From the NCBI GenBank assembly GCA_938073895.1, contig CALJFB010000010.1, positions 62,001 through 126,000 on the forward strand: a DNA stretch of 64,000 bases, written 5' to 3'. The translations under genes were made by a program, and so were the position numbers. Below the pieces are notes generated by a model. It was not told where the DNA came from. It was given only the letters and a program-made list of their open reading frames with translations, and searched no databases. Positions 1 to 64,000 of the stretch are shown piece by piece. The stretch's first letter is position 1. Every line of letters starts with the position of its first letter. Origin of the DNA: an uncultured Flavobacteriaceae bacterium (lineage in GTDB: Bacteria > Bacteroidota > Bacteroidia > Flavobacteriales > Flavobacteriaceae).

Positions 1-1036
1 GAACTCTTTCTGCAGATGCATTTCCTCTTTTTACGCTATAACTGGCTTTACTAATAGCTTTTGCAGGTTCTAATATTTGGTAAGCTAATGCCATAAACCC
101 AATAAATGATCCACCAGTCAAGGTGCCTTCTATGAGTACCATATGTCCACCAAACCATAATAATGTTGCAATTGTAACAACTCCTAAAAATTCGCTTGTT
201 GGAGATGCTAAGTTTTGTCTATTCATTAAAGCATTATTATAACCAAATAATCTTTGAGTAGACGATTTAAAGGTTTTAAAAAATCTGTTTTCGGCGTTAT
301 AACTCTTAATTATTTTTAATCCTTGTATGCTTTCTTCTAAAATTGATAAGTATACACCTCTTTCTTTTTGAGCTAACTCAGACTGTTTTCTTAATTTTTT
401 TCCAATAGCAGATATTATTAATCCTGATATTGGAATAAAAATAAATACAAATAAAGTTAACTTAACACTTAAAAAAAGCATTGCAATTATTGCAAAAACA
501 ATGGTTAAAGGTTCTCTAATTAAAAGTTCTAAAATAGATAAAAATGAATACTGAACTTCTCCAACATCTGATACGACTCTAGAAATAACATCTCCTTTTC
601 TTTTTTCCGAAAAATAGGCTATTGGTAGTGTAACTATTTTATTAAATAATTCGTTTCTAATGTCTTTTAATAGTCCGTTTCTTAGAAATGTTATAAAATA
701 TAGAGCTAAATAACCAAAGAAATTTTTAAGTAGAAATAAAGAAATAATAATGGTTACCATAAAAAACAATGTGCTTTCAGCGCCATCATTTGCTAGTTTG
801 GATGTTATTGTATAGTTAAAATAGTCTGATAAAAAATCTTTTAAACCACTAAGTTCTGTATAAACAGGCTTAGTCTTAATTTGTGTGTTTTTGTCAAATA
901 TTACATTAATCATTGGTATTAAAGATACCATTGCTAGCGTACTAAATAGTGCATAAAACACATTACAAATAACATTTAATACCGCATATTTTTTATAAGG
1001 TAATGCGTACTTAAGAATTTTTTTTAAATAATCCAT
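1..1036 (-). CDS. ABC transporter ATP-binding/permease protein (MsbA-like), transmembrane part only; 3' end outside window
   Basis: Reverse-strand frame from ATG at 1034-1036 reads MDYLKKILKYALPYKKYAVLNVICN...KNFFGYLALYFITFLRNGLLKDIRNELFNKIVTLPIAYFSEKRKGDVISRVVSDVGEVQ..., a typical ABC exporter TMD; open to window edge. Confidence 0.85.
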   Translation of the reverse strand, partial: MDYLKKILKYALPYKKYAVLNVICNVFYALFSTLAMVSLIPMINVIFDKNTQIKTKPVYTELSGLKDFLSDYFNYTITSKLANDGAESTLFFMVTIIISLFLLKNFFGYLALYFITFLRNGLLKDIRNELFNKIVTLPIAYFSEKRKGDVISRVVSDVGEVQYSFLSILELLIREPLTIVFAIIAMLFLSVKLTLFVFIFIPISGLIISAIGKKLRKQSELAQKERGVYLSILEESIQGLKIIKSYNAENRFFKTFKSSTQRLFGYNNALMNRQNLASPTSEFLGVVTIATLLWFGGHMVLIEGTLTGGSFIGFMALAYQILEPAKAISKASYSVKRGNASAERV

Positions 1037-2755
1037 TTAATTTAGCTTCAAGTCTGTTAAAATAGCTTTAATTTTTTGATCTAATATGTTTTCAGTATTA
1101 GAAAAATGAGCTATTGTATTTAGTGTTGTATTTACGCTAACGTAAAATTTTATTTTTGGTTCTGTACCACTTGGTCTTAATGCTATTTTACTACCATTTT
1201 CTGTGTAGTAAATTAAGACATTAGATTTTGGAATATCTAATATGTTTTCTTCATTTATTTGAAGGTTTTTTGAGATAGATAATTGGTAATCTTCAATTAG
1301 TACCACTTTTTCTCCTGCAATTTCTTTTAGTGGATTTTCTCGAGCATCTATCATCATTTGTTTGATTTCGTTTGCGCCTTCAATTCCTTTTTTAGTTAAT
1401 GCAACTAAATGTTCTTTATAAAATCCGTGTTTTTTATAAAGTTTTAAAAGCATTTCATATACGGAACTATTGTTTGCTTTTGCATGTGCTGCAATTTCAC
1501 AAGCTAATAGGGCAGAAGTGTTGGCGTCTTTATCTCTAACAAAATCACCAACCATAAAACCAAAACTTTCTTCTCCGCCACCAATAAAGTGCTGGTTTGG
1601 AAAGTCTTTAATCATTTTTGCAATCCATTTAAAACCGGTTAATCCAATTTTATAATCTACATTATAAGCGTTTGCTAATTCTTGCATCATTGGAGTAGAT
1701 ACAATGGTACTTGCTATAAATGGTTCGTTTTTGTTGTTTTTATAATTTTGAAGTAAAAAATCTGTCATTAAAACCATTGTTTGGTTTCCGTTTAACAGAA
1801 TTAATTCATTATTTGTATTTCTAACAGCAACACCAAGTCTATCGCTATCTGGATCTGTTCCAATAACAATATCAGCACTTTTTTCTTGCGCTAATTTTAA
1901 AGCTAATTTTAGAGCTTCAGGTTCTTCTGGGTTTGGCGATTTAACAGTTGGGAAATCGCCGTTAGGTTCGCGTTGTTCTTCAACTATATGTACGTTATGA
2001 TATCCAGCTCTTTTTAAGGTTTCTGGAATTGTAGTAATTGCAGTTCCGTGTAAAGGTGTAAAAACAATGTTAAGATTTTTTCTGGCTTCATTTGTAGTAA
2101 AACTTCCATTTTTAACAGAGGCATTTATAAATACATTGTCTATTTTTTTGCCTATAATCTCTATTAAATCTGTATTTGCTTCAAATTTAATTTGGCTATA
2201 ATCTAAGTTGTTAATTAGGTTAATTATAGCATTGTCTTGTGGTGGAACTAATTGTCCGCCATCTTCCCAATATACTTTGTATCCATTATATTCTGGTGGA
2301 TTATGAGAAGCTGTTAAAACAATACCACATTGACAATTTAAATATTTTAATGCAAAAGATAATTCTGGAGTAGGACGTAAGTCTTCAAATAAAAAGACTT
2401 TAATTCCATTTGCAGAAAATACGTTAGCTACAATTTGAGCTAAGCTTTTACTATTATGTCTACAATCAAAAGCAATAGCAACCTTTAGCTCTTTATTAGG
2501 AAAACATTGGTGTAAGTAATTGCTTAAACCTTGTGTGTTTTTTCCTAAGGTATATTGGTTAATTCTATTGGTTCCTACGCCCATAATTCCGCGCATTCCA
2601 CCAGTACCAAACTCTAAGTCTTTATAAAAAGCGTCTTCAAGCGTTTTTACGTCTGTAGTTTGTAGCTTTTTTATAGTATTTTGAGTCTCTTTATCAAAAG
2701 TTGGACTTAACCAATTATTAATGCGTTCTTGCAAAGAATGGCTTAATTGCGTCAT
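1037..2755 (-). CDS. phospho-sugar mutase (phosphoglucomutase/phosphomannomutase)
   Basis: 572 aa; [30 protein letters not shown] active-site serine loop, [10 protein letters not shown] metal loop, [12 protein letters not shown]. Confidence 0.93.
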
Positions 2756-2803
2756 AAAATTATGTAATTGAAGTGCTAAAATACGAAATTAGAAAACGAC
2801 TTC

Positions 2804-3751
2804 TTAAAAGTTTAATTCTTCGTTAACTAAATAGCGTTTAGAGTCTTTTTTTGTTCTTAGAATAAGTTCGCCTAAAAAACCTGCTATAAAAAACTGTGTT
2901 CCTAAAAGCATTGTGGTTAAAGCAATAAAAAATTGCGGTCTTTCGGTAATTAGTCGGCCATAAGGATTAAAAAACATTTTGTCTATACCAAGGTAAATAG
3001 TAAAAATAAACCCAACAAATAGCATAATAACACCTAAAGCGCCAAATAAGTGCATTGGTCTTTTACCAAATCTAGATAAAAACCAAATGGTAATTAAATC
3101 TAAAAAGCCATTAACAAAACGTTCTGCACCAAATTTTGTTTCGCCATACTTTCTAGCTTGATGTAAAACTACTTTTTCTCCAATCTTAATAAAACCAGCA
3201 TTTTTAGCTAAAACAGGAATATATCTGTGCATTTCGCCATTTACATCTATGTGTTTTACAACAGCATTTTTGTAGGCTTTTAGTCCGCAATTAAAATCGT
3301 TTAATTGTACGCCAGATGTTTTACGAGCAGCCCAATTAAAGAGTTTAGATGGTAAGTTTTTTGTTAATTTATTATCGTAACGTTTCTTCTTCCAACCAGA
3401 AATTAGATCAAAACCATCTTTAATAATAAGGTTATAAAGTTCTGGAATTTCTTCTGGATTGTCTTGTAAATCCGCATCCATAGTAATTATTACATCGCCT
3501 ATAGCTTTTTTAAAACCAGCGTGTAAGGCTTGAGATTTCCCAAAATTCTTTAAAAAGCGAATGCCTTTTACGTTAGGATTTGTAGTACTTAAAGTAGAAA
3601 TTATATTCCAAGATGTGTCTGTGCTTCCATCGTCTATAAAAATAATTTCATATAAAAAACGATTGGACTGCATAACTCTTGCAATCCAATCGTGAAGCTC
3701 TAAGAGCGATTCTTCTTCGTTAAGTAGTGGTATAACTACTGATATATTCAT
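2804..3751 (-). CDS. glycosyltransferase family 2 (DPM1/ArnC-like) with C-terminal TM helices
   Basis: MNISVVIPLLNEEESL, FIDDGSTD, MDADLQDNPEEIP; two C-terminal TM segments. Confidence 0.9.
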   Translation of the reverse strand: MNISVVIPLLNEEESLLELHDWIARVMQSNRFLYEIIFIDDGSTDTSWNIISTLSTTNPNVKGIRFLKNFGKSQALHAGFKKAIGDVIITMDADLQDNPEEIPELYNLIIKDGFDLISGWKKKRYDNKLTKNLPSKLFNWAARKTSGVQLNDFNCGLKAYKNAVVKHIDVNGEMHRYIPVLAKNAGFIKIGEKVVLHQARKYGETKFGAERFVNGFLDLITIWFLSRFGKRPMHLFGALGVIMLFVGFIFTIYLGIDKMFFNPYGRLITERPQFFIALTTMLLGTQFFIAGFLGELILRTKKDSKRYLVNEELNF

Positions 3752-3797
3752 TTTTGTGATTTGATATATTTACTCCAAAGATAAAATTTTTATTGAT

Positions 3798-4322
3798 TTA
3801 TTCTTCAGTCTTCTTAATAATTAAAGAAGAGATTAAACCTACAATACTATATCCTATTAATTGAAATACTAAAGATTGTAAAATGTTTTCAATAGAATAC
3901 ATGTTATCTTGTTTCTCAAATTCTTCAGCTACAATTGCAATTGCCTTACTATCTGCACCATAATCTTTCATCATGTTAATTTGCTTTTCCATAATAATTT
4001 CTTTTAATGTATTTGCAGCTTCAGGATCTACAAAGTTAAAAATAACAATGTAAACTAAAGAGCTAATTAACAACCCAATTAGTAATGTTATAAAAAACGC
4101 AGTAAAAGCATTTTTAAAAGATATAAATCCATTTTGTACTTTTTTTACAGCAATAGATGCGTAAACAGAAACGCCTAAAACTAAAATTAGTAAACCTATT
4201 CCAACATAAGTATTAGCTATTAACTCAATGTCTATTGAGTAACATGCTGCGGTTACAACTGCTAAAGCTATTCCTAAATAAAGACCGTAATTTGCTGCAA
4301 TTTCTTTAATTGATTTTTCCAT
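3798..4322 (-). CDS. DUF4199-like membrane protein
   Basis: ORF 3798..4364; likely start at internal Met (MEKSIKEIAANYGLYLG, 4322). Four predicted TM segments. Confidence 0.7.
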   Translation of the reverse strand: MEKSIKEIAANYGLYLGIALAVVTAACYSIDIELIANTYVGIGLLILVLGVSVYASIAVKKVQNGFISFKNAFTAFFITLLIGLLISSLVYIVIFNFVDPEAANTLKEIIMEKQINMMKDYGADSKAIAIVAEEFEKQDNMYSIENILQSLVFQLIGYSIVGLISSLIIKKTEE

Positions 4323-4413
4323 AATTTCTAATTGTATTAAGTTGATTTGTTTGTTAGTCTGCAAGGTATTAAATATGTTACAAATAAAAAGTAATTTTTT
4401 TTTTACAAAAAGG

Positions 4414-4443
4414 TTGCAGTTTTATAAAAAATATGTAGATTTG
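4414..4443 (+). promoter_or_regulatory. Bacteroidetes-type promoter for rpmE2
   Basis: TTG (4414-4416), 19 nt, then TAGATTTG (4436-4443); fits the -33 TTTG / -7 TAnnTTTG consensus. Confidence 0.55.
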
Positions 4444-4480
4444 CACCTCAAAATACAATACAATTTTAAAGCATAAAGCG

Positions 4481-4732
4481 ATGAGAAAAGATATACATCC
4501 AGAAAATTATAGATTAGTAGCATTTAAAGACATGTCTAACGACGATGTTTTTTTAACTAAATCTACTGCAAACACGAAAGAAACTTTAGAGGTTGATGGT
4601 GTTGAATATCCTTTAATTAAAATGGAAATTTCAAGAACGTCTCATCCATTTTACACTGGTAAATCTAAATTAATAGATACAGCTGGTCGTATTGACAAGT
4701 TCAAAACGAAATACGCAAAATTCAAAAAATAA
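4481..4732 (+). CDS. rpmE2: 50S ribosomal protein L31 type B
   Basis: [29 protein letters not shown]...[35 protein letters not shown]; no zinc-binding CxxC. Confidence 0.95.
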
Positions 4733-4753
4733 TATTTATTATAATATTTTATT

Positions 4754-4791
4754 AAAAGCCTTTTAGTTTATCTGAAAGGCTTTTTTTTATT
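4754..4791 (+). terminator. Rho-independent terminator after rpmE2
   Basis: aaagcctttt-agtttatct-gaaaggctttttttt. Confidence 0.7.
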
Positions 4792-4843
4792 CTATATAAT
4801 TAAATTACTTTTGAAACACAATTAACTTTAAATAGTTTTTAAA

Positions 4844-6019
4844 ATGAATTACATTCTTTTTGATGGCGAAAACCGCAACAACTTATTGCCTTTTACATAC
4901 ACAAGACCAGTTGCAGATATTAGAATAGGTATTTTAACTATTCGCGAGAAATGGGAGCAATTCCTTAACTCTACAACAACATCTGTTACAGAAGAATACT
5001 TATCTGATAAGTTTCCAATGGTAGAGTTAGAGCAAAATGTTATGCTAAATGCATCTTATTGTCCAAATGAAGCTTTAGTTGAAATGGTGCTTAATCTAAA
5101 AGAAAATCAAGCTATTTTTAAAGACGAAGATGTTATTGCATTTTTTACAAAAGACACACAAGACGACATTAATTTGGATGCTTATGAAGCTCTAGAGTTT
5201 AATGAAGATCTTATTACTGTAAAGCAAACTTGGGATATTTTTTCTAAAAATGAAGCTGCCATAAAAGCCGATTTTAATTTTTTAACTAAAGATCGTGTTT
5301 CAGAGCCAATTCCTAAAAGTAATAATATTATTGCTCCAGAAAATATTTTTATAGAAGAAGGCGCAAAAGTAGAGTTTGCAACTTTAAATGCAAGTTCTGG
5401 ACCAATTTATATTGGTAAAGATGCCGAAATTATGGAAGGTAGTTTAGTGCGTGGACCATTGGCTTTATGCAATAATGGTGTTTTAAAATTAGGCGCTAAA
5501 ATTTACGGCGCTACTACAATTGGACCATACAGTAAGGTTGGTGGAGAAGTTAGTAATTCTGTTTTATTTGGATATTCTAACAAAGGCCACGACGGATTTT
5601 TAGGAAATTCTGTACTTGGCGAATGGTGTAATTTGGGTGCAGACACTAATAATTCTAATCTTAAAAATAATTACGTAGAGGTAAAGCTTTGGAATTACCA
5701 AGCCAATCGTTTTACTAAAACAGGCTTGCAATTTTGTGGTTTAATTATGGGAGATCATAGTAAAACAGGAATTAATACAATGTTTAATACAGGAACCGTA
5801 GTTGGAGTAAATGCTAATATTTTTGGAAGTGGTTTTCCAAGAAACTTTGTACCAAGCTATTCTTGGGGTGGCGCAAACGGATTTATTACCTATTTAACAC
5901 GTAAAGCTTTCGAGGTTGCTAAAGTGGTAATGTCCAGACGTAAAATTGAGTTTACTGCTCAAGACGAAGCTATTTTAACCCACGTTTTTGAAGAAACTAA
6001 GCAGTTTAGAAAAGATTAG
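4844..6019 (+). CDS. GlmU-family protein / putative sugar nucleotidyltransferase with left-handed beta-helix acyltransferase domain (Bacteroidetes type)
   Basis: MNYILFDGENRNNLLPFTYTRPVADIRIGILTIREKW N-terminus; hexapeptide-repeat C-terminus (IYIGKDAEIMEGSLVRGPLALCNNGVLKLGAKIYGATTIGPYSKVGGEVSNSVLFG). Confidence 0.85.
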   Translation: MNYILFDGENRNNLLPFTYTRPVADIRIGILTIREKWEQFLNSTTTSVTEEYLSDKFPMVELEQNVMLNASYCPNEALVEMVLNLKENQAIFKDEDVIAFFTKDTQDDINLDAYEALEFNEDLITVKQTWDIFSKNEAAIKADFNFLTKDRVSEPIPKSNNIIAPENIFIEEGAKVEFATLNASSGPIYIGKDAEIMEGSLVRGPLALCNNGVLKLGAKIYGATTIGPYSKVGGEVSNSVLFGYSNKGHDGFLGNSVLGEWCNLGADTNNSNLKNNYVEVKLWNYQANRFTKTGLQFCGLIMGDHSKTGINTMFNTGTVVGVNANIFGSGFPRNFVPSYSWGGANGFITYLTRKAFEVAKVVMSRRKIEFTAQDEAILTHVFEETKQFRKD

Positions 6020-6287
6020 GTTTTTTTATGTTGATTTGAGTCTTGTTTAATCTTTAATTCTAGTTTTGTATAACAGAATCTAATGATTAGTAGCTTATAA
6101 TCAATAACTAAGAGCCAATATTTGGTATTAAGGTCTTAAAATAACGATTTTAGTTTCTTTAAATTAAATCTATTTCAGTTTTCCATAAACAACTAAGATT
6201 AAAGAATTAAATTCTTAAAATAATATTAACTTATGAAGTTTATAGCTCTTTTGAATTACTAATTAAAGACTGTTTATTAAATATTTT

Positions 6288-7889
6288 TTATCTTTTACTA
6301 ACATTTTTAAGCTCCAATAAGTTAATTGGATTTATACCTAAGCCATAAACGTTTTTACGTGTAAATCTTACCACTTCATCATAAAATAAAGGTACAATTG
6401 GAGATTTACTCATTACTAAAGAGTCCATTTTTGTGTATAGAAGTTGTCTTTTAGAAACGTTGGTTTGGTTAAAAGCAGATTCGTAAAGGTTATCGAATTC
6501 TTCATTTTTAAAATGTGTGTAATTTGGACCATTTGGCGCAAAGTTTTTACTGTAATAAAGCGATAAATAATTTTCGGCATCTGGATAATCGGCAACCCAA
6601 CTTGCTCTAAATAAATCTAATTTACCATTAGCTTTCCCACTTTTTAATGCCGATGCTGGCATAACATCTATACTAATTATTAAACCTGTTTTCTGTAGTT
6701 CTCGTTGAATAAATTCGCAAAAACTTAAATAATTTCCTGTAGTAGTAATCGTTATTTTAGGATTTTTAATTCCTGTGGATTTAGAAAACTGACGAACTAA
6801 TTCTTTTGCTTTTTCAGGTTGGTACGTATATCCAATAGAACTCTTGTAGCCTGGCAATCCTTTTGGTATAAATCCACCATTTGCAGGAATTCCTATACCA
6901 TTTCTAAGATAAGTCATCATTTTTTTTCTATCAAAACCATAGTTTATGGCTTTTCTAAGTGTTGTAGATTGTATTTCTGTTAAATTGCTTTCCATATAAA
7001 ACGCTAAATATTCAGTATTTAGGTATGGACCACGAATCATATTTACATTTTTTTTGTAGTGTGGACGTAAGTTTCCGGTAGCAGTTAAAATATCATCTTT
7101 ATAAGATGCATCTAAACCAGAAACAAAATCTATATTTCCTTGAGCAAACTGTAAAAATTCGCTTTGCTTGTCTGGTAAAAAAGTAATAGCAACAGCTTCT
7201 AAATGTGGTAAGGATTTTCCGTTGTTATCTTTTTCGAAATAATTATGGTTTTTTCTAAAAACAAGTTTTATGTTTTCTTCCCAACGTTTAAACTTAAAAG
7301 GTCCAGTTCCAATAGGATGAGATCTAAATTCTGAGCCATAATGTTCTGTAATTTCTTTAGGAACAACACTACAATATTTCATAGTTAATAGTCCTAAAAA
7401 TGCAGGAAATGGTTGTTTTAGTTTTACTACAAAAGTAGAATCTGTAGTAGCGTAAAAATCATCTACTTTATTAAAAACCCACTGACCAGAAGATGCTATT
7501 TTTTTGTCTAAAACTCTATTAAAACTATATTCAAAATCTTTGGCAGTTACAGTTCTTGTGCTGTCTGTTCCAAATAATTGGTGTTTATGAAAAAACACAT
7601 CAGTTCTAAGGTTAAAGGTATAAGTTAATGCATTATCGCTAATTGTCCAATCTTTGGCAATACTTGCTTGCACATTTAAATTGTTATCCATTTGTACTAA
7701 ACCATTAAAAAGCTGGTTAGTAGCCCAAATATCTGCCAAGTCTTTAGCAAATGCTGGATCTAAAGACCCAATATTTTTATGTTCGTTATATCTAAAAACT
7801 GTGTTATTATTAACTTTAGTTTCTTCGGTTTTACACGAAAAAAAACTGGCTATAATACTAAGATATATGGTGAATTGTAATGTTTTCAT
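6288..7889 (-). CDS. ABC transporter substrate-binding lipoprotein, peptide/family 5
   Basis: Lipobox IIASFFSC; GSLDPAFAKDLADIWATNQLFNGLVQMD, YTFNLRTDVFFHKH, ATSPFKFKRW-like GTGPFKFKRWEEN; SBP_bac_5 pattern. Confidence 0.88.
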   Translation of the reverse strand: MKTLQFTIYLSIIASFFSCKTEETKVNNNTVFRYNEHKNIGSLDPAFAKDLADIWATNQLFNGLVQMDNNLNVQASIAKDWTISDNALTYTFNLRTDVFFHKHQLFGTDSTRTVTAKDFEYSFNRVLDKKIASSGQWVFNKVDDFYATTDSTFVVKLKQPFPAFLGLLTMKYCSVVPKEITEHYGSEFRSHPIGTGPFKFKRWEENIKLVFRKNHNYFEKDNNGKSLPHLEAVAITFLPDKQSEFLQFAQGNIDFVSGLDASYKDDILTATGNLRPHYKKNVNMIRGPYLNTEYLAFYMESNLTEIQSTTLRKAINYGFDRKKMMTYLRNGIGIPANGGFIPKGLPGYKSSIGYTYQPEKAKELVRQFSKSTGIKNPKITITTTGNYLSFCEFIQRELQKTGLIISIDVMPASALKSGKANGKLDLFRASWVADYPDAENYLSLYYSKNFAPNGPNYTHFKNEEFDNLYESAFNQTNVSKRQLLYTKMDSLVMSKSPIVPLFYDEVVRFTRKNVYGLGINPINLLELKNVSKR

Positions 7890-7949
7890 TTATAAAATTA
7901 GCCTTCTGGTAAAGCTTTCCTATTAGTTAATTTAATTAAAGCGTAAATC

Positions 7950-8054
7950 TTACGTGTCTATAGCGCAATCCATTAGTTTTCTGTAACCAAGCACTAAATC
8001 TTTATTTTTTAAAAAGACTTTTACTTTGGCAATACGTTGTTCTTTTAATGTCAT
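7950..8054 (-). other. Short 34-codon ORF; possible truncated gene remnant or microprotein
   Basis: ATG ACA TTA AAA ... GAC ACG TAA = MTLKEQRIAKVKVFLKNKDLVLGYRKLMDCAIDT*; below ORF-track cutoff; co-directional with 6288..7889. Confidence 0.35.
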
Positions 8055-8350
8055 AGTAAAAAATTATACACGCATAAATTGGGATTATTCCACTGTTTGT
8101 TTTGAATTACCGTAAAGAAACTGATGATTTTTTTTCTTTAAATGAAATATAAAAATCAAACATAGCCTAAGTTACGTTTTCTTTTTTTATTGAAATAGAA
8201 AGTAAAAAAGGGCATTTTATTGCCGTAATTTCAAATGAGTATTGGGATTATAATTTATGGTTTAAAAGTATTACGTAAATTTGCACTTTATATAATTGAA
8301 AACCAAGAAATGTAAGCCTTAAAACTTAATTGGTTTTTAGAATAAACGCT

Positions 8351-9664
8351 ATGGAACAAAAAAAAGTCGCTTTTTATACGTTAGGATGTAAACTAAATTT
8401 CTCTGAAACCTCTACAATTTCAAGAAATTTTAAAGATGAAGGATTTGCTCGTGTAGATTTTTCTGAAAAAGCCGACATTTATGTTATAAATACGTGTTCG
8501 GTTACAGAAAATGCAGACAAACGATTTAAAACTGTTGTAAAGCAAGCGCAAAAAGCTAATCCAGACGCTTTTGTAGCTGCAGTTGGTTGTTATGCGCAAT
8601 TAAAACCTCAAGAATTAGCAGATGTTAATGGTGTTGATTTGGTTTTAGGTGCTACTGAAAAATTTAAAATTACAGATTATATAAACGATTTGTCTAAAAA
8701 TGATATGGGCGAAGTCCACTCATGCGATATTGATGAAGCCGATTTTTACGTTGGAAGTTATTCTATTGGAGATAGAACTCGTGCTTTTCTTAAAGTTCAA
8801 GATGGTTGCGATTATAAATGTACGTATTGTACTATTCCATTGGCAAGAGGAATTTCTAGAAGCGATGAATTAGCTAATGTGGTTAAAAATGCCGAAGAAA
8901 TTTCTGCTAAAAATATAAAAGAAATTGTATTAACAGGCGTTAATATTGGAGATTATGGTAAAGGCGAATTTGGGAATAAAAAACACGAGCATACATTTTT
9001 AGAATTAGTACAAGCTTTAGATAAAGTAGAAGGAATAGAACGACTAAGAATATCATCTATAGAGCCAAATTTATTAAAGAACGAAACTATAGATGTTGTT
9101 AGTAAATCTCGTGCTTTTGTACCACATTTTCATATTCCATTGCAAAGTGGCCACAATGATATTTTAAAGCTAATGAAACGTAGATATATGCGAGAACTGT
9201 ATGTAGATCGTGTAGCTAAAATAAAAGAAGTTATGCCTCACGCTTGTATTGGCGTAGATGTTATAGTTGGTTTTCCTGGAGAAACCGACGAGCATTTCTT
9301 AGAAACCTACAACTTTTTAAATACGTTAGATATTTCTTATCTACACGTTTTTACCTATTCGGAACGAGATAATACAGAAGCTGCTAATTTTGAAAACGTA
9401 GTGCCTAAAAACGTAAGAACCAAACGTAGTAAAATGTTACGCGGTTTAAGTGTTAAATTACGAAGATCTTTTTACGAAAACCAATTAGGAACCAACAGAA
9501 GTGTCCTTTTTGAAGGCGAAAATAAAGAAGGTTACATTCATGGATTTACAGAGAATTACGTAAAAGTAAAATCGACTTGGAATCCAGAATTAGTAAACAC
9601 AATTCACAATGTTAATCTTACTAAAATTGACGATGATGGCTTGGTAAGGTTTGAGTTTGTTTAA
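8351..9664 (+). CDS. mtaB: tRNA (N6-L-threonylcarbamoyladenosine(37)-C2)-methylthiotransferase MtaB
   Basis: ORF 8330..9664, likely start MEQKKVAFYTLGCKLNFSET at 8351; radical SAM motif CDYKCTYCTIP; UPF0004 cysteines. Confidence 0.92.
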   Translation: MEQKKVAFYTLGCKLNFSETSTISRNFKDEGFARVDFSEKADIYVINTCSVTENADKRFKTVVKQAQKANPDAFVAAVGCYAQLKPQELADVNGVDLVLGATEKFKITDYINDLSKNDMGEVHSCDIDEADFYVGSYSIGDRTRAFLKVQDGCDYKCTYCTIPLARGISRSDELANVVKNAEEISAKNIKEIVLTGVNIGDYGKGEFGNKKHEHTFLELVQALDKVEGIERLRISSIEPNLLKNETIDVVSKSRAFVPHFHIPLQSGHNDILKLMKRRYMRELYVDRVAKIKEVMPHACIGVDVIVGFPGETDEHFLETYNFLNTLDISYLHVFTYSERDNTEAANFENVVPKNVRTKRSKMLRGLSVKLRRSFYENQLGTNRSVLFEGENKEGYIHGFTENYVKVKSTWNPELVNTIHNVNLTKIDDDGLVRFEFV

Positions 9665-9678
9665 ATTGTATTAAAGAA

Positions 9679-9924
9679 ATGGAAAATAAAATAAGCATTA
9701 AAGCTAAAGCTAGAATTTTAAATTATGTATTGTTTTTTTTAATTTTTCTAGTAATATGGGTAACCTTATATTTTGTGTTTGAGAACTTGGAAGATTCTTA
9801 TAAAGGAATGATTAGTGCTTTTGTTTCAGTAATTTTATCTCCTCGATTAAATGAGTACAAAACACAATCTGGATCTGGGTTACAATTAAAATGGATTTTT
9901 ATTAAGAAGGTTATTTCTTTGTAG
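9679..9924 (+). CDS. Small hypothetical membrane protein
   Basis: 81 aa with a long hydrophobic segment(LNYVLFFLIFLVIWVTLYFVF); 15 nt after mtaB. Confidence 0.6.
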   Translation: MENKISIKAKARILNYVLFFLIFLVIWVTLYFVFENLEDSYKGMISAFVSVILSPRLNEYKTQSGSGLQLKWIFIKKVISL

Positions 9925-9983
9925 AGCATTTAAAGCTTAATAATTTAAAGTCTTTTATATTATATGTAATTGGGTTTTATGAA

Positions 9984-10022
9984 AAAAAGCTTCAAATTTA
10001 TTTATAATTTGAAGCTTTTTAA
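9984..10022. terminator. Bidirectional hairpin terminator between convergent genes
   Basis: aaaaaagcttcaaatt-tatttat-aatttgaagcttttt. Confidence 0.75.
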
Positions 10023-10043
10023 ATTTAGTATAACGTCTAAAAA

Positions 10044-10343
10044 CTATATTCTAACGCCAACAGGAAGCATGCTTTTGTACAGTCTGTTTTTTCTAATAAA
10101 CTTTACAATACTAGGATGCGTTGGCATTACGCTTAAGCTCTCGTTTTCTTTAATACGATCTAAAATTACTTTAATAAATTCAAATTCAAATTCATCAGAC
10201 ATTAAATTTTCGGGTATATGGAGTTTTGTTAAGAAAATTTTGCGGTCTTGTTGCGAATATTCTATGGTAGCTAATTGCTCGTCTTGCGTATATTCAAACT
10301 GACGTAAAAACTCGTTATCAACTATAGCTTCGGGATTAATCAT
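10044..10343 (-). CDS. GNAT-fold (COG2388/YjdJ-like) protein with degenerate acetyl-CoA loop
   Basis: IEYSQQDRKIFLTKLHIPENLMSDEFEFEFIKVILDRIKENESLSVMPTHPSIVKFIRKNRLY aligns to the HTxVPexlxGxGIGxxLv...vxPxCPfv pattern; preferred over overlapping + ORF 9970..10302. Confidence 0.6.
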   Translation of the reverse strand: MINPEAIVDNEFLRQFEYTQDEQLATIEYSQQDRKIFLTKLHIPENLMSDEFEFEFIKVILDRIKENESLSVMPTHPSIVKFIRKNRLYKSMLPVGVRI

Positions 10344-10463
10344 TAATTTTTTTATTTCAATTAAATCAATTTCACTTTAATAAAAAGCAAATAATTTAAT
10401 ACATTTATTTGTAAATTTACAAAAAATAAATAGCATTAACTATTCTTAGATTGCTAATTACTT

Positions 10464-11126
10464 ATGGCTCAGGAACTCATACACGTTTATTTAATGCCAG
10501 GAATGGCGGCAAATCCTTTAATATTTGAATATATAAAATTACCAGAAAATCAATTTAAAATACATTGGTTAGAATGGGAAATTCCTTTAGTAAACGAATC
10601 TTTACAAGATTATGCTAAACGTATGTGTTTAAAGGTAACCCATAAGCAACCTGTATTGTTAGGCGTATCTTTTGGTGGGTTATTAGTGCAAGAAATGAGC
10701 AAATTTTTAGATTTACGTAAATTAATATTAGTTTCTACAGTAAAAACTAAACATGAAATTCCAAGGCGTTTACAATTGGTAGCTAAAACAAAAGCCTACA
10801 AAATTCTTCCAACTCAACTATTAGGAAATGTTAAGTTGTTAGCTAAATATGCTTTTGGCGAAACTTTAAACAAGCGTGCAGAATTATACCAAAAATACCT
10901 GTCGGTAAGTAATAAAACTTATTTGGATTGGGCTATAAAAGAAATGGTATGTTGGAAGCAAGAAACCGCAATACCTAATTGTGTTCATATTCACGGCGAA
11001 CAAGATGCTGTTTTTCCTGTTAGTAATTTATCTAATTATATCTCAATTCCAAAAGGCACGCATATTATGATAATTTATAAATACAAGTGGTTTAACGAGA
11101 ATTTACCTAAAATTATTCTTGGTTAA
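10464..11126 (+). CDS. alpha/beta hydrolase
   Basis: GVSFGGLLVQE nucleophile elbow, IHGEQDAVFPV, KGTHIMI. Confidence 0.8.
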   Translation: MAQELIHVYLMPGMAANPLIFEYIKLPENQFKIHWLEWEIPLVNESLQDYAKRMCLKVTHKQPVLLGVSFGGLLVQEMSKFLDLRKLILVSTVKTKHEIPRRLQLVAKTKAYKILPTQLLGNVKLLAKYAFGETLNKRAELYQKYLSVSNKTYLDWAIKEMVCWKQETAIPNCVHIHGEQDAVFPVSNLSNYISIPKGTHIMIIYKYKWFNENLPKIILG

Positions 11127-11173
11127 TACCAGTTTTTTGATAAAAATCGATTAAGTTTAAACAAAATTAAAAG

Positions 11174-12097
11174 ATGATGAACGTGATTAAGAAAGGATTG
11201 ATTTTTGTAGGGTTATTAACCATTGTTTTGGTGTCTATAAATGCATTACAACAAGCACCAACAGACGAGTTTGTAGAAAAACAGTTTATTAACGATTATA
11301 ATGTTTATGCATTACAAGTACCAGAAAGTCTTGATTTTGCTGGCGAAAAAATGCCGTTAGATAATCCCGATATTCACGAACGCATGGATCGTGAGCTTTT
11401 AGTAAATACGTACTGGCAATCTAATGGCTTATTATTATTTAAACGCGCGCACAAATATTTCCAGGTAATTGAGCCTATTTTAAAAGAATATGGTGTTCCA
11501 AACGATTTTAAGTATTTAGCCATTATAGAATCTGGTTTACAAAACGTAAAATCTCCAGCAGGAGCAAGTGGCTTTTGGCAAATTATGAAACAAACTGGTC
11601 GCGAATATGGTTTAGAAGTTAATACTAACGTAGATGAACGTTACCATTTAGAAAAAGCAACTCGTGTAGCATGTAAATATTTAAAAGCAGCTAAAGATAA
11701 TTTAGGAAGTTGGACGCTTGCTGCTGCGGCTTACAATGCAGGAAATGCAGGAATTTCTAAAAGACTAAAAGCACAACAAGTTACAGCGTATTACGATTTA
11801 TTATTAGGCGAAGAAACAGGTCGTTATATGTTTAGAATTATGGCTTTAAAAGAAATTATGTCTCATCCAGATAAATATGGTTTTAATTTTAGAACCAAAG
11901 ATTTGTACAAAAACATAAAAACTAAGTCGGTTAAAATAGATACCTCAGTTTCGGATTTTGCTTCTTTTGCAAAAGATCATGGTATTAATTATAAGATTTT
12001 AAAAATTCATAATCCTTGGTTAAGAGAACCACATTTAAATAATAAATCTGGGAAATTATACACCATAGATATACCATTAGAAGGAAATTATAAATAA
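11174..12097 (+). CDS. Lytic murein transglycosylase (MltD-like, GH23)
   Basis: AIIESGLQNVKSPAGASGFWQIMKQTGREYGLEV, AAAAYNAGNAGI. Confidence 0.92.
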   Translation: MMNVIKKGLIFVGLLTIVLVSINALQQAPTDEFVEKQFINDYNVYALQVPESLDFAGEKMPLDNPDIHERMDRELLVNTYWQSNGLLLFKRAHKYFQVIEPILKEYGVPNDFKYLAIIESGLQNVKSPAGASGFWQIMKQTGREYGLEVNTNVDERYHLEKATRVACKYLKAAKDNLGSWTLAAAAYNAGNAGISKRLKAQQVTAYYDLLLGEETGRYMFRIMALKEIMSHPDKYGFNFRTKDLYKNIKTKSVKIDTSVSDFASFAKDHGINYKILKIHNPWLREPHLNNKSGKLYTIDIPLEGNYK

Positions 12098-12200
12098 TAA
12101 AATAGACTTTCTTATATAAAATTATAGGTTGTAGCAATGGTTATTAATTATAAATTAAAAGAAGCTTATTCAATAATATGAGCACCTTTATTATAATAGT

Positions 12201-12575
12201 ATGAAAATGAATGTAATATTAGTATTGGTTATTATTGGTCTTTTGGCAGGCTTATTTAGCGGAATGTTTGGTGTTGGTGGCGGCGTAATTATGGTGCCAT
12301 TAATGATTTTTGCTTTAGGATATTCTCAGCATCAAGCGCAAGGCATGAGTTTGGCAGTTCTAGCAGTTCCAGTTACTTTTTTGGCAGCTTACACTTACCA
12401 TAAGTCTGGAGAAAATCCTATTAATTTTAGATACGCTTTGGTAATTGCTGCTTGCTTTGTAGTTGGTAGTTATTTAGGAACAAAAGTTGCGATTTCTATA
12501 AATGAAGTGTTGCTTAAAAAAATATTTAGTGTGCTTTTAATTGCTGTTGCTATAAAAATGTTTTTTAGTAAGTAG
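12201..12575 (+). CDS. TauE/SafE family permease, half-size (124 aa)
   Basis: GLLAGLFSGMFGVGGGVIMVPLMIFALGYSQHQAQGMSLAV; one half of the usual repeat pair. Confidence 0.82.
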   Translation: MKMNVILVLVIIGLLAGLFSGMFGVGGGVIMVPLMIFALGYSQHQAQGMSLAVLAVPVTFLAAYTYHKSGENPINFRYALVIAACFVVGSYLGTKVAISINEVLLKKIFSVLLIAVAIKMFFSK

Positions 12576-12754
12576 CATTGTAATATAATTAATACCAAAG
12601 GTTATAATTAAGAACCTATTTCCTAGAAGACGGAAAATCCTGTAAAACCAAACGTATTTTTTTTGATGTTAAAAACTGAACTGATTAGATTTTTTTTGCA
12701 ATATACTTAATATCTCAAGAAAGTATTTTACAAACTAATTGTAGAACTATAAAA

Positions 12755-12802
12755 ACAAAAAAAAACACGTCTATAATTATGTGTTATAGACGTGTTTTTT
12801 TT
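12755..12802. terminator. Bidirectional hairpin terminator
   Basis: aaaaaaaaacacgtctata-attatgtgt-tatagacgtgtttttttt. Confidence 0.8.
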
Positions 12803-12816
12803 GTGAACTATTTTTT

Positions 12817-13395
12817 TTAACGTTTTGATCGTCTTTGTGATCTTGCAGATCCATTTTGTCCAAAATGTTGTGTTGGTCCTTGGGCACGTTTCATGTTGTC
12901 TTTCATCATTTTTATCTGATCTTTTAGCATGCCTTGCTTATCTAATTTCTCTGCTTCTTTAAGTAGTATTGTTGCTTCTTGCTTTTTACGTTTAGTTAAA
13001 GCCATTCCAGCAAGATTTAATTTAGCCATTGCTAAATCGTGATCCATACTTAAACCTAATTCAACAGCTTTTTTAAAGCGTTTTTCGGATTCACCAATAT
13101 CTGTTTGGGAAGACATAATGCCATGTAAATAATGAAAATAACCTTGTTGTTTCTTTACTAACGCAGCTTCAGGACTTTTAATTTTGTTTAACCAGCTTTT
13201 TGCGCCATCAAAGTCTTGCTTACGAAGTTTTAAAAATGCTAGCAGTATAAATTCATTTTTTAAATAAAAGAAAATAAATACTAAAGATAGCAATAGGTAC
13301 ATAATACCATTACCAATATGGCCTTGAGTAAATTCATAAATGGCATAAGCACTAATTAAAACGGCAATTATTATTTTAAAATTCTTGTTAAACAT
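12817..13395 (-). CDS. Membrane-anchored TPR-like hypothetical protein
   Basis: Two N-terminal TM helices then helical repeats (LAMAKLNLAGMALTKRKKQEATILLKEAEKLD); basic C-terminus. Confidence 0.6.
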   Translation of the reverse strand: MFNKNFKIIIAVLISAYAIYEFTQGHIGNGIMYLLLSLVFIFFYLKNEFILLAFLKLRKQDFDGAKSWLNKIKSPEAALVKKQQGYFHYLHGIMSSQTDIGESEKRFKKAVELGLSMDHDLAMAKLNLAGMALTKRKKQEATILLKEAEKLDKQGMLKDQIKMMKDNMKRAQGPTQHFGQNGSARSQRRSKR

Positions 13396-13501
13396 ATGTA
13401 AAAAAGTATAAATTTGTAGTCATTAATTTAAGTTATGCAAAGAAACTAAATTTTATTGAAATAAGCGATTTAAAAAAAAGCACAAAAAAATTAATTTTAG
13501 G

Positions 13502-13532
13502 TTTGTTACATTAAAAAGACTTTGTATATTTG
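13502..13532 (+). promoter_or_regulatory. Canonical Bacteroidetes promoter for rpmH
   Basis: TTTG (13502-13505), 19 nt, TATATTTG (13525-13532). Confidence 0.65.
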
Positions 13533-13600
13533 CCCTCAGTTTTAGGGAGCATTCTAAAACCATAAAAAATATTTACTATTCAGATTTAAAAAAATAAGAC

Positions 13601-13762
13601 ATGCCAAAAAGAACGTTTCAACCATCGAAAAGAAAAAGAAGAAATAAACATGGTTTCAGAGAAAGAATGGCTTCTGCTAATGGTAGAAAGGTATTAGCTC
13701 GTCGTCGTGCTAAAGGAAGAAAAAAGATTTCTGTATCTTCTGAAGCAAGACATAAAAAATAA
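13601..13762 (+). CDS. rpmH: 50S ribosomal protein L34
   Basis: [53 protein letters not shown] (53 aa; missing from ORF track because it is short). Confidence 0.98.
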
Positions 13763-13788
13763 ATGATTAACAATTGTTAATATATATT

Positions 13789-13818
13789 AGGCGTTACTTA
13801 GGTGTAACGCCTTTTTTT
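13789..13818 (+). terminator. Terminator after rpmH
   Basis: aggcgttac-ttag-gtgtaacgccttttttt. Confidence 0.8.
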
Positions 13819-13860
13819 AAATCAATTTTTGAATTAAATTTGTAATATTAAAAACATATT

Positions 13861-16716
13861 ATGCCTAAAAATCAAAATTTAAAATCAATTTTAATAATTG
13901 GATCAGGACCAATTGTTATTGGACAAGCTTGTGAGTTTGACTATGCAGGTACACAAGCTTTACGTTCTTTAAGAGAAGATGGAATTGAAACTATTTTAAT
14001 CAATTCTAATCCAGCAACTATAATGACAGATCCGTCTATGGCAGATCATGTGTATTTATTACCATTAAATACTAAGTCTTTAGTTAAAATTTTAAAGAAT
14101 CATCCTCAAATTGATGCTGTTTTACCTACTATGGGTGGACAAACAGCTTTAAATTTATGTATTGAAGCAGACGAAAAAGGAATTTGGAAAGATTTTGGAG
14201 TTGAACTTATTGGTGTAGATATTGAAGCAATTAATATTACTGAAGATAGAGAGCAATTTAAAAATTTAATGGCTAAAATTGGTGTGCCAATGGCACCTCA
14301 AGCTACAGCAACCTCTTTCTTAAAAGGTAAAGAAATTGCACAAGAGTTTGGCTTTCCATTATGTATACGATCTTCTTTTACTTTAGGTGGAGCAGGAGCA
14401 GCTATTGTTTATGAAGAAGAAGATTTTGATAAATTATTATCTCACGGATTAGAGATTTCTCCAATTCACGAGGTTATGATTGATAAAGCGCTTTTAGGTT
14501 GGAAAGAATATGAACTTGAGCTTTTAAGAGATGCAAACGATAATGTAGTTATTATATGTGCTATTGAAAATATGGATCCTATGGGAATTCATACTGGAGA
14601 TTCTATTACAGTTGCTCCAGCAATGACTTTAAGCGATAAAACATACCAAAAAATGCGTGATATGGCAATCCATATGATGCGTAGTATTGGAGATTTTGCA
14701 GGTGGATGTAATGTTCAATTTGCAGTTAGTCCAGACGAAAAAGAAGATATTATTGCTATAGAGATTAATCCTCGTGTATCTCGTTCTTCTGCTTTAGCAA
14801 GTAAAGCAACTGGTTATCCAATTGCTAAAGTTGCTACTAAATTAGCAATGGGTTATAATTTAGATGAATTAGAAAATCAAGTTACTAAATCTACATCGGC
14901 TTTATTCGAACCAACTTTAGATTATGTAATTGTAAAAATTCCACGTTGGAACTTTGATAAATTTGAAGGTTCGGACAGAACTTTAGGTTTACAAATGAAA
15001 TCTGTTGGAGAAGTTATGGGAATTGGACGATCGTTCCAAGAAGCGCTTCATAAAGCAACCCAATCTTTAGAAATTAAACGTAACGGATTAGGTGCAGATG
15101 GAAAAGGCTACACTAATTACGACCAAATTATAGATAAATTAACTCACGCAAGTTGGGATCGCGTTTTTGTAATTTATGATGCTATTGCAATGGGAATTCC
15201 ATTAAAACGTATTCACGAAATTACTAAAATTGATATGTGGTTCTTACGCCAATATCAAGAGCTATTCAATCTAGAAAAAGAAATTTCTACATTTACAATA
15301 GAAACGTTAGATCGCGAATTATTACTTGAAGCTAAGCAAAAAGGTTATGGAGACAGACAAATTGCTCACATGCTTAAATGTTTAGAAAGTCAGGTTTATA
15401 CTAAACGTGAAGAACTAAATATAAATCGTGTTTTTAAATTAGTAGATACTTGTGCTGCCGAATTTAAAGCAAAAACACCTTATTATTATTCTACTTTTGA
15501 AGCTGAAATTGAAACAGCAGACGGAAAAGTATATGTAGATAACGAATCTATTGTTACTGATAGAAAAAAAGTAGTAGTTTTAGGTTCTGGACCAAATAGA
15601 ATTGGACAAGGAATTGAATTTGATTACTCTTGTGTTCATGGTGTTTTAGCCGCTCAAGAATGTGGTTACGAAACAATTATGATTAACTGTAACCCAGAAA
15701 CGGTTTCTACTGATTTTGATACAGCAGATAAATTATATTTTGAACCTGTTTTTTGGGAGCACATCTACGATATTATTAGACACGAAAAACCAGAAGGTGT
15801 AATTGTTCAATTAGGTGGACAAACTGCTTTAAAGTTAGCAGAGAAATTATCTAAATACGGCATTAAAGTTTTAGGAACCTCTTTTGATGCGTTAGACTTA
15901 GCAGAAGATCGTGGACGTTTCTCTGAGTTATTAACTAATTTAGAAATTCCTTTTCCACAGTTTGGAATTGCAGAAAGTGCAGACGAAGCATCAGCTTTAG
16001 CAGATAAATTAGATTTCCCATTATTAGTTCGTCCATCTTATGTACTTGGAGGACAAGGAATGAAAATTGTAATTAACAAGCAGGAATTAGAAGAACATGT
16101 TATTGATTTATTAAAGTCAATTCCAGGAAATAAATTATTATTAGATCATTATTTAGATGGTGCCATAGAAGCAGAAGCAGATGCTATTTGTGATGCAGAT
16201 GGAAACGTTTATATTATTGGTATAATGGAACATATAGAACCTTGCGGAATTCACTCTGGAGATTCTAATGCAACATTACCACCATTTAATTTAGGAGATT
16301 TAGTAATGCAGCAAATTAAAGATCATACAAAGAAAATTGCTGTAGCTTTAAATACGGTTGGATTAATAAATATTCAATTTGCCGTGTTAAACGAAAAAGT
16401 TTACATTATTGAAGCAAATCCAAGAGCTTCTAGAACAGTTCCTTTTATAGCAAAAGCGTACGGAGAACCTTATGTAAATTACGCAACTAAAGTAATGTTA
16501 GGACATAATAAAGTTACAGATTTTGACTTTAATCCAAAACTAGAAGGTTATGCCATTAAGCAACCCGTTTTTTCTTTTAACAAGTTTCCTAATGTAAATA
16601 AAAACTTAGGTCCAGAAATGAAGAGTACAGGAGAAAGTATATTATTTATTGATAGTTTAAAAGACGATGAGTTTTACGATTTATATTCAAGACGTAAAAT
16701 GTATCTTAGTAAATAA
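13861..16716 (+). CDS. carB: Carbamoyl-phosphate synthase large subunit
   Basis: 951 aa; duplicated ATP-grasp halves: SILIIGSGPIVIGQACEFDYAGTQA and KVVVLGSGPNRIGQGIEFDYSCVH. Confidence 0.97.
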   Translation: MPKNQNLKSILIIGSGPIVIGQACEFDYAGTQALRSLREDGIETILINSNPATIMTDPSMADHVYLLPLNTKSLVKILKNHPQIDAVLPTMGGQTALNLCIEADEKGIWKDFGVELIGVDIEAINITEDREQFKNLMAKIGVPMAPQATATSFLKGKEIAQEFGFPLCIRSSFTLGGAGAAIVYEEEDFDKLLSHGLEISPIHEVMIDKALLGWKEYELELLRDANDNVVIICAIENMDPMGIHTGDSITVAPAMTLSDKTYQKMRDMAIHMMRSIGDFAGGCNVQFAVSPDEKEDIIAIEINPRVSRSSALASKATGYPIAKVATKLAMGYNLDELENQVTKSTSALFEPTLDYVIVKIPRWNFDKFEGSDRTLGLQMKSVGEVMGIGRSFQEALHKATQSLEIKRNGLGADGKGYTNYDQIIDKLTHASWDRVFVIYDAIAMGIPLKRIHEITKIDMWFLRQYQELFNLEKEISTFTIETLDRELLLEAKQKGYGDRQIAHMLKCLESQVYTKREELNINRVFKLVDTCAAEFKAKTPYYYSTFEAEIETADGKVYVDNESIVTDRKKVVVLGSGPNRIGQGIEFDYSCVHGVLAAQECGYETIMINCNPETVSTDFDTADKLYFEPVFWEHIYDIIRHEKPEGVIVQLGGQTALKLAEKLSKYGIKVLGTSFDALDLAEDRGRFSELLTNLEIPFPQFGIAESADEASALADKLDFPLLVRPSYVLGGQGMKIVINKQELEEHVIDLLKSIPGNKLLLDHYLDGAIEAEADAICDADGNVYIIGIMEHIEPCGIHSGDSNATLPPFNLGDLVMQQIKDHTKKIAVALNTVGLINIQFAVLNEKVYIIEANPRASRTVPFIAKAYGEPYVNYATKVMLGHNKVTDFDFNPKLEGYAIKQPVFSFNKFPNVNKNLGPEMKSTGESILFIDSLKDDEFYDLYSRRKMYLSK

Positions 16717-16736
16717 CACAAACTTATATCATAAAA

Positions 16737-16773
16737 TAAAAAGGCTTCAATAATTACTATTGAAGCCTTTTTT
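16737..16773. terminator. Terminator after carB
   Basis: aaaaaggcttcaataattactattgaagccttttttt-type hairpin. Confidence 0.75.
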
Positions 16774-16865
16774 AGTTTAATGACAAAATGCCTTTCTAAA
16801 TTAATTATTTAATCCAATTCTTTTAAATAAATTTTTAATAAGAAATAGCAGTAAAAGTGTTCAAA

Positions 16866-17237
16866 TTAAAAATATGTTTTTAATTCTTCGTAATTTGTAT
16901 TAAGTTCTACTTTTGTTATAAAATACTGAGTATCTCCTAACCATAAAAATGTCTTATAACGTTCAATATAGCTTAGTTTTACAAAGCGTCCTTGAAATTT
17001 ATTTAAATCATCTATAACACGTTTGTTTTTATCTTCTACAGAAAATTTAAATAGTTGCGCTTCACTAACACCTTGACTAATTTCGCCTTCCCAAGTTTTA
17101 AACAACATGCCTTTTTTACTGAATTTAACCAATTCTCCAGCACGAACACCTTCACTATAAGTTACAAAATAGATAAAAGAAAAATAGCCAATTGCTATAA
17201 TTAGTAGGAGTATAATTGTCTTAAATAAAAATTTCAT
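16866..17237 (-). CDS. Small membrane-anchored hypothetical protein
   Basis: N-terminal TM (LFKTIILLLIIAIGYFSFIYFV), then FSKKGMLFKTWEGEISQG. Confidence 0.75.
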   Translation of the reverse strand: MKFLFKTIILLLIIAIGYFSFIYFVTYSEGVRAGELVKFSKKGMLFKTWEGEISQGVSEAQLFKFSVEDKNKRVIDDLNKFQGRFVKLSYIERYKTFLWLGDTQYFITKVELNTNYEELKTYF

Positions 17238-17248
17238 AAAATTATTTT

Positions 17249-18643
17249 TTAATTGATTTTGTTCTCGTTATTTGCTCTGTTTATAATAGCTTCTGGTAGT
17301 GATTTTTTTGCCTTAGCACCTAGTTTTTTAATTTTTTCGACACTTGTAATTAGATTTCCTCTACCATCAACTAATTTATTCATAGCTGCAGAATAATCCT
17401 TTTTAGCTTCGTCTATTCTTTTTCCAACTCCAGTTAAATCTTTAACTAATCCTTCAAATTTATCATATAGTGCACCAGCTTGACGCGCAATTTCTATAGC
17501 ATTTTGTTGCTGTTTTTCGTTGTTCCACATAGTGTCAATAGTACGTAAAGTAGCTAATAAAGTAGATGGCGTAACTATAACAATATTAAGTTCGAATGCT
17601 TTATTGTAAATTGAATTATCTTCGTTTATAGCAATGGCAAATGCTGGCTCTATTGGAATAAAAAGTAATACAAAATCTGGCGATTCTATATCGTATAAAT
17701 CTTGGTAATTCTTAGCAGATAATTGTTCTACATGACGTTTTATAGAATTAATATGCGCTTTTAAATGAATTGGTCTTAGGTCTTCATCTGCATTTACAAA
17801 TCGTTCGTAATCTGTAAGAGAAACCTTAGAATCAATAATCATTTTTTTATTGTCAGGAAGATTTAAAACCACATCTGGTAAAACACGTGTGCCATCTTCT
17901 CTGGTAAAGTTTTGCTGTACAAAATATTCGCGATCTTTTTCTAATCCCGATTTTTCAAGAACACGTTCTAAAACTAATTCGCCCCAATTTCCTTGCATTT
18001 TACTATCGCCTTTTAGGGCTCTTGTAAGGTTTGTGGCTTCTTTTGTCATTTGTAAATTCAAATCTTTTAAGCCAATTAATTGTTCTTTTAAAGAACTGTG
18101 CATACTAATGCTTTCTTTTTGAGAATCTTCAACTTTCTTTTCAAATCCTTGAATTTTTTCTTGTAATGGACTTAAAATTTGTTTGATATTTTCTTTATTC
18201 TGAAGGGTGAATTTCTCCGATTTTTCTTCAAGAATTTTATTAGCTAATAATTCAAAGTCTTTTCGTAATTGTTCTTGTCTAAGCTCAACTTCTTCATCTT
18301 TCTTAATGTTTAGCTGTTTTAAATTGTCGAATTCTGTAGATTTTCGAGTTAATTCTGCATTTAAAAAATCTTTTTCTTGTCTAATGGATTCTCTTTGTGC
18401 TTCAATTTTAGCAATAGTTTCTTTAGAATTTTCTAATTGAAGTGTAAATTGTTTGTTTTGTTTCTCGTTTTCGGTTGCAGAAAATTGCTTAAAAGTTTCA
18501 AACTGATTTTCAAGATTTGCATTTCTTTCCTTAAGTGTACTTTGGTCACTTTTATTTTTTAAACCAGAAAATAGTTTACCAAGGTATGCACCAATTAAGG
18601 CAGAAGTTAGAATGGCAATAATTAGAATGATGTTTTCGGACAT
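17249..18643 (-). CDS. rmuC: DNA recombination protein RmuC
   Basis: N-terminal TM, coiled coil, MQGNWGELVLERVLEKSGLEKDREYFVQQNF, PDVVLNLPDNKKMIIDSKVSL. Confidence 0.94.
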   Translation of the reverse strand: MSENIILIIAILTSALIGAYLGKLFSGLKNKSDQSTLKERNANLENQFETFKQFSATENEKQNKQFTLQLENSKETIAKIEAQRESIRQEKDFLNAELTRKSTEFDNLKQLNIKKDEEVELRQEQLRKDFELLANKILEEKSEKFTLQNKENIKQILSPLQEKIQGFEKKVEDSQKESISMHSSLKEQLIGLKDLNLQMTKEATNLTRALKGDSKMQGNWGELVLERVLEKSGLEKDREYFVQQNFTREDGTRVLPDVVLNLPDNKKMIIDSKVSLTDYERFVNADEDLRPIHLKAHINSIKRHVEQLSAKNYQDLYDIESPDFVLLFIPIEPAFAIAINEDNSIYNKAFELNIVIVTPSTLLATLRTIDTMWNNEKQQQNAIEIARQAGALYDKFEGLVKDLTGVGKRIDEAKKDYSAAMNKLVDGRGNLITSVEKIKKLGAKAKKSLPEAIINRANNENKIN

Positions 18644-18746
18644 TTTTAAAAAGATTTAGTCAAAGATACAAGTTTTGATTTTCAGAATTAATAATAAAAA
18701 AAGGATTTTAAATGAATTTAGCTTTTGTAAAAAAAGTAGAGTAGTG

Positions 18747-19475
18747 TTAATTATTAATACGTCCAGAACCGGTTACTTTTTTATCTATATGTGTTGGATT
18801 TCCTGTATATTTAATATCTCCAGAACCTGTAACTCTTGCCTTTAAACTGTTATTTGCAACAATATGCATTCCTCCAGAACCAGTTATTTTAACATCTGTA
18901 TTATTAGCTTCTAAATTTTTACCATTAAAATCTCCAGAACCTGTTACCGAAGCGTTTAATTGAATTGTTTTTCCTTTTAGAGTAATATCTCCAGATCCAG
19001 TAACTTTTACTATTGTGTTTTTTGCAATAATATCTAAAACAACATCTCCAGATCCAGAAATTATAGAGGCAAATTTTTCTGTTTTTATCCTGTTTTTGGT
19101 TAGAACATCTCCAGATCCAGAAAGTGTTACACTACTTATTTCTTGAAAAGGAATTGTAATTTTTATAGTCTTATGGTTACTACTATTTAAATTATAATTG
19201 TTTTTTTGTTTTATTATTAAATTCCCATCTTTAGTTTCTGTTAGGATATATTCTAAAAGGTTACTTTCGCCTTCAATGGTTATTTTTCCTTCTGTACCTT
19301 TTTCTAATATAAAATCCATAGATCCAGACAGTAATACCTTATCGTAATCTGCTACAGTTCTTGTTATTGTTGAAATTTTACCATTTCCATTTATTTTTTT
19401 GAAATTTTGTATTTGGCAATTTGAAAACGTAAACACTACAAATAGTGCAAGTACAGTTGATTTAAAATGTGTCAT
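18747..19475 (-). CDS. Head GIN domain (DUF2807) lipoprotein
   Basis: Lipobox VFTFSNC; eight SGS/TGSG motifs spaced about 18-20 aa. Confidence 0.88.
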   Translation of the reverse strand: MTHFKSTVLALFVVFTFSNCQIQNFKKINGNGKISTITRTVADYDKVLLSGSMDFILEKGTEGKITIEGESNLLEYILTETKDGNLIIKQKNNYNLNSSNHKTIKITIPFQEISSVTLSGSGDVLTKNRIKTEKFASIISGSGDVVLDIIAKNTIVKVTGSGDITLKGKTIQLNASVTGSGDFNGKNLEANNTDVKITGSGGMHIVANNSLKARVTGSGDIKYTGNPTHIDKKVTGSGRINN

Positions 19476-19531
19476 AATTAAGTTGTGTTTTTTTAAAGTT
19501 AGCTATAATATGAGTTTTATAAGCTAATTAA

Positions 19532-20326
19532 TTATTTTTTAACAATAAAACTTCCTGTATTTACATCAAATTCTACAATATTTTTAGGAAAAAGCGTTGA
19601 GAAAACATCTTGTTTTATAAGATTACAAGGTGTGTTGTAAAACGAATTATTAGTAGTCATAACTAGCATTTTATCGCATAATTGAATGGTTAAATTAATT
19701 TCGTGCGAGGAGAATAAAATGGTTTTATTAGCTGTTTTAGCTATGTTTTGTAAAAGTTTTAATATGTATGCTTTATGATACATGTCTAAATGTGTGGTTG
19801 GCTCGTCTAAAATTATAAGTGGTGTGTCTTGAGCTAAAGCTCTTGCTATTAAGACTTTTTGTAATTGTCCATCGCTAAGTTCAAAGCATTTTTTTGTTGC
19901 TAAATCTATAGCTTGCGTTTGTTCTAATGCTTTATTTACAATAGAAATATCTTTATCTGTAAGCGTTCCAATCCAATTGGTATAAGGTTGTCTTCCAAGA
20001 GATACAAGTTCGAAAACCGTAAGATTTTTAGAAAGCGATTTATCTGTTAAAACTAAACTTAATCTTGTTGCTAATACTTGATTAGTATAAGATTCTAAAG
20101 GTTTACCATCTATAGAGATAGAACCTTTTAGTGGATTTTGTAATTGGGTTAATGTTCTAAGTAATGTAGATTTTCCAATTCCGTTTGCACCAACCAATCC
20201 AATTAATTCTCCAGGAAATAATTCGAAATTAATGTTTGAAGCAATAACGATTTCTTCCTTTTTAGATAAATATCCAATAGAAAGATTTTTGGTTTTTAAA
20301 ACGCTATATGTCTTATTTGTATTCAA
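19532..20326 (-). CDS. ABC transporter ATP-binding protein, BtuD/FecE-like
   Basis: Walker A GLVGANGIGKSTLL, LSDGQLQKVLIARALAQ, Walker B LIILDEPTTHLD. Confidence 0.9.
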   Translation of the reverse strand: MNTNKTYSVLKTKNLSIGYLSKKEEIVIASNINFELFPGELIGLVGANGIGKSTLLRTLTQLQNPLKGSISIDGKPLESYTNQVLATRLSLVLTDKSLSKNLTVFELVSLGRQPYTNWIGTLTDKDISIVNKALEQTQAIDLATKKCFELSDGQLQKVLIARALAQDTPLIILDEPTTHLDMYHKAYILKLLQNIAKTANKTILFSSHEINLTIQLCDKMLVMTTNNSFYNTPCNLIKQDVFSTLFPKNIVEFDVNTGSFIVKK

Positions 20327-20376
20327 TTAATTTCTACTTTATTAAACCTCTAATTATTTCAACTTATAACCTTAAA

Positions 20377-21405
20377 TTAAAAGCTCATTTGTCTTTTTCT
20401 AACTAATAGCCATATTACAACTGGCGCACCAATTAATGATGTTATAGCATTAATAGGCAAGGAGTAATTACTTGTTGGTACTTGTGCTATGCTATCGCAA
20501 ATTAACATTAAAATTGCACCAAAAAGCATAACTGCAGGTAATAAAATACTATGGCTAGAGGTTTTAAATAGTTGTCTGGTTAAATGTGGAACTGCTAATC
20601 CAATAAAAGCAATTGGTCCTGCAAAAGCCGTAATACTTCCAGCTAATAAACTAGCAGCTATAATAATTACAAATCGGTTTTTTTCTAAATTTAAACCTAA
20701 ACTTTTGGCATATTGATCTCCTAAAAGTAAACTATTTAAGGCTTTTAATGCGGTAATACTTAAAGTTAAACCAATGGCATATATAATTGCAAATATTCTT
20801 ATTTTCTCCCAACTTAAATCGCCTAAGCTTCCAAAACCCCAAAATATATATTGTTGTAATTGATCTGCTGGACTAAAATAAGAAAGTACACTAACAATAG
20901 CAGAAGTTAAGCTACCAAACATAAGTCCAATAATTAGTAATGTCATTGTATCTTTTACTTTATTAGCAACTAATAAAACGGTTAATAACACAAGAAAACT
21001 ACCTAAAGACGATGCTATTACTAAACTCCAATTAGAGGCCAAAATAGTGGCTAAAAAACCACCAAATAAACTGCTTCCTAAAATTAAAATAGCAACACCT
21101 AAGCTTGCACCAGATGTAATTCCTAAAACATAAGGTCCGGCTAATGGGTTTTTAAAAAGTGTTTGCATTAGTAAACCAGAAATACCTAAGCCAGAACCTA
21201 CTAAAATTGCAGTTATTGCTTTTGGTAAGCGGTAATTTTGAATGATATACATCCAATTTTCGTTTTCAGAATTCCCTAATAAAGACGATGCTAATTCTGA
21301 AAAAGGAATACTTACAGAACCTAAACTTAAGTTTAAAACAAAGCATAATACCAATACTATAATAAGCATTAGAAAGGTGAATTTATATGTTTTGTTTGGA
21401 TTCAA
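20377..21405 (-). CDS. ABC transporter permease, BtuC/FecCD family
   Basis: YRLPKAITAILVGSGLGISGLLMQTLFKNPLAGPYVLGITSGASLGVA; GPIAFIGLAVPHLTRQL. Confidence 0.93.
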   Translation of the reverse strand: MNPNKTYKFTFLMLIIVLVLCFVLNLSLGSVSIPFSELASSLLGNSENENWMYIIQNYRLPKAITAILVGSGLGISGLLMQTLFKNPLAGPYVLGITSGASLGVAILILGSSLFGGFLATILASNWSLVIASSLGSFLVLLTVLLVANKVKDTMTLLIIGLMFGSLTSAIVSVLSYFSPADQLQQYIFWGFGSLGDLSWEKIRIFAIIYAIGLTLSITALKALNSLLLGDQYAKSLGLNLEKNRFVIIIAASLLAGSITAFAGPIAFIGLAVPHLTRQLFKTSSHSILLPAVMLFGAILMLICDSIAQVPTSNYSLPINAITSLIGAPVVIWLLVRKRQMSF

Positions 21406-21406
21406 T

Positions 21407-22552
21407 TTATTGTAAAGGTTTAAAAAATGTTGTGGTATAATCTTTTAATAGTTTTGGATGACAAATTTTAATTAAGTCTTTTAAAACCAAATCTGGTCTT
21501 GCAATTCCAAGTTCGTAATAGGTAACGCCACCAGTTTTTCCTGTGGTATTAGAAAACGAGAAGATGTTTTTGTTTTTAAAAGCATCAAATTTAGTGTAAT
21601 GTATATTTGCTTCTTTTAATGTATTATAGCTTGTGTAATAACTTGGACTAATCCATAAATCTGCTTGTTTACCTTTAATAAAAACGGTTTCAAAATTTAA
21701 CGATAAACTGCCTTGTTCTGCAGTTTGAGCCCATAAATAATTAACATTAGCATCTTTTAAAAGTTGAGCTTCTGTACTTGTGCCACTAGGTAAATACCAT
21801 ACATCTTTATACATGGCACCACTTATTACTGTTGGTTTGTTTTTTATAGTTTGCGCTAATTTCTTTACTTTTAAGTAATTAGTTTCAATAGTATTAAATA
21901 TAGAATCTGCTTGGTATTCTTTATTATATAATGCGCCAAAAAACTTAATCCATTCTGCTTTTGCTAAAGGACTTTTTTCAACCCAATCGCCATTATAAAT
22001 TACTGGAATATTTGCATTTTTTATAGTGTTTAGAGATTTACTAGCGCCATCAACCCCAAAAGCAACAATTGCATCTGGTTGTAATTCTAAAATACGTTCT
22101 GTATTTAAACTTTCGTTTTTTCCAATTTCTATAATTTTACCGCTATCTATTAAAGCTCTTGTTTTTTTTGAAGATACATATTTGGTACCAGGAAAAGCTA
22201 TTAGTGTGCTTTCTTGTTCTAATAATTCTAAGGCAGGAATATGTGTTGTACTTGTGGTAATTAGTTTTGAAATTGGTGTTGTTATTATACCATCAAACGC
22301 ATTTTTATTAAACGTTGTTTTAGCAGCGTTTTCTTTACTAATTAAAACGTAAGAGTACGTTTTATCTGCGTTTTTCCAAGGGTTTTTAATTTGAAGGACT
22401 TTGTAGTTTCCGTAATTTATTATGGTAAATCCATCGGCATATTTTAAAACTTTTCTTTTGGTTTTTGTTTGAGGAAAAACACCAGGTGTTTCTATGTTTT
22501 TTTTACAAGAAACAAAAAGAATACTAATAAATAATAAATATAAATACTTCAT
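21407..22552 (-). CDS. ABC transporter substrate-binding lipoprotein, BtuF-like
   Basis: Lipobox ILFVSC; ERILELQPDAIVAFGVDGASKSLNTIKNANIPVIYNGDWVEKSPLAKAEWIKFFGAL. Confidence 0.87.
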   Translation of the reverse strand: MKYLYLLFISILFVSCKKNIETPGVFPQTKTKRKVLKYADGFTIINYGNYKVLQIKNPWKNADKTYSYVLISKENAAKTTFNKNAFDGIITTPISKLITTSTTHIPALELLEQESTLIAFPGTKYVSSKKTRALIDSGKIIEIGKNESLNTERILELQPDAIVAFGVDGASKSLNTIKNANIPVIYNGDWVEKSPLAKAEWIKFFGALYNKEYQADSIFNTIETNYLKVKKLAQTIKNKPTVISGAMYKDVWYLPSGTSTEAQLLKDANVNYLWAQTAEQGSLSLNFETVFIKGKQADLWISPSYYTSYNTLKEANIHYTKFDAFKNKNIFSFSNTTGKTGGVTYYELGIARPDLVLKDLIKICHPKLLKDYTTTFFKPLQ

Positions 22553-22799
22553 TTTTAAGTATAAAAATTTACATCAAAAGTAAGCTTATAGCAAACAAGT
22601 TTCCAAACAATTAATTAGAATAATTTTTTTAATTTTATTTTTTTTGATTAAAATGAATTGATTGTAGTCTTGTAATTACTATTTAATTATAAGCTTTATA
22701 GAGGCTATAAATTTATTTTTTAAGATCTTGTTTTTAAAATATTTTGAATTATTTAATAATAAAATTATTTACGTCATTTAAATCCCTACATTTGTAGCG

Positions 22800-22985
22800 A
22801 ATTTGGTTTTTTATTCGCTTTGAATAAAAATTAAAAGGGAATTTGGTTAAAATCCAAAACTGTTCCCGCAACTGTAAGCTTAGTTCGTTTAGAACGCTTA
22901 TTATAACACATCATGTCACTGGAAAAACTTATTTCTGGGAAGACTTATAATAAGACGCAAGTCAGGAGACCTGCCTTTTTCAATC
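22800..22985 (+). promoter_or_regulatory. Cobalamin (B12) riboswitch
   Basis: AAAAGGGAATTTGGTTAAAATCC...TGTTCCCGCAACTGTAA ... GTCACTGG ... CTGGGAAG ... AGACGCAAGTCAGGAGACCTGCC; conserved B12-box. Candidate -7 TACATTTG at 22787-22794. Confidence 0.95.
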
Positions 22986-23023
22986 ATCAAAACCGACTTT
23001 CGGGTAAAGAGTCTAACTGATTT

Positions 23024-24841
23024 ATGAGAAAACATATTTACATGTTATTTTTTCTGTGTTGTCCGCTTTTGGCGTTGGCACAAATAGATTCTATCCAAAA
23101 ATTAGACGAAGTTGTTTTAAGCGATATTAAACTTAAAAATCTTAGAGTTAGCCATAAACTAACGGTTTTATCGGATTCTATATTAAATCAGCAACCCACA
23201 AATTCTACTAATTTATTTGCTTTTAATTCTAATATCTATTTTAAAGAAAATGGTTTTGGAATGGTATCGTCGCCATCTTTTAGAGGTACAAGTGCTTCGC
23301 AAACTGCGGTATTGTGGAATGGTATAAATATAAATTCGCAGCTAAACGGGCAAACAGATTTTGGTGCTTTGTTTTTAGCAGGTTTCGATCAAATTACTAT
23401 AAAAAGTGGTGGCGGAAGCGTACAACACGGCTCTGGTGCTATTGGAGGCTCAATTCATTTAAATAATAATTTAGATTTTTCTTCGTCATTTACAAATAAG
23501 ATTCAATTAAGTTATGGTAGTTTTAACACCAAACAAATCACTTATAAAGCAATAGCAAGTACTAAACGTTTGGCGTTAAATGTTGGTTTTAACAGATTGA
23601 GTTCTGAAAATAATTACGAGTTTATTGGAACGAATCAAATAAATACTAATGGTGCTTTTAATAATTCTACGTTTTTTGCAAACCTTGGCTATACATTAAG
23701 TAAAACAGATATTATTAAGTTTTACACCAATACTTTTGTTGGCGAACGCGAGTTGTCTGGAACCTTAGTTGCGCCATCTAAAAGCAAGTATAACGATGCT
23801 AGTTTTAGACATTTACTAGAATGGCAACATTTAGGAAATACATACACATCTGCTTTTAAATTTGCGTCTTTAAAAGAACAGTTTAAGTATTTTGAAAATA
23901 AGGATAACAACAATTTTTCCTTCGGAAATGTGCAGCAGTTTATAGCTAAGCACGAATTTGAATATAAATTACCAAAGCGTATAACCTTAAATTCGGTTAT
24001 AGAATACAATACGTTTAAAGGCGAAGGCAGCAGTTTTGGAGATCCAAAGCGTAATGCCTTTTCAGCAACGTTAATACTTCAGCAAAAAATAAATAAATTA
24101 ACTTATAATTTAAGTGCAAGACAAGATGTAACTACTGGATTTAATAGTCCTTTGGTGTTTTCTGCCGATGCTAATTATAAGTTTACTAAACATTACAATG
24201 TAACTTTAAACGCTTCTAAAAATTATAGCGTTCCAACCTTTAACGATTTATATTGGCGACCTGGCGGGAATTTAGATTTAGTACCAGAAACCTCTTATCA
24301 AGCAGATTTTGGTCAGGCTTTAGAATTTAAATCGGTTCAGTTTTTATTAAATGCTTATTATATTAGAATTAACGATATGATACAATGGACACCAGAAAAC
24401 GGATTTTGGTCGCCTAAAAACCTAAACCAAGTAGAAAGTATAGGTGCCGAGTTTGAAACGTCTTTTACCAAGCAATTAGGATATCATACTATTAAAACTG
24501 ATGTAAAATATAGTTTTACTAGCACAAAAAACTTAAAAAATAATACGCAATTAATTTATGTGCCAAAACATAAAGGAAACTTAAATATGGCTTATGGATT
24601 TAAAAACGCGACACTTTTTTATCAGCATTTATATAACGGGCAAGTTAATATTATTGGCGATGTTTTAAAAGCTTATAATGTTTCTAATGCTGGAATTGGT
24701 TACAACTTTAAACATTTTAAAAACTTAGATTATAGCTTTAATTTTAAAGTAAATAATCTTTTTAACGCCTATTACGAAAACGTAGCATTGCGTCCAATGC
24801 CAAATAGAAACTATAACTTACAATTAACCCTTAATTTTTAA
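23024..24841 (+). CDS. TonB-dependent outer-membrane receptor, BtuB-like
   Basis: 605 aa; signal peptide, plug (PSFRGTSASQTAVLWNGININSQLNGQTDFGALF), C-terminal NRNYNLQLTLNF; directly downstream of B12 riboswitch. Confidence 0.92.
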   Translation: MRKHIYMLFFLCCPLLALAQIDSIQKLDEVVLSDIKLKNLRVSHKLTVLSDSILNQQPTNSTNLFAFNSNIYFKENGFGMVSSPSFRGTSASQTAVLWNGININSQLNGQTDFGALFLAGFDQITIKSGGGSVQHGSGAIGGSIHLNNNLDFSSSFTNKIQLSYGSFNTKQITYKAIASTKRLALNVGFNRLSSENNYEFIGTNQINTNGAFNNSTFFANLGYTLSKTDIIKFYTNTFVGERELSGTLVAPSKSKYNDASFRHLLEWQHLGNTYTSAFKFASLKEQFKYFENKDNNNFSFGNVQQFIAKHEFEYKLPKRITLNSVIEYNTFKGEGSSFGDPKRNAFSATLILQQKINKLTYNLSARQDVTTGFNSPLVFSADANYKFTKHYNVTLNASKNYSVPTFNDLYWRPGGNLDLVPETSYQADFGQALEFKSVQFLLNAYYIRINDMIQWTPENGFWSPKNLNQVESIGAEFETSFTKQLGYHTIKTDVKYSFTSTKNLKNNTQLIYVPKHKGNLNMAYGFKNATLFYQHLYNGQVNIIGDVLKAYNVSNAGIGYNFKHFKNLDYSFNFKVNNLFNAYYENVALRPMPNRNYNLQLTLNF

Positions 24842-24844
24842 AAA

Positions 24845-25915
24845 ATGAAACTAAAAACATTAGCACTTATTACTTTAGTAAACCTTTTTGTATTTACATC
24901 TTGTACAGATGATAACGATACAACAGCTGTAGCGCCAAAAGGCGATTACCAAAACGGATTATTAATTTCTAACGAAGGAAATTTTGGTACTGGAGTAGGA
25001 ACAGTAACTTATGTTTCTGGAGATTTAGATACAGTAGAAAATAAAGTTTACCAAAATGTAAATGGAACAACTTTAGGAAACGCTTTACAAAGTATTGCTT
25101 TTAATGGAGATTTAGCTTATTTAATAGAAAATGGATCTAATACTATAGAAATTGTTAATAGATATACGTTTATTAGTGAAGGTTCTATAGATACTGGATT
25201 TTCTAACCCAAGATATATGGCTTTTTCAAATGGTAAAGGTTATGTAACAAATTGGGGCGATGGTAATGTTGCAACAGACGATTATATTGCTGTTGTAGAT
25301 TTATTAACAAATTCTGTAACATCTACTATTTCTGTAGCCGAAGGTCCAGAACAAATAGTATCTAAAAATAACAAATTATATGTTGCTTTAGAAGGCGCTT
25401 TTAATTCTAATAATAAAGTTTTAATAATTGATGCCTTAAATACAGCTTCTGTAACAGAAATTGAAGTTAATGATAATCCAGAACAATTGCAGTTTGATGC
25501 TAATGGAGATTTAATTGTTTTAAGTAAAGGTGACAATAGATTTTGGTTACCTAATGCTATAGAAACTAAAGGCGCTATTACTAAAATAAATACATCATCT
25601 TATGCAATAGAATCTGTGTTAGAGTTTGCAGATGGCTCTCATCCAAACTTCTTAGTTTTAGATAATAATATTATTTTTTATTATTTAGATGGTTCTGTTT
25701 ATAAAATGAATGCTACAGAAACTACTTTACCAACTACAGCTATAGTATCTGATGTTAGCTTTTATGGTATGACAGTAAAAAACGGAAATATTTTAGGTGT
25801 AGATGCTAAAGATTTTTCTTCTAATGGAGATTTACTTATTTATAACGCAACTTCTGGAGCTTTATTAGAAACTTTAGAAATGGAAATTATACCAAGTAAA
25901 GTTTACTTTAATTAA
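24845..25915 (+). CDS. Surface beta-propeller lipoprotein, YncE/DUF5074 type (BtuG-like)
   Basis: Lipobox LFVFTSC; repeated blades (GNVATDDYIAVVDLLTNSVTSTISVAEGPEQIVSKNNKLYVALEG); 3 nt after the btuB-like gene. Confidence 0.82.
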   Translation: MKLKTLALITLVNLFVFTSCTDDNDTTAVAPKGDYQNGLLISNEGNFGTGVGTVTYVSGDLDTVENKVYQNVNGTTLGNALQSIAFNGDLAYLIENGSNTIEIVNRYTFISEGSIDTGFSNPRYMAFSNGKGYVTNWGDGNVATDDYIAVVDLLTNSVTSTISVAEGPEQIVSKNNKLYVALEGAFNSNNKVLIIDALNTASVTEIEVNDNPEQLQFDANGDLIVLSKGDNRFWLPNAIETKGAITKINTSSYAIESVLEFADGSHPNFLVLDNNIIFYYLDGSVYKMNATETTLPTTAIVSDVSFYGMTVKNGNILGVDAKDFSSNGDLLIYNATSGALLETLEMEIIPSKVYFN

Positions 25916-25937
25916 ATTTAAAAGAACTCTTCAAAAT

Positions 25938-25973
25938 TTAAAAAGCTACTTCTAAAGAAGTAGCTTTTTTTTT
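25938..25973 (+). terminator. Terminator after btuB-btuG-like operon
   Basis: aaaaagctacttctaaagaagtagctttttttt. Confidence 0.8.
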
Positions 25974-26074
25974 ATAACGTTGTTTTAAATAAGTTAGAAA
26001 ACTTACACTTAAATAAAACAGATTATGGTAAGTTTTTGTTGCTGTTATTCCGTAAAGATCATTTAATTGTCTGT

Positions 26075-26776
26075 TTAATCTAAAACAATATCGCAAAACC
26101 AGAAGCCACTTTTGCCGTTTTCTGTATTTGGTGTATTGTATTCTCGGTATGTTTTTTCGCCTAAATTATAGGTTACAGGTGATGAGAAAATTGGACCATT
26201 ATAACAAAAAGTGTGGAATTCACCATTTTCGCCACAAACGTCTACTTCTTTGGGTAAATCTTCAATTAATTGATGTGTTAAGGTTTGTCCAACAAATTCT
26301 TCGTCAAAAAATTCTGCTTTAGCGCAAACTATAACTGCTTTAAAACCTAAATTTATAAATTTTGTAATTAGCTCTTTAGTATCCATTTTCCATAATGGAT
26401 AAATAGGCGTAAGGTTAAATGGTTTTAAGTTGTTATCTCTATAAGTTCTTAAATCTTCCAAGAAAATATCGCCAAAAACACAATGTGTATAATTTGCAGC
26501 TACTAAATAGTTAGTGGCTTTTGTTATAATTACCTCGTAATCTTCCATACTTGGCATTTCGGGTAATTCTATGGTTTTTAAAGGTAGGTTTAAAGCTTTG
26601 GTTTGCGCTTCTAAAACGTTTCGTCTTAAACCGTGCATACTAACTCTATTATAATGGCTGTTTATTGTAGTAACTAATAAATCAACATTATAAGCTTGAT
26701 CTTTCAATATTAAAAATAAAGCAAAACTTGAGTCTTTTCCAGAACTCCAATTAAAGTAGGTTTTGTGTGGTTGCAT
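26075..26776 (-). CDS. DUF71/COG2102 (Dph6-type) ATP pyrophosphatase; candidate B12-salvage subfamily
   Basis: YFNWSSGKDSSFAL PP-loop (SGGKDS variant), VSMHGLRRNVLEAQTKALNLPL, CGENGEFHTFCYNGPIF (ExGEfHT). Confidence 0.85.
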   Translation of the reverse strand: MQPHKTYFNWSSGKDSSFALFLILKDQAYNVDLLVTTINSHYNRVSMHGLRRNVLEAQTKALNLPLKTIELPEMPSMEDYEVIITKATNYLVAANYTHCVFGDIFLEDLRTYRDNNLKPFNLTPIYPLWKMDTKELITKFINLGFKAVIVCAKAEFFDEEFVGQTLTHQLIEDLPKEVDVCGENGEFHTFCYNGPIFSSPVTYNLGEKTYREYNTPNTENGKSGFWFCDIVLD

Positions 26777-28182
26777 TAATTTTTATGTAAGTTATCTATA
26801 AACATCTCTTGACTAAATTTATAAAAATTTGAAGAATGTAAAGGTTTAGAAATCTCTTTTTTTATTTGTGGTTTTGCTATTCTATTATTGGCATCTATTT
26901 GTGCTAAAGCTTCTGCTAACAAAGGTTCTGTTATTTGTCCCAATTGATTTAAGTTTAGTGCGTTTTCTGCTAAAGCAACATTAGGCACTAATCCTGTACT
27001 TGGCACTTCTATATCTAATTTATTAGTTGTTTTTGCTACCAAAGGTTGCATTGCGTATAAATGTAACGGATTTACATTATTTCTTGAAAAGTTAGGCGAA
27101 TCGTATAATGTAATTGAAGCTTGAGATTTTCCAACGGTTGTAGTTCCAATTTGAATAACATTAATATATGGTTTTAGGCTATTAATAATCATTTCGCTGG
27201 CAGAAGCTGTGTTATCTGTAGTTAAGACATAAATTTCGGTTAAATTAAGATGATTTATGGGTTGGTTGTTAACCGTTTGTTTAAAGTTGTAATTTTGGTT
27301 TGAAGCCAAAAAATTAGCGTTGTATTTTAGTTTAGAAAACACGTCTGTATTAAATTGTCCTGTAATCATGCTGGCTAAAAGTGTTGCTGTATTTACAGAG
27401 CCACCAGGATTGTAACGTAAATCTAGTACTAAATGATTTATGTTGTTGGCAGCAAAGTTTCCAAATGCGTTATTAAGTTGTTGATTAAACGCTGCATTAA
27501 ATCGGTTATACATTAAATAACCTACTTTTTCTGAGCCTACAGTAATAATTTTAGAGGTGTAAATTGGATTTTCCGTATAAGTTTGCTTGTTTAGGTTTAC
27601 GTTTGTTCCGTTAGTGTTAAATGTGTTTGTTGTAGTATTATATGTTGCTAATTGAATACTGTAACTGTTGTTAGATAACAAATTACGGTAATTAGAAACG
27701 GTTAAATCTTGATTGTTAACTTTTGTAAAAATAGCGCCACGAATTAAATTTTCTGAAGAAGCACTTGTATTTGGCAATACATATTTTACAAAACCATATA
27801 AATTAGTGCTTCCAGGAAATACGTAATCTAAACCGTAAACCATTCCATTAACTTGGTTTGTGCCTTCAAATTGTTGTTCTAAAGCTAAATAATCTTTGGA
27901 AAGCCAGCTAAATTTATCTGTTGTTGGTCTATCATATATTAAGTTTTCAAAGAAATTTTCTGGATTATTTACACTTAAATAGCTATTGTAATTTAGATTA
28001 AATGATTTATTTTCAACCAAATCAGGAACCAAATCATTATATATGTAATAACTTCTTAAGCCTTTGTAAATAAAATTATTTATGGCACTTGTAGAAACAG
28101 GTTTATCGTCTAAGTCGTTTGCACAACTTAAACATATTAAAAAACACAAACTGAAAATATATAGTGATTTAATAGGTTTCAT
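26776..28182 (-). CDS. S41 family C-terminal-processing peptidase lipoprotein
   Basis: Lipobox FLICLSC; LVLDLRYNPGGSVNTA, TDNTASASEMIINSLKP (Ser), GTTTVGKSQ (Lys). Confidence 0.9.
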   Translation of the reverse strand: MKPIKSLYIFSLCFLICLSCANDLDDKPVSTSAINNFIYKGLRSYYIYNDLVPDLVENKSFNLNYNSYLSVNNPENFFENLIYDRPTTDKFSWLSKDYLALEQQFEGTNQVNGMVYGLDYVFPGSTNLYGFVKYVLPNTSASSENLIRGAIFTKVNNQDLTVSNYRNLLSNNSYSIQLATYNTTTNTFNTNGTNVNLNKQTYTENPIYTSKIITVGSEKVGYLMYNRFNAAFNQQLNNAFGNFAANNINHLVLDLRYNPGGSVNTATLLASMITGQFNTDVFSKLKYNANFLASNQNYNFKQTVNNQPINHLNLTEIYVLTTDNTASASEMIINSLKPYINVIQIGTTTVGKSQASITLYDSPNFSRNNVNPLHLYAMQPLVAKTTNKLDIEVPSTGLVPNVALAENALNLNQLGQITEPLLAEALAQIDANNRIAKPQIKKEISKPLHSSNFYKFSQEMFIDNLHKN

Positions 28183-28304
28183 AAGATTTTAAATCATTTT
28201 TTATAAATTTACAACTATTTTTTCTCACAATCGATGTAACAATTTAGAAGTTGTATCGTCGTAATAACATAAGCGATTTAAACCGCCGCATAACCAAAAC
28301 CAAA

Positions 28305-28814
28305 ATGACCCAAACCGAGTTCTTACATCTGGTATTACCTTTTAAGGATAAGGTGTTTCGTTTAGCAAAACGATTACTTGTCTCTAAAGAAGAAGCAGAA
28401 GATGCTACTCAAGAAGTGTTATTAAAACTTTGGAATAATAAAAGTAAGATTGAAAGTTATAAAAATGTTGAAGCTTTTTCTATGACAATGACAAAAAATT
28501 TTTGTTATGATAAACTAAAATCTAAGCAAGCACAGAATTTAAAAATTGTACATAGCAATTATCAAGATCATAGTGTAGCACTTCAAAAGCAAGTAGAAAC
28601 AAACGATAGTTTAAACTTTGTAGAAAAATTAATAGAAGCATTGCCAGAACAACAAAAATTAGTTATTCAGTTAAGAGATATAGAACAGTATGAGTTTAAC
28701 GAGATAGAAAAAATGTTAGATATGAAACCTACTGCAATAAGAGGAGCCTTATCTAGAGCAAGAAAAACCATACGAGAACAATTAATAAAAACCCATAGTT
28801 ATGGACTTAAATAA
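28305..28814 (+). CDS. RNA polymerase ECF sigma factor
   Basis: ORF track start 28251 is TTG; ATG at 28305 (MTQTEFLHLVLPFKDKVFRLAKRLL); SKEEAEDATQEVLLKLW sigma-2, region 4 LRDIEQYEFNEIEKMLDMKPTAIRGALSRARKTIREQL. Confidence 0.9.
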   Translation: MTQTEFLHLVLPFKDKVFRLAKRLLVSKEEAEDATQEVLLKLWNNKSKIESYKNVEAFSMTMTKNFCYDKLKSKQAQNLKIVHSNYQDHSVALQKQVETNDSLNFVEKLIEALPEQQKLVIQLRDIEQYEFNEIEKMLDMKPTAIRGALSRARKTIREQLIKTHSYGLK

Positions 28815-29286
28815 TATAGAACAATTACTAGCAAAATACTTAGATGGTACTACATCGCTTTTAGAAGAGCAGCAGTTAAAACTTTTTTTTAATCAAGAAA
28901 CAATACCTGTGCATTTAGAAGTTTATAAGCCGCTATTTAATTATTTTACAGTAAGTAAAAAAGAAACCTTTACAGCAAAGCTTCCATTAGAAACTAAAAC
29001 AAACTTTACATATAAATGGTTAAGTATTGCGGCAGTTGTAGCTATTTCTTTTGGAATATACTTTAATTGGTCTGTAAATTCTCAAGATTTAGGAACGTAT
29101 AGCCAAGACGAAACGCAATTAGCTTATAAAGAGTTTATACAATCGTTACAAATGGTGTCTAAAAACTTTAATAAAGGCGCAACTTCTGTATCGTATTTAC
29201 AAGAACTAAATATAGCTAAAGAGCAAATAGCTTACTTAAACGATTTTCAAAACCCTATTGGGCGAACTTTAAAAATGAATAACTAA
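28801..29286 (+). CDS. Anti-sigma-factor-like membrane protein
   Basis: Overlaps ECF gene by 14 nt; N-terminal YLDGTTSLLEEQQLKLFF followed by single TM WLSIAAVVAISFGIYFNW. Confidence 0.75.
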   Translation: MDLNNIEQLLAKYLDGTTSLLEEQQLKLFFNQETIPVHLEVYKPLFNYFTVSKKETFTAKLPLETKTNFTYKWLSIAAVVAISFGIYFNWSVNSQDLGTYSQDETQLAYKEFIQSLQMVSKNFNKGATSVSYLQELNIAKEQIAYLNDFQNPIGRTLKMNN

Positions 29287-29392
29287 ACAAAAAAATAAAT
29301 TTGATAAAGAAATTTTAATCTTTCAAATCAAACAAACTAATAACAATAAAAAAATAAAAGAAATGAACACAATATTAAATATTACCTCGACA

Positions 29393-29956
29393 ATGAAAAA
29401 AGCAATTACACTTTTTACTTTAGCTTTATTACTAACTTCTTCGGCAATGGCTCAAGATATTTTTAGTAAATATTCAGACAACAGTAAAGTAACTTACATA
29501 TCTATTAAACCTAAAATGTTTAAACTTTTAGCTAAAATGGATATAGATACAGACGATGAAGAAGCACAACAATATATTGAAATGGTAAATAGTATTACCA
29601 GTTTTAAAACCATTATGACTAGCGATAAATCTATTGCCTTAGACTTTACAAAATATGTAAGCAAGTCGTCTAAAAAGTTAGAAGAATTAATGAAAGTTAA
29701 AGACAATGGCGTTGTAATGACATTTTACATTAAAGAAGGAAAAGACGAAGATCACGTAAGCGAATTGTTAATGTTTGTAGATGGATTAACAGATATTACA
29801 AAAGAGGCAAACGTAAATCTTAACGGAAAAAAGAGAACTTTAGAATCTATAGTTATGTCTTTAACTGGAGATATAAATTTAAACCAAATCTCTAAATTAA
29901 CTAGTAAAATGAATTTACCTGGTGGAGATGCTTTAGATAAGAAAAACAAAAAGTAA
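29393..29956 (+). CDS. DUF4252-like exported protein
   Basis: Signal peptide MKKAITLFTLALLLTSSAMAQ (start 29393 rather than 29363); MVNSITSFKTIMTSDK... Confidence 0.8.
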   Translation: MKKAITLFTLALLLTSSAMAQDIFSKYSDNSKVTYISIKPKMFKLLAKMDIDTDDEEAQQYIEMVNSITSFKTIMTSDKSIALDFTKYVSKSSKKLEELMKVKDNGVVMTFYIKEGKDEDHVSELLMFVDGLTDITKEANVNLNGKKRTLESIVMSLTGDINLNQISKLTSKMNLPGGDALDKKNKK

Positions 29957-29957
29957 G

Positions 29958-30488
29958 ATGAAAAACTTACTATACATTTGCTTATTATGTTTAACAGTAA
30001 TTGCTTGTAAAGACGAAGATTCTATACAAACCTTCTTTGTAGAACACCAAGAACAGCCAAGTTATTCTTTAGTCGATATTTCTAAAACATTAATAGATTT
30101 CTCTACTGCAGATTTAACAGAAGATGAGCGTAATGCTTATAATTCTTTAGACAAATTACACGTCTTAATGTATAAAGCTACAGATAGCACTCAAGACAGT
30201 TATAATAAAGAGTTAAAACAGATTCAAAAAGTATTTAAAAATCCAGATTACTCAGAATTAATGGCGTTTAGTTCGGCTGGAATGAAATTTAAAATTAATT
30301 CTATTGGAGAAGAAAATATAGTAGACGAAGTTCTAGTTCTAGCAAGTGCAAATTCCATGGGTTTTGCAGCAATTAGAGTTTTAGGAGAAGATATGAGTCC
30401 AGAAAAAATTGCAGCTTTAATTTATAAAATGAAAGATGCTAATTTAGATAATAACAAATTAAAAGGCATTATAGACTTTCTTAAATAA
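29958..30488 (+). CDS. DUF4252-like lipoprotein
   Basis: Lipobox LCLTVIAC; 1 nt after preceding gene. Confidence 0.7.
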   Translation: MKNLLYICLLCLTVIACKDEDSIQTFFVEHQEQPSYSLVDISKTLIDFSTADLTEDERNAYNSLDKLHVLMYKATDSTQDSYNKELKQIQKVFKNPDYSELMAFSSAGMKFKINSIGEENIVDEVLVLASANSMGFAAIRVLGEDMSPEKIAALIYKMKDANLDNNKLKGIIDFLK

Positions 30489-30513
30489 AGTTTATAGTAA
30501 TTGGTTAATGTAG

Positions 30514-30545
30514 AAAAGGCTTTCCGTATGGAAAGCCTTTTTGTT
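30514..30545. terminator. Terminator after ECF operon
   Basis: aaaaggctttcc-gta-tggaaagcctttttg. Confidence 0.8.
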
Positions 30546-30638
30546 TTTATTAAGTTTATAGTTACAGTAGAGCTTATAAAATTTGCTCAAAACAGGTTAA
30601 AATCTATAGTTTAGCTTATCTGTTTTTTTTGCAGTAAA

Positions 30639-30824
30639 CTAAATAAACTTATCGTCGTCTTCTTTTATTTTTGGAGCTTTAATAAGTTGTATTAAAACTA
30701 ATAAAGCGGTAAAAACAATAATTCCAATAACTACATAATAATGTAAAACATCTAAAATTCCACCAAGAATAAGCGTACTATAACATATAGCACAGATTAT
30801 TAAAGTGGTTTTATTAGAAAACAT
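30639..30824 (-). CDS. Small hypothetical membrane protein
   Basis: 61 aa, two TM helices, adjacent to and co-directional with purB. Confidence 0.6.
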   Translation of the reverse strand: MFSNKTTLIICAICYSTLILGGILDVLHYYVVIGIIVFTALLVLIQLIKAPKIKEDDDKFI

Positions 30825-30825
30825 A

Positions 30826-32169
30826 TTAAATACCTGTATAGTTACTTGGTGTTATAGCTTTTAATTCTGTTTTAATAGCAGCACTAACTTCTAAAGTGTC
30901 AATAAAATTTGCAATAGAGGTTTGCGTAATAGCTTCGTTAGTTCGAGTTAAACCTTTTAAAGCTTCGTAAGGATTTGGATAAGCTTCTCGTCGCAATATA
31001 GTCTGAATTGCCTCTGCAACCACAGCCCAATTATTTTCAAGATCTTGAGCAAATTTAGCTTCGTTTAATAATAATTTACCTAAACCTTTTAACGTACTAG
31101 CAAAACCAATTAAAGTATGTCCAAAAGGAACACCAACATTACGTAAAACAGTACTATCTGTTAAATCGCGTTGTAATCTAGATAGTGGTAATTTAGCAGC
31201 TAGATGCTCAAAAATAGCATTAGCTAGACCTAAATTTCCTTCAGAGTTTTCAAAATCTATAGGATTTACCTTATGTGGCATTGCGCTACTTCCAACTTCT
31301 CCAGCTTTAATTTTTTGCTTAAAATAATCCATAGAAACATACGTCCAAATATCTCTATCTAAATCAATAATAATAGTATTTAAGCGTTTCATTGTATCAA
31401 ATAAAGCTGCCATATGGTCGTAATGCTCAATTTGAGTTGTTGGGAACGAATGGTATAAACCAAGTTTTTCTTGTACAAATTTACCACCAAATGCTTTCCA
31501 ATCTATTTGTGGATAAGCAACGTGATGTGCATTAAAGTTTCCAGTTGCACCACCAAATTTAGCAGCACTTGGAATATCATTTAATAAATTAAATTGCTCT
31601 TTTAAACGTACAGCAAAAACTTCAATTTCTTTTCCTAAACGTGTAGGAGAAGCTGGTTGTCCGTGCGTACGCGCTAACATTGGAATATGTGCCCAATCTT
31701 TAGCTAACGTTTCTATTTTCTCTAAAACATTTAAGTATTCAGGAACGTAAACATCGTTCATTGCATCTTTAATACTTAAAGGAATTGCAGTGTTATTAAT
31801 GTCTTGAGACGTTAATCCAAAATGGATAAATTCCTTGTACTCGCTTAAACCAAGCTTATCAAATTGTTCTTTAATAAAATATTCAACCGCTTTAACATCG
31901 TGGTTAGTTACTTTTTCTATGTCTTTTATAGCTTGTGCATTTTTGGCAGAGAAATTTTTATAAATAGCTCTTAAATCTTCAAAAATAGCTGGATCAACAG
32001 ATTTTAGTTGAGGTAAAGGAATTTCGCATAATGCAATAAAATATTCTATTTCTACAAGAACTCTGTATTTTATTAAGGCTTCTTCAGAAAAATAGTGTTG
32101 TAATTTTTCTACTTTACTTCTGTAACGACCATCTATTGGCGAAATAGCATTTAAGGCTGATAATGACAT
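30826..32169 (-). CDS. purB: Adenylosuccinate lyase
   Basis: LNAISPIDGRYRSK, SSAMPHKVNPIDFENSEGN signature. Confidence 0.97.
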   Translation of the reverse strand: MSLSALNAISPIDGRYRSKVEKLQHYFSEEALIKYRVLVEIEYFIALCEIPLPQLKSVDPAIFEDLRAIYKNFSAKNAQAIKDIEKVTNHDVKAVEYFIKEQFDKLGLSEYKEFIHFGLTSQDINNTAIPLSIKDAMNDVYVPEYLNVLEKIETLAKDWAHIPMLARTHGQPASPTRLGKEIEVFAVRLKEQFNLLNDIPSAAKFGGATGNFNAHHVAYPQIDWKAFGGKFVQEKLGLYHSFPTTQIEHYDHMAALFDTMKRLNTIIIDLDRDIWTYVSMDYFKQKIKAGEVGSSAMPHKVNPIDFENSEGNLGLANAIFEHLAAKLPLSRLQRDLTDSTVLRNVGVPFGHTLIGFASTLKGLGKLLLNEAKFAQDLENNWAVVAEAIQTILRREAYPNPYEALKGLTRTNEAITQTSIANFIDTLEVSAAIKTELKAITPSNYTGI

Positions 32170-32507
32170 ATATTATGTTGTTTTTTTGAAAGCTGCTAAG
32201 ATACGTTAGAAAGTTATAAGAGCGAAGTTTTGAGTTAAGAAAAGAGATTTTAGAATTAAGAATTAAGTTTTTATAAATTGGTATTTAAGTATACTAGAAT
32301 AGTAATTTTTCACACGATTTTTTTCTACTTGTAGGTTTTTATTAATAGTTTTTTTGTGTGTAAAACATAGATAATTTAAAAAAGCAATGTTAAACTAAGC
32401 TTGTAGAAGTGGTATTTTTAGTAAGAAATTTAATAATGTCTTAAAATTAATACTTAAAATCATTTCAATACATATAACCTAAAGTTTACAGCGCAAAGTT
32501 AATGTTA

Positions 32508-33065
32508 TCAAATTTTTTTCAAAATATGTCTTGCTCTAGCTTTAAAAGCGGCACTTTGTGTACTAAAATCACGTTCTAAAATAAGGCGTAATTCTGGATA
32601 AATCCAATCAAATTCTTTTCCAAATAAAAATAAAGTATGCATAGAATATGCCTTTACTGCAACTTTTTGCTCGGTAATCATCCAATCAAAACAAGCTTCA
32701 ATAATTAGTTCTTTATTGGCGTTGGTTAAACGTGTTTTTAGGCTGCTGTTTTGTTTTCCAAAATTAGCTTTGGCAATATATTCGCAAATTTTGGCGCAAG
32801 GTCTTAAAGCTGAGTCTAATTTTATATGCTTTAAATGCGGTAGAAACTCATCTAAATACGGTGCAAATTTTTCTAAATAATCGTTGCAAAAAAACTCTAA
32901 AACCCAAGCTGCTCTTGGCGAAATTTTATCGTTTACCATATATAATATCTCAAGGAGTTGTGGTATTAATTTAGGTTGAGAAATAACCAAATTTGCATAA
33001 AACTGCCGTTTCTCTCTAGAATGATTTACGTAGTTTAATTCTTTATAAAGCGCTTCTGTTGTCAC
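32508..33065 (-). CDS. HEAT-like helical hypothetical protein
   Basis: All-helical repeats (LIPQLLEILYMVNDKISPRAAWVLEFFCNDYLEKFAPYLDEFLPHL); no lyase signature. Confidence 0.7.
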   Translation of the reverse strand: MTTEALYKELNYVNHSREKRQFYANLVISQPKLIPQLLEILYMVNDKISPRAAWVLEFFCNDYLEKFAPYLDEFLPHLKHIKLDSALRPCAKICEYIAKANFGKQNSSLKTRLTNANKELIIEACFDWMITEQKVAVKAYSMHTLFLFGKEFDWIYPELRLILERDFSTQSAAFKARARHILKKI

Positions 33066-33103
33066 AATTTTGGTTATTTTTAGATTTTTAAATTCTATTA
33101 CAG

Positions 33104-33580
33104 ATGAAAATTACAAAAAAGATATTACTTGGATTATCATTCTTGTTTTTAATTGCACAATTTTTTGGTCCAGATAAAAACCAAAGTAGTTTAGAAGATA
33201 TAAAATCTTTTTTAGTTGAAACCAATCCACCAAAAGAAGTTAAAGCAATTTTAGAAACCGCTTGTTTTGATTGCCATAGTAGTAACACGCGTTATCCCTG
33301 GTACAACAATATTACACCAGTAAATTATTGGTTGGCAGATCATGTTAACAACGGAAAAAAACATTTTAATGTATCTAAGTGGAATAACTATTCCATGAAG
33401 AAAAAAGACCATAAATTAGACGAATTAATAGAAGAAGTAGAAGCAAATAAAATGCCTTTAGAATCTTATACTTTTACACATGGCGACGCTAATTTAACCA
33501 ATATTCAAATTAAGCAAGTTACAGAATGGGCTAAAAATGTACGTGCTTTTTATGCACTACAACAACATGTAGCACAATAA
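33104..33580 (+). CDS. Haem-binding domain protein
   Basis: CFDCHSSNTRYPWYNNITPVNYWLADHVNNGKKHFNVSKW; CxxCH motif, N-terminal TM. Confidence 0.88.
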   Translation: MKITKKILLGLSFLFLIAQFFGPDKNQSSLEDIKSFLVETNPPKEVKAILETACFDCHSSNTRYPWYNNITPVNYWLADHVNNGKKHFNVSKWNNYSMKKKDHKLDELIEEVEANKMPLESYTFTHGDANLTNIQIKQVTEWAKNVRAFYALQQHVAQ

Positions 33581-33592
33581 TATTATTAATTA

Positions 33593-34825
33593 ATGTCTAA
33601 AAAACAACTGTTAATTATTGGTTTTGTTTGGCCAGAACCTAAAAGTTCTGCTGCAGGATCGCGAATGCTTCAAATTGTAGATGTGTTTTTAAACGCAGAT
33701 TATAAGATTACGTTTGCAACAGCTTGCGCCAAAACAGAAAATGCATTTAATTTAAGTTCTATTGGAGTAGAAGCGACTCAAATTGAATTAAATAATTCTA
33801 ATTTCGATACTTTTATTAGCAATTTAAACCCAAACGTGGTTTTGTTTGATCGATTTATGATTGAAGAGCAATTTGGTTGGCGAGTTTTAGAACAATGCCC
33901 AAATGCCTTAAAAGTTCTAGATACAGAAGATTTTCATTCCTTACGAAAAGGAAGACATCAAGCTTTTAAAAACAAAGAACAGTTTAACGACAATTATTTG
34001 TACAACGATTTTGCTAAACGCGAAATTGCAAGTATTCTAAGATGCGATCTTACTTTAATGATTTCAGAATTTGAAATAGAGTTGCTTCAAACTAAATTTC
34101 ACATTCAAGCATCGCAACTGTATTATTTGCCTTTTTTAATTAATATAGATTCTGAAGCATTAAAAAACACGCCTAAATTTGAAGATAGAAATCATATCGT
34201 TACTATTGGAAACTTTATGCACGAACCTAATTGGCAATCGGTATTGTTTTTAAAGCAACAAGTTTGGCCCAAATTAAGTCAGTTATTACCAAAAGTAGAA
34301 CTACATATTTATGGTTCTTATGTGTCTCAAAAAGCAATGCAATTGCATAAACCAAAAGAACGTTTTTTTATAAAAGGATTTACAGAAAATGTAAATACAG
34401 TAATGCAAAATGCTAAAATTTGCACCGCATATTTGCCATTTGGCGCAGGTTTAAAAGGAAAATTGTTAGATGCTATGCAAAACGGAACACCTTGCGTAAT
34501 GAATTCTATTGCTGCCGAAGCTATGTTTGGGAAACTTAATTCTAACGGAATTATAGAAGATAATATTGATACATTTATTACAAGAACAGTAGAATTATAC
34601 CATGCAAAAACAAGTTGGGAAACAGCTCAAAAAAATGGTTTTAAAACATTAAATAAACGCTTTTCTAAATCTTTATTCGAAGTTGATTTTAATTCTAAAA
34701 TTGAAGAATTACTTACAAATCTTCATACTCATAGGCAACAACATTTTATCAGTCAAATATTACAACACCAAACCTTACAAAGCTCAAAGTATATGAGTAA
34801 GTGGATAGAGGAAAAGAACAAATAA
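33593..34825 (+). CDS. Glycosyltransferase (GT4-like)
   Basis: GFVWPEPKSSAAGSRM, IVTIGNFMHEPNWQSVLFLKQQVWPKL, FGAGLKGKLLDAMQNGTPCV. Confidence 0.8.
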   Translation: MSKKQLLIIGFVWPEPKSSAAGSRMLQIVDVFLNADYKITFATACAKTENAFNLSSIGVEATQIELNNSNFDTFISNLNPNVVLFDRFMIEEQFGWRVLEQCPNALKVLDTEDFHSLRKGRHQAFKNKEQFNDNYLYNDFAKREIASILRCDLTLMISEFEIELLQTKFHIQASQLYYLPFLINIDSEALKNTPKFEDRNHIVTIGNFMHEPNWQSVLFLKQQVWPKLSQLLPKVELHIYGSYVSQKAMQLHKPKERFFIKGFTENVNTVMQNAKICTAYLPFGAGLKGKLLDAMQNGTPCVMNSIAAEAMFGKLNSNGIIEDNIDTFITRTVELYHAKTSWETAQKNGFKTLNKRFSKSLFEVDFNSKIEELLTNLHTHRQQHFISQILQHQTLQSSKYMSKWIEEKNK

Positions 34826-34828
34826 GTT

Positions 34829-35170
34829 TTAAGTTTTCTTTTTTAATTCTAAAGACATTTTTTTAAGCTCAACAATTTTAGCCGCTAATTTTGCTTTTGT
34901 TGTTGTAAAATCATTGTACATATCGTTATTATTAATAATACCATCTTGGTTTTCATCAAACATCCAAGAAATTTTTATTTCAGCATTATCCTTATATTTT
35001 TTATAAATTATAGCAATTAGATCCCAATTATAGTTTGCAATTTGTTTTATTTTAGATGTTTTAATTGAATAAAAGTTACCATTAATAATTGTAGTTACAT
35101 CATTTTGTTGCGCATTTATTGAAAATGTTACACAAAAAATAAAAGCAATAGATAGTATTGTGTTTTTCAT
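34829..35170 (-). CDS. Exported small protein with one EF-hand-like loop
   Basis: Signal peptide ILSIAFIFCVTFSINAQ; DENQDGIINNND loop. Confidence 0.65.
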   Translation of the reverse strand: MKNTILSIAFIFCVTFSINAQQNDVTTIINGNFYSIKTSKIKQIANYNWDLIAIIYKKYKDNAEIKISWMFDENQDGIINNNDMYNDFTTTKAKLAAKIVELKKMSLELKKKT

Positions 35171-35242
35171 AATTAAAAATATTTGACAATAAATATAATA
35201 ATTTTATCTTGCTAATTCGGTTTTGTAAAGTAAATTTGTGTT

Positions 35243-35827
35243 ATGTCGTATCAATCACTTTTAGATTATATTAATGCAGTTGTTCCTTTAACAAAATCGG
35301 AAGAAGTTGAGTTAACTAATCTTGTAACTAAACGCAAATACTTAAAAGGTCAGTTTATATTACAGCAAGGCGATATTGCACAGCAACAATGCTTTTTGGT
35401 TTCAGGTTGTACCAAAATGTTTCATTCAGACGATTCTGGACAAGAACATATTATTTTGTTTGCTGTAGAAAATTGGTGGACATCGGACATTGGAAGTTTT
35501 ATTTCGCAAACTCCAGCAGATTTTAATGTACAATGTATAGAAGATACCGAAGTTATTCAGATTTCAGCTCAGAATATCGAAACACTTTTTATTGCTATAC
35601 CTAAGTTAGAACGCTTTTTTAGAAAAATTATAGAAAAAGCTTTCGTAGCATTGCAAAAACGAATGGTTAGAAATTTTAGTTTAACAGCTAAAGAACGCTA
35701 CATTATTTTTAGAAGTACATATCCAGAATTAGAGCAGCGCATTCCACAATATATGATTGCATCTTATTTAGGAATTACTAAAGAATTTTTTAGCAAAATG
35801 AAACGTCAGGTTTTATTAGATAATTAG
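35243..35827 (+). CDS. Crp/Fnr family transcriptional regulator
   Basis: cNMP-binding domain (KGQFILQQGDIAQQQCFLVSGCTKMF), C-terminal HTH (IPQYMIASYLGITKEFFSKMKRQ). Confidence 0.88.
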   Translation: MSYQSLLDYINAVVPLTKSEEVELTNLVTKRKYLKGQFILQQGDIAQQQCFLVSGCTKMFHSDDSGQEHIILFAVENWWTSDIGSFISQTPADFNVQCIEDTEVIQISAQNIETLFIAIPKLERFFRKIIEKAFVALQKRMVRNFSLTAKERYIIFRSTYPELEQRIPQYMIASYLGITKEFFSKMKRQVLLDN

Positions 35828-35998
35828 CCATTTAAAAAACGTCTCGATTTAAATTTTAATAACCACGAATTTACTTAATAAGACGTTTAAGCAAACATAT
35901 TAATCTACATTAACATTATTTAATAATCTACCTTATTTTTATGGTGGTTAAAACCTTGCATCTTTGCAGAGTAAAATAAATAAATTAAAAATTATATT

Positions 35999-36574
35999 AT
36001 GAAAAACGTATTTAAAACAACAGTATTAGCTGCATTAGTAGCATTTTTAAGTTTCTCGTTTACAACATTAACAGAAACAAAACCTGTAAAAGCTTCAGAA
36101 AGTGTAGTAACTTGGAAAGGTTATAAAGTAACAGGTTCTCACGAAGGAACTATTGCAATTAAAAGCGGAAATTTAAACTTTGATGAAGCTGTTTTAGTTG
36201 GTGGGAATTTTGAAATAGATATGACTTCTATAAATACAACAGATTTAAAAGGCGAAATGAAAGGAAATTTAGATGGACATTTAAAATCAGACGATTTTTT
36301 TGGTGTAGCAAAATTTCCAACTGCAAGCTTAAAAATTACTAAAGTAACACCAAACGGAAAAAATGCGTATAATGTTGAAGGCGATTTAACTATTAAAGGA
36401 AAAACAAATAATCAAGCCTTTACAATGTCTATATACGGAAATAAGGCTACGGCAAACTTAAAAGTAGATCGTACTAAATACGATGTTCGTTATGGTTCTA
36501 CAAGCTTTTTTGATGGTTTAAAAGACAAAGCTATTTATGATGAATTTGACTTAAATGTAGATTTAGTATTCTAA
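35999..36574 (+). CDS. YceI family protein
   Basis: SVVTWKGYKVTGSHEGTIAIKSGNLNFD, DDFFGVAKFPTASLKIT, LTIKGKTNNQAFTMSI. Confidence 0.92.
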   Translation: MKNVFKTTVLAALVAFLSFSFTTLTETKPVKASESVVTWKGYKVTGSHEGTIAIKSGNLNFDEAVLVGGNFEIDMTSINTTDLKGEMKGNLDGHLKSDDFFGVAKFPTASLKITKVTPNGKNAYNVEGDLTIKGKTNNQAFTMSIYGNKATANLKVDRTKYDVRYGSTSFFDGLKDKAIYDEFDLNVDLVF

Positions 36575-36599
36575 ATTTTTAAATTGACAAATAAGAAAT

Positions 36600-36629
36600 A
36601 AAAAAGCAACCTTTAAGGTTGCTTTTTTA
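36600..36629 (+). terminator. Terminator after yceI-like gene
   Basis: aaaaaagcaacctttaaggttgctttttt. Confidence 0.8.
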
Positions 36630-36891
36630 TTTCTTAACTTTTTTAATGAATTTCTAGGGGTTTAATTATTCAAAAACTTAATGGAATAGATTAGTTAAAC
36701 GGCTAATTCTTACCTAGGTTTTGTTTACGTATTAAAACAATCAAGCAAATAAATAGTATAGTTTTAATTAATATAAAAAATGGTTGTTTTTATTTAATTT
36801 GTTTAGAGAAAGCATTTGTTTTGGCACTTAATGTTATAAGCTAAACAAATGTGCATTAAACTTAAAACTAAGTTCTGTTAGTTAGTAAAAT

Positions 36892-36928
36892 AAAAAAAAT
36901 CCACTTTAAAATTAAAGTGGATTTTTTA
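36892..36928. terminator. Bidirectional terminator downstream of dnaN
   Basis: aaaaaaaatccactttaaaattaaagtggatttttt. Confidence 0.75.
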
Positions 36929-36982
36929 ATAAATTAAGTTTCTATAAAGGCTATAAACCAAATACTAAAACCAGAATTAAAC

Positions 36983-38101
36983 CTAAGCATTAAGCATAAC
37001 TGGCATAACAAGCATTGTAACTTGTTCTCCTTCATCTAAACCATCTATTGGTGTTAAAATACCGGCGCGGTTTGGCATGCTCATTTCTAATTGTACATCT
37101 TCAGATGTTAAGTTATTTAACATTTCTGTTAAGAAACGCGAGTTAAAACCAATTTGCATATCATCGCCTTGGTAGTCGCAAGTTAAACGTTCTTCTGCTT
37201 TGTTTGAATAATCAATATCTTCGGCAGAAATATTTAATTCTGCACCAGCAATCTTTAATCTAATTTGGTGTGTTGTTTTGTTAGAGAAAATACTTACACG
37301 TCTAACAGAACTTAAAAATTGACTACGTTGAATAGTTAATTTATTTGGGTTTTCTTTTGGAATTACAGCTTCATAGTTAGGATATTTTCCATCTATTAAT
37401 CTACAGATTAAAACTGTGTTTTCAAATGTAAATTTAGCGTTAGAATCGTTATATTCAATAGTAACATCTTCTTCGCTTGCCGATAAAATTCCTTTTAATA
37501 AATTTAAAGGTTTTTTAGGCATAATAAATTCAGCAGTTTCTGTTGCTTTAATATCTGCACGAGAATATTTTACTAATTTGTGAGCATCTGTTGCAACAAA
37601 AGTTAAACCTTCTGTAGAGAACTGAAAAAATACACCACTCATTACTGGTCGTAAATCGTCGTTTCCAGCAGCAAAAATGGTTTTATTAATAGCAGTTGCT
37701 AAAATATGTCCGGATAATGTTGTAGCACTTGGATCTTCTAATGCTACAGATTTTGGAAACTCGTTTCCGTTAGCGTAAGCTAAAGCATATTTACCATGGT
37801 TAGAGCTAATTTCAATAGTGTTATTTTCTTCAATAACAAAGGTTAAAGGTTGCTCAGGAAAAGTCTTTAACGTGTCTAATAATAGCTTTGCAGGAATAGC
37901 AACACTTCCTTGATTATCGCTTTCTACATCTAAAGTAGAAGACATTGTAGTTTCTAAATCGCTAGCAGATACAATTAATTGGTTCTGGTTTAATTCGAAT
38001 AAGAAATTATCTAAAATAGGTAAGGTATTAGAGCTGTTAATTACGCCTCCTAAAACTTGTAATTGTTTAAGTAAATATGTACTTGATACTATAAATTTCA
38101 T
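36983..38101 (-). CDS. dnaN: DNA polymerase III subunit beta (sliding clamp)
   Basis: MKFIVSSTYLLKQLQVLGGVINSSNTLPILDNFLF, C-terminal VTMLVMPVMLNA. Confidence 0.97.
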   Translation of the reverse strand: MKFIVSSTYLLKQLQVLGGVINSSNTLPILDNFLFELNQNQLIVSASDLETTMSSTLDVESDNQGSVAIPAKLLLDTLKTFPEQPLTFVIEENNTIEISSNHGKYALAYANGNEFPKSVALEDPSATTLSGHILATAINKTIFAAGNDDLRPVMSGVFFQFSTEGLTFVATDAHKLVKYSRADIKATETAEFIMPKKPLNLLKGILSASEEDVTIEYNDSNAKFTFENTVLICRLIDGKYPNYEAVIPKENPNKLTIQRSQFLSSVRRVSIFSNKTTHQIRLKIAGAELNISAEDIDYSNKAEERLTCDYQGDDMQIGFNSRFLTEMLNNLTSEDVQLEMSMPNRAGILTPIDGLDEGEQVTMLVMPVMLNA

Positions 38102-38208
38102 AGCTTTTACTTTAAATGTATTATAAACTGAATTTCAGTTTTTTTATTTGGGTTTTATTAACAAAGATATTGTTTCCTCTTAAAATAAGGAAACAAACTT
38201 ATTAACAT

Positions 38209-40602
38209 TTAAGCACTGTATTTTTTACGTCTAATTAGGTTAAATACTACGCCAAAAACAGTTAAAAAGAGTAGTGGAAGTATAATGTTTACAGCTTGCC
38301 ACTTCATTTTTTGATCTACTACTTTTTTAACATCTAAAAAGGCAATATCTACTTCTTTGGTTCTAATGTTTATAAGTCCGTTTTCGTCTAACAGATAATT
38401 TACCGCATTTATTAAAAATTCTTTGTTCCCATAGAGTTGTCCGGAAACACGATCAAACCCAAGTTCTAATGGTCCTTTTCTACTCACGCCATTTTTAATA
38501 ATATCGCCATCAGAAATTAAAATCATTTTTGTGGCTTTACTTTTAGTGTCTTCTTTTTTTAGTTTAAAAGGCTTTATTCTATTTTTGTAAACCGATGTAA
38601 ATTCGCCTTCTAATAAAACCGCTAGCGGAATATTTTGTCTTGTGTACGCTTTTGGATTTGGTTGTTGTGTTGCAATTTCTAAACTTATTTCTCTTGGTGT
38701 TCCTTCTAGTTTTGATAAAGGTGAAGAATGCAGTAGAATAGTTTTACTTACAGATTTTCCTGAAGATTTTAATGTGTCTATTTGATTTGCAAAATCGAAT
38801 TTTACATAGTTGATATTGTTAACTATTGGATGATTAATATCTGGATTTGCTAATGGCGAATAAAACCAAGGATATTGTTGAAACTGAGCTTTACTGCCAT
38901 CTCCAGAAGCTAAAGTTATTTGAGCCGAATACAAATCGCTTATTAAAACTGGATTTATTCTTGCGCCATATTTAAAAAAGAAATCGGTTAAATTTAAATC
39001 TCTTGCAATGCTTATGTTTTTTCCTTCAGGATTATATAAACTGTCTTTATCTATGGCTACTTTATCTATTAACCACAAGCTTTTTCCACCATTCATGGTA
39101 TATTGGTCTAATACAAGTTTTTCTTGTTCAGAAAAGGTTTTTGTTGGTTTTGCAGAGATAATTAAATCGTAGTTTTTTAAGTCTTCTAAAGTTTTGTTTG
39201 CGTTACTTGAAACACTATCTAGCGTAAAAGGTGCAATGTAATAGTAATCTTTTATAGCAGTTACAAAGTCGGCTATATTAAGATCTGGCAATTGACCATT
39301 ACCTTTTAATATGGCAATTTTTTTGCGTTTTGGGTTTAATAATTTACTAAAAGCATCTGCAAATGCATATTCTAAATGTTGAATAGAGTTTGTAATTAAT
39401 TCTTGTTGAGAAACGCCTAATTTATTTTTTATTAATGGAATTTTTACGGTTTGGCCATTATAACTAGCCAAAGCCCAAGGCACATATACTAATTGTGTAT
39501 TTAAGCCATTTTCTTTTACACTTATTTGTTGTGGTGTTAAACCACGCTCCATTAGACTTTTTATGTTAGCCTCGCGAGTAGTTTCGTCTTCAATAGGATT
39601 TATAAAGTTAAATTGAATAGCATTGTTATAAGCCGAGAATTCTTCTAAAGTCTGACGTGTTTCTGCTTGTAATCGTTTAAATTCAGACGAAAAATTGTCG
39701 CCTTCTAAAAACACATCAACTATAAGTGGAGAATTTGCTTTAGTTGTAATGTCTAAAGCAGCTTGATTTAAAGTGTAACGTTGGTCTGTCGTTAAATCGA
39801 ATCGTTTATATATGGATTGACCTATAAAACAAAAGGCAACTATACCAACAATTAATCCACCAAATTGCTTCCAATTAGTTGATTTTCCTTGTTCTTTATG
39901 TAATTTAAAAACTGTTAAACCAATAAATAAAGCGGTAACTGCAACAAAGTATATTAAGTCTCTAGAATCTATAACGCCACGACTCATACTTTTAAAATGT
40001 GTACTCATTCCAAGGTATTCTACTAGTTTAATTGATGTAATATCATACAAACCTTCAAATCCAATATAGAATATAAAACAGATAAAAACGGCTATTAAAA
40101 ATGCCACAATTTGATTGTCGGATAGCGTAGAGGCAAATACGCCAATTGCAGTATATGCTGTTACTAAAAACAATAATCCAAAATAAGATCCAATAGCGCT
40201 TCCAGAATCTAAATTCCCAACAGGACTTCCTAAATTATTAATGGTGTAAGCGTATAATAAAGTAGGTAATAGTGCTAAAATTATTAAGACTAGTGCACCT
40301 AAAAATTTACCTAAAACAATGCTTAGTTTACTAATTGGTTTGGTTAACAATAACTCTAAAGTACCTTGTTTTTTTTCGTCGCTAAAACAACGCATGGTTA
40401 CCGCAGGAATTAGGAAAATTAAAATCCAAGGAGCCAATAAAAAAAACGGACTTAAATCTGCAAAGCCACTATCTAAAATATTAAAATCGCCTTTAAAAAC
40501 CCAAAGGAATAAGCCGTTAAGTAGTAAAAATAACCCAATTACTAAGTAGCCAATTGGCGATGCAAAAAATGAGTTAAATTCTTTTTTTAATAATGCAAAC
40601 AT
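38209..40602 (-). CDS. Fused gliding-motility ABC permease GldF plus GldG
   Basis: Residues about 1-240 = GldF (LKKEFNSFFASPIGYLVIGLFLLLNGLFLWVF...FSDEKKQGTLELLLTKPIS); residues about 245-797 = GldG (KRFDLTTDQRYTLNQAALDI...ALRP-type C-terminal TM, VFGVVFNLIRRKKYSA). Confidence 0.88.
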   Translation of the reverse strand: MFALLKKEFNSFFASPIGYLVIGLFLLLNGLFLWVFKGDFNILDSGFADLSPFFLLAPWILIFLIPAVTMRCFSDEKKQGTLELLLTKPISKLSIVLGKFLGALVLIILALLPTLLYAYTINNLGSPVGNLDSGSAIGSYFGLLFLVTAYTAIGVFASTLSDNQIVAFLIAVFICFIFYIGFEGLYDITSIKLVEYLGMSTHFKSMSRGVIDSRDLIYFVAVTALFIGLTVFKLHKEQGKSTNWKQFGGLIVGIVAFCFIGQSIYKRFDLTTDQRYTLNQAALDITTKANSPLIVDVFLEGDNFSSEFKRLQAETRQTLEEFSAYNNAIQFNFINPIEDETTREANIKSLMERGLTPQQISVKENGLNTQLVYVPWALASYNGQTVKIPLIKNKLGVSQQELITNSIQHLEYAFADAFSKLLNPKRKKIAILKGNGQLPDLNIADFVTAIKDYYYIAPFTLDSVSSNANKTLEDLKNYDLIISAKPTKTFSEQEKLVLDQYTMNGGKSLWLIDKVAIDKDSLYNPEGKNISIARDLNLTDFFFKYGARINPVLISDLYSAQITLASGDGSKAQFQQYPWFYSPLANPDINHPIVNNINYVKFDFANQIDTLKSSGKSVSKTILLHSSPLSKLEGTPREISLEIATQQPNPKAYTRQNIPLAVLLEGEFTSVYKNRIKPFKLKKEDTKSKATKMILISDGDIIKNGVSRKGPLELGFDRVSGQLYGNKEFLINAVNYLLDENGLINIRTKEVDIAFLDVKKVVDQKMKWQAVNIILPLLFLTVFGVVFNLIRRKKYSA

Positions 40603-40922
40603 TTTGTTTTTTATTAGTTTTTAAATAGCAGTAGTTAGCTGCTTTTTTGTGACTTTAGTTTTATTATTTAAGGTCTATTATTTTTTGTTACTTCTAGTGA
40701 TTTTGTGTGTTGCAAAAAATAATATAGAGAAGTTTTTAATTTATTCTCGACGTTTAATGTTTTAATTTAGATGGTATTGTAGTATTTCAGACTTTTAATA
40801 TTTGTGATTTAAAATTACATTTAATTAATAGTTACAGCTATAATTGTTTTACCTTTTTGTAATCTTTACAAGTTATTTTTATTTAAAAGCTCAAGCGCTT
40901 AGTAATGTCAACTTAAAACAGC

Positions 40923-41219
40923 TTACTTTAATGTGTGTAATTTATTTACACTCCAAGCTTCAGGTTTAGCATTAAACATTGGCTTTGTTTTAGCCCAAAT
41001 GCCTTTAAATAAGTCTGAATGTCTGTAGTTATTTAAATCGGTTTCAGAATTCCAATAACTGTAGGTAAAAAACACATTTTTATTGTCTTTTTCTTGATAA
41101 AGCTCTAGAAACTGGCAACCAGTAAAACCTCTAATTTTTTCTTTTGAAGCTTCAAAATTTACTAAAAAAGCTTCAATATGTTTAGTATCTATTCCCAATT
41201 TTACAATACGTGTAAGCAT
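40923..41219 (-). CDS. Antibiotic biosynthesis monooxygenase (ABM)-fold protein
   Basis: IRGFTGCQFLELYQEKDNKNVFFTYSYWNSETDLNNYRHSDLFKGIW. Confidence 0.78.
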   Translation of the reverse strand: MLTRIVKLGIDTKHIEAFLVNFEASKEKIRGFTGCQFLELYQEKDNKNVFFTYSYWNSETDLNNYRHSDLFKGIWAKTKPMFNAKPEAWSVNKLHTLK

Positions 41220-41228
41220 AGTTTTAAT

Positions 41229-42080
41229 TTAAAATATAGGTTGGTTTGTTTTTATAAAGTTTATTGTAATTTTATCTCTATAATTTAAACCCATTAAGCT
41301 ACTTGCGCCACCAACAGTTTCTGTGTTACTTTTGTACATAGCAATTTCTAGATATTTTGATGAATTAAAAATGGCCAAACCTTTACCTTCGGCATTACGC
41401 AAGTTTTCAGTTTTAGTAAAATCTACAACATCACTATATTTATTTCGGATTTTAGTAAATTTATTATTTCCAGCAAAAATTGTAAATTCGCGTCCTTTTT
41501 GTAATTTTTCAAATAGAGACTTAGTTATATTAGATATAACATTACCATAATTATCTATGTAAACAACATTTCCAATAATTTGGTTTTGATCATCGTTAAC
41601 ATAAGGTGCTAAGTTTTTTAACGTTTTAATTTCTGTAATTGGTTTTCCTATAACTTCTAATGTTCCGCCTCGTGCAATATGGCAAGCCACTTGAACAAAT
41701 ACATCTAAAACAGGAAAACTAGATTGCATGTTATTATGGATATTAATTTCCACCATTTTTTCAGGAACAATAGCGTTAGTAATCATACTTAGAATACCAT
41801 TATTGGCACAAATAAAATAATGATCGTCTAATTTTAGTGCTATGTGTTTATTTTCTTCATTTAATTCAGAATCAATTCCAACAATATGAATAGTTCCTTT
41901 TGGAAAACTGGTATATGCATTTTGTATAATATATGCAGCTTCAGGAATATTAAAAGGCGATACAGAATGAGATATATCAACAATTCTAACATCAGACTGT
42001 TCACTATAAATGGCACCTTTAATTGCGCCAGCAAAGTGATCTTTTTCGCCAAAATCTGTTGTTAGGGTTATAATAGCCAT
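41229..42080 (-). CDS. DUF62/SAM hydroxide adenosyltransferase-like protein (divergent)
   Basis: MAIITLTTDFGEKDHFAGAIKGAIYS, IVDISHSVSPFNIPEAAYII, YFICANNGILSMI, NVVYIDNYGNVISNI. Confidence 0.85.
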   Translation of the reverse strand: MAIITLTTDFGEKDHFAGAIKGAIYSEQSDVRIVDISHSVSPFNIPEAAYIIQNAYTSFPKGTIHIVGIDSELNEENKHIALKLDDHYFICANNGILSMITNAIVPEKMVEINIHNNMQSSFPVLDVFVQVACHIARGGTLEVIGKPITEIKTLKNLAPYVNDDQNQIIGNVVYIDNYGNVISNITKSLFEKLQKGREFTIFAGNNKFTKIRNKYSDVVDFTKTENLRNAEGKGLAIFNSSKYLEIAMYKSNTETVGGASSLMGLNYRDKITINFIKTNQPIF

Positions 42081-42203
42081 TAATTAATTGAGATAATTTT
42101 TTATTAAATTTTATATGAAATTAGTGAAGAATTTTCATTAATTTCATATCTTAAACAAAGCTAAGAAATTTGATTAGATAACGCATTAAAAACCATAAAC
42201 CAT

Positions 42204-43157
42204 TTGAACGAAATTATTATAGAATTAGAAAATGTGTCTCCAAAAGAGTTTTTTGGAACTCAAAACGACAATATTAAATTATTGAAAAAGTATTATCCTA
42301 AACTTAAAATTGTAGCTAGAGGTAATACTATTAAAGCTATTGGAGACAACGATATGCTTAAAGAGTTTGAAAGTCGAATGGAAATGTTATTAAAACATTT
42401 TGCTAAATATAATAAGATAGACGAAAACGCTATTGAACACGTTTTAACTAGCAATAGCAACGATAACGAAAAAATGTCTACTAACAGTGGCGAAGTAATT
42501 GTACATGGTGCAAGTGGCAAACTAATTAAGGCGCAAACAGCAAACCAACGTAAATTGGTAGACCTAATGCGAAAAAATGATATGGTTTTTGCTATAGGTC
42601 CAGCAGGAACAGGAAAAACATATACTGGTGTTGCTTTAGCAGTACAAGCTCTAAAAAATAAAGAGGTTAAAAAAATTATTTTAACTCGTCCTGCAGTAGA
42701 AGCAGGAGAAAAATTAGGATTTCTTCCTGGAGATTTAAAAGAGAAATTAGATCCTTATATGCAACCTTTATATGATGCCTTAAGAGATATGATTCCTGCA
42801 GAACGTTTAGCACAATATATTGAAAATGGCACCATACAAATTGCACCTTTAGCCTTTATGCGTGGTAGAACCTTAGATAGCGCTTTTGTAATTTTAGACG
42901 AAGGACAAAATACAACACGTGCACAAATGAAAATGTTTTTAACGCGTATGGGTAAAAGTGCTAAGTTTTTATTAACTGGAGATCCTGGACAAGTAGATTT
43001 GCCAAGACATACAGTATCTGGTCTTAAAGAAGCTTTATTAGTTTTAAAAGATATTGAAGGCGTTGGTATGGTTTATCTAGACGAAAAAGATGTTATTAGA
43101 CATAAGTTAGTTAAAAAAATTATTGCGGCTTATAAAAGCATAGAAAATATAGATTAA
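42204..43157 (+). CDS. PhoH family ATPase
   Basis: FAIGPAGTGKTYTGVALAVQAL, RPAVEAGEKLGFLPGDLKEKLDPYMQPLYDAL; probable TTG start. Confidence 0.95.
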   Translation: MNEIIIELENVSPKEFFGTQNDNIKLLKKYYPKLKIVARGNTIKAIGDNDMLKEFESRMEMLLKHFAKYNKIDENAIEHVLTSNSNDNEKMSTNSGEVIVHGASGKLIKAQTANQRKLVDLMRKNDMVFAIGPAGTGKTYTGVALAVQALKNKEVKKIILTRPAVEAGEKLGFLPGDLKEKLDPYMQPLYDALRDMIPAERLAQYIENGTIQIAPLAFMRGRTLDSAFVILDEGQNTTRAQMKMFLTRMGKSAKFLLTGDPGQVDLPRHTVSGLKEALLVLKDIEGVGMVYLDEKDVIRHKLVKKIIAAYKSIENID

Positions 43158-43208
43158 TCCCAAATGAATAATTAAGTTTGCAACTTTATAATCCCGAAGT
43201 ACTTTAAA

Positions 43209-44159
43209 ATGAGCAACACCATAACAGACAGTAATTTTAATTTTCCAGGACAGAAAAGTGTTTATAAAGGAAAAGTAAGAGAAGTTTATAATATAAACAA
43301 CGACTTATTAGTCATGATTGCAACAGACAGATTAAGTGCTTTTGATGTAGTGATGCCAAAAGGTATTCCTTACAAAGGGCAAATCTTAAACCAAATTGCA
43401 ACTAAGTTTATGGCTCAAACCGAAGATTTAGTTCCAAATTGGTTAATTGCAACACCAGATCCAAATGTAGCCATTGGACATTTATGCGAACCATTTAAAG
43501 TAGAAATGGTAATTAGAGGTTACATGTCTGGACATGCAGCTAGAGAATATAAATTAGGAAAACGCGTACTTTGTGGTGTAGATATGCCAGAAGGATTAAA
43601 AGAAAATGATGCGTTTCCTGCACCAATAATAACACCAGCTACAAAAGCAGAAATGGGAGATCATGACGAAGATATTTCGCGTGAAGACATTATTGCTAAA
43701 AACATAGTATCTAAAGAAGATTATAGTATCCTAGAAGATTATACACGTAAATTATTTGCCAGAGGAACAGAAATTGCTGCCTCTAGAGGCTTAATATTAG
43801 TAGACACTAAATATGAATTTGGTAAAACTAAAGACGGAAAAATTGTTTTAATAGACGAAATTCATACACCAGATTCTTCACGTTATTTTTATGCAGATGG
43901 CTACCAAGAGCGCCAAGACAAAAACGAAACTCAAAAACAATTAAGTAAAGAGTTTGTACGCCAATGGTTAATTAGCAACAATTTTCAAGGTTTAGAAGGA
44001 CAAACTGTTCCTGTTATGAGCAATGATTATATAAATACTGTTAGCGAACGTTACATAGAGCTTTACGAAAAAATTATGGACGAGACCTTTGTAAAAGCAG
44101 ATGTAAAAAACATACAAGAACGAATAGAAAAAAATGTGTTAGCTTTCTTAAATAAATAG
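43209..44159 (+). CDS. purC: Phosphoribosylaminoimidazolesuccinocarboxamide synthase
   Basis: [50 protein letters not shown]. Confidence 0.96.
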
Positions 44160-44178
44160 AAACTTATCTAATAAATTA

Positions 44179-44218
44179 AAACCCGCATTTAAACATTGTT
44201 TAAGTGCGGGTTTTTTTG
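44179..44218. terminator. Terminator after purC
   Basis: aaaacccgcatttaaa-cattgt-ttaagtgcgggttttttt. Confidence 0.85.
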
Positions 44219-44259
44219 TTATTTTTTGTGAAATTTAGGTTTTTATTTCTAATTCTATC

Positions 44260-45072
44260 TTAATTAGTATTCAAACTCCAAATAAGTGCTTTCTCTTTAG
44301 TAGCTCTAAAAATGGTGTTATGTTGCTCTTTGGGTTCTGGAGAATAATTCCAAATTAAGTTTTTTGGTGTATTTTTTTTCAATGTTTCAGAAAGATTAGT
44401 AGTGTGTTTATAAATATCTTTAGCATCTGATCCTGCAAACCATAATTTTGTTTTTTGTTTTGGTAGGTTAGCTAAATATCGACTAGCATTTTGTTCTAAA
44501 TAATTATTATTCCACCATAAAGATGGATCCATAGCAATATAAAAATTAAATGCAGTTGGTTCTAAAAACAAGGTTTCCATAACAAATAAACCAGAAAGCG
44601 ATTCGCCTATAATACCTTTGTAGTTTGTAGTTCTGTAAGTTGTATTAATTTTAGGCATAAGTTCTTTAGTAATAAAAGCTCTAAAGTTTTTTGCGCCATC
44701 TGTAAGTGGGCAATATTCTGCATCTGTTTTTACCACAGAAACTCCAGATAAATCTTTTCGTCGGTCTGTATTTTCAATGCCAACCAATATAAAAGGCGGA
44801 ATACTTTTATTACCAACTAATTTGGATAGCGTATTTGCAATATGTGGAAAATCTTCTTTTATGCCACCATCTGGCATATATATAACAGGAAAATCTGTAG
44901 TGCCATTTTTATAAGTTGGTGGAAGCCAAACGTTAATAACACGAGTTTCATTTACAAAGGTAGAGTTAAGTGTAAAATTATCGTGTTCTGGTATTGGGTC
45001 TAATTGTTGTGGCTTATTAACACAACTAATAGTAATAATAGCAAGAGATAGAAATAGATATAATTTGTTCAT
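44260..45072 (-). CDS. Alpha/beta hydrolase, esterase D-like lipoprotein
   Basis: Lipobox LAIITISC; RVINVWLPPTYKNGTTDFPVIYMPDGG, GIIGESLSGLFVMETLF. Confidence 0.87.
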   Translation of the reverse strand: MNKLYLFLSLAIITISCVNKPQQLDPIPEHDNFTLNSTFVNETRVINVWLPPTYKNGTTDFPVIYMPDGGIKEDFPHIANTLSKLVGNKSIPPFILVGIENTDRRKDLSGVSVVKTDAEYCPLTDGAKNFRAFITKELMPKINTTYRTTNYKGIIGESLSGLFVMETLFLEPTAFNFYIAMDPSLWWNNNYLEQNASRYLANLPKQKTKLWFAGSDAKDIYKHTTNLSETLKKNTPKNLIWNYSPEPKEQHNTIFRATKEKALIWSLNTN

Positions 45073-45303
45073 TATTTTTGTTTTATTAAAGATGAAATTA
45101 AAATTAATATGTTGATTTAAATTTAGATGAAATCAAGTTAATATTCAAAAAAGGTTAATTAAATTATAATTTATTTATTTTAAAGTCAGTTATTAGGTTT
45201 TCAATAAACTTAACTATAAAGTATAACTAAAATTATACATAAAAGTGTTAGATAATGTTAGTTTTTTGTAACTTAGTACTTATATTATTTAAATAAGTAA
45301 ATT

Positions 45304-45903
45304 ATGGCATTCTATACTAAAGTAAAATGGGTTTTAGGTATATTAATGGTTTTTGTGTTAATTGTTACCACAAATTTAATCGATAGAACTAATTTTATTA
45401 GAGTAAAAGAATCTGTAGAAACCATATATAAAGATCGATTGGTTGCTAAAGGTTTAATTTTTGATATTTCAACATCTATTCAAGAAAAAGAGATTGCTGT
45501 AGCATTATTAGATTCTTCTTTTTTTAGGGTTTCTAATTCTAAGTTAAATACAGATATTAATACTTTTATTTCTAAATTTGAAAGTACAAAACTAACCTTA
45601 AAAGAAGAAAAAATATTTCAAGAGTTAAAAGATAATCTTATTGTTTTAGAAGCTGCCGAAAAAGATTTTATAAACTCTAAATTTGTTAATTCTAAAGCGA
45701 CTTTTCTAAAAATATCTAAAGTAAAGCAGAATCTTAAAGATTTATCTGAAATACAAATTGCCGAAGGCAGCAGACAAATGTCTATTAGTAAAAAAGCAAT
45801 AGATACTGTAGAGTTATTTACACAAATAGAAATATATTTATTAGTGTTTTTAGCTATAGTTATACAAATTATAGTAATGTATAATCCTAAGGATAAAGAC
45901 TAA
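45304..45903 (+). CDS. Four-helix-bundle (4HB_MCP-like) membrane protein without output domain
   Basis: TM1 (WVLGILMVFVLIVTTNLI), helical periplasmic region, TM2 (IEIYLLVFLAIVIQIIVMY), ends NPKDKD*. Confidence 0.7.
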   Translation: MAFYTKVKWVLGILMVFVLIVTTNLIDRTNFIRVKESVETIYKDRLVAKGLIFDISTSIQEKEIAVALLDSSFFRVSNSKLNTDINTFISKFESTKLTLKEEKIFQELKDNLIVLEAAEKDFINSKFVNSKATFLKISKVKQNLKDLSEIQIAEGSRQMSISKKAIDTVELFTQIEIYLLVFLAIVIQIIVMYNPKDKD

Positions 45904-45928
45904 AGATTAATCTTAGTTTATACGTGTA

Positions 45929-45966
45929 TTAAAAAAGGATTTACAATTATTGTAAATCCTTTTTTA
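45929..45966 (+). terminator. Terminator
   Basis: aaaaaaggatttacaattattgtaaatcctttttt. Confidence 0.8.
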
Positions 45967-46144
45967 GTTAATAATAGCATTTGTTTTATTTAGATTTAAA
46001 CTTAAAGATAGTTAAGTTAAACTTTAGGCACACAAATTAAATAGTATAACGTTTTACAAATTAGAACTAATTTGTTCTAATGTTTTAGTTAAGAGCTTAA
46101 ACTTATTTAGATAAAAAAAAGAAAAAATTAACTTGTATTTTAAC

Positions 46145-46181
46145 AAAAAAGCACTTCAATATAAATTGAAGTGCTTTTATT
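46145..46181 (-). terminator. Terminator downstream of 46202..46831
   Basis: aaaaaagcacttcaatataaattgaagtgctttt. Confidence 0.75.
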
Positions 46182-46201
46182 AAATTATAAGAATATAAAA
46201 A

Positions 46202-46831
46202 CTATTTTCCTCTGTTCTTATTTATTAAATCTTGCAATTCACGTCTTACTTTTTGCTCTCGCTCTAAGGCATTACGTCTATGCTCGTTAAATTCGTTTTC
46301 CACTTCAGTTAGCTGGTACTTTGCTTCCTTAGTTAGTACATTGCTATTTTTAAATTGATAGACAAAAAAGGCCAATAAGCCTATTAATATTATAATTACA
46401 AAAAACAAAATAGTGTTATAGCTAGTTTTAGATAAGCTCATACCAAATAATGAAATCTCATCTTTTTTAGAAGTAACAATATCAAGATCTGTTTGTGTAT
46501 TGTTTAATTTTACTTGTAAGGTTTTTATTTCTTGTTCCTGTTTAGAAATTGTAGTTAGCGAAGCACTATGCTTATCTGTAATTACTTTTAAAGTATCTAA
46601 AGTGTTAGACTTTAATTGATCTATCCATTGGGCTTTTACGACTTCGTAATTTTGTTTTTTATCATCTCTCCAATTAGAAGATTTTTTTGTAATATAATCA
46701 AACTGGTTAGAGATTGTACTTTTTGTTAAAGATAATTTTGGAGTAGTTACTGTAGAGTTTACTTGAGAAAAAATACTTGTAGTTGTGCAAAAGACAATAC
46801 ATATTAAACTTAATAAATGTTTAGATAACAT
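46202..46831 (-). CDS. Exported coiled-coil membrane protein, hypothetical
   Basis: Signal peptide, coiled coil, one central TM (TILFFVIIILIGLLAFFVYQF), charged C-terminal coiled coil. Confidence 0.7.
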   Translation of the reverse strand: MLSKHLLSLICIVFCTTTSIFSQVNSTVTTPKLSLTKSTISNQFDYITKKSSNWRDDKKQNYEVVKAQWIDQLKSNTLDTLKVITDKHSASLTTISKQEQEIKTLQVKLNNTQTDLDIVTSKKDEISLFGMSLSKTSYNTILFFVIIILIGLLAFFVYQFKNSNVLTKEAKYQLTEVENEFNEHRRNALEREQKVRRELQDLINKNRGK

Positions 46832-46899
46832 AATAATTTTAGGTTTTTAATAAGTTGCAAAAGTACAAAGATATGTGCTTACAGATAAGATTATTATAC

Positions 46900-46931
46900 A
46901 AAAAAAGCCTCAAATAATTTGAGGCTTTTTA
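46900..46931 (-). terminator. Terminator downstream of gapdh
   Basis: aaaaaaagcctcaaataatttgaggcttttt. Confidence 0.75.
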
Positions 46932-46961
46932 ATGCTAAATGTATAGCGTTATAATTTTCTA

Positions 46962-48410
46962 CTAATAGTAAGTAAAACGTCTTACTTTGGCAATGTGTTT
47001 TGCTAAACGTATAACTTGATGGCTATAACCATATTCGTTATCATACCAAATATATAATAATACATTTTTACCATCTTTTCTTACTATGGTAGCTTTACTA
47101 TCGTAAATTGATGGTGCAGATGAACCAACAATATCGCTACTTACAAGTTCGTCGCTTAATTCGTATTTAATTTGCTCTACTAAATCGCCTTCTAAGGCAT
47201 ATTTTTTAATTGTAGCATTCATACTTTCTACAGAACATTCTTTGTCTAGTTCTAAGTTTAGAATAGCTAAAGAGCCATTAGGAACAGGAACACGTATTGC
47301 GTTACTTGTTAATTTCCCTTCAAAACTTGGTAAAGCTTTACTTACAGCTTTTCCTGCACCAGTTTCTGTAATAACCATGTTTAAAGCAGCAGCTCTTCCA
47401 CGACGGTATTTATTATGAAAATTGTCTACTAAATTTTGATCGTTAGTATAAGCATGAATAGTTTCTAAATGTCCAGTTTTAACACCAAACGTATCATCTA
47501 CGGCTTTTAAAATAGGTGTAATTGCATTTGTAGTACAAGATGCTGCAGAGAAAATATTAATCTTATCTGGATCGTTCTCTAAGTGGTTTACACCATGTAC
47601 AATATTTGGAATACCTTTTCCTGGAGCAGTTAATAGTACTTTGTCAGCGCCATTAGAAGACCTTAAACGTTCTAAAGCTTCTTTATCTCTAAATACACCA
47701 GTATTATCAATAATTAAAGCATCGTTAATTCCGTATTTTGTGTAATCTATATCTTCTGGTTGATTTGCAGAAATAATTTTAACCGTTGTACCATTAATAA
47801 TTAAAGATTCGTTTTCTAAATCTGTAGTTACAGTTCCAGAAAAATCTCCGTGCACAGAATCGTTCATTAATAATGCAGCACGTTTTTGTAATACCACAGC
47901 ATCAATTTTTCCACGTGTTACAATTGCACGTAAACGTAATTGGCTACCTTTTCCTGTTTTTGTCATTAGTTCTCTAGCAACTAAACGACCAATTCTACCA
48001 AATCCGTAAAGCACTACATCTTTAGGTTTAATAGCTTTTAATTTTTTTGCACCATTTAACTTATCTGCAACAAAAGCCATAGCATTGCTATACTTGTTAT
48101 CAGATAAATGGTATTCATAGGTTAATTTACCTATATCCAGTTTTGCTGGAGGCACATCTAACGTTTGAATAGCTTCTGCTATTTCTACAGAGTCAAATAC
48201 CGAAATTGGTTTTTGTACAAATTCTCCGGCATATTCATGTAGATTTAGGATATCGCTAACCGTACGATCTATTAATTGGTTTCTAAATAGGACCAATTCT
48301 ATAGATTTATCGTACCATAAATCGCTAACGATTTTGATAAATTCTACAGTAGCACGACGTCTGTCTGCTTGAAATGCTAATTCACTTTCGTAAGTTTCGT
48401 TAGTTGCCAT
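46962..48410 (-). CDS. Glyceraldehyde-3-phosphate dehydrogenase with N-terminal extension
   Basis: VVLYGFGRIGRLVARELM, SAASCTTNAITPILKAVDD active-site Cys, YDNEYGYSHQVIRL; about 130 aa precede the Rossmann motif. Confidence 0.93.
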   Translation of the reverse strand: MATNETYESELAFQADRRRATVEFIKIVSDLWYDKSIELVLFRNQLIDRTVSDILNLHEYAGEFVQKPISVFDSVEIAEAIQTLDVPPAKLDIGKLTYEYHLSDNKYSNAMAFVADKLNGAKKLKAIKPKDVVLYGFGRIGRLVARELMTKTGKGSQLRLRAIVTRGKIDAVVLQKRAALLMNDSVHGDFSGTVTTDLENESLIINGTTVKIISANQPEDIDYTKYGINDALIIDNTGVFRDKEALERLRSSNGADKVLLTAPGKGIPNIVHGVNHLENDPDKINIFSAASCTTNAITPILKAVDDTFGVKTGHLETIHAYTNDQNLVDNFHNKYRRGRAAALNMVITETGAGKAVSKALPSFEGKLTSNAIRVPVPNGSLAILNLELDKECSVESMNATIKKYALEGDLVEQIKYELSDELVSSDIVGSSAPSIYDSKATIVRKDGKNVLLYIWYDNEYGYSHQVIRLAKHIAKVRRFTYY

Positions 48411-48701
48411 TCTTTTTGATTTAGTTTTGTTGATGTGTTAAACTGTTGCAAAAGTATATATTTCAAACGTTTTCGTAAAATATTTAACGTTCTTTTATTA
48501 CCTATTTTTTTTGTAATATCTAAGACTTTAAAATATCTCTTATTTAGGATTAAACATTGGCATATTAATTGAAAATTAATATAATAAATATCAACCTTTT
48601 AATCTGTTTTTAACTGATTATCAGCTTGTTTTGCTAATTTTTAAAATTTAAAAGATAAAGTGTTAATGCGTTTTAATGACACTTTGGCTTAATATAAACT
48701 T

Positions 48702-51170
48702 ATGAAAAAAAGAGATTTTTTTACAATAGACAGTTTGTCATCTCAAGATATAGACGAAAATTCAGAATTAATTCCATTAATGACTCCTGAAGATGAAGAA
48801 GAAATTAATAATGAAGCCTTACCAGAATCTTTACCAATACTTTCTTTAAGAAATACGGTATTATTTCCAGGCGTTGTAATTCCAATTACTGCTGGACGCG
48901 ATAAATCTATAAAATTAATTAACGATGCTAATAAAGGTAGCAAAGTTATTGGTGTTGTGGCACAAAAAGATGAAGCAGTAGAAGATCCATCTGCCGAAGA
49001 ACTTCATCAAACCGGAACTGTAGCACGTATTCTAAAGGTTTTAAAAATGCCCGATGGTAATACAACAGTAATTATTCAAGGTAAAAAGCGTTTTGCAATA
49101 GATCAAGTTACACAAGAGGAACCATATATTATGGCAACTGTAAAAGAGGTCGAAGATGTAAAGCCTAAAAGAGATAAAGAGTTTAAGGCTATCTTAGAAT
49201 CTGTAAAAGAAGTAGCGCTTCAAATTATAGACGAAAGTCCAAACATTCCAAGCGAAGCCTCATTTGCAATTAAAAATATTGAAAGCGATTCATTTCTAAT
49301 CAATTTTGTATCGTCTAATATGAATTTAGGCGTAAAAGAAAAACAAGATTTATTAGAGATAGGAAATCTTAAAGATCGTGCTCTAGAAACGCTAAAGTTT
49401 ATGAATATCGAAGTTCAAAAACTTGCACTTAAAAACGACATTCAGTCTAAAGTGCAAAACGATATGAATAAGCAACAACGCGATTATTTCTTACATCAGC
49501 AAATGAAAACCATACAAGAAGAACTTGGTGGCGTAAGTAATGAGCAAGAGTTGGAAGACATGAAAATTCGTGCTAAATCTAAAAAATGGGACAAAAAAGT
49601 AGGCGAGCACTTTGCAAAAGAAATTGCCAAATTACAGCGCATGAATCCGCAAGTTGCAGACTATTCTATACAACGTAATTATTTAGATTTATTTTTAGAT
49701 TTACCATGGAACGAATTTAGTAAAGATAAATTCGATTTAAAAAGAGCCAAGAAAGTATTAGATCGCGATCATTATGGTCTAGATGATGTAAAAAAACGAA
49801 TTATAGAATACTTAGCAGTTCTAAAATTACGTAACGATATGAAATCCCCAATTTTATGTCTTTATGGCCCACCAGGCGTTGGTAAAACATCTTTAGGAAA
49901 ATCTATTGCCGAAGCTTTAGGTAGAGAATATGTGCGTATTTCTTTAGGAGGATTACGCGACGAAGCCGAAATTAGAGGTCATAGAAAAACTTATATTGGT
50001 GCTATGCCAGGTCGTATTATTCAAAGTTTAAAAAAGGCAGGAACATCTAATCCAGTATTTGTTTTAGACGAAATAGATAAATTAACAAACTCTAATCAAG
50101 GCGATCCATCTTCGGCTATGTTAGAAGTTTTAGATCCAGAACAAAATAGCGAATTTCACGATAATTTCTTAGAAATGGGTTATGATCTTTCTAAAGTTAT
50201 GTTTATTGCAACTTCTAATAGTTTAGGAAATATTCAGCCTGCATTAAGAGATAGAATGGAAATTATAAATGTTACCGGTTATACCATTGAAGAAAAAGTA
50301 GAAATAGGAAAACAACATTTATTACCAAAGCAAATAAAAGAACACGGATTAACAGATAAAGACCTTAAAATAGCAAAACCTCAAATAGAGAAAATTGTTG
50401 AAGGTTACACTAGAGAATCTGGAGTACGTGGTTTAGATAAACAAATAGCAAAAATGGTGCGTAATGCAGCAAAAAATATTGCTATGGAAGAAGAATACAA
50501 CCATAAAGTTACTAATAATGATGTTGTTGAAGTACTTGGTAGTCCAAGATTAGAACGCGATAAATACGAAAATAACGAAGTTGCTGGTGTTGTTACAGGT
50601 TTAGCTTGGACAAGTGTTGGTGGAGATATTTTATTTATAGAGTCTATTTTATCTAAAGGCAAAGGCACAATGACTATTACCGGTAATTTAGGTAAAGTTA
50701 TGAAAGAGTCTGCAACCATTGCAATGGAGTTTATAAAAGCTAATGCAGACGATTTTGGAATTAATCCAATCCTATTTAACAACTATAACGTACATATTCA
50801 TGTTCCAGAAGGTGCAACACCAAAAGATGGACCAAGCGCAGGAGTTACTATGTTAACGTCTTTAGTCTCATTATTTACTCAAAAAAGAGTAAAGAAAAGT
50901 TTAGCAATGACTGGAGAAATTACATTACGTGGAAAAGTATTACCTGTTGGTGGAATAAAAGAGAAAATCTTAGCGGCTAAACGTGCAAGAATAAAAGAAA
51001 TTATTTTATGCGAAAGTAATAAAAGAGATATAGACGAAATTAAAGCAGATTACTTAAAAGGCTTAACGTTTCATTATGTGTCTGATATGAAAGATGTTAT
51101 AAAACACGCCATGACTACCACTAATGTTAAAAATTATAAAAAGTTAGAAACTTTAGTTGTTAAAAAATAA
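48702..51170 (+). CDS. lon: ATP-dependent endopeptidase La (Lon)
   Basis: [49 protein letters not shown] catalytic Ser. Confidence 0.98.
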
Positions 51171-51219
51171 AATTAACTTTAAAGCGTTCTACATTAGATT
51201 TAGTTATTTTTGCGAATCA

Positions 51220-52239
51220 ATGGTTAAAACAAAACTGATTATTATTTGTTTGTTAATTAGCTCCATAGCATTTTCCCAGCTTGGTGGTAATTCTACTTAC
51301 CAGTTTTTGAATTTAGTGTCATCACCTAGACAAGCTGCTCTAGGTGGTAAGGTGCTAACTAACGTAGATCACGACGTTACACAAGCTTTATATAACCCAT
51401 CTACAATTAATTATAAAATGGATAACCAATTAGCGGTTAATTACACTAATTATTTTGGAGATATTACATATGGAACTGCGGCATACGCATATACTTGGGA
51501 TAGACGAACACAAACTATTCATGCAGGAATAACCTATGTAAATTATGGCTCTTTTGATGGTTACGATGAACAAGGTAATGCCACAGGAGAATTTACAGGT
51601 AGCGAAGCAGCATTATCTGTTGGTTATGCAAAGCAGCTAGGTTACTCGGATTTCTATGCAGGTGCAAATGTAAAATTAATTACGTCTACTTTAGAACAAT
51701 ATAATTCTATTGGAATAGCAACAGATTTGGGATTACTTTATATAGACGAACATCTAGATTTTCAAGCCACTTTGGTTATTAGAAACTTTGGAACACAAAT
51801 AACCACATACGCAGGTTTACAAGAAAAATTACCACTAGAAATTAATTTTGGAATGTCTCAAACCCTAGAGCATATCCCTTTACGTTGGCATATTACCTTA
51901 GAAAATTTACAGCAATGGCCAATAGCAGCATCAAACCCAGGACGTGTGCAAACAGATTTAGAAGGTAATATAACCGAAGAAAAAGTGGGTTTTTTTAGTC
52001 AAGTAGTTAGACATGCTATAGTAGGAGTAGAGTTGTTTCCAGATAAAGGCTTCAATATACGTTTAGGTTATAATTTTAGAAAAGCTGAAGAACTTAGAAT
52101 AGAAGAACAACGTAATTTTTCAGGAATATCTGCTGGTTTTGGGATAAAATTAAATAAATTACGCTTTAGTTATACACATGCTAGATATTCGGCAGCATCA
52201 AATATTAATTTCTTCGGACTACAAATAGATTTAAAATAG
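51220..52239 (+). CDS. porQ: Type IX secretion protein PorQ
   Basis: ORF track start 51157 overlaps lon; likely start MVKTKLIIICLLISSIAFSQ at 51220; GGNSTYQFLNLVSSPRQAALGGK. Confidence 0.88.
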   Translation: MVKTKLIIICLLISSIAFSQLGGNSTYQFLNLVSSPRQAALGGKVLTNVDHDVTQALYNPSTINYKMDNQLAVNYTNYFGDITYGTAAYAYTWDRRTQTIHAGITYVNYGSFDGYDEQGNATGEFTGSEAALSVGYAKQLGYSDFYAGANVKLITSTLEQYNSIGIATDLGLLYIDEHLDFQATLVIRNFGTQITTYAGLQEKLPLEINFGMSQTLEHIPLRWHITLENLQQWPIAASNPGRVQTDLEGNITEEKVGFFSQVVRHAIVGVELFPDKGFNIRLGYNFRKAEELRIEEQRNFSGISAGFGIKLNKLRFSYTHARYSAASNINFFGLQIDLK

Positions 52240-52928
52240 TGAAACAAATTACAATAGCCATAGACGGATTTTCTTCAACAGGAAAAAGCACCATTGCAAA
52301 GCAAATTGCTAAACATTTAGGTTATGTATATGTAGACTCTGGCGCTATGTATAGAGCTATTACTTATTTTGCAATGCAAAATAATTTTATAGCAAAAGAT
52401 TTTTTTAAAGCAGACATACTTGTTGCCAACTTGGAGCGAATAACCATTTCGTTTAAATTTAATCCAAACGTTGGTTTTGCCGAAGTTTATTTAAATGGAG
52501 AAAACATAGAACACGCTATTAGAACCCTAGAAGTTTCTGGGTTTGTAAGTAAAGTAGCAGCAATTCCAGAAGTTAGATATCTATTAGTAAAACAACAACA
52601 AAATCTTGGTAAGGATAAAGGTGTTGTAATGGATGGACGCGATATTGGAACTGTAGTTTTTCCGTATGCAGAACTTAAAATATTTATGACTGCTTCTGCA
52701 GATACAAGAGCGCAACGTAGATTTGATGAGCTTATAAAACGTGGCGATAAAGTACAGTATCAAGATGTATTAACAAACGTGCAAGAGCGCGATTATATAG
52801 ATTCTCACAGAGAAGATTCGCCTTTAGTAAAAGCAGACGATGCTATAGAAATAGATAATTCTCATTTAACTAGAGCAGAACAATTCGATAAAGTGTTACA
52901 ATTAGTAAATAGTACTTTAAAAGAGTAG
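52239..52928 (+). CDS. cmk: (d)CMP kinase
   Basis: ITIAIDGFSSTGKSTIAKQIAKHLGYVYVDSGAMYRA, VVMDGRDIGTVVFP; GTG start overlapping porQ stop. Confidence 0.96.
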   Translation: MKQITIAIDGFSSTGKSTIAKQIAKHLGYVYVDSGAMYRAITYFAMQNNFIAKDFFKADILVANLERITISFKFNPNVGFAEVYLNGENIEHAIRTLEVSGFVSKVAAIPEVRYLLVKQQQNLGKDKGVVMDGRDIGTVVFPYAELKIFMTASADTRAQRRFDELIKRGDKVQYQDVLTNVQERDYIDSHREDSPLVKADDAIEIDNSHLTRAEQFDKVLQLVNSTLKE

Positions 52929-52969
52929 AAGTAATAGCTAATGTTTTAAAAAATTAAACTAATAAAACT

Positions 52970-53004
52970 AAAAATCCCATTTGAAATTATCAAATGGGAT
53001 TTTA
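52970..53004. terminator. Bidirectional terminator
   Basis: aaaaatcccatttgaaattatcaaatgggatttt. Confidence 0.8.
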
Positions 53005-53042
53005 AAGTTTAAAAACTTAAGTTAATAAACTACAGTATATTC

Positions 53043-53423
53043 CTATAGATTAGGAATTACTAATTCTTGATCTGGATGAATTACATCTGGATTATTTAGT
53101 ACGTTTCCATTAGCAGCAAAAATTTCTTTGTACTTCATAGCGTTTCCAAAGTAATGTTTTGCAATACCACCTAAAGTTTCACCTTTAGCAACAGTATGAC
53201 GTGCGTAAATAGTTTCGTCTGCAACAGATATGTTAGCCATTACATCTGTAGCATTTTCTCCACCAGCTTCTTTAATTGCATCCCATAATAAGTTTTTCTC
53301 GTATGGTGTTCCTGCAGTTCCTTTAATTTTTAAAACGCCGTTTTCTTCGGTTACTGCTCCGTTTTGGATATTTAATTTTTCTCCTAAATCAAGAACGCTT
53401 TGGTATTTTGCTTTTACTGACAT
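53043..53423 (-). CDS. BON + LysM protein (Kbp/YgaU-like)
   Basis: Likely start MSVKAKYQSVLDLGEKL at 53423; ARHTVAKGETLGGIAKHYFGNAMKYKEIFAANGNVLNNPDVIHPDQELVIP LysM. Confidence 0.9.
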   Translation of the reverse strand: MSVKAKYQSVLDLGEKLNIQNGAVTEENGVLKIKGTAGTPYEKNLLWDAIKEAGGENATDVMANISVADETIYARHTVAKGETLGGIAKHYFGNAMKYKEIFAANGNVLNNPDVIHPDQELVIPNL

Positions 53424-53553
53424 TTGTTTTCGTGTATTATAGATTATTAATACCTTCAATATACAAATAAGATTCTAAAAAAATAATATTTCAGTTTTTA
53501 TTTATGTCATTAAAAATGAATATGTTAGAAATTATAATAAAGTGTTTTTAGGG

Positions 53554-53584
53554 TTGTTTTTTCTAAAAATAAATGCTATTTTTG
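53554..53584 (+). promoter_or_regulatory. Bacteroidetes-type promoter for rpsA
   Basis: TTG (53554-53556), 20 nt, TATTTTTG (53577-53584); implies about a 115-nt leader. Confidence 0.5.
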
Positions 53585-53708
53585 CACTCCTTTTAGCGGT
53601 ATTTGGTTAATTAAAAGGGAAAAAACAATTTATTCTAACACTTCTGACGTGTAAATCGCATAGAAAACCTAAGCACTCAGAATACAAATTAATAATCAGC
53701 AAACCATT

Positions 53709-55541
53709 ATGGCTGAAAACAAAAACAAGGCGGAAGTTGAAGCAACTGAAGCAAAAACTGCACAAGCACCAGTAATCTCTGAGGCTCAAGCAAACCCTGA
53801 AAAATTCTTAACAGACTTTAACTGGCACAACTACCAAGAAGGTATTGATGAGGTTGAAGACTCTCAATTAAAAGAATTTGAAAAATTAGTATCTGAAAAC
53901 TTTGTAGATACTTTAGATGACGAAGTTGTTGAAGGAACTGTTGTACACATGACAGATCGTGATGTAATTATCGACATTAACGCAAAGTCTGAAGGTGTTA
54001 TATCTTTAAACGAATTCCGTTACAATCCAAACTTAGCCGTAGGCGATAAAGTTGAGGTTTTAATTGATATCCGTGAAGACGCAACAGGTCAATTAGTATT
54101 ATCACACAGAAAAGCAAGAGTAATTCAAGCTTGGGATCGTGTAATTAAAGCTAACGAAACTGGAGAAATCGTTAATGGTTTCGTTAAATGTCGTACTAAA
54201 GGTGGTATGATTGTAGATGTATTTGGTATTGAAGCATTCTTACCAGGTTCTCAAATTGACGTTAAGCCAATTAGAGATTACGACGTTTACGTTAATAAAA
54301 CAATGGAATTTAAAGTAGTGAAAATTAATCACGAATTTAAAAACGTTGTTGTATCTCATAAAGCTCTTATTGAAGCTGATATTGAATTACAGAAAAAAGA
54401 AATTATTGGTCAATTAGAAAAAGGACAAGTATTAGAAGGTGTTGTTAAAAACATTACTTCTTATGGTGTCTTTATCGATCTTGGTGGCGTAGATGGATTA
54501 GTACACATTACTGATTTATCTTGGTCAAGAATCAATCATCCAAACGAGATTGTAGAGTTAGATCAAAAATTAAATGTTGTAATCTTAGATTTCGACGAGA
54601 ACAAATCAAGAATTCAATTAGGTCTTAAGCAATTATCTAAACATCCATGGGATGCATTAGGTGAAACTGTTGCTGTAGGAGATAAAGTAAAAGGTAAAGT
54701 TGTTGTAATCGCAGATTACGGTGCATTTATTGAAGTTGCTGAAGGTGTTGAAGGATTAGTTCACGTTTCAGAAATGTCTTGGTCTACACACTTACGTTCG
54801 GCTAACGATTTCGTAAAAGTTGGAGATGAGGTTGAGGCTCAAATCTTAACTTTAGATCGTGAAGATCGTAAAATGTCTCTTGGTATTAAGCAATTAAACC
54901 CAGATCCTTGGACAGATATTACAAGCAAGTATCCAGTAGCTTCTAAGCATACAGGAACTGTACGTAACTTTACAAACTTTGGTGTTTTTGTTGAATTAGA
55001 AGAAGGTATTGATGGATTAATTTACATCTCAGACTTATCTTGGACTAAGAAAATTAAGCATCCAAGCGAATTCTGTAACGTTGGAGATAAATTAGACGTT
55101 GTAGTATTAGAATTAGATGTTGAAGGACGTAAATTATCTTTAGGTCATAAGCAAACAACAGATAATCCTTGGGATAAGTACGAAACTGAATTTGCAGTTG
55201 GTACTAAACATACTGCTGAGTTAACTGAAATTGTAGACAAAGGTGCTACTATTGATTTTAACGAAGATATTGTTGCTTTTGTTCCTTCTCGTCATTTAGA
55301 GAAAGAAGATGGTAAACAAGTTAAGAAAGGTGAAACTGCAGAATTCGTTATTATTGAATTTAATAAAGAATTTAAGCGTGTTGTAGCTTCTCATACAGCA
55401 ATCTTTAAAGCAGAAGAAATGCAAAATGTAAAAGCTCAAGCTAAGAAAGCCGAAGCTCAAGCAGCAGAATCAAAGCCTACTTTAGGTGATGCTAATGATG
55501 CGTTACAAGCATTAAAAGATAAAATGGACGGAAAAGCATAA
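53709..55541 (+). CDS. rpsA: 30S ribosomal protein S1
   Basis: Multiple S1 repeats (VLEGVVKNITSYGVFIDLGGVDGLVHITDLSW; VKGKVVVIADYGAFIEVAEGVEGLVHVSEMSW). Confidence 0.97.
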   Translation: MAENKNKAEVEATEAKTAQAPVISEAQANPEKFLTDFNWHNYQEGIDEVEDSQLKEFEKLVSENFVDTLDDEVVEGTVVHMTDRDVIIDINAKSEGVISLNEFRYNPNLAVGDKVEVLIDIREDATGQLVLSHRKARVIQAWDRVIKANETGEIVNGFVKCRTKGGMIVDVFGIEAFLPGSQIDVKPIRDYDVYVNKTMEFKVVKINHEFKNVVVSHKALIEADIELQKKEIIGQLEKGQVLEGVVKNITSYGVFIDLGGVDGLVHITDLSWSRINHPNEIVELDQKLNVVILDFDENKSRIQLGLKQLSKHPWDALGETVAVGDKVKGKVVVIADYGAFIEVAEGVEGLVHVSEMSWSTHLRSANDFVKVGDEVEAQILTLDREDRKMSLGIKQLNPDPWTDITSKYPVASKHTGTVRNFTNFGVFVELEEGIDGLIYISDLSWTKKIKHPSEFCNVGDKLDVVVLELDVEGRKLSLGHKQTTDNPWDKYETEFAVGTKHTAELTEIVDKGATIDFNEDIVAFVPSRHLEKEDGKQVKKGETAEFVIIEFNKEFKRVVASHTAIFKAEEMQNVKAQAKKAEAQAAESKPTLGDANDALQALKDKMDGKA

Positions 55542-55564
55542 GCTTTAACTCTTTATTATATTTT

Positions 55565-55598
55565 AAAAACCTCTTGTTAATTCAAGAGGTTTTTTTAT
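55565..55598 (+). terminator. Terminator after rpsA
   Basis: aaaaacctcttgttaattcaagaggttttttt. Confidence 0.85.
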
Positions 55599-55892
55599 GC
55601 CTAATATTTTAAGCAAATAAAACCCAATCCTACTATTGATAAAATTAGTTTTTGTTCCAAGTAAAATAAGTATCAGCAAAAAAATAAATTAATTTGGGCT
55701 TAGTCTTATTTAATTTTCTTTACAACATATAAGAAACCTACTTTTGTAGTATAAGTTTAAAGGATTAAGTATTTAAGCAAAAACAGATAATAAAATATCA
55801 AAAAGTAAGTTGCTTTATAAATACTCTACCTTAGATTAATCCAAAACAAAATTTTTCTCTTACCTTTGTTTAACAAATATGTCTGCATTACT

Positions 55893-56432
55893 ATGAGTCA
55901 AAAAGTGCTACTTAACGCAACAGAAGTAAATATTATACTACACAGATTGGCTTGTCAGCTTATCGAAAACCATAACAATTTTTCTAATACAGTATTAATA
56001 GGTATTCAACCAAGAGGTAAATACCTAGCAAACAGATTAGCTTCAATATTAAAAGAAGATTACAGTATTTCAGATTTAAAATTGGGACATTTAGATATTA
56101 CTTTTTTTAGAGACGATTTTAGAAGAACCGGAAAAACAGTAGAAGCAAACCAAACTAAAATCGATTTTTTAGTTGAAGACAAAAATGTGGTCTTTATAGA
56201 CGATGTATTATATACAGGCCGAAGCATAAATGCAGCACTAACAGCAATTCAATCTTTTGGAAGACCAAGAGAAGTTGAGTTGTTAACCTTAATAGACAGA
56301 AGATTTAGTAGGCACCTACCAATTCAGCCAAATTATAAAGGCCGACAAGTAGATGCTATTAATAACGAAAAAGTAAAAGTACATTGGCTTGAAAACGAAG
56401 ACGAAGATGCAGTCTATTTAGTAACAAGCTAA
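55893..56432 (+). CDS. pyrR: Bifunctional pyr operon regulator / uracil phosphoribosyltransferase PyrR
   Basis: VLIGIQPRGKYLANRL, VVFIDDVLYTGRSINAALTAI; start 55893 preferred because TACCTTTG (55861-55868) looks like the -7 element. Confidence 0.93.
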   Translation: MSQKVLLNATEVNIILHRLACQLIENHNNFSNTVLIGIQPRGKYLANRLASILKEDYSISDLKLGHLDITFFRDDFRRTGKTVEANQTKIDFLVEDKNVVFIDDVLYTGRSINAALTAIQSFGRPREVELLTLIDRRFSRHLPIQPNYKGRQVDAINNEKVKVHWLENEDEDAVYLVTS

Positions 56433-56539
56433 TTTATTTATTAGATTTAAATTGATAGTATAATATATTATATACAACGAAGCTTTGCAAATCAGAGTCT
56501 TAGTAATAAAGAGATAAATAATTAGAAAAAAACAAATCA

Positions 56540-57469
56540 ATGAGCGAGTTAAGTGTAAACCACTTGTTAGGTATAAAATACATTACAAATAAGGATATAG
56601 ATTTAATTTTTGAAACAGCCGATCATTTCAAAGAAGTAATTAATCGTCCTATTAAAAAAGTACCTTCGTTAAGAGACGTCACAATAGCTAACTTATTTTT
56701 CGAAAATTCTACCAGAACTAAACTATCTTTTGAGTTAGCAGAAAAGCGTCTTTCGGCAGATGTAATTAATTTTTCAGCAGCACAATCATCAGTTAAAAAA
56801 GGAGAAACCTTAATAGATACCGTAAATAATATCTTGTCTATGAAAGTAGATATGGTTGTAATGCGACATCCAAATCCTGGTGCAGGCGTTTTTCTATCCA
56901 AACACATAAATGCATCAATTATTAACGCTGGAGATGGCGCACACGAACATCCAACACAAGCCTTGTTAGATTCTTATTCTATTAAAGAACGTTTAGGAGA
57001 AGTTGCAGGTAAAAATGTAGTAATTGTAGGAGATATATTACATAGTCGAGTGGCATTATCTAATATTTATGCTTTAAAATTACAAGGCGCTAATGTTATG
57101 GTTTGTGGACCAAACACCTTAATTCCTAAGCATATTGAAAGATTAGGTGTAAAAGTAGAAACAAATCTTAGAAAAGCATTAGAATGGTGCGATGTTGCTA
57201 ATATGTTACGTGTTCAAAACGAACGTATGGATATTAGCTATTTTCCATCTACAAGAGAATATACACAGCAATTTGGAGTAGATAAAGCCTTGTTAGATTC
57301 TTTAAATAAAGAAATAGTAATAATGCATCCTGGACCAATAAATAGAGGTGTGGAAATTACAAGTGATGTAGCAGATTCTGACCAAGCTATTATTTTAGAT
57401 CAAGTTCAAAATGGTGTTGCTGTTCGTATGGCTGTAATTTACCTTTTGGCTTCAAAAATTAAGAACTAA
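56540..57469 (+). CDS. pyrB: Aspartate carbamoyltransferase catalytic subunit
   Basis: FFENSTRTKLSFELAEKRL, HPTQALLDSYSIKERLG, MHPGPINRGVEI. Confidence 0.96.
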   Translation: MSELSVNHLLGIKYITNKDIDLIFETADHFKEVINRPIKKVPSLRDVTIANLFFENSTRTKLSFELAEKRLSADVINFSAAQSSVKKGETLIDTVNNILSMKVDMVVMRHPNPGAGVFLSKHINASIINAGDGAHEHPTQALLDSYSIKERLGEVAGKNVVIVGDILHSRVALSNIYALKLQGANVMVCGPNTLIPKHIERLGVKVETNLRKALEWCDVANMLRVQNERMDISYFPSTREYTQQFGVDKALLDSLNKEIVIMHPGPINRGVEITSDVADSDQAIILDQVQNGVAVRMAVIYLLASKIKN

Positions 57470-57470
57470 T

Positions 57471-57803
57471 ATGATTATAGATACAAACGAAAACATTTCA
57501 ATTATTACACAAGAAAAAGTAACAGTAATTGAATTGGTTAAAAAGATAGAAGCTTTATATCCAAAGTTTAAAAATCAACATATTATTATTCAGTTAACAA
57601 GTTTAAAACCGATTGTTTTAGAAGATGTTACTGAGTTTTTAAGATTATCAAAACTACATCGCAATGTAAAAAAAACATTTGTAATTGTATCAAATACATT
57701 TGATTTAAGCTTAGCTCCAGAAGAAATTATAGTAGTTCCAACACATCAGGAAGCATTAGATGTAATTGAAATGGAAAATATGGAACGCGATTTAGGATTT
57801 TAA
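57471..57803 (+). CDS. STAS-like small hypothetical protein
   Basis: 110 aa alternating alpha/beta; 1 nt after pyrB. Confidence 0.65.
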   Translation: MIIDTNENISIITQEKVTVIELVKKIEALYPKFKNQHIIIQLTSLKPIVLEDVTEFLRLSKLHRNVKKTFVIVSNTFDLSLAPEEIIVVPTHQEALDVIEMENMERDLGF

Positions 57804-57932
57804 TTTAATTTATTCTTTTAAACGTTTATTTTTTTAGTCTTTTTTGTGTAAAAAAAAAATAAGATTAAAGAAAACCTTTGGCGTCTTAGCAATTTAGCGA
57901 GAGCACACATTTAAACCTTTCAATATTTCCAA

Positions 57933-58838
57933 ATGAAATTAAATATTTTAGGCTGTTATAGCGCAACACCACGAACTTTTACTAATCCAACAGCACAAGT
58001 TCTAGAAATTAATAACCATGTGTTTTTAATAGATTGTGGCGAAGGTACACAGGTGCAATTGCGTAAGCATAAAATTAAATTTAATAGAATAAAGCATATT
58101 TTTATTTCCCATTTACACGGCGATCATTGTTTTGGATTGGCAGGTTTAATTTCTACATTTAGGTTATTAGGTCGCGAAGCCGATTTGCATATTCACGCTC
58201 CAAAAGGCTTAAAAGAATCCATTTTACTTCAGCTTAAATTAGGGAATTCTTGGACTAATTATAAACTTATTTTTCACGAGTTAACTCATAAAGAAAGCGT
58301 TGTTGTTTTTCAAGACGATAAAGTAACAGTTACCACAATTCCTTTAGATCACAGAGTTTATACCAATGGATTTCTGTTTCAAGAAACTGAAGGGGATAGG
58401 AAATTAGATATGAATGCTGTTTTAAACGAAGGCATAGATCAAGCCTATTACAGAAAATTAAAGCAAGGCGCAGATGTACCAAATTTAGCAGGAGAAACAG
58501 TAGAAAATAGCAAGATGACAAAACCTGCTAATCCACCAAAAAGTTATGCCTTTTGTAGCGACACAGCTTATAAGGAATCTATAATACCAATAATAAAAAA
58601 TGCAACTGTTTTATATCACGAATCTACATTTTTAGAGCAACACGCAAAATTAGCAGCTCCTACAAAGCATAGCACAGCTAAACAAGCTGGTAGCATAGCA
58701 AAACAAGCAAATGTTGGCACGTTAATTTTAGGACATTATTCTACACGTTATAACGATTTGGACGTTTTTAAAGCCGAGGCACAAACCCAATTTGAAAATG
58801 TATTGTTAGGCGACGATGGGAAAGTTTTTGAGTTTTAA
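57933..58838 (+). CDS. rnz: Ribonuclease Z
   Basis: LIDCGEGTQVQLRKHKIKFNRIKHIFISHLHGDHCFGLAGLISTF. Confidence 0.95.
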   Translation: MKLNILGCYSATPRTFTNPTAQVLEINNHVFLIDCGEGTQVQLRKHKIKFNRIKHIFISHLHGDHCFGLAGLISTFRLLGREADLHIHAPKGLKESILLQLKLGNSWTNYKLIFHELTHKESVVVFQDDKVTVTTIPLDHRVYTNGFLFQETEGDRKLDMNAVLNEGIDQAYYRKLKQGADVPNLAGETVENSKMTKPANPPKSYAFCSDTAYKESIIPIIKNATVLYHESTFLEQHAKLAAPTKHSTAKQAGSIAKQANVGTLILGHYSTRYNDLDVFKAEAQTQFENVLLGDDGKVFEF

Positions 58839-58960
58839 TTAACTTAATGGCTTAATAATTAATAACGCGTAAACTTAAACTTAGTCTGAAACTTTATTTT
58901 TAATAATAATTATCTCTGTATTCCTAAAATAAAAACACGAATTTTTCTTAAATTTACATT

Positions 58961-59608
58961 ATGGAAAAAGATTTAGGTCATTACAGAAAGTCTTACGAGC
59001 AAGGCGAATTACTTTTAAAAGATACACCAGAAAACCCAATTGAGTTGTTTCAAAAATGGTTTCACGAAGTCGATCACTTTTTTCCAAAAGACGAAACTAA
59101 TGCAATGACAATATCAACCATTGGAGCAGATGGTTTTCCTAAAAGTAGAGTTGTATTATTAAAAAAATATACATTCGAAGGATTTATTTTCTACACCAAT
59201 TATTTAAGCGAAAAAGGAAAAGCAATTACAGATAATCCAAACGTTTGTTTAAGCTTTTTTTGGGCAGGAGCAGAACGTCAAGTTATTATAAAAGGAAAGG
59301 CTAAAAAAATAGCAGCTAATCTAAGCGATGGTTATTTTGAATCAAGACCAAAAGGCAGCCAATTAGGCGCAATAGCTTCTAACCAAAGTCAGCCAATTGA
59401 AAATCGAGAATTGCTAGAAGCTAAATTAAAATCTTTAGAAACAACATATCAAAACAAAGAAATTGAACGTCCAGAATTTTGGGGCGGTTTTATAATAGAA
59501 CCAATTTCTATAGAGTTTTGGCAAGGCAGACCAAACCGCTTACACGATAGAATTCTTTATAAATTAGATTCAGAATTTAATTGGATAAAAACAAGGTTAC
59601 AGCCATAA
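58961..59608 (+). CDS. pdxH: Pyridoxamine 5'-phosphate oxidase
   Basis: PKSRVVLLKKYTFEGFIFYTNYLSEKGKAI, EFWQGRPNRLHDRI. Confidence 0.96.
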   Translation: MEKDLGHYRKSYEQGELLLKDTPENPIELFQKWFHEVDHFFPKDETNAMTISTIGADGFPKSRVVLLKKYTFEGFIFYTNYLSEKGKAITDNPNVCLSFFWAGAERQVIIKGKAKKIAANLSDGYFESRPKGSQLGAIASNQSQPIENRELLEAKLKSLETTYQNKEIERPEFWGGFIIEPISIEFWQGRPNRLHDRILYKLDSEFNWIKTRLQP

Positions 59609-60115
59609 ATGAAACAACTTATATTAATTCGTCACGCTAAATCTTGTTGGGATAATACCTTAACAGATATAAAAAGACCACTAAAAAATAGAGGTTTAAA
59701 AGATGCCGAATTAGTTTCTAACCAATTATCTAGAGATTTAGAAAATTTGGATATAAGTCCCGATTTAATTTTAATTAGCACAGCAGAAAGAACTAAATTA
59801 ACGGCAAAAATTTTTATTAAAAATCTTAAATGGAATGATATTGAAGCTCAGTTAAATTCAGATTTGTACGATTTTTCTGGAGAAACAGCTTTTAATGTTA
59901 TAACTACTTGTCCAAATCATGTAAATACGCTAGTTTTATTTGGACATAATCCTGCTTTTACTTTATTAGCTAGTCAGTTAGGCTCAGATTTTATAGAAAA
60001 CATACCAACTTCTGGTGTTGTAATTCTTACTTTTAATGTCGATAGTTGGGAATCTATTGAGAATGGAGAAACTATTAAAAGAGTATTTCCAAGAGATTTA
60101 AAAATAAGCAAGTAA
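59609..60115 (+). CDS. SixA-family histidine phosphatase
   Basis: MKQLILIRHAKSCWDN (RHG-type), LVLFGHNPAFTLLAS. Confidence 0.9.
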   Translation: MKQLILIRHAKSCWDNTLTDIKRPLKNRGLKDAELVSNQLSRDLENLDISPDLILISTAERTKLTAKIFIKNLKWNDIEAQLNSDLYDFSGETAFNVITTCPNHVNTLVLFGHNPAFTLLASQLGSDFIENIPTSGVVILTFNVDSWESIENGETIKRVFPRDLKISK

Positions 60116-60147
60116 TAATTTACCTTTACGCTAGTAATATTTAAAAA

Positions 60148-62199
60148 ATGACAAAGAATAACTATATCTATACAAATCGAGAACTAAGTTGGTTACAATT
60201 TAATGGTCGTGTATTACAAGAAGCCGCAGACAAAACTGTGCCTTTAATAGAACGTATGCGTTTTTTAGGAATTTTCTCTAATAATTTAGACGAGTTTTTT
60301 AAAGTAAGATATGCAACCGTAAAACGAATAGACGATATTGGAAAAGCTGGTAAAACAGAACTTGGCGGTATAAAAGCTTCAGAATTATTAACTCAAATTA
60401 CAGATATTGTAATTAAACAGCAAACAGAAAGTTTAAATATTTTAAGTAAAATTGAATTAGAACTAGAAAACGAAGGCATTTTTATTATAAATGAAAAAGA
60501 ATTAGATAGTTCTCAAAAAAACTTTTTAAGAGATTATTTTTTTAATAAAATAAGTCCAGCTTTAGTGACTATTATTTTAAACGAAGATATAGAATTACCA
60601 AATTTAAAAGATAGCGCCGCGTATTTAGCCATAAATATGCATTTAAAAAATGGAAATCATCAATATGCTTTAATTGAGATTTCTAAGAATATGAGCCGTT
60701 TTATAGTCTTGCCTCAAAAAGATGGTAAAGATTATATTATTATGATTGATGATGTAATGCGTTTATGTTTAGACGATATTTTTAACATTTTTGATTATAA
60801 TACAATTACAGCTCACATGATTAAAATTACCCGAGATGCGGAATTAGATCTAGAAAGTGACTTAAGTAAAAGTTTTATGGAGAAAATAAGCGACTCTGTA
60901 AAAGAAAGACAAGAAGGCGAGCCAGTAAGGTTTGTTTATGATAAAACTATAGATAGGAATACGCTCGATTTTTTTACCCTTAAAATGGGAATAGATATTA
61001 CAGATAGCAGAATTCCTGGTGGAAGATACCACAATAGAAGAGATTATATGAGCTTCCCAAGTTTAGGGAGAAAAGATTTACTTTACAGTAAAATAGAAGC
61101 GTTACCGGTAAAAAACCTAAGTTTAAAAGGAAGTATTTTTCCTTCTATTTCAAAAAAAGACTATTTATTATACACGCCATATCAAACATTTTCTTATGTC
61201 GTTAAGTTTTTAAGAGAAGCCGCATTAGACCCAAAAGTAAGATCAATAAAAATTACTATTTATAGACTAGCAGAAATATCTCAAGTAGCAAGTTCTTTAA
61301 TAAATGCAGCTAAAAACGGTAAAAAAGTAACTGTTTCTATGGAAATCCAAGCGCGATTTGATGAGCAAGCAAATATTGAATATGCCGAACAAATGCAACG
61401 CGAAGGTGTAAACTTAATTTTTGGAGTTCAAGGTTTAAAAGTACACAGTAAAATGTGTGTTATAGAGCGCGAAGAAGATTCTAAAATAAAAAGATATGGC
61501 TTTGTAAGTACAGGAAACTTTAATGAGTCTACTGCTAAAATCTATACAGATTTTACACTATTTACAGCCAATCCAAAAATTCTAAAAGATATAAACAAAG
61601 TCTTCAATTTTTTTGAGGTTAATTACAGAATTTATAGATATAAACATATTATAACATCGCCACATTACACTAAAAATGTTTTTTATAAATTAATAGATCA
61701 AGAAATTAAAAATAAATCTGAAGGAAAACCAGCATACATTCGTTTAAAAATGAATAGTATATCTAGTTATAAAATGATTGATAAGCTATACGAAGCAAGT
61801 AATGCAGGAGTAAAAATCCAAATGATAGTTCGTGGTATATGTTGTTTAGTTCCTGGCGTAAAAGGAATGAGCGAAAATATTGAGGTTATAAGTATAATTG
61901 ATAAATTTTTAGAACATACAAGAACATCTGTTTTTTGCAATAATAACCAACCTAAAGTATTTATTTCTTCGGCAGATTGGATGACTAGAAATATTGAAAA
62001 TAGAGTAGAAGTAACTTGTCCAATTTACGACGAATCTATAAAGGAAGACCTAATAGATTTATTTAATATTTGTTGGAATGATAACGTGAAATCGCGAATT
62101 TTAAACGAATCTGGAAACAATTCATATAAAAAGACACAAAGCACTAAAAATCGTTCTCAATTTGCTACTTACGACTTTTTGAAAAATAAATTAAATTAA
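60148..62199 (+). CDS. ppk1: Polyphosphate kinase 1
   Basis: YTNRELSWLQFNGRVLQEA, VHSKMCVIEREED, STGNFNESTAKIYTDF. Confidence 0.96.
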   Translation: MTKNNYIYTNRELSWLQFNGRVLQEAADKTVPLIERMRFLGIFSNNLDEFFKVRYATVKRIDDIGKAGKTELGGIKASELLTQITDIVIKQQTESLNILSKIELELENEGIFIINEKELDSSQKNFLRDYFFNKISPALVTIILNEDIELPNLKDSAAYLAINMHLKNGNHQYALIEISKNMSRFIVLPQKDGKDYIIMIDDVMRLCLDDIFNIFDYNTITAHMIKITRDAELDLESDLSKSFMEKISDSVKERQEGEPVRFVYDKTIDRNTLDFFTLKMGIDITDSRIPGGRYHNRRDYMSFPSLGRKDLLYSKIEALPVKNLSLKGSIFPSISKKDYLLYTPYQTFSYVVKFLREAALDPKVRSIKITIYRLAEISQVASSLINAAKNGKKVTVSMEIQARFDEQANIEYAEQMQREGVNLIFGVQGLKVHSKMCVIEREEDSKIKRYGFVSTGNFNESTAKIYTDFTLFTANPKILKDINKVFNFFEVNYRIYRYKHIITSPHYTKNVFYKLIDQEIKNKSEGKPAYIRLKMNSISSYKMIDKLYEASNAGVKIQMIVRGICCLVPGVKGMSENIEVISIIDKFLEHTRTSVFCNNNQPKVFISSADWMTRNIENRVEVTCPIYDESIKEDLIDLFNICWNDNVKSRILNESGNNSYKKTQSTKNRSQFATYDFLKNKLN

Positions 62200-62205
62200 C
62201 CATTT

Positions 62206-63117
62206 ATGCTTAACATAAAAAAATATGCAGCCATAGATATAGGTTCAAATGCAGTAAGGCTTTTAATTTCTAATATTATAGAAATGAAAGGCGAACCAGT
62301 TCAATTTAAAAAAAGTTCGTTAGTTCGTGTGCCTATTCGTTTAGGTGAAGATGTTTTTATGAAAGGTAAAATTTCTAAAGAAAATAGAGCACGAATGACA
62401 GATACTATGGAGGCATTTAAGCTTTTAATGAAATCTCATAAAGTTGTTAAATACAAAGCTTGTGCCACATCTGCAATGCGTGAAGCAGAAAACGGAAAAG
62501 AGTTAGTAGAGTTAATTTCTAAACAAACTGGTGTTAATATTGATATTATTGACGGAGAAGAAGAAGCCACTATTATTGCAGCTACAGATTTAAATGCTTT
62601 TATTAAACCAGAAAAAACCTACTTATATGTTGATGTTGGTGGTGGAAGTACAGAGTTTTCTGTAATTCATAAAGGCAATAAAGTAGATTCTAAATCTTTT
62701 AAAATAGGAACAGTTAGATTGCTAAAAGATATTGTTAAAAATAAAACTTGGCAAGAATTGCAAGACTGGATAGAATCAAAAACTAAAGATTTTTCAAATT
62801 TAGAGGTTATAGGTTCTGGTGGAAATATTAATAAGATATTTAAGCTTTCTGGAAAAGCTCAATCTAAGCCACTAACGTATTTTTATCTCTCATCTTATTT
62901 TAAAATGTTACAAAGTTACTCTTACGAAGAGCGCATTTATAAGCTAGAGTTAAATCAAGATAGAGCAGATGTAATTATTCCAGCTTGTAGAATTTATTTA
63001 TCCGCAATGAAATGGTCTGGAGCCAAGAATATTTATGTGCCAAAAATTGGTTTGTCAGATGGAATTATAAAAAGTATGTACAACAACAAGGTTTCTAGTC
63101 AATCAAAGATAAATTAG
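62206..63117 (+). CDS. ppx: Exopolyphosphatase / Ppx-GppA
   Basis: YAAIDIGSNAVRLLI, ACATSAMREAENG, YVDVGGGSTEFSVI. Confidence 0.94.
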   Translation: MLNIKKYAAIDIGSNAVRLLISNIIEMKGEPVQFKKSSLVRVPIRLGEDVFMKGKISKENRARMTDTMEAFKLLMKSHKVVKYKACATSAMREAENGKELVELISKQTGVNIDIIDGEEEATIIAATDLNAFIKPEKTYLYVDVGGGSTEFSVIHKGNKVDSKSFKIGTVRLLKDIVKNKTWQELQDWIESKTKDFSNLEVIGSGGNINKIFKLSGKAQSKPLTYFYLSSYFKMLQSYSYEERIYKLELNQDRADVIIPACRIYLSAMKWSGAKNIYVPKIGLSDGIIKSMYNNKVSSQSKIN

Positions 63118-63221
63118 GTATTTTGGCTAATATTTAGAATGTTATTATTTTAATATATTATATTAGTGGAGTAATTAAACTAAATTGCAGAGAATAAATG
63201 ACTAACAATAAATTAAAATCA

Positions 63222-63755
63222 ATGAAAAAATCCTTAGTATTAATCGCATTATTATTTAGTGTAACAGCAACATTTGCACAAGAAAACGTTTTTGGAGTTA
63301 GAGCAGGTTTAAATGTAACTAATTTAGACTTTAGCCCAGAAGTGCCAGCAGGTGTAGAAAATTTACATAGAAATGGTTTTGTTATTGGTTTTGTTGCAGA
63401 ATATGGTATTTCTAAGAAACTTTCTATAGCTCCAGAAGTTCAGTTTTCTGCCGAAGGTGCAAAAGATAAAAGTTTACGTTTAGATTACATACAAATGCCA
63501 ATTTTTTTAAACTATAAGTTAACACGTCAAATTGCTGTAGGTGTTGGACCACAAATTAGTATAAAGTCTCATAGTCACGAAGATGGTCTTCAGAATTTTG
63601 CTTATTCTGGTATTGCTGGTATAACTTATATGATTACGGATGAAATCTTTGTTGATGCACGTTTTTCTTATGGTTTATCTAACATATTTGATGATGCTAC
63701 GGGTTTAGATGCTATAAATAAAAACATACAATTTGGTTTAGGAATAAAACTATAA
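63222..63755 (+). CDS. Outer-membrane beta-barrel porin-like protein
   Basis: Signal peptide MKKSLVLIALLFSVTATFAQ; NVFGVRAGLNVTNL ... IQFGLGIKL. Confidence 0.85.
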   Translation: MKKSLVLIALLFSVTATFAQENVFGVRAGLNVTNLDFSPEVPAGVENLHRNGFVIGFVAEYGISKKLSIAPEVQFSAEGAKDKSLRLDYIQMPIFLNYKLTRQIAVGVGPQISIKSHSHEDGLQNFAYSGIAGITYMITDEIFVDARFSYGLSNIFDDATGLDAINKNIQFGLGIKL

Positions 63756-63771
63756 TCTAAATTACAGATAC

Positions 63772-63808
63772 AAAAAAAGTCCAATTCGAAAGAGTTGGAC
63801 TTTTTTTA
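63772..63808. terminator. Bidirectional terminator
   Basis: aaaaaaagtccaattcgaaagagttggacttttttt. Confidence 0.85.
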
Positions 63809-63831
63809 TGCTAAAAGGAATACAACTCAAT

Positions 63832-64000
63832 TTATCCGTGAATAGTTTCGGTTTTACTTAAGCCTTTCATTATTTCGGCTTCATAAGTTAAAAGCTCTTG
63901 CCATTTTTTATTAACTTCTTCAAGATTACCATATTGTCTAGCAAAACCTAAAAACATAGTGTAGTGGTTTGCTTCACTTACCATTAAATTATAGTAAAAT
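63832..64000 (-). CDS. tRNA-(ms2io6A)-hydroxylase MiaE-like, C-terminal part (5' end beyond window)
   Basis: Reverse frame: FYYNLMVSEANHYTMFLGFARQYGNLEEVNKKWQELLTYEAEIMKGLSKTETIHG*. Confidence 0.72.
   Translation of the reverse strand, partial: FYYNLMVSEANHYTMFLGFARQYGNLEEVNKKWQELLTYEAEIMKGLSKTETIHG

What the first reader, a model, noticed from the sequence alone, without database searches (positions are those of the whole stretch)
26075..26776. Bacterial Dph6-like (DUF71/COG2102) protein as a candidate B12-salvage enzyme
Bacteria lack diphthamide, so a Dph6-type ATP-pyrophosphatase must do something else. Published comparative genomics of DUF71/COG2102 predicted a B12-salvage subfamily near cobalamin transport genes. 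Here it lies 160 bp from the riboswitch-controlled receptor/propeller operon and is complete (SSGKDSS PP-loop, CGENGEFHT). Its natural reaction is, to my knowledge, not firmly established.
Basis: partly seen in the sequence, partly recalled or inferred. Interest (0 to 1): 0.62.

Follow-up and report, generated by a model that had tools for sequence, protein, structure and literature searches.

The report
B12-linked Dph6-like enzyme, reaction unknown
This bacterial gene is an intact relative of the archaeal/eukaryotic enzyme that finishes diphthamide; in its phylum such genes are repeatedly wired to vitamin B12 uptake, but this organism lacks the genes that the published 'B12 remodelling' role would need, so the enzyme probably does something else to imported B12.

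Summary
Window 26075-26776, minus strand, encodes an intact 233-aa DUF71/COG2102 protein with SSGKDS and CGENGEFHT. It is not Dph6: it scores far below the Dph6 model, and Glu188 is His. It lies 159 bp from the riboswitch-btuB-btuG operon, but convergent, behind a terminator-like hairpin and coupled to an S41-peptidase gene, so it is not riboswitch-controlled in cis. The B12 association is nevertheless real. In 19 sampled Bacteroidota genomes and 12 of 14 chosen named loci a cobalamin riboswitch lies upstream, same strand, of DUF71; the tree requires at least five changes of that state. All 49 DUF71-bearing Flavobacteriaceae carry a B12 riboswitch and an adenosyltransferase gene. What fails is the published specific prediction (CbiZ-like pseudo-B12 cleavage and rebuilding): this genome has no detected CbiB, CobS or CobU, and 37 of 49 DUF71 genomes lack all three. 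ENGEFH also marks unlinked bacterial homologues, so it is not diagnostic. Best guess: an adenylating, amide-forming enzyme acting on an imported corrinoid. That reaction is inferred; no experiment was found. Known predicted family, with a sharper constraint on its function.

The parts
26075..26776 (-). DUF71/COG2102 (bacterial Dph6-like) ATP-pyrophosphatase, 233 aa, intact; PP-loop S11-S-G-K-D15, H48, D103, W129, D179-V-C181-G-E-N-G-E-F-H188
26776..28182 (-). S41 (C-terminal-processing type) peptidase gene, GFO_1087 family; its stop overlaps the DUF71 ATG by 1 nt (TAATG), so co-transcription is likely
   Evidence: the pair is conserved in 27 loci with gaps of -14 to +60 nt
25940..25969 (+). 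intrinsic-terminator-like hairpin between the btuB-btuG operon and the convergent DUF71 gene
   Evidence: consensus match only
22787..22992 (+). cobalamin riboswitch, the only one found in this genome
23024..24841 (+). btuB-type TonB-dependent receptor
24845..25915 (+). BtuG-like surface beta-propeller lipoprotein (DUF5074)
   Evidence: best solved relatives 8p97, 3dsm
21407..22552 (-). BtuF-like periplasmic binding protein (divergent from the riboswitch operon)
20377..21405 (-). BtuC-type permease (FecCD)
19532..20326 (-). BtuD-type ATPase

Best explanation
The gene encodes a two-domain N-type ATP-pyrophosphatase of the bacterial DUF71 clade whose job is tied to use of imported corrinoids. 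SHOWN by sequence and comparative genomics: family, fold, intact ATP site, not Dph6, recurrent riboswitch/B12-transport linkage in its clade, and no detected CbiB, CobS or CobU gene, which remodelling would need, in this genome. INFERRED: the enzyme activates a carboxylate with ATP (acyl-AMP plus PPi, as Dph6 does) and forms an amide, most plausibly on a corrinoid side chain (for example re-amidating B12 monocarboxylic acids). That would make a damaged or incomplete corrinoid usable by the methylmalonyl-CoA-type mutases present here, without dismantling or rebuilding the nucleotide loop. I put the B12-linked role at about 0.75 and the specific amide-forming corrinoid chemistry at about 0.25-0.3; the score below is for the statement as a whole with the chemistry taken broadly (ATP-dependent action on an imported corrinoid).
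For: Riboswitch upstream, same strand, all intervening genes co-oriented, up to DUF71: 19 sampled genomes, including one with DUF71 as the first gene 97 bp after the riboswitch followed by btuFCD (L148), and 12 of 14 chosen named loci (e.g. Lutibacter agarilyticus L223 riboswitch-btuB-btuG-DUF71; Niastella L239; Mucilaginibacter L250/L252). At least 5 changes of the label on supported branches, 9 in all. 49 of 49 DUF71+ Flavobacteriaceae have a B12 riboswitch (56/72 without DUF71; Fisher p 1.7e-4) and a PduO adenosyltransferase. The own genome has methylmalonyl-CoA-mutase-type genes and PduO. ATP-site residues are conserved, and the model matches the two-domain Dph6 structures, whose chemistry is carboxylate to carboxamide (PMC3541065). 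The gene is under purifying selection: window pairs dN/dS about 0.17-0.37.
Against: No biochemical or genetic test was found in the library searched. H188 replaces the Glu predicted to be catalytic in Dph6, so the reaction may differ. More than half of the sampled copies are not near any B12 gene (70 of 118; e.g. next to aroQ). The window copy is S41-coupled and not riboswitch-controlled in cis. Window dN/dS is somewhat higher than for other pairs, and dS is near saturation.
Confidence: 0.35

Rival explanations
1. DUF71-B12 does what bacterial CbiZ does (published 2012 proposal): it cleaves adenosyl-pseudo-B12 to adenosylcobyric acid, which CbiB and the CobU/S/T/C enzymes rebuild into cobalamin (cobamide remodelling).
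For: PMC3541065 reports DUF71-B12 clustering with cbiB and anticorrelation with CbiZ in bacteria. No CbiZ in 121 Flavobacteriaceae. DUF71+ genomes are enriched for CobS (12/49 vs 3/72, p 0.0014). In several lineages DUF71 sits inside cobU-DUF71-cobT-cobS-cobC operons (L131, L132, L150, L164; L237, L239), and one Mucilaginibacter operon adds bluB (L259).
Against: The own genome has no detected CbiB, CobS or CobU; 37 of 49 DUF71+ genomes lack all three, including complete single-contig ones. Making cobyric acid there would destroy the vitamin. 44 of 49 DUF71+ genomes lack CbiB. DUF71 and CbiB are not significantly associated (p 0.12).
Confidence: 0.12
2. The B12 link of the window gene is positional hitchhiking: DUF71 belongs to the S41-peptidase operon and has a general role (tRNA, metabolite repair or other) unrelated to B12.
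For: The S41-DUF71 pair is tight and conserved in 27 loci. The pair persists without B12 genes in G036 (L080). All S41-linked copies form one clade, so adjacency to btuB counts once. Related copies sit next to aroQ or other genes. The Acinetobacter homologue is next to queE-queC.
Against: Independent riboswitch operons with DUF71 occur in many other lineages of the same clade. DUF71 was never found in a sampled Flavobacteriaceae genome lacking a B12 riboswitch or PduO.
Confidence: 0.25
3. It is a handling or trafficking protein rather than an amide ligase: the bacterial-specific D103/D179/C181/H188 set binds the corrinoid cobalt or another metal, with a small Cys-rich CWC/DUF5522 partner in some operons.
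For: D103, D179 and H188 are invariant and C181 97% conserved in bacterial members but differ in Dph6 (Ala, His, Glu, Ala). CWC or DUF5522 proteins lie close to DUF71 in 14 loci from both deep clades.
Against: The PP-loop and H48 are strictly retained, arguing for ATP chemistry. The own genome and nearly all Flavobacteriaceae lack a CWC protein. C181 and H188 are also conserved in the Acinetobacter-type clade.
Confidence: 0.1
4. It is a diphthine-ammonia ligase (Dph6) acting on EF-G or another protein.
For: Homology and fold; automatic annotation names bacterial members 'diphthine--ammonia ligase'.
Against: 75 bits against a 197-bit cut-off for TIGR03679; E188 replaced by H. Bacteria lack diphthamide (PMC3541065).
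Confidence: 0.02

Closest known systems
DUF71-B12 subgroup of COG2102 (de Crecy-Lagard et al. 2012, PMC3541065)
   Same: ENGEF/YH motif, non-Dph6, next to btu genes, bacterial clade
   Different: Genome lacks detected CbiB, CobS and CobU, which the proposed remodelling function would need; the gene is convergent to, not in, the B12 operon and is S41-coupled
Archaeal/eukaryotic Dph6, diphthine-ammonia ligase (PF0828, PH1257, yeast YLR143w)
   Same: Two-domain fold (TM 0.67-0.78 to PF0828/PH1257), PP-loop, H48, W129, GE-GE loop
   Different: H188 for E188, D103 for Ala, C181 for Ala, D179 for His; below the model cut-off
CobU-DUF71-CobT-CobS-CobC operon copies in Bacteroidota (clade A, and Niastella/Pseudoflavitalea type)
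   Same: Homologous protein, B12 locus; four Flavobacteriaceae genomes carry both types in one locus
   Different: Clade A is a deeply separate clade found only with CobS among the Flavobacteriaceae sampled; the window genome has no detected nucleotide-loop genes
CbiZ and CbiR cobamide-remodelling enzymes
   Same: Predicted functional analogue near corrinoid genes
   Different: Different families; hydrolases of the cobamide nucleotide loop (PMC7733943), whereas this is a PP-loop ATP-pyrophosphatase; downstream pathway not found here

Membership tests
COG2102 / PF01902 | profile match over curated cut-off and intact PP-loop | tested here: met
   109.5 vs 23.2 bits; S11, G13, K14, D15, H48 invariant
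Dph6 | EGGE/D-x-E188 motif | tested here: not met
   GENGEFH188
Dph6 | TIGR03679 equivalog cut-off 197.3 bits | tested here: not met
   75.1 bits
DUF71-B12 subgroup | ENGEF/YH motif | tested here: met
   CGENGEFHT; but nearly all bacterial members sampled have it, B12-linked or not, so it separates bacterial DUF71 from Dph6 only
DUF71-B12 subgroup | adjacent to B12 transport genes | tested here: met
   btuB-btuG 159 bp away, btuFCD beyond; convergent, not co-operonic
DUF71-B12 subgroup | phylogenetic placement with B12-linked members | tested here: met
   Clade of 95 rows (100/99) with recurrent riboswitch operons; the exact sister group is unresolved in the careful tree (supported only in the quick tree)
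DUF71-B12 subgroup | genome context for CbiZ-like remodelling (CbiB present, CbiZ absent) | tested here: not met
   CbiZ absent, but CbiB, CobS and CobU also absent
DUF71-B12 subgroup | enzymatic action on a corrinoid | not testable with these tools
   No experiment found in the literature searched
Cobalamin-riboswitch regulon | riboswitch upstream on the same strand | tested here: not met
   Riboswitch is on + and the gene on -, with a terminator-like hairpin between; met in 19 sampled and 12 named relatives' loci

The most novel reading that the evidence does not exclude
Bacterial DUF71 is an ATP-dependent corrinoid side-chain amide ligase (a B12 repair enzyme) used by cobamide importers that can neither make nor remodel B12: a vitamin-repair activity with no enzyme assigned as far as I know, and a direct chemical descendant of Dph6.
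Probability: 0.2. Interest if true: 0.7.

Novelty: new member of a known kind. Interest (0 to 1): 0.38.

Why it matters
The B12 role of bacterial DUF71 has, as far as the library searched shows, stayed a prediction since 2012. The data here strengthen the regulatory link (riboswitch operons in many Bacteroidota lineages) and narrow the function: in most Flavobacteriaceae that carry it, including this one, the enzyme must work without nucleotide-loop reassembly. That shifts attention from pseudo-B12 cleavage towards chemistry on intact or damaged imported corrinoids, which can be tested with one purified protein and one knockout.

Tried and rejected
The ENGEFH motif as a B12 marker: rejected, since copies with no B12 genes nearby share it. 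DUF71 as a replacement adenosyltransferase: rejected, since PduO is present in all 49 DUF71+ genomes and in the own genome. CWC as an obligatory partner: rejected, since it is absent from own and 120 of 121 Flavobacteriaceae. A resolved sister relation between the window clade and the riboswitch-operon copies: seen in the quick tree but open in the careful tree, so not claimed. The own-genome CobU hit (21.8 bits, below cut-off, in a 452-aa ORF) was treated as an unrelated weak match. No riboswitch found in L267 even at a permissive threshold.

Full report
WHAT IS THERE. The ORF at 26075-26776 is real, intact and on the minus strand. It is a PF01902 protein (109.5 bits) whose nearest solved relatives are the archaeal Dph6 proteins PF0828 and PH1257. 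An AlphaFold2 model from 88 homologues has mean pLDDT 95.9. It matches those two-domain structures along its length (TM 0.67-0.78), and the other PP-loop enzymes only at TM about 0.4. Positions said in PMC3541065 to surround the ATP phosphates are kept (S11, G13, K14, D15, H48, T189 here), while Dph6's E188 is H188. D103, D179 and C181 are bacterial-specific. The NCBI Dph6 model is missed by a wide margin (75 vs 197 bits).

LOCAL SETTING. The + strand holds the genome's only detected cobalamin riboswitch (22787-22992), then btuB (23024-24841) and a BtuG-like propeller (24845-25915; best PDB relatives 8p97 and 3dsm), ending in a terminator-like hairpin at 25940-25969. DUF71 is convergent to it. 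It starts inside the stop codon of an S41 peptidase gene (TAATG), a pairing kept in 27 loci with gaps of -14 to +60 nt. The window's copy is therefore probably expressed with the peptidase and not controlled by the riboswitch in cis. btuFCD lie on the minus strand on the other side of the riboswitch.

IS THE B12 LINK MORE THAN CHANCE? Among 121 Flavobacteriaceae genomes (one per genus), 49 have DUF71. Neighbourhoods fall into three main types: CobU-T-S-C / DUF71 / BtuFCD; btuB / DUF71-S41 (the window type); and lpd / DUF71-aroQ with no B12 genes, plus scattered others. The first is a deep separate clade; the window type is one clade (99/97) nested among unlinked copies. So adjacency in the window type is a single inherited event and weak evidence by itself. 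I therefore sampled the phylum (297 genomes, 86 with DUF71), fetched neighbourhoods and mapped riboswitches. In 19 loci a cobalamin riboswitch lies upstream on the same strand with every intervening gene co-oriented. Of 14 named loci chosen because a BtuB homologue preceded DUF71, 12 have the riboswitch. On a tree of 110 proteins this state needs 9 changes, at least 5 of them forced by supported branches. In the 121 Flavobacteriaceae, DUF71 never occurs without a B12 riboswitch (49/49 vs 56/72) or a PduO adenosyltransferase (49/49 vs 61/72), though small genomes confound this. I conclude that bacterial DUF71 in this clade is B12-linked with probability about 0.75.

WHAT IT CANNOT BE DOING HERE. 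The published idea is that DUF71-B12 replaces bacterial CbiZ, cleaving pseudo-B12 to cobyric acid for rebuilding through CbiB (PMC3541065). In the window's genome (92.7% complete) CbiB, CobS and CobU are not found, while methylmalonyl-CoA-mutase-type proteins and PduO are; MetH's B12 domain was also not found. CobT was not tested. The same holds for 37 of 49 DUF71+ genomes, several of them complete single contigs. Such a cell could not use the proposed product. The gene is nonetheless under purifying selection (window pairs dN/dS about 0.17-0.37), with all invariant residues intact. Remodelling remains possible in lineages where DUF71 sits inside cobU-DUF71-cobT-cobS-cobC operons (with bluB in one Mucilaginibacter operon).

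MECHANISM. Shown: fold (model), ATP site, not Dph6, B12-linked regulation in relatives, no nucleotide-loop pathway detected here. Inferred: like Dph6, it adenylates a carboxylate and forms an amide. An importer-only cell could use this to restore amides on damaged or incomplete corrinoids. I know of no enzyme assigned to that repair (own knowledge), and one literature search on corrinoid deamidation found nothing on point. Rivals are CbiZ-like cleavage (0.12 here), hitchhiking with an unrelated role (0.25), corrinoid or metal handling by the D103/D179/C181/H188 set (0.1) and Dph6 (0.02).

NOVELTY. What is added is the regulatory evidence in Bacteroidota, the demonstration that the ENGEFH motif is not diagnostic of B12 linkage, and the absence of the pathway the leading hypothesis needs.

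Noticed in passing
L041, L042, L043, L045 (G085, G060, G062, G052): Four Flavobacteriaceae genomes carry two deeply diverged DUF71 paralogues about 6 kb apart in one B12 locus: one between cobC and btuF, one between btuB and the S41 peptidase.
   Followed up: partly
L207:5779-5991, L244:2693-2914, L251:4963-5181, L266:5780-5992, L122:6645-6998: Small Cys-rich proteins (Cys_rich_CWC PF14375, or DUF5522) sit next to DUF71, mostly in B12 operons, in both deep clades; a possible partner or metal/sulfur carrier of unknown function.
   Followed up: partly
L207:4187-4792, L250:4597-5166: DUF6580 (PF20221, about 190-200 aa) lies within cobalamin-riboswitch btuB operons; possibly an inner-membrane corrinoid transport component. 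No paper with DUF6580 and B12 was found.
   Followed up: no
L036, L047-L049, L052, L053, L055, L059, L065-L067: A large group of DUF71 genes sits between lpd and aroQ (3-dehydroquinate dehydratase) without B12 genes nearby; the reason for this conserved pairing is unknown.
   Followed up: partly
L126 (Acinetobacter baumannii CP040041): The separate Acinetobacter/Peribacillus DUF71 type (GEGGEFH) lies beside queE and queC (queuosine precursor genes) in Acinetobacter.
   Followed up: no
window 24845-25915: BtuG-like lipoprotein downstream of btuB in Flavobacteriaceae, sequence-related to solved Bacteroides surface propellers (8p97, 3dsm).
   Followed up: partly
window 26776-30488: Conserved flavobacterial block S41 peptidase / ECF sigma factor / 28801-29286 / GFO_1090 / DUF4252 lipoprotein, with NCBI family models but no known function.
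   Followed up: no
G014:C1:3594074-3594235 and G001:C16:1083641-1084255: Apparent DUF71 remnants with in-frame stops (2 TAA and 1 TAA), i.e. recent loss or decay in some lineages.
   Followed up: no
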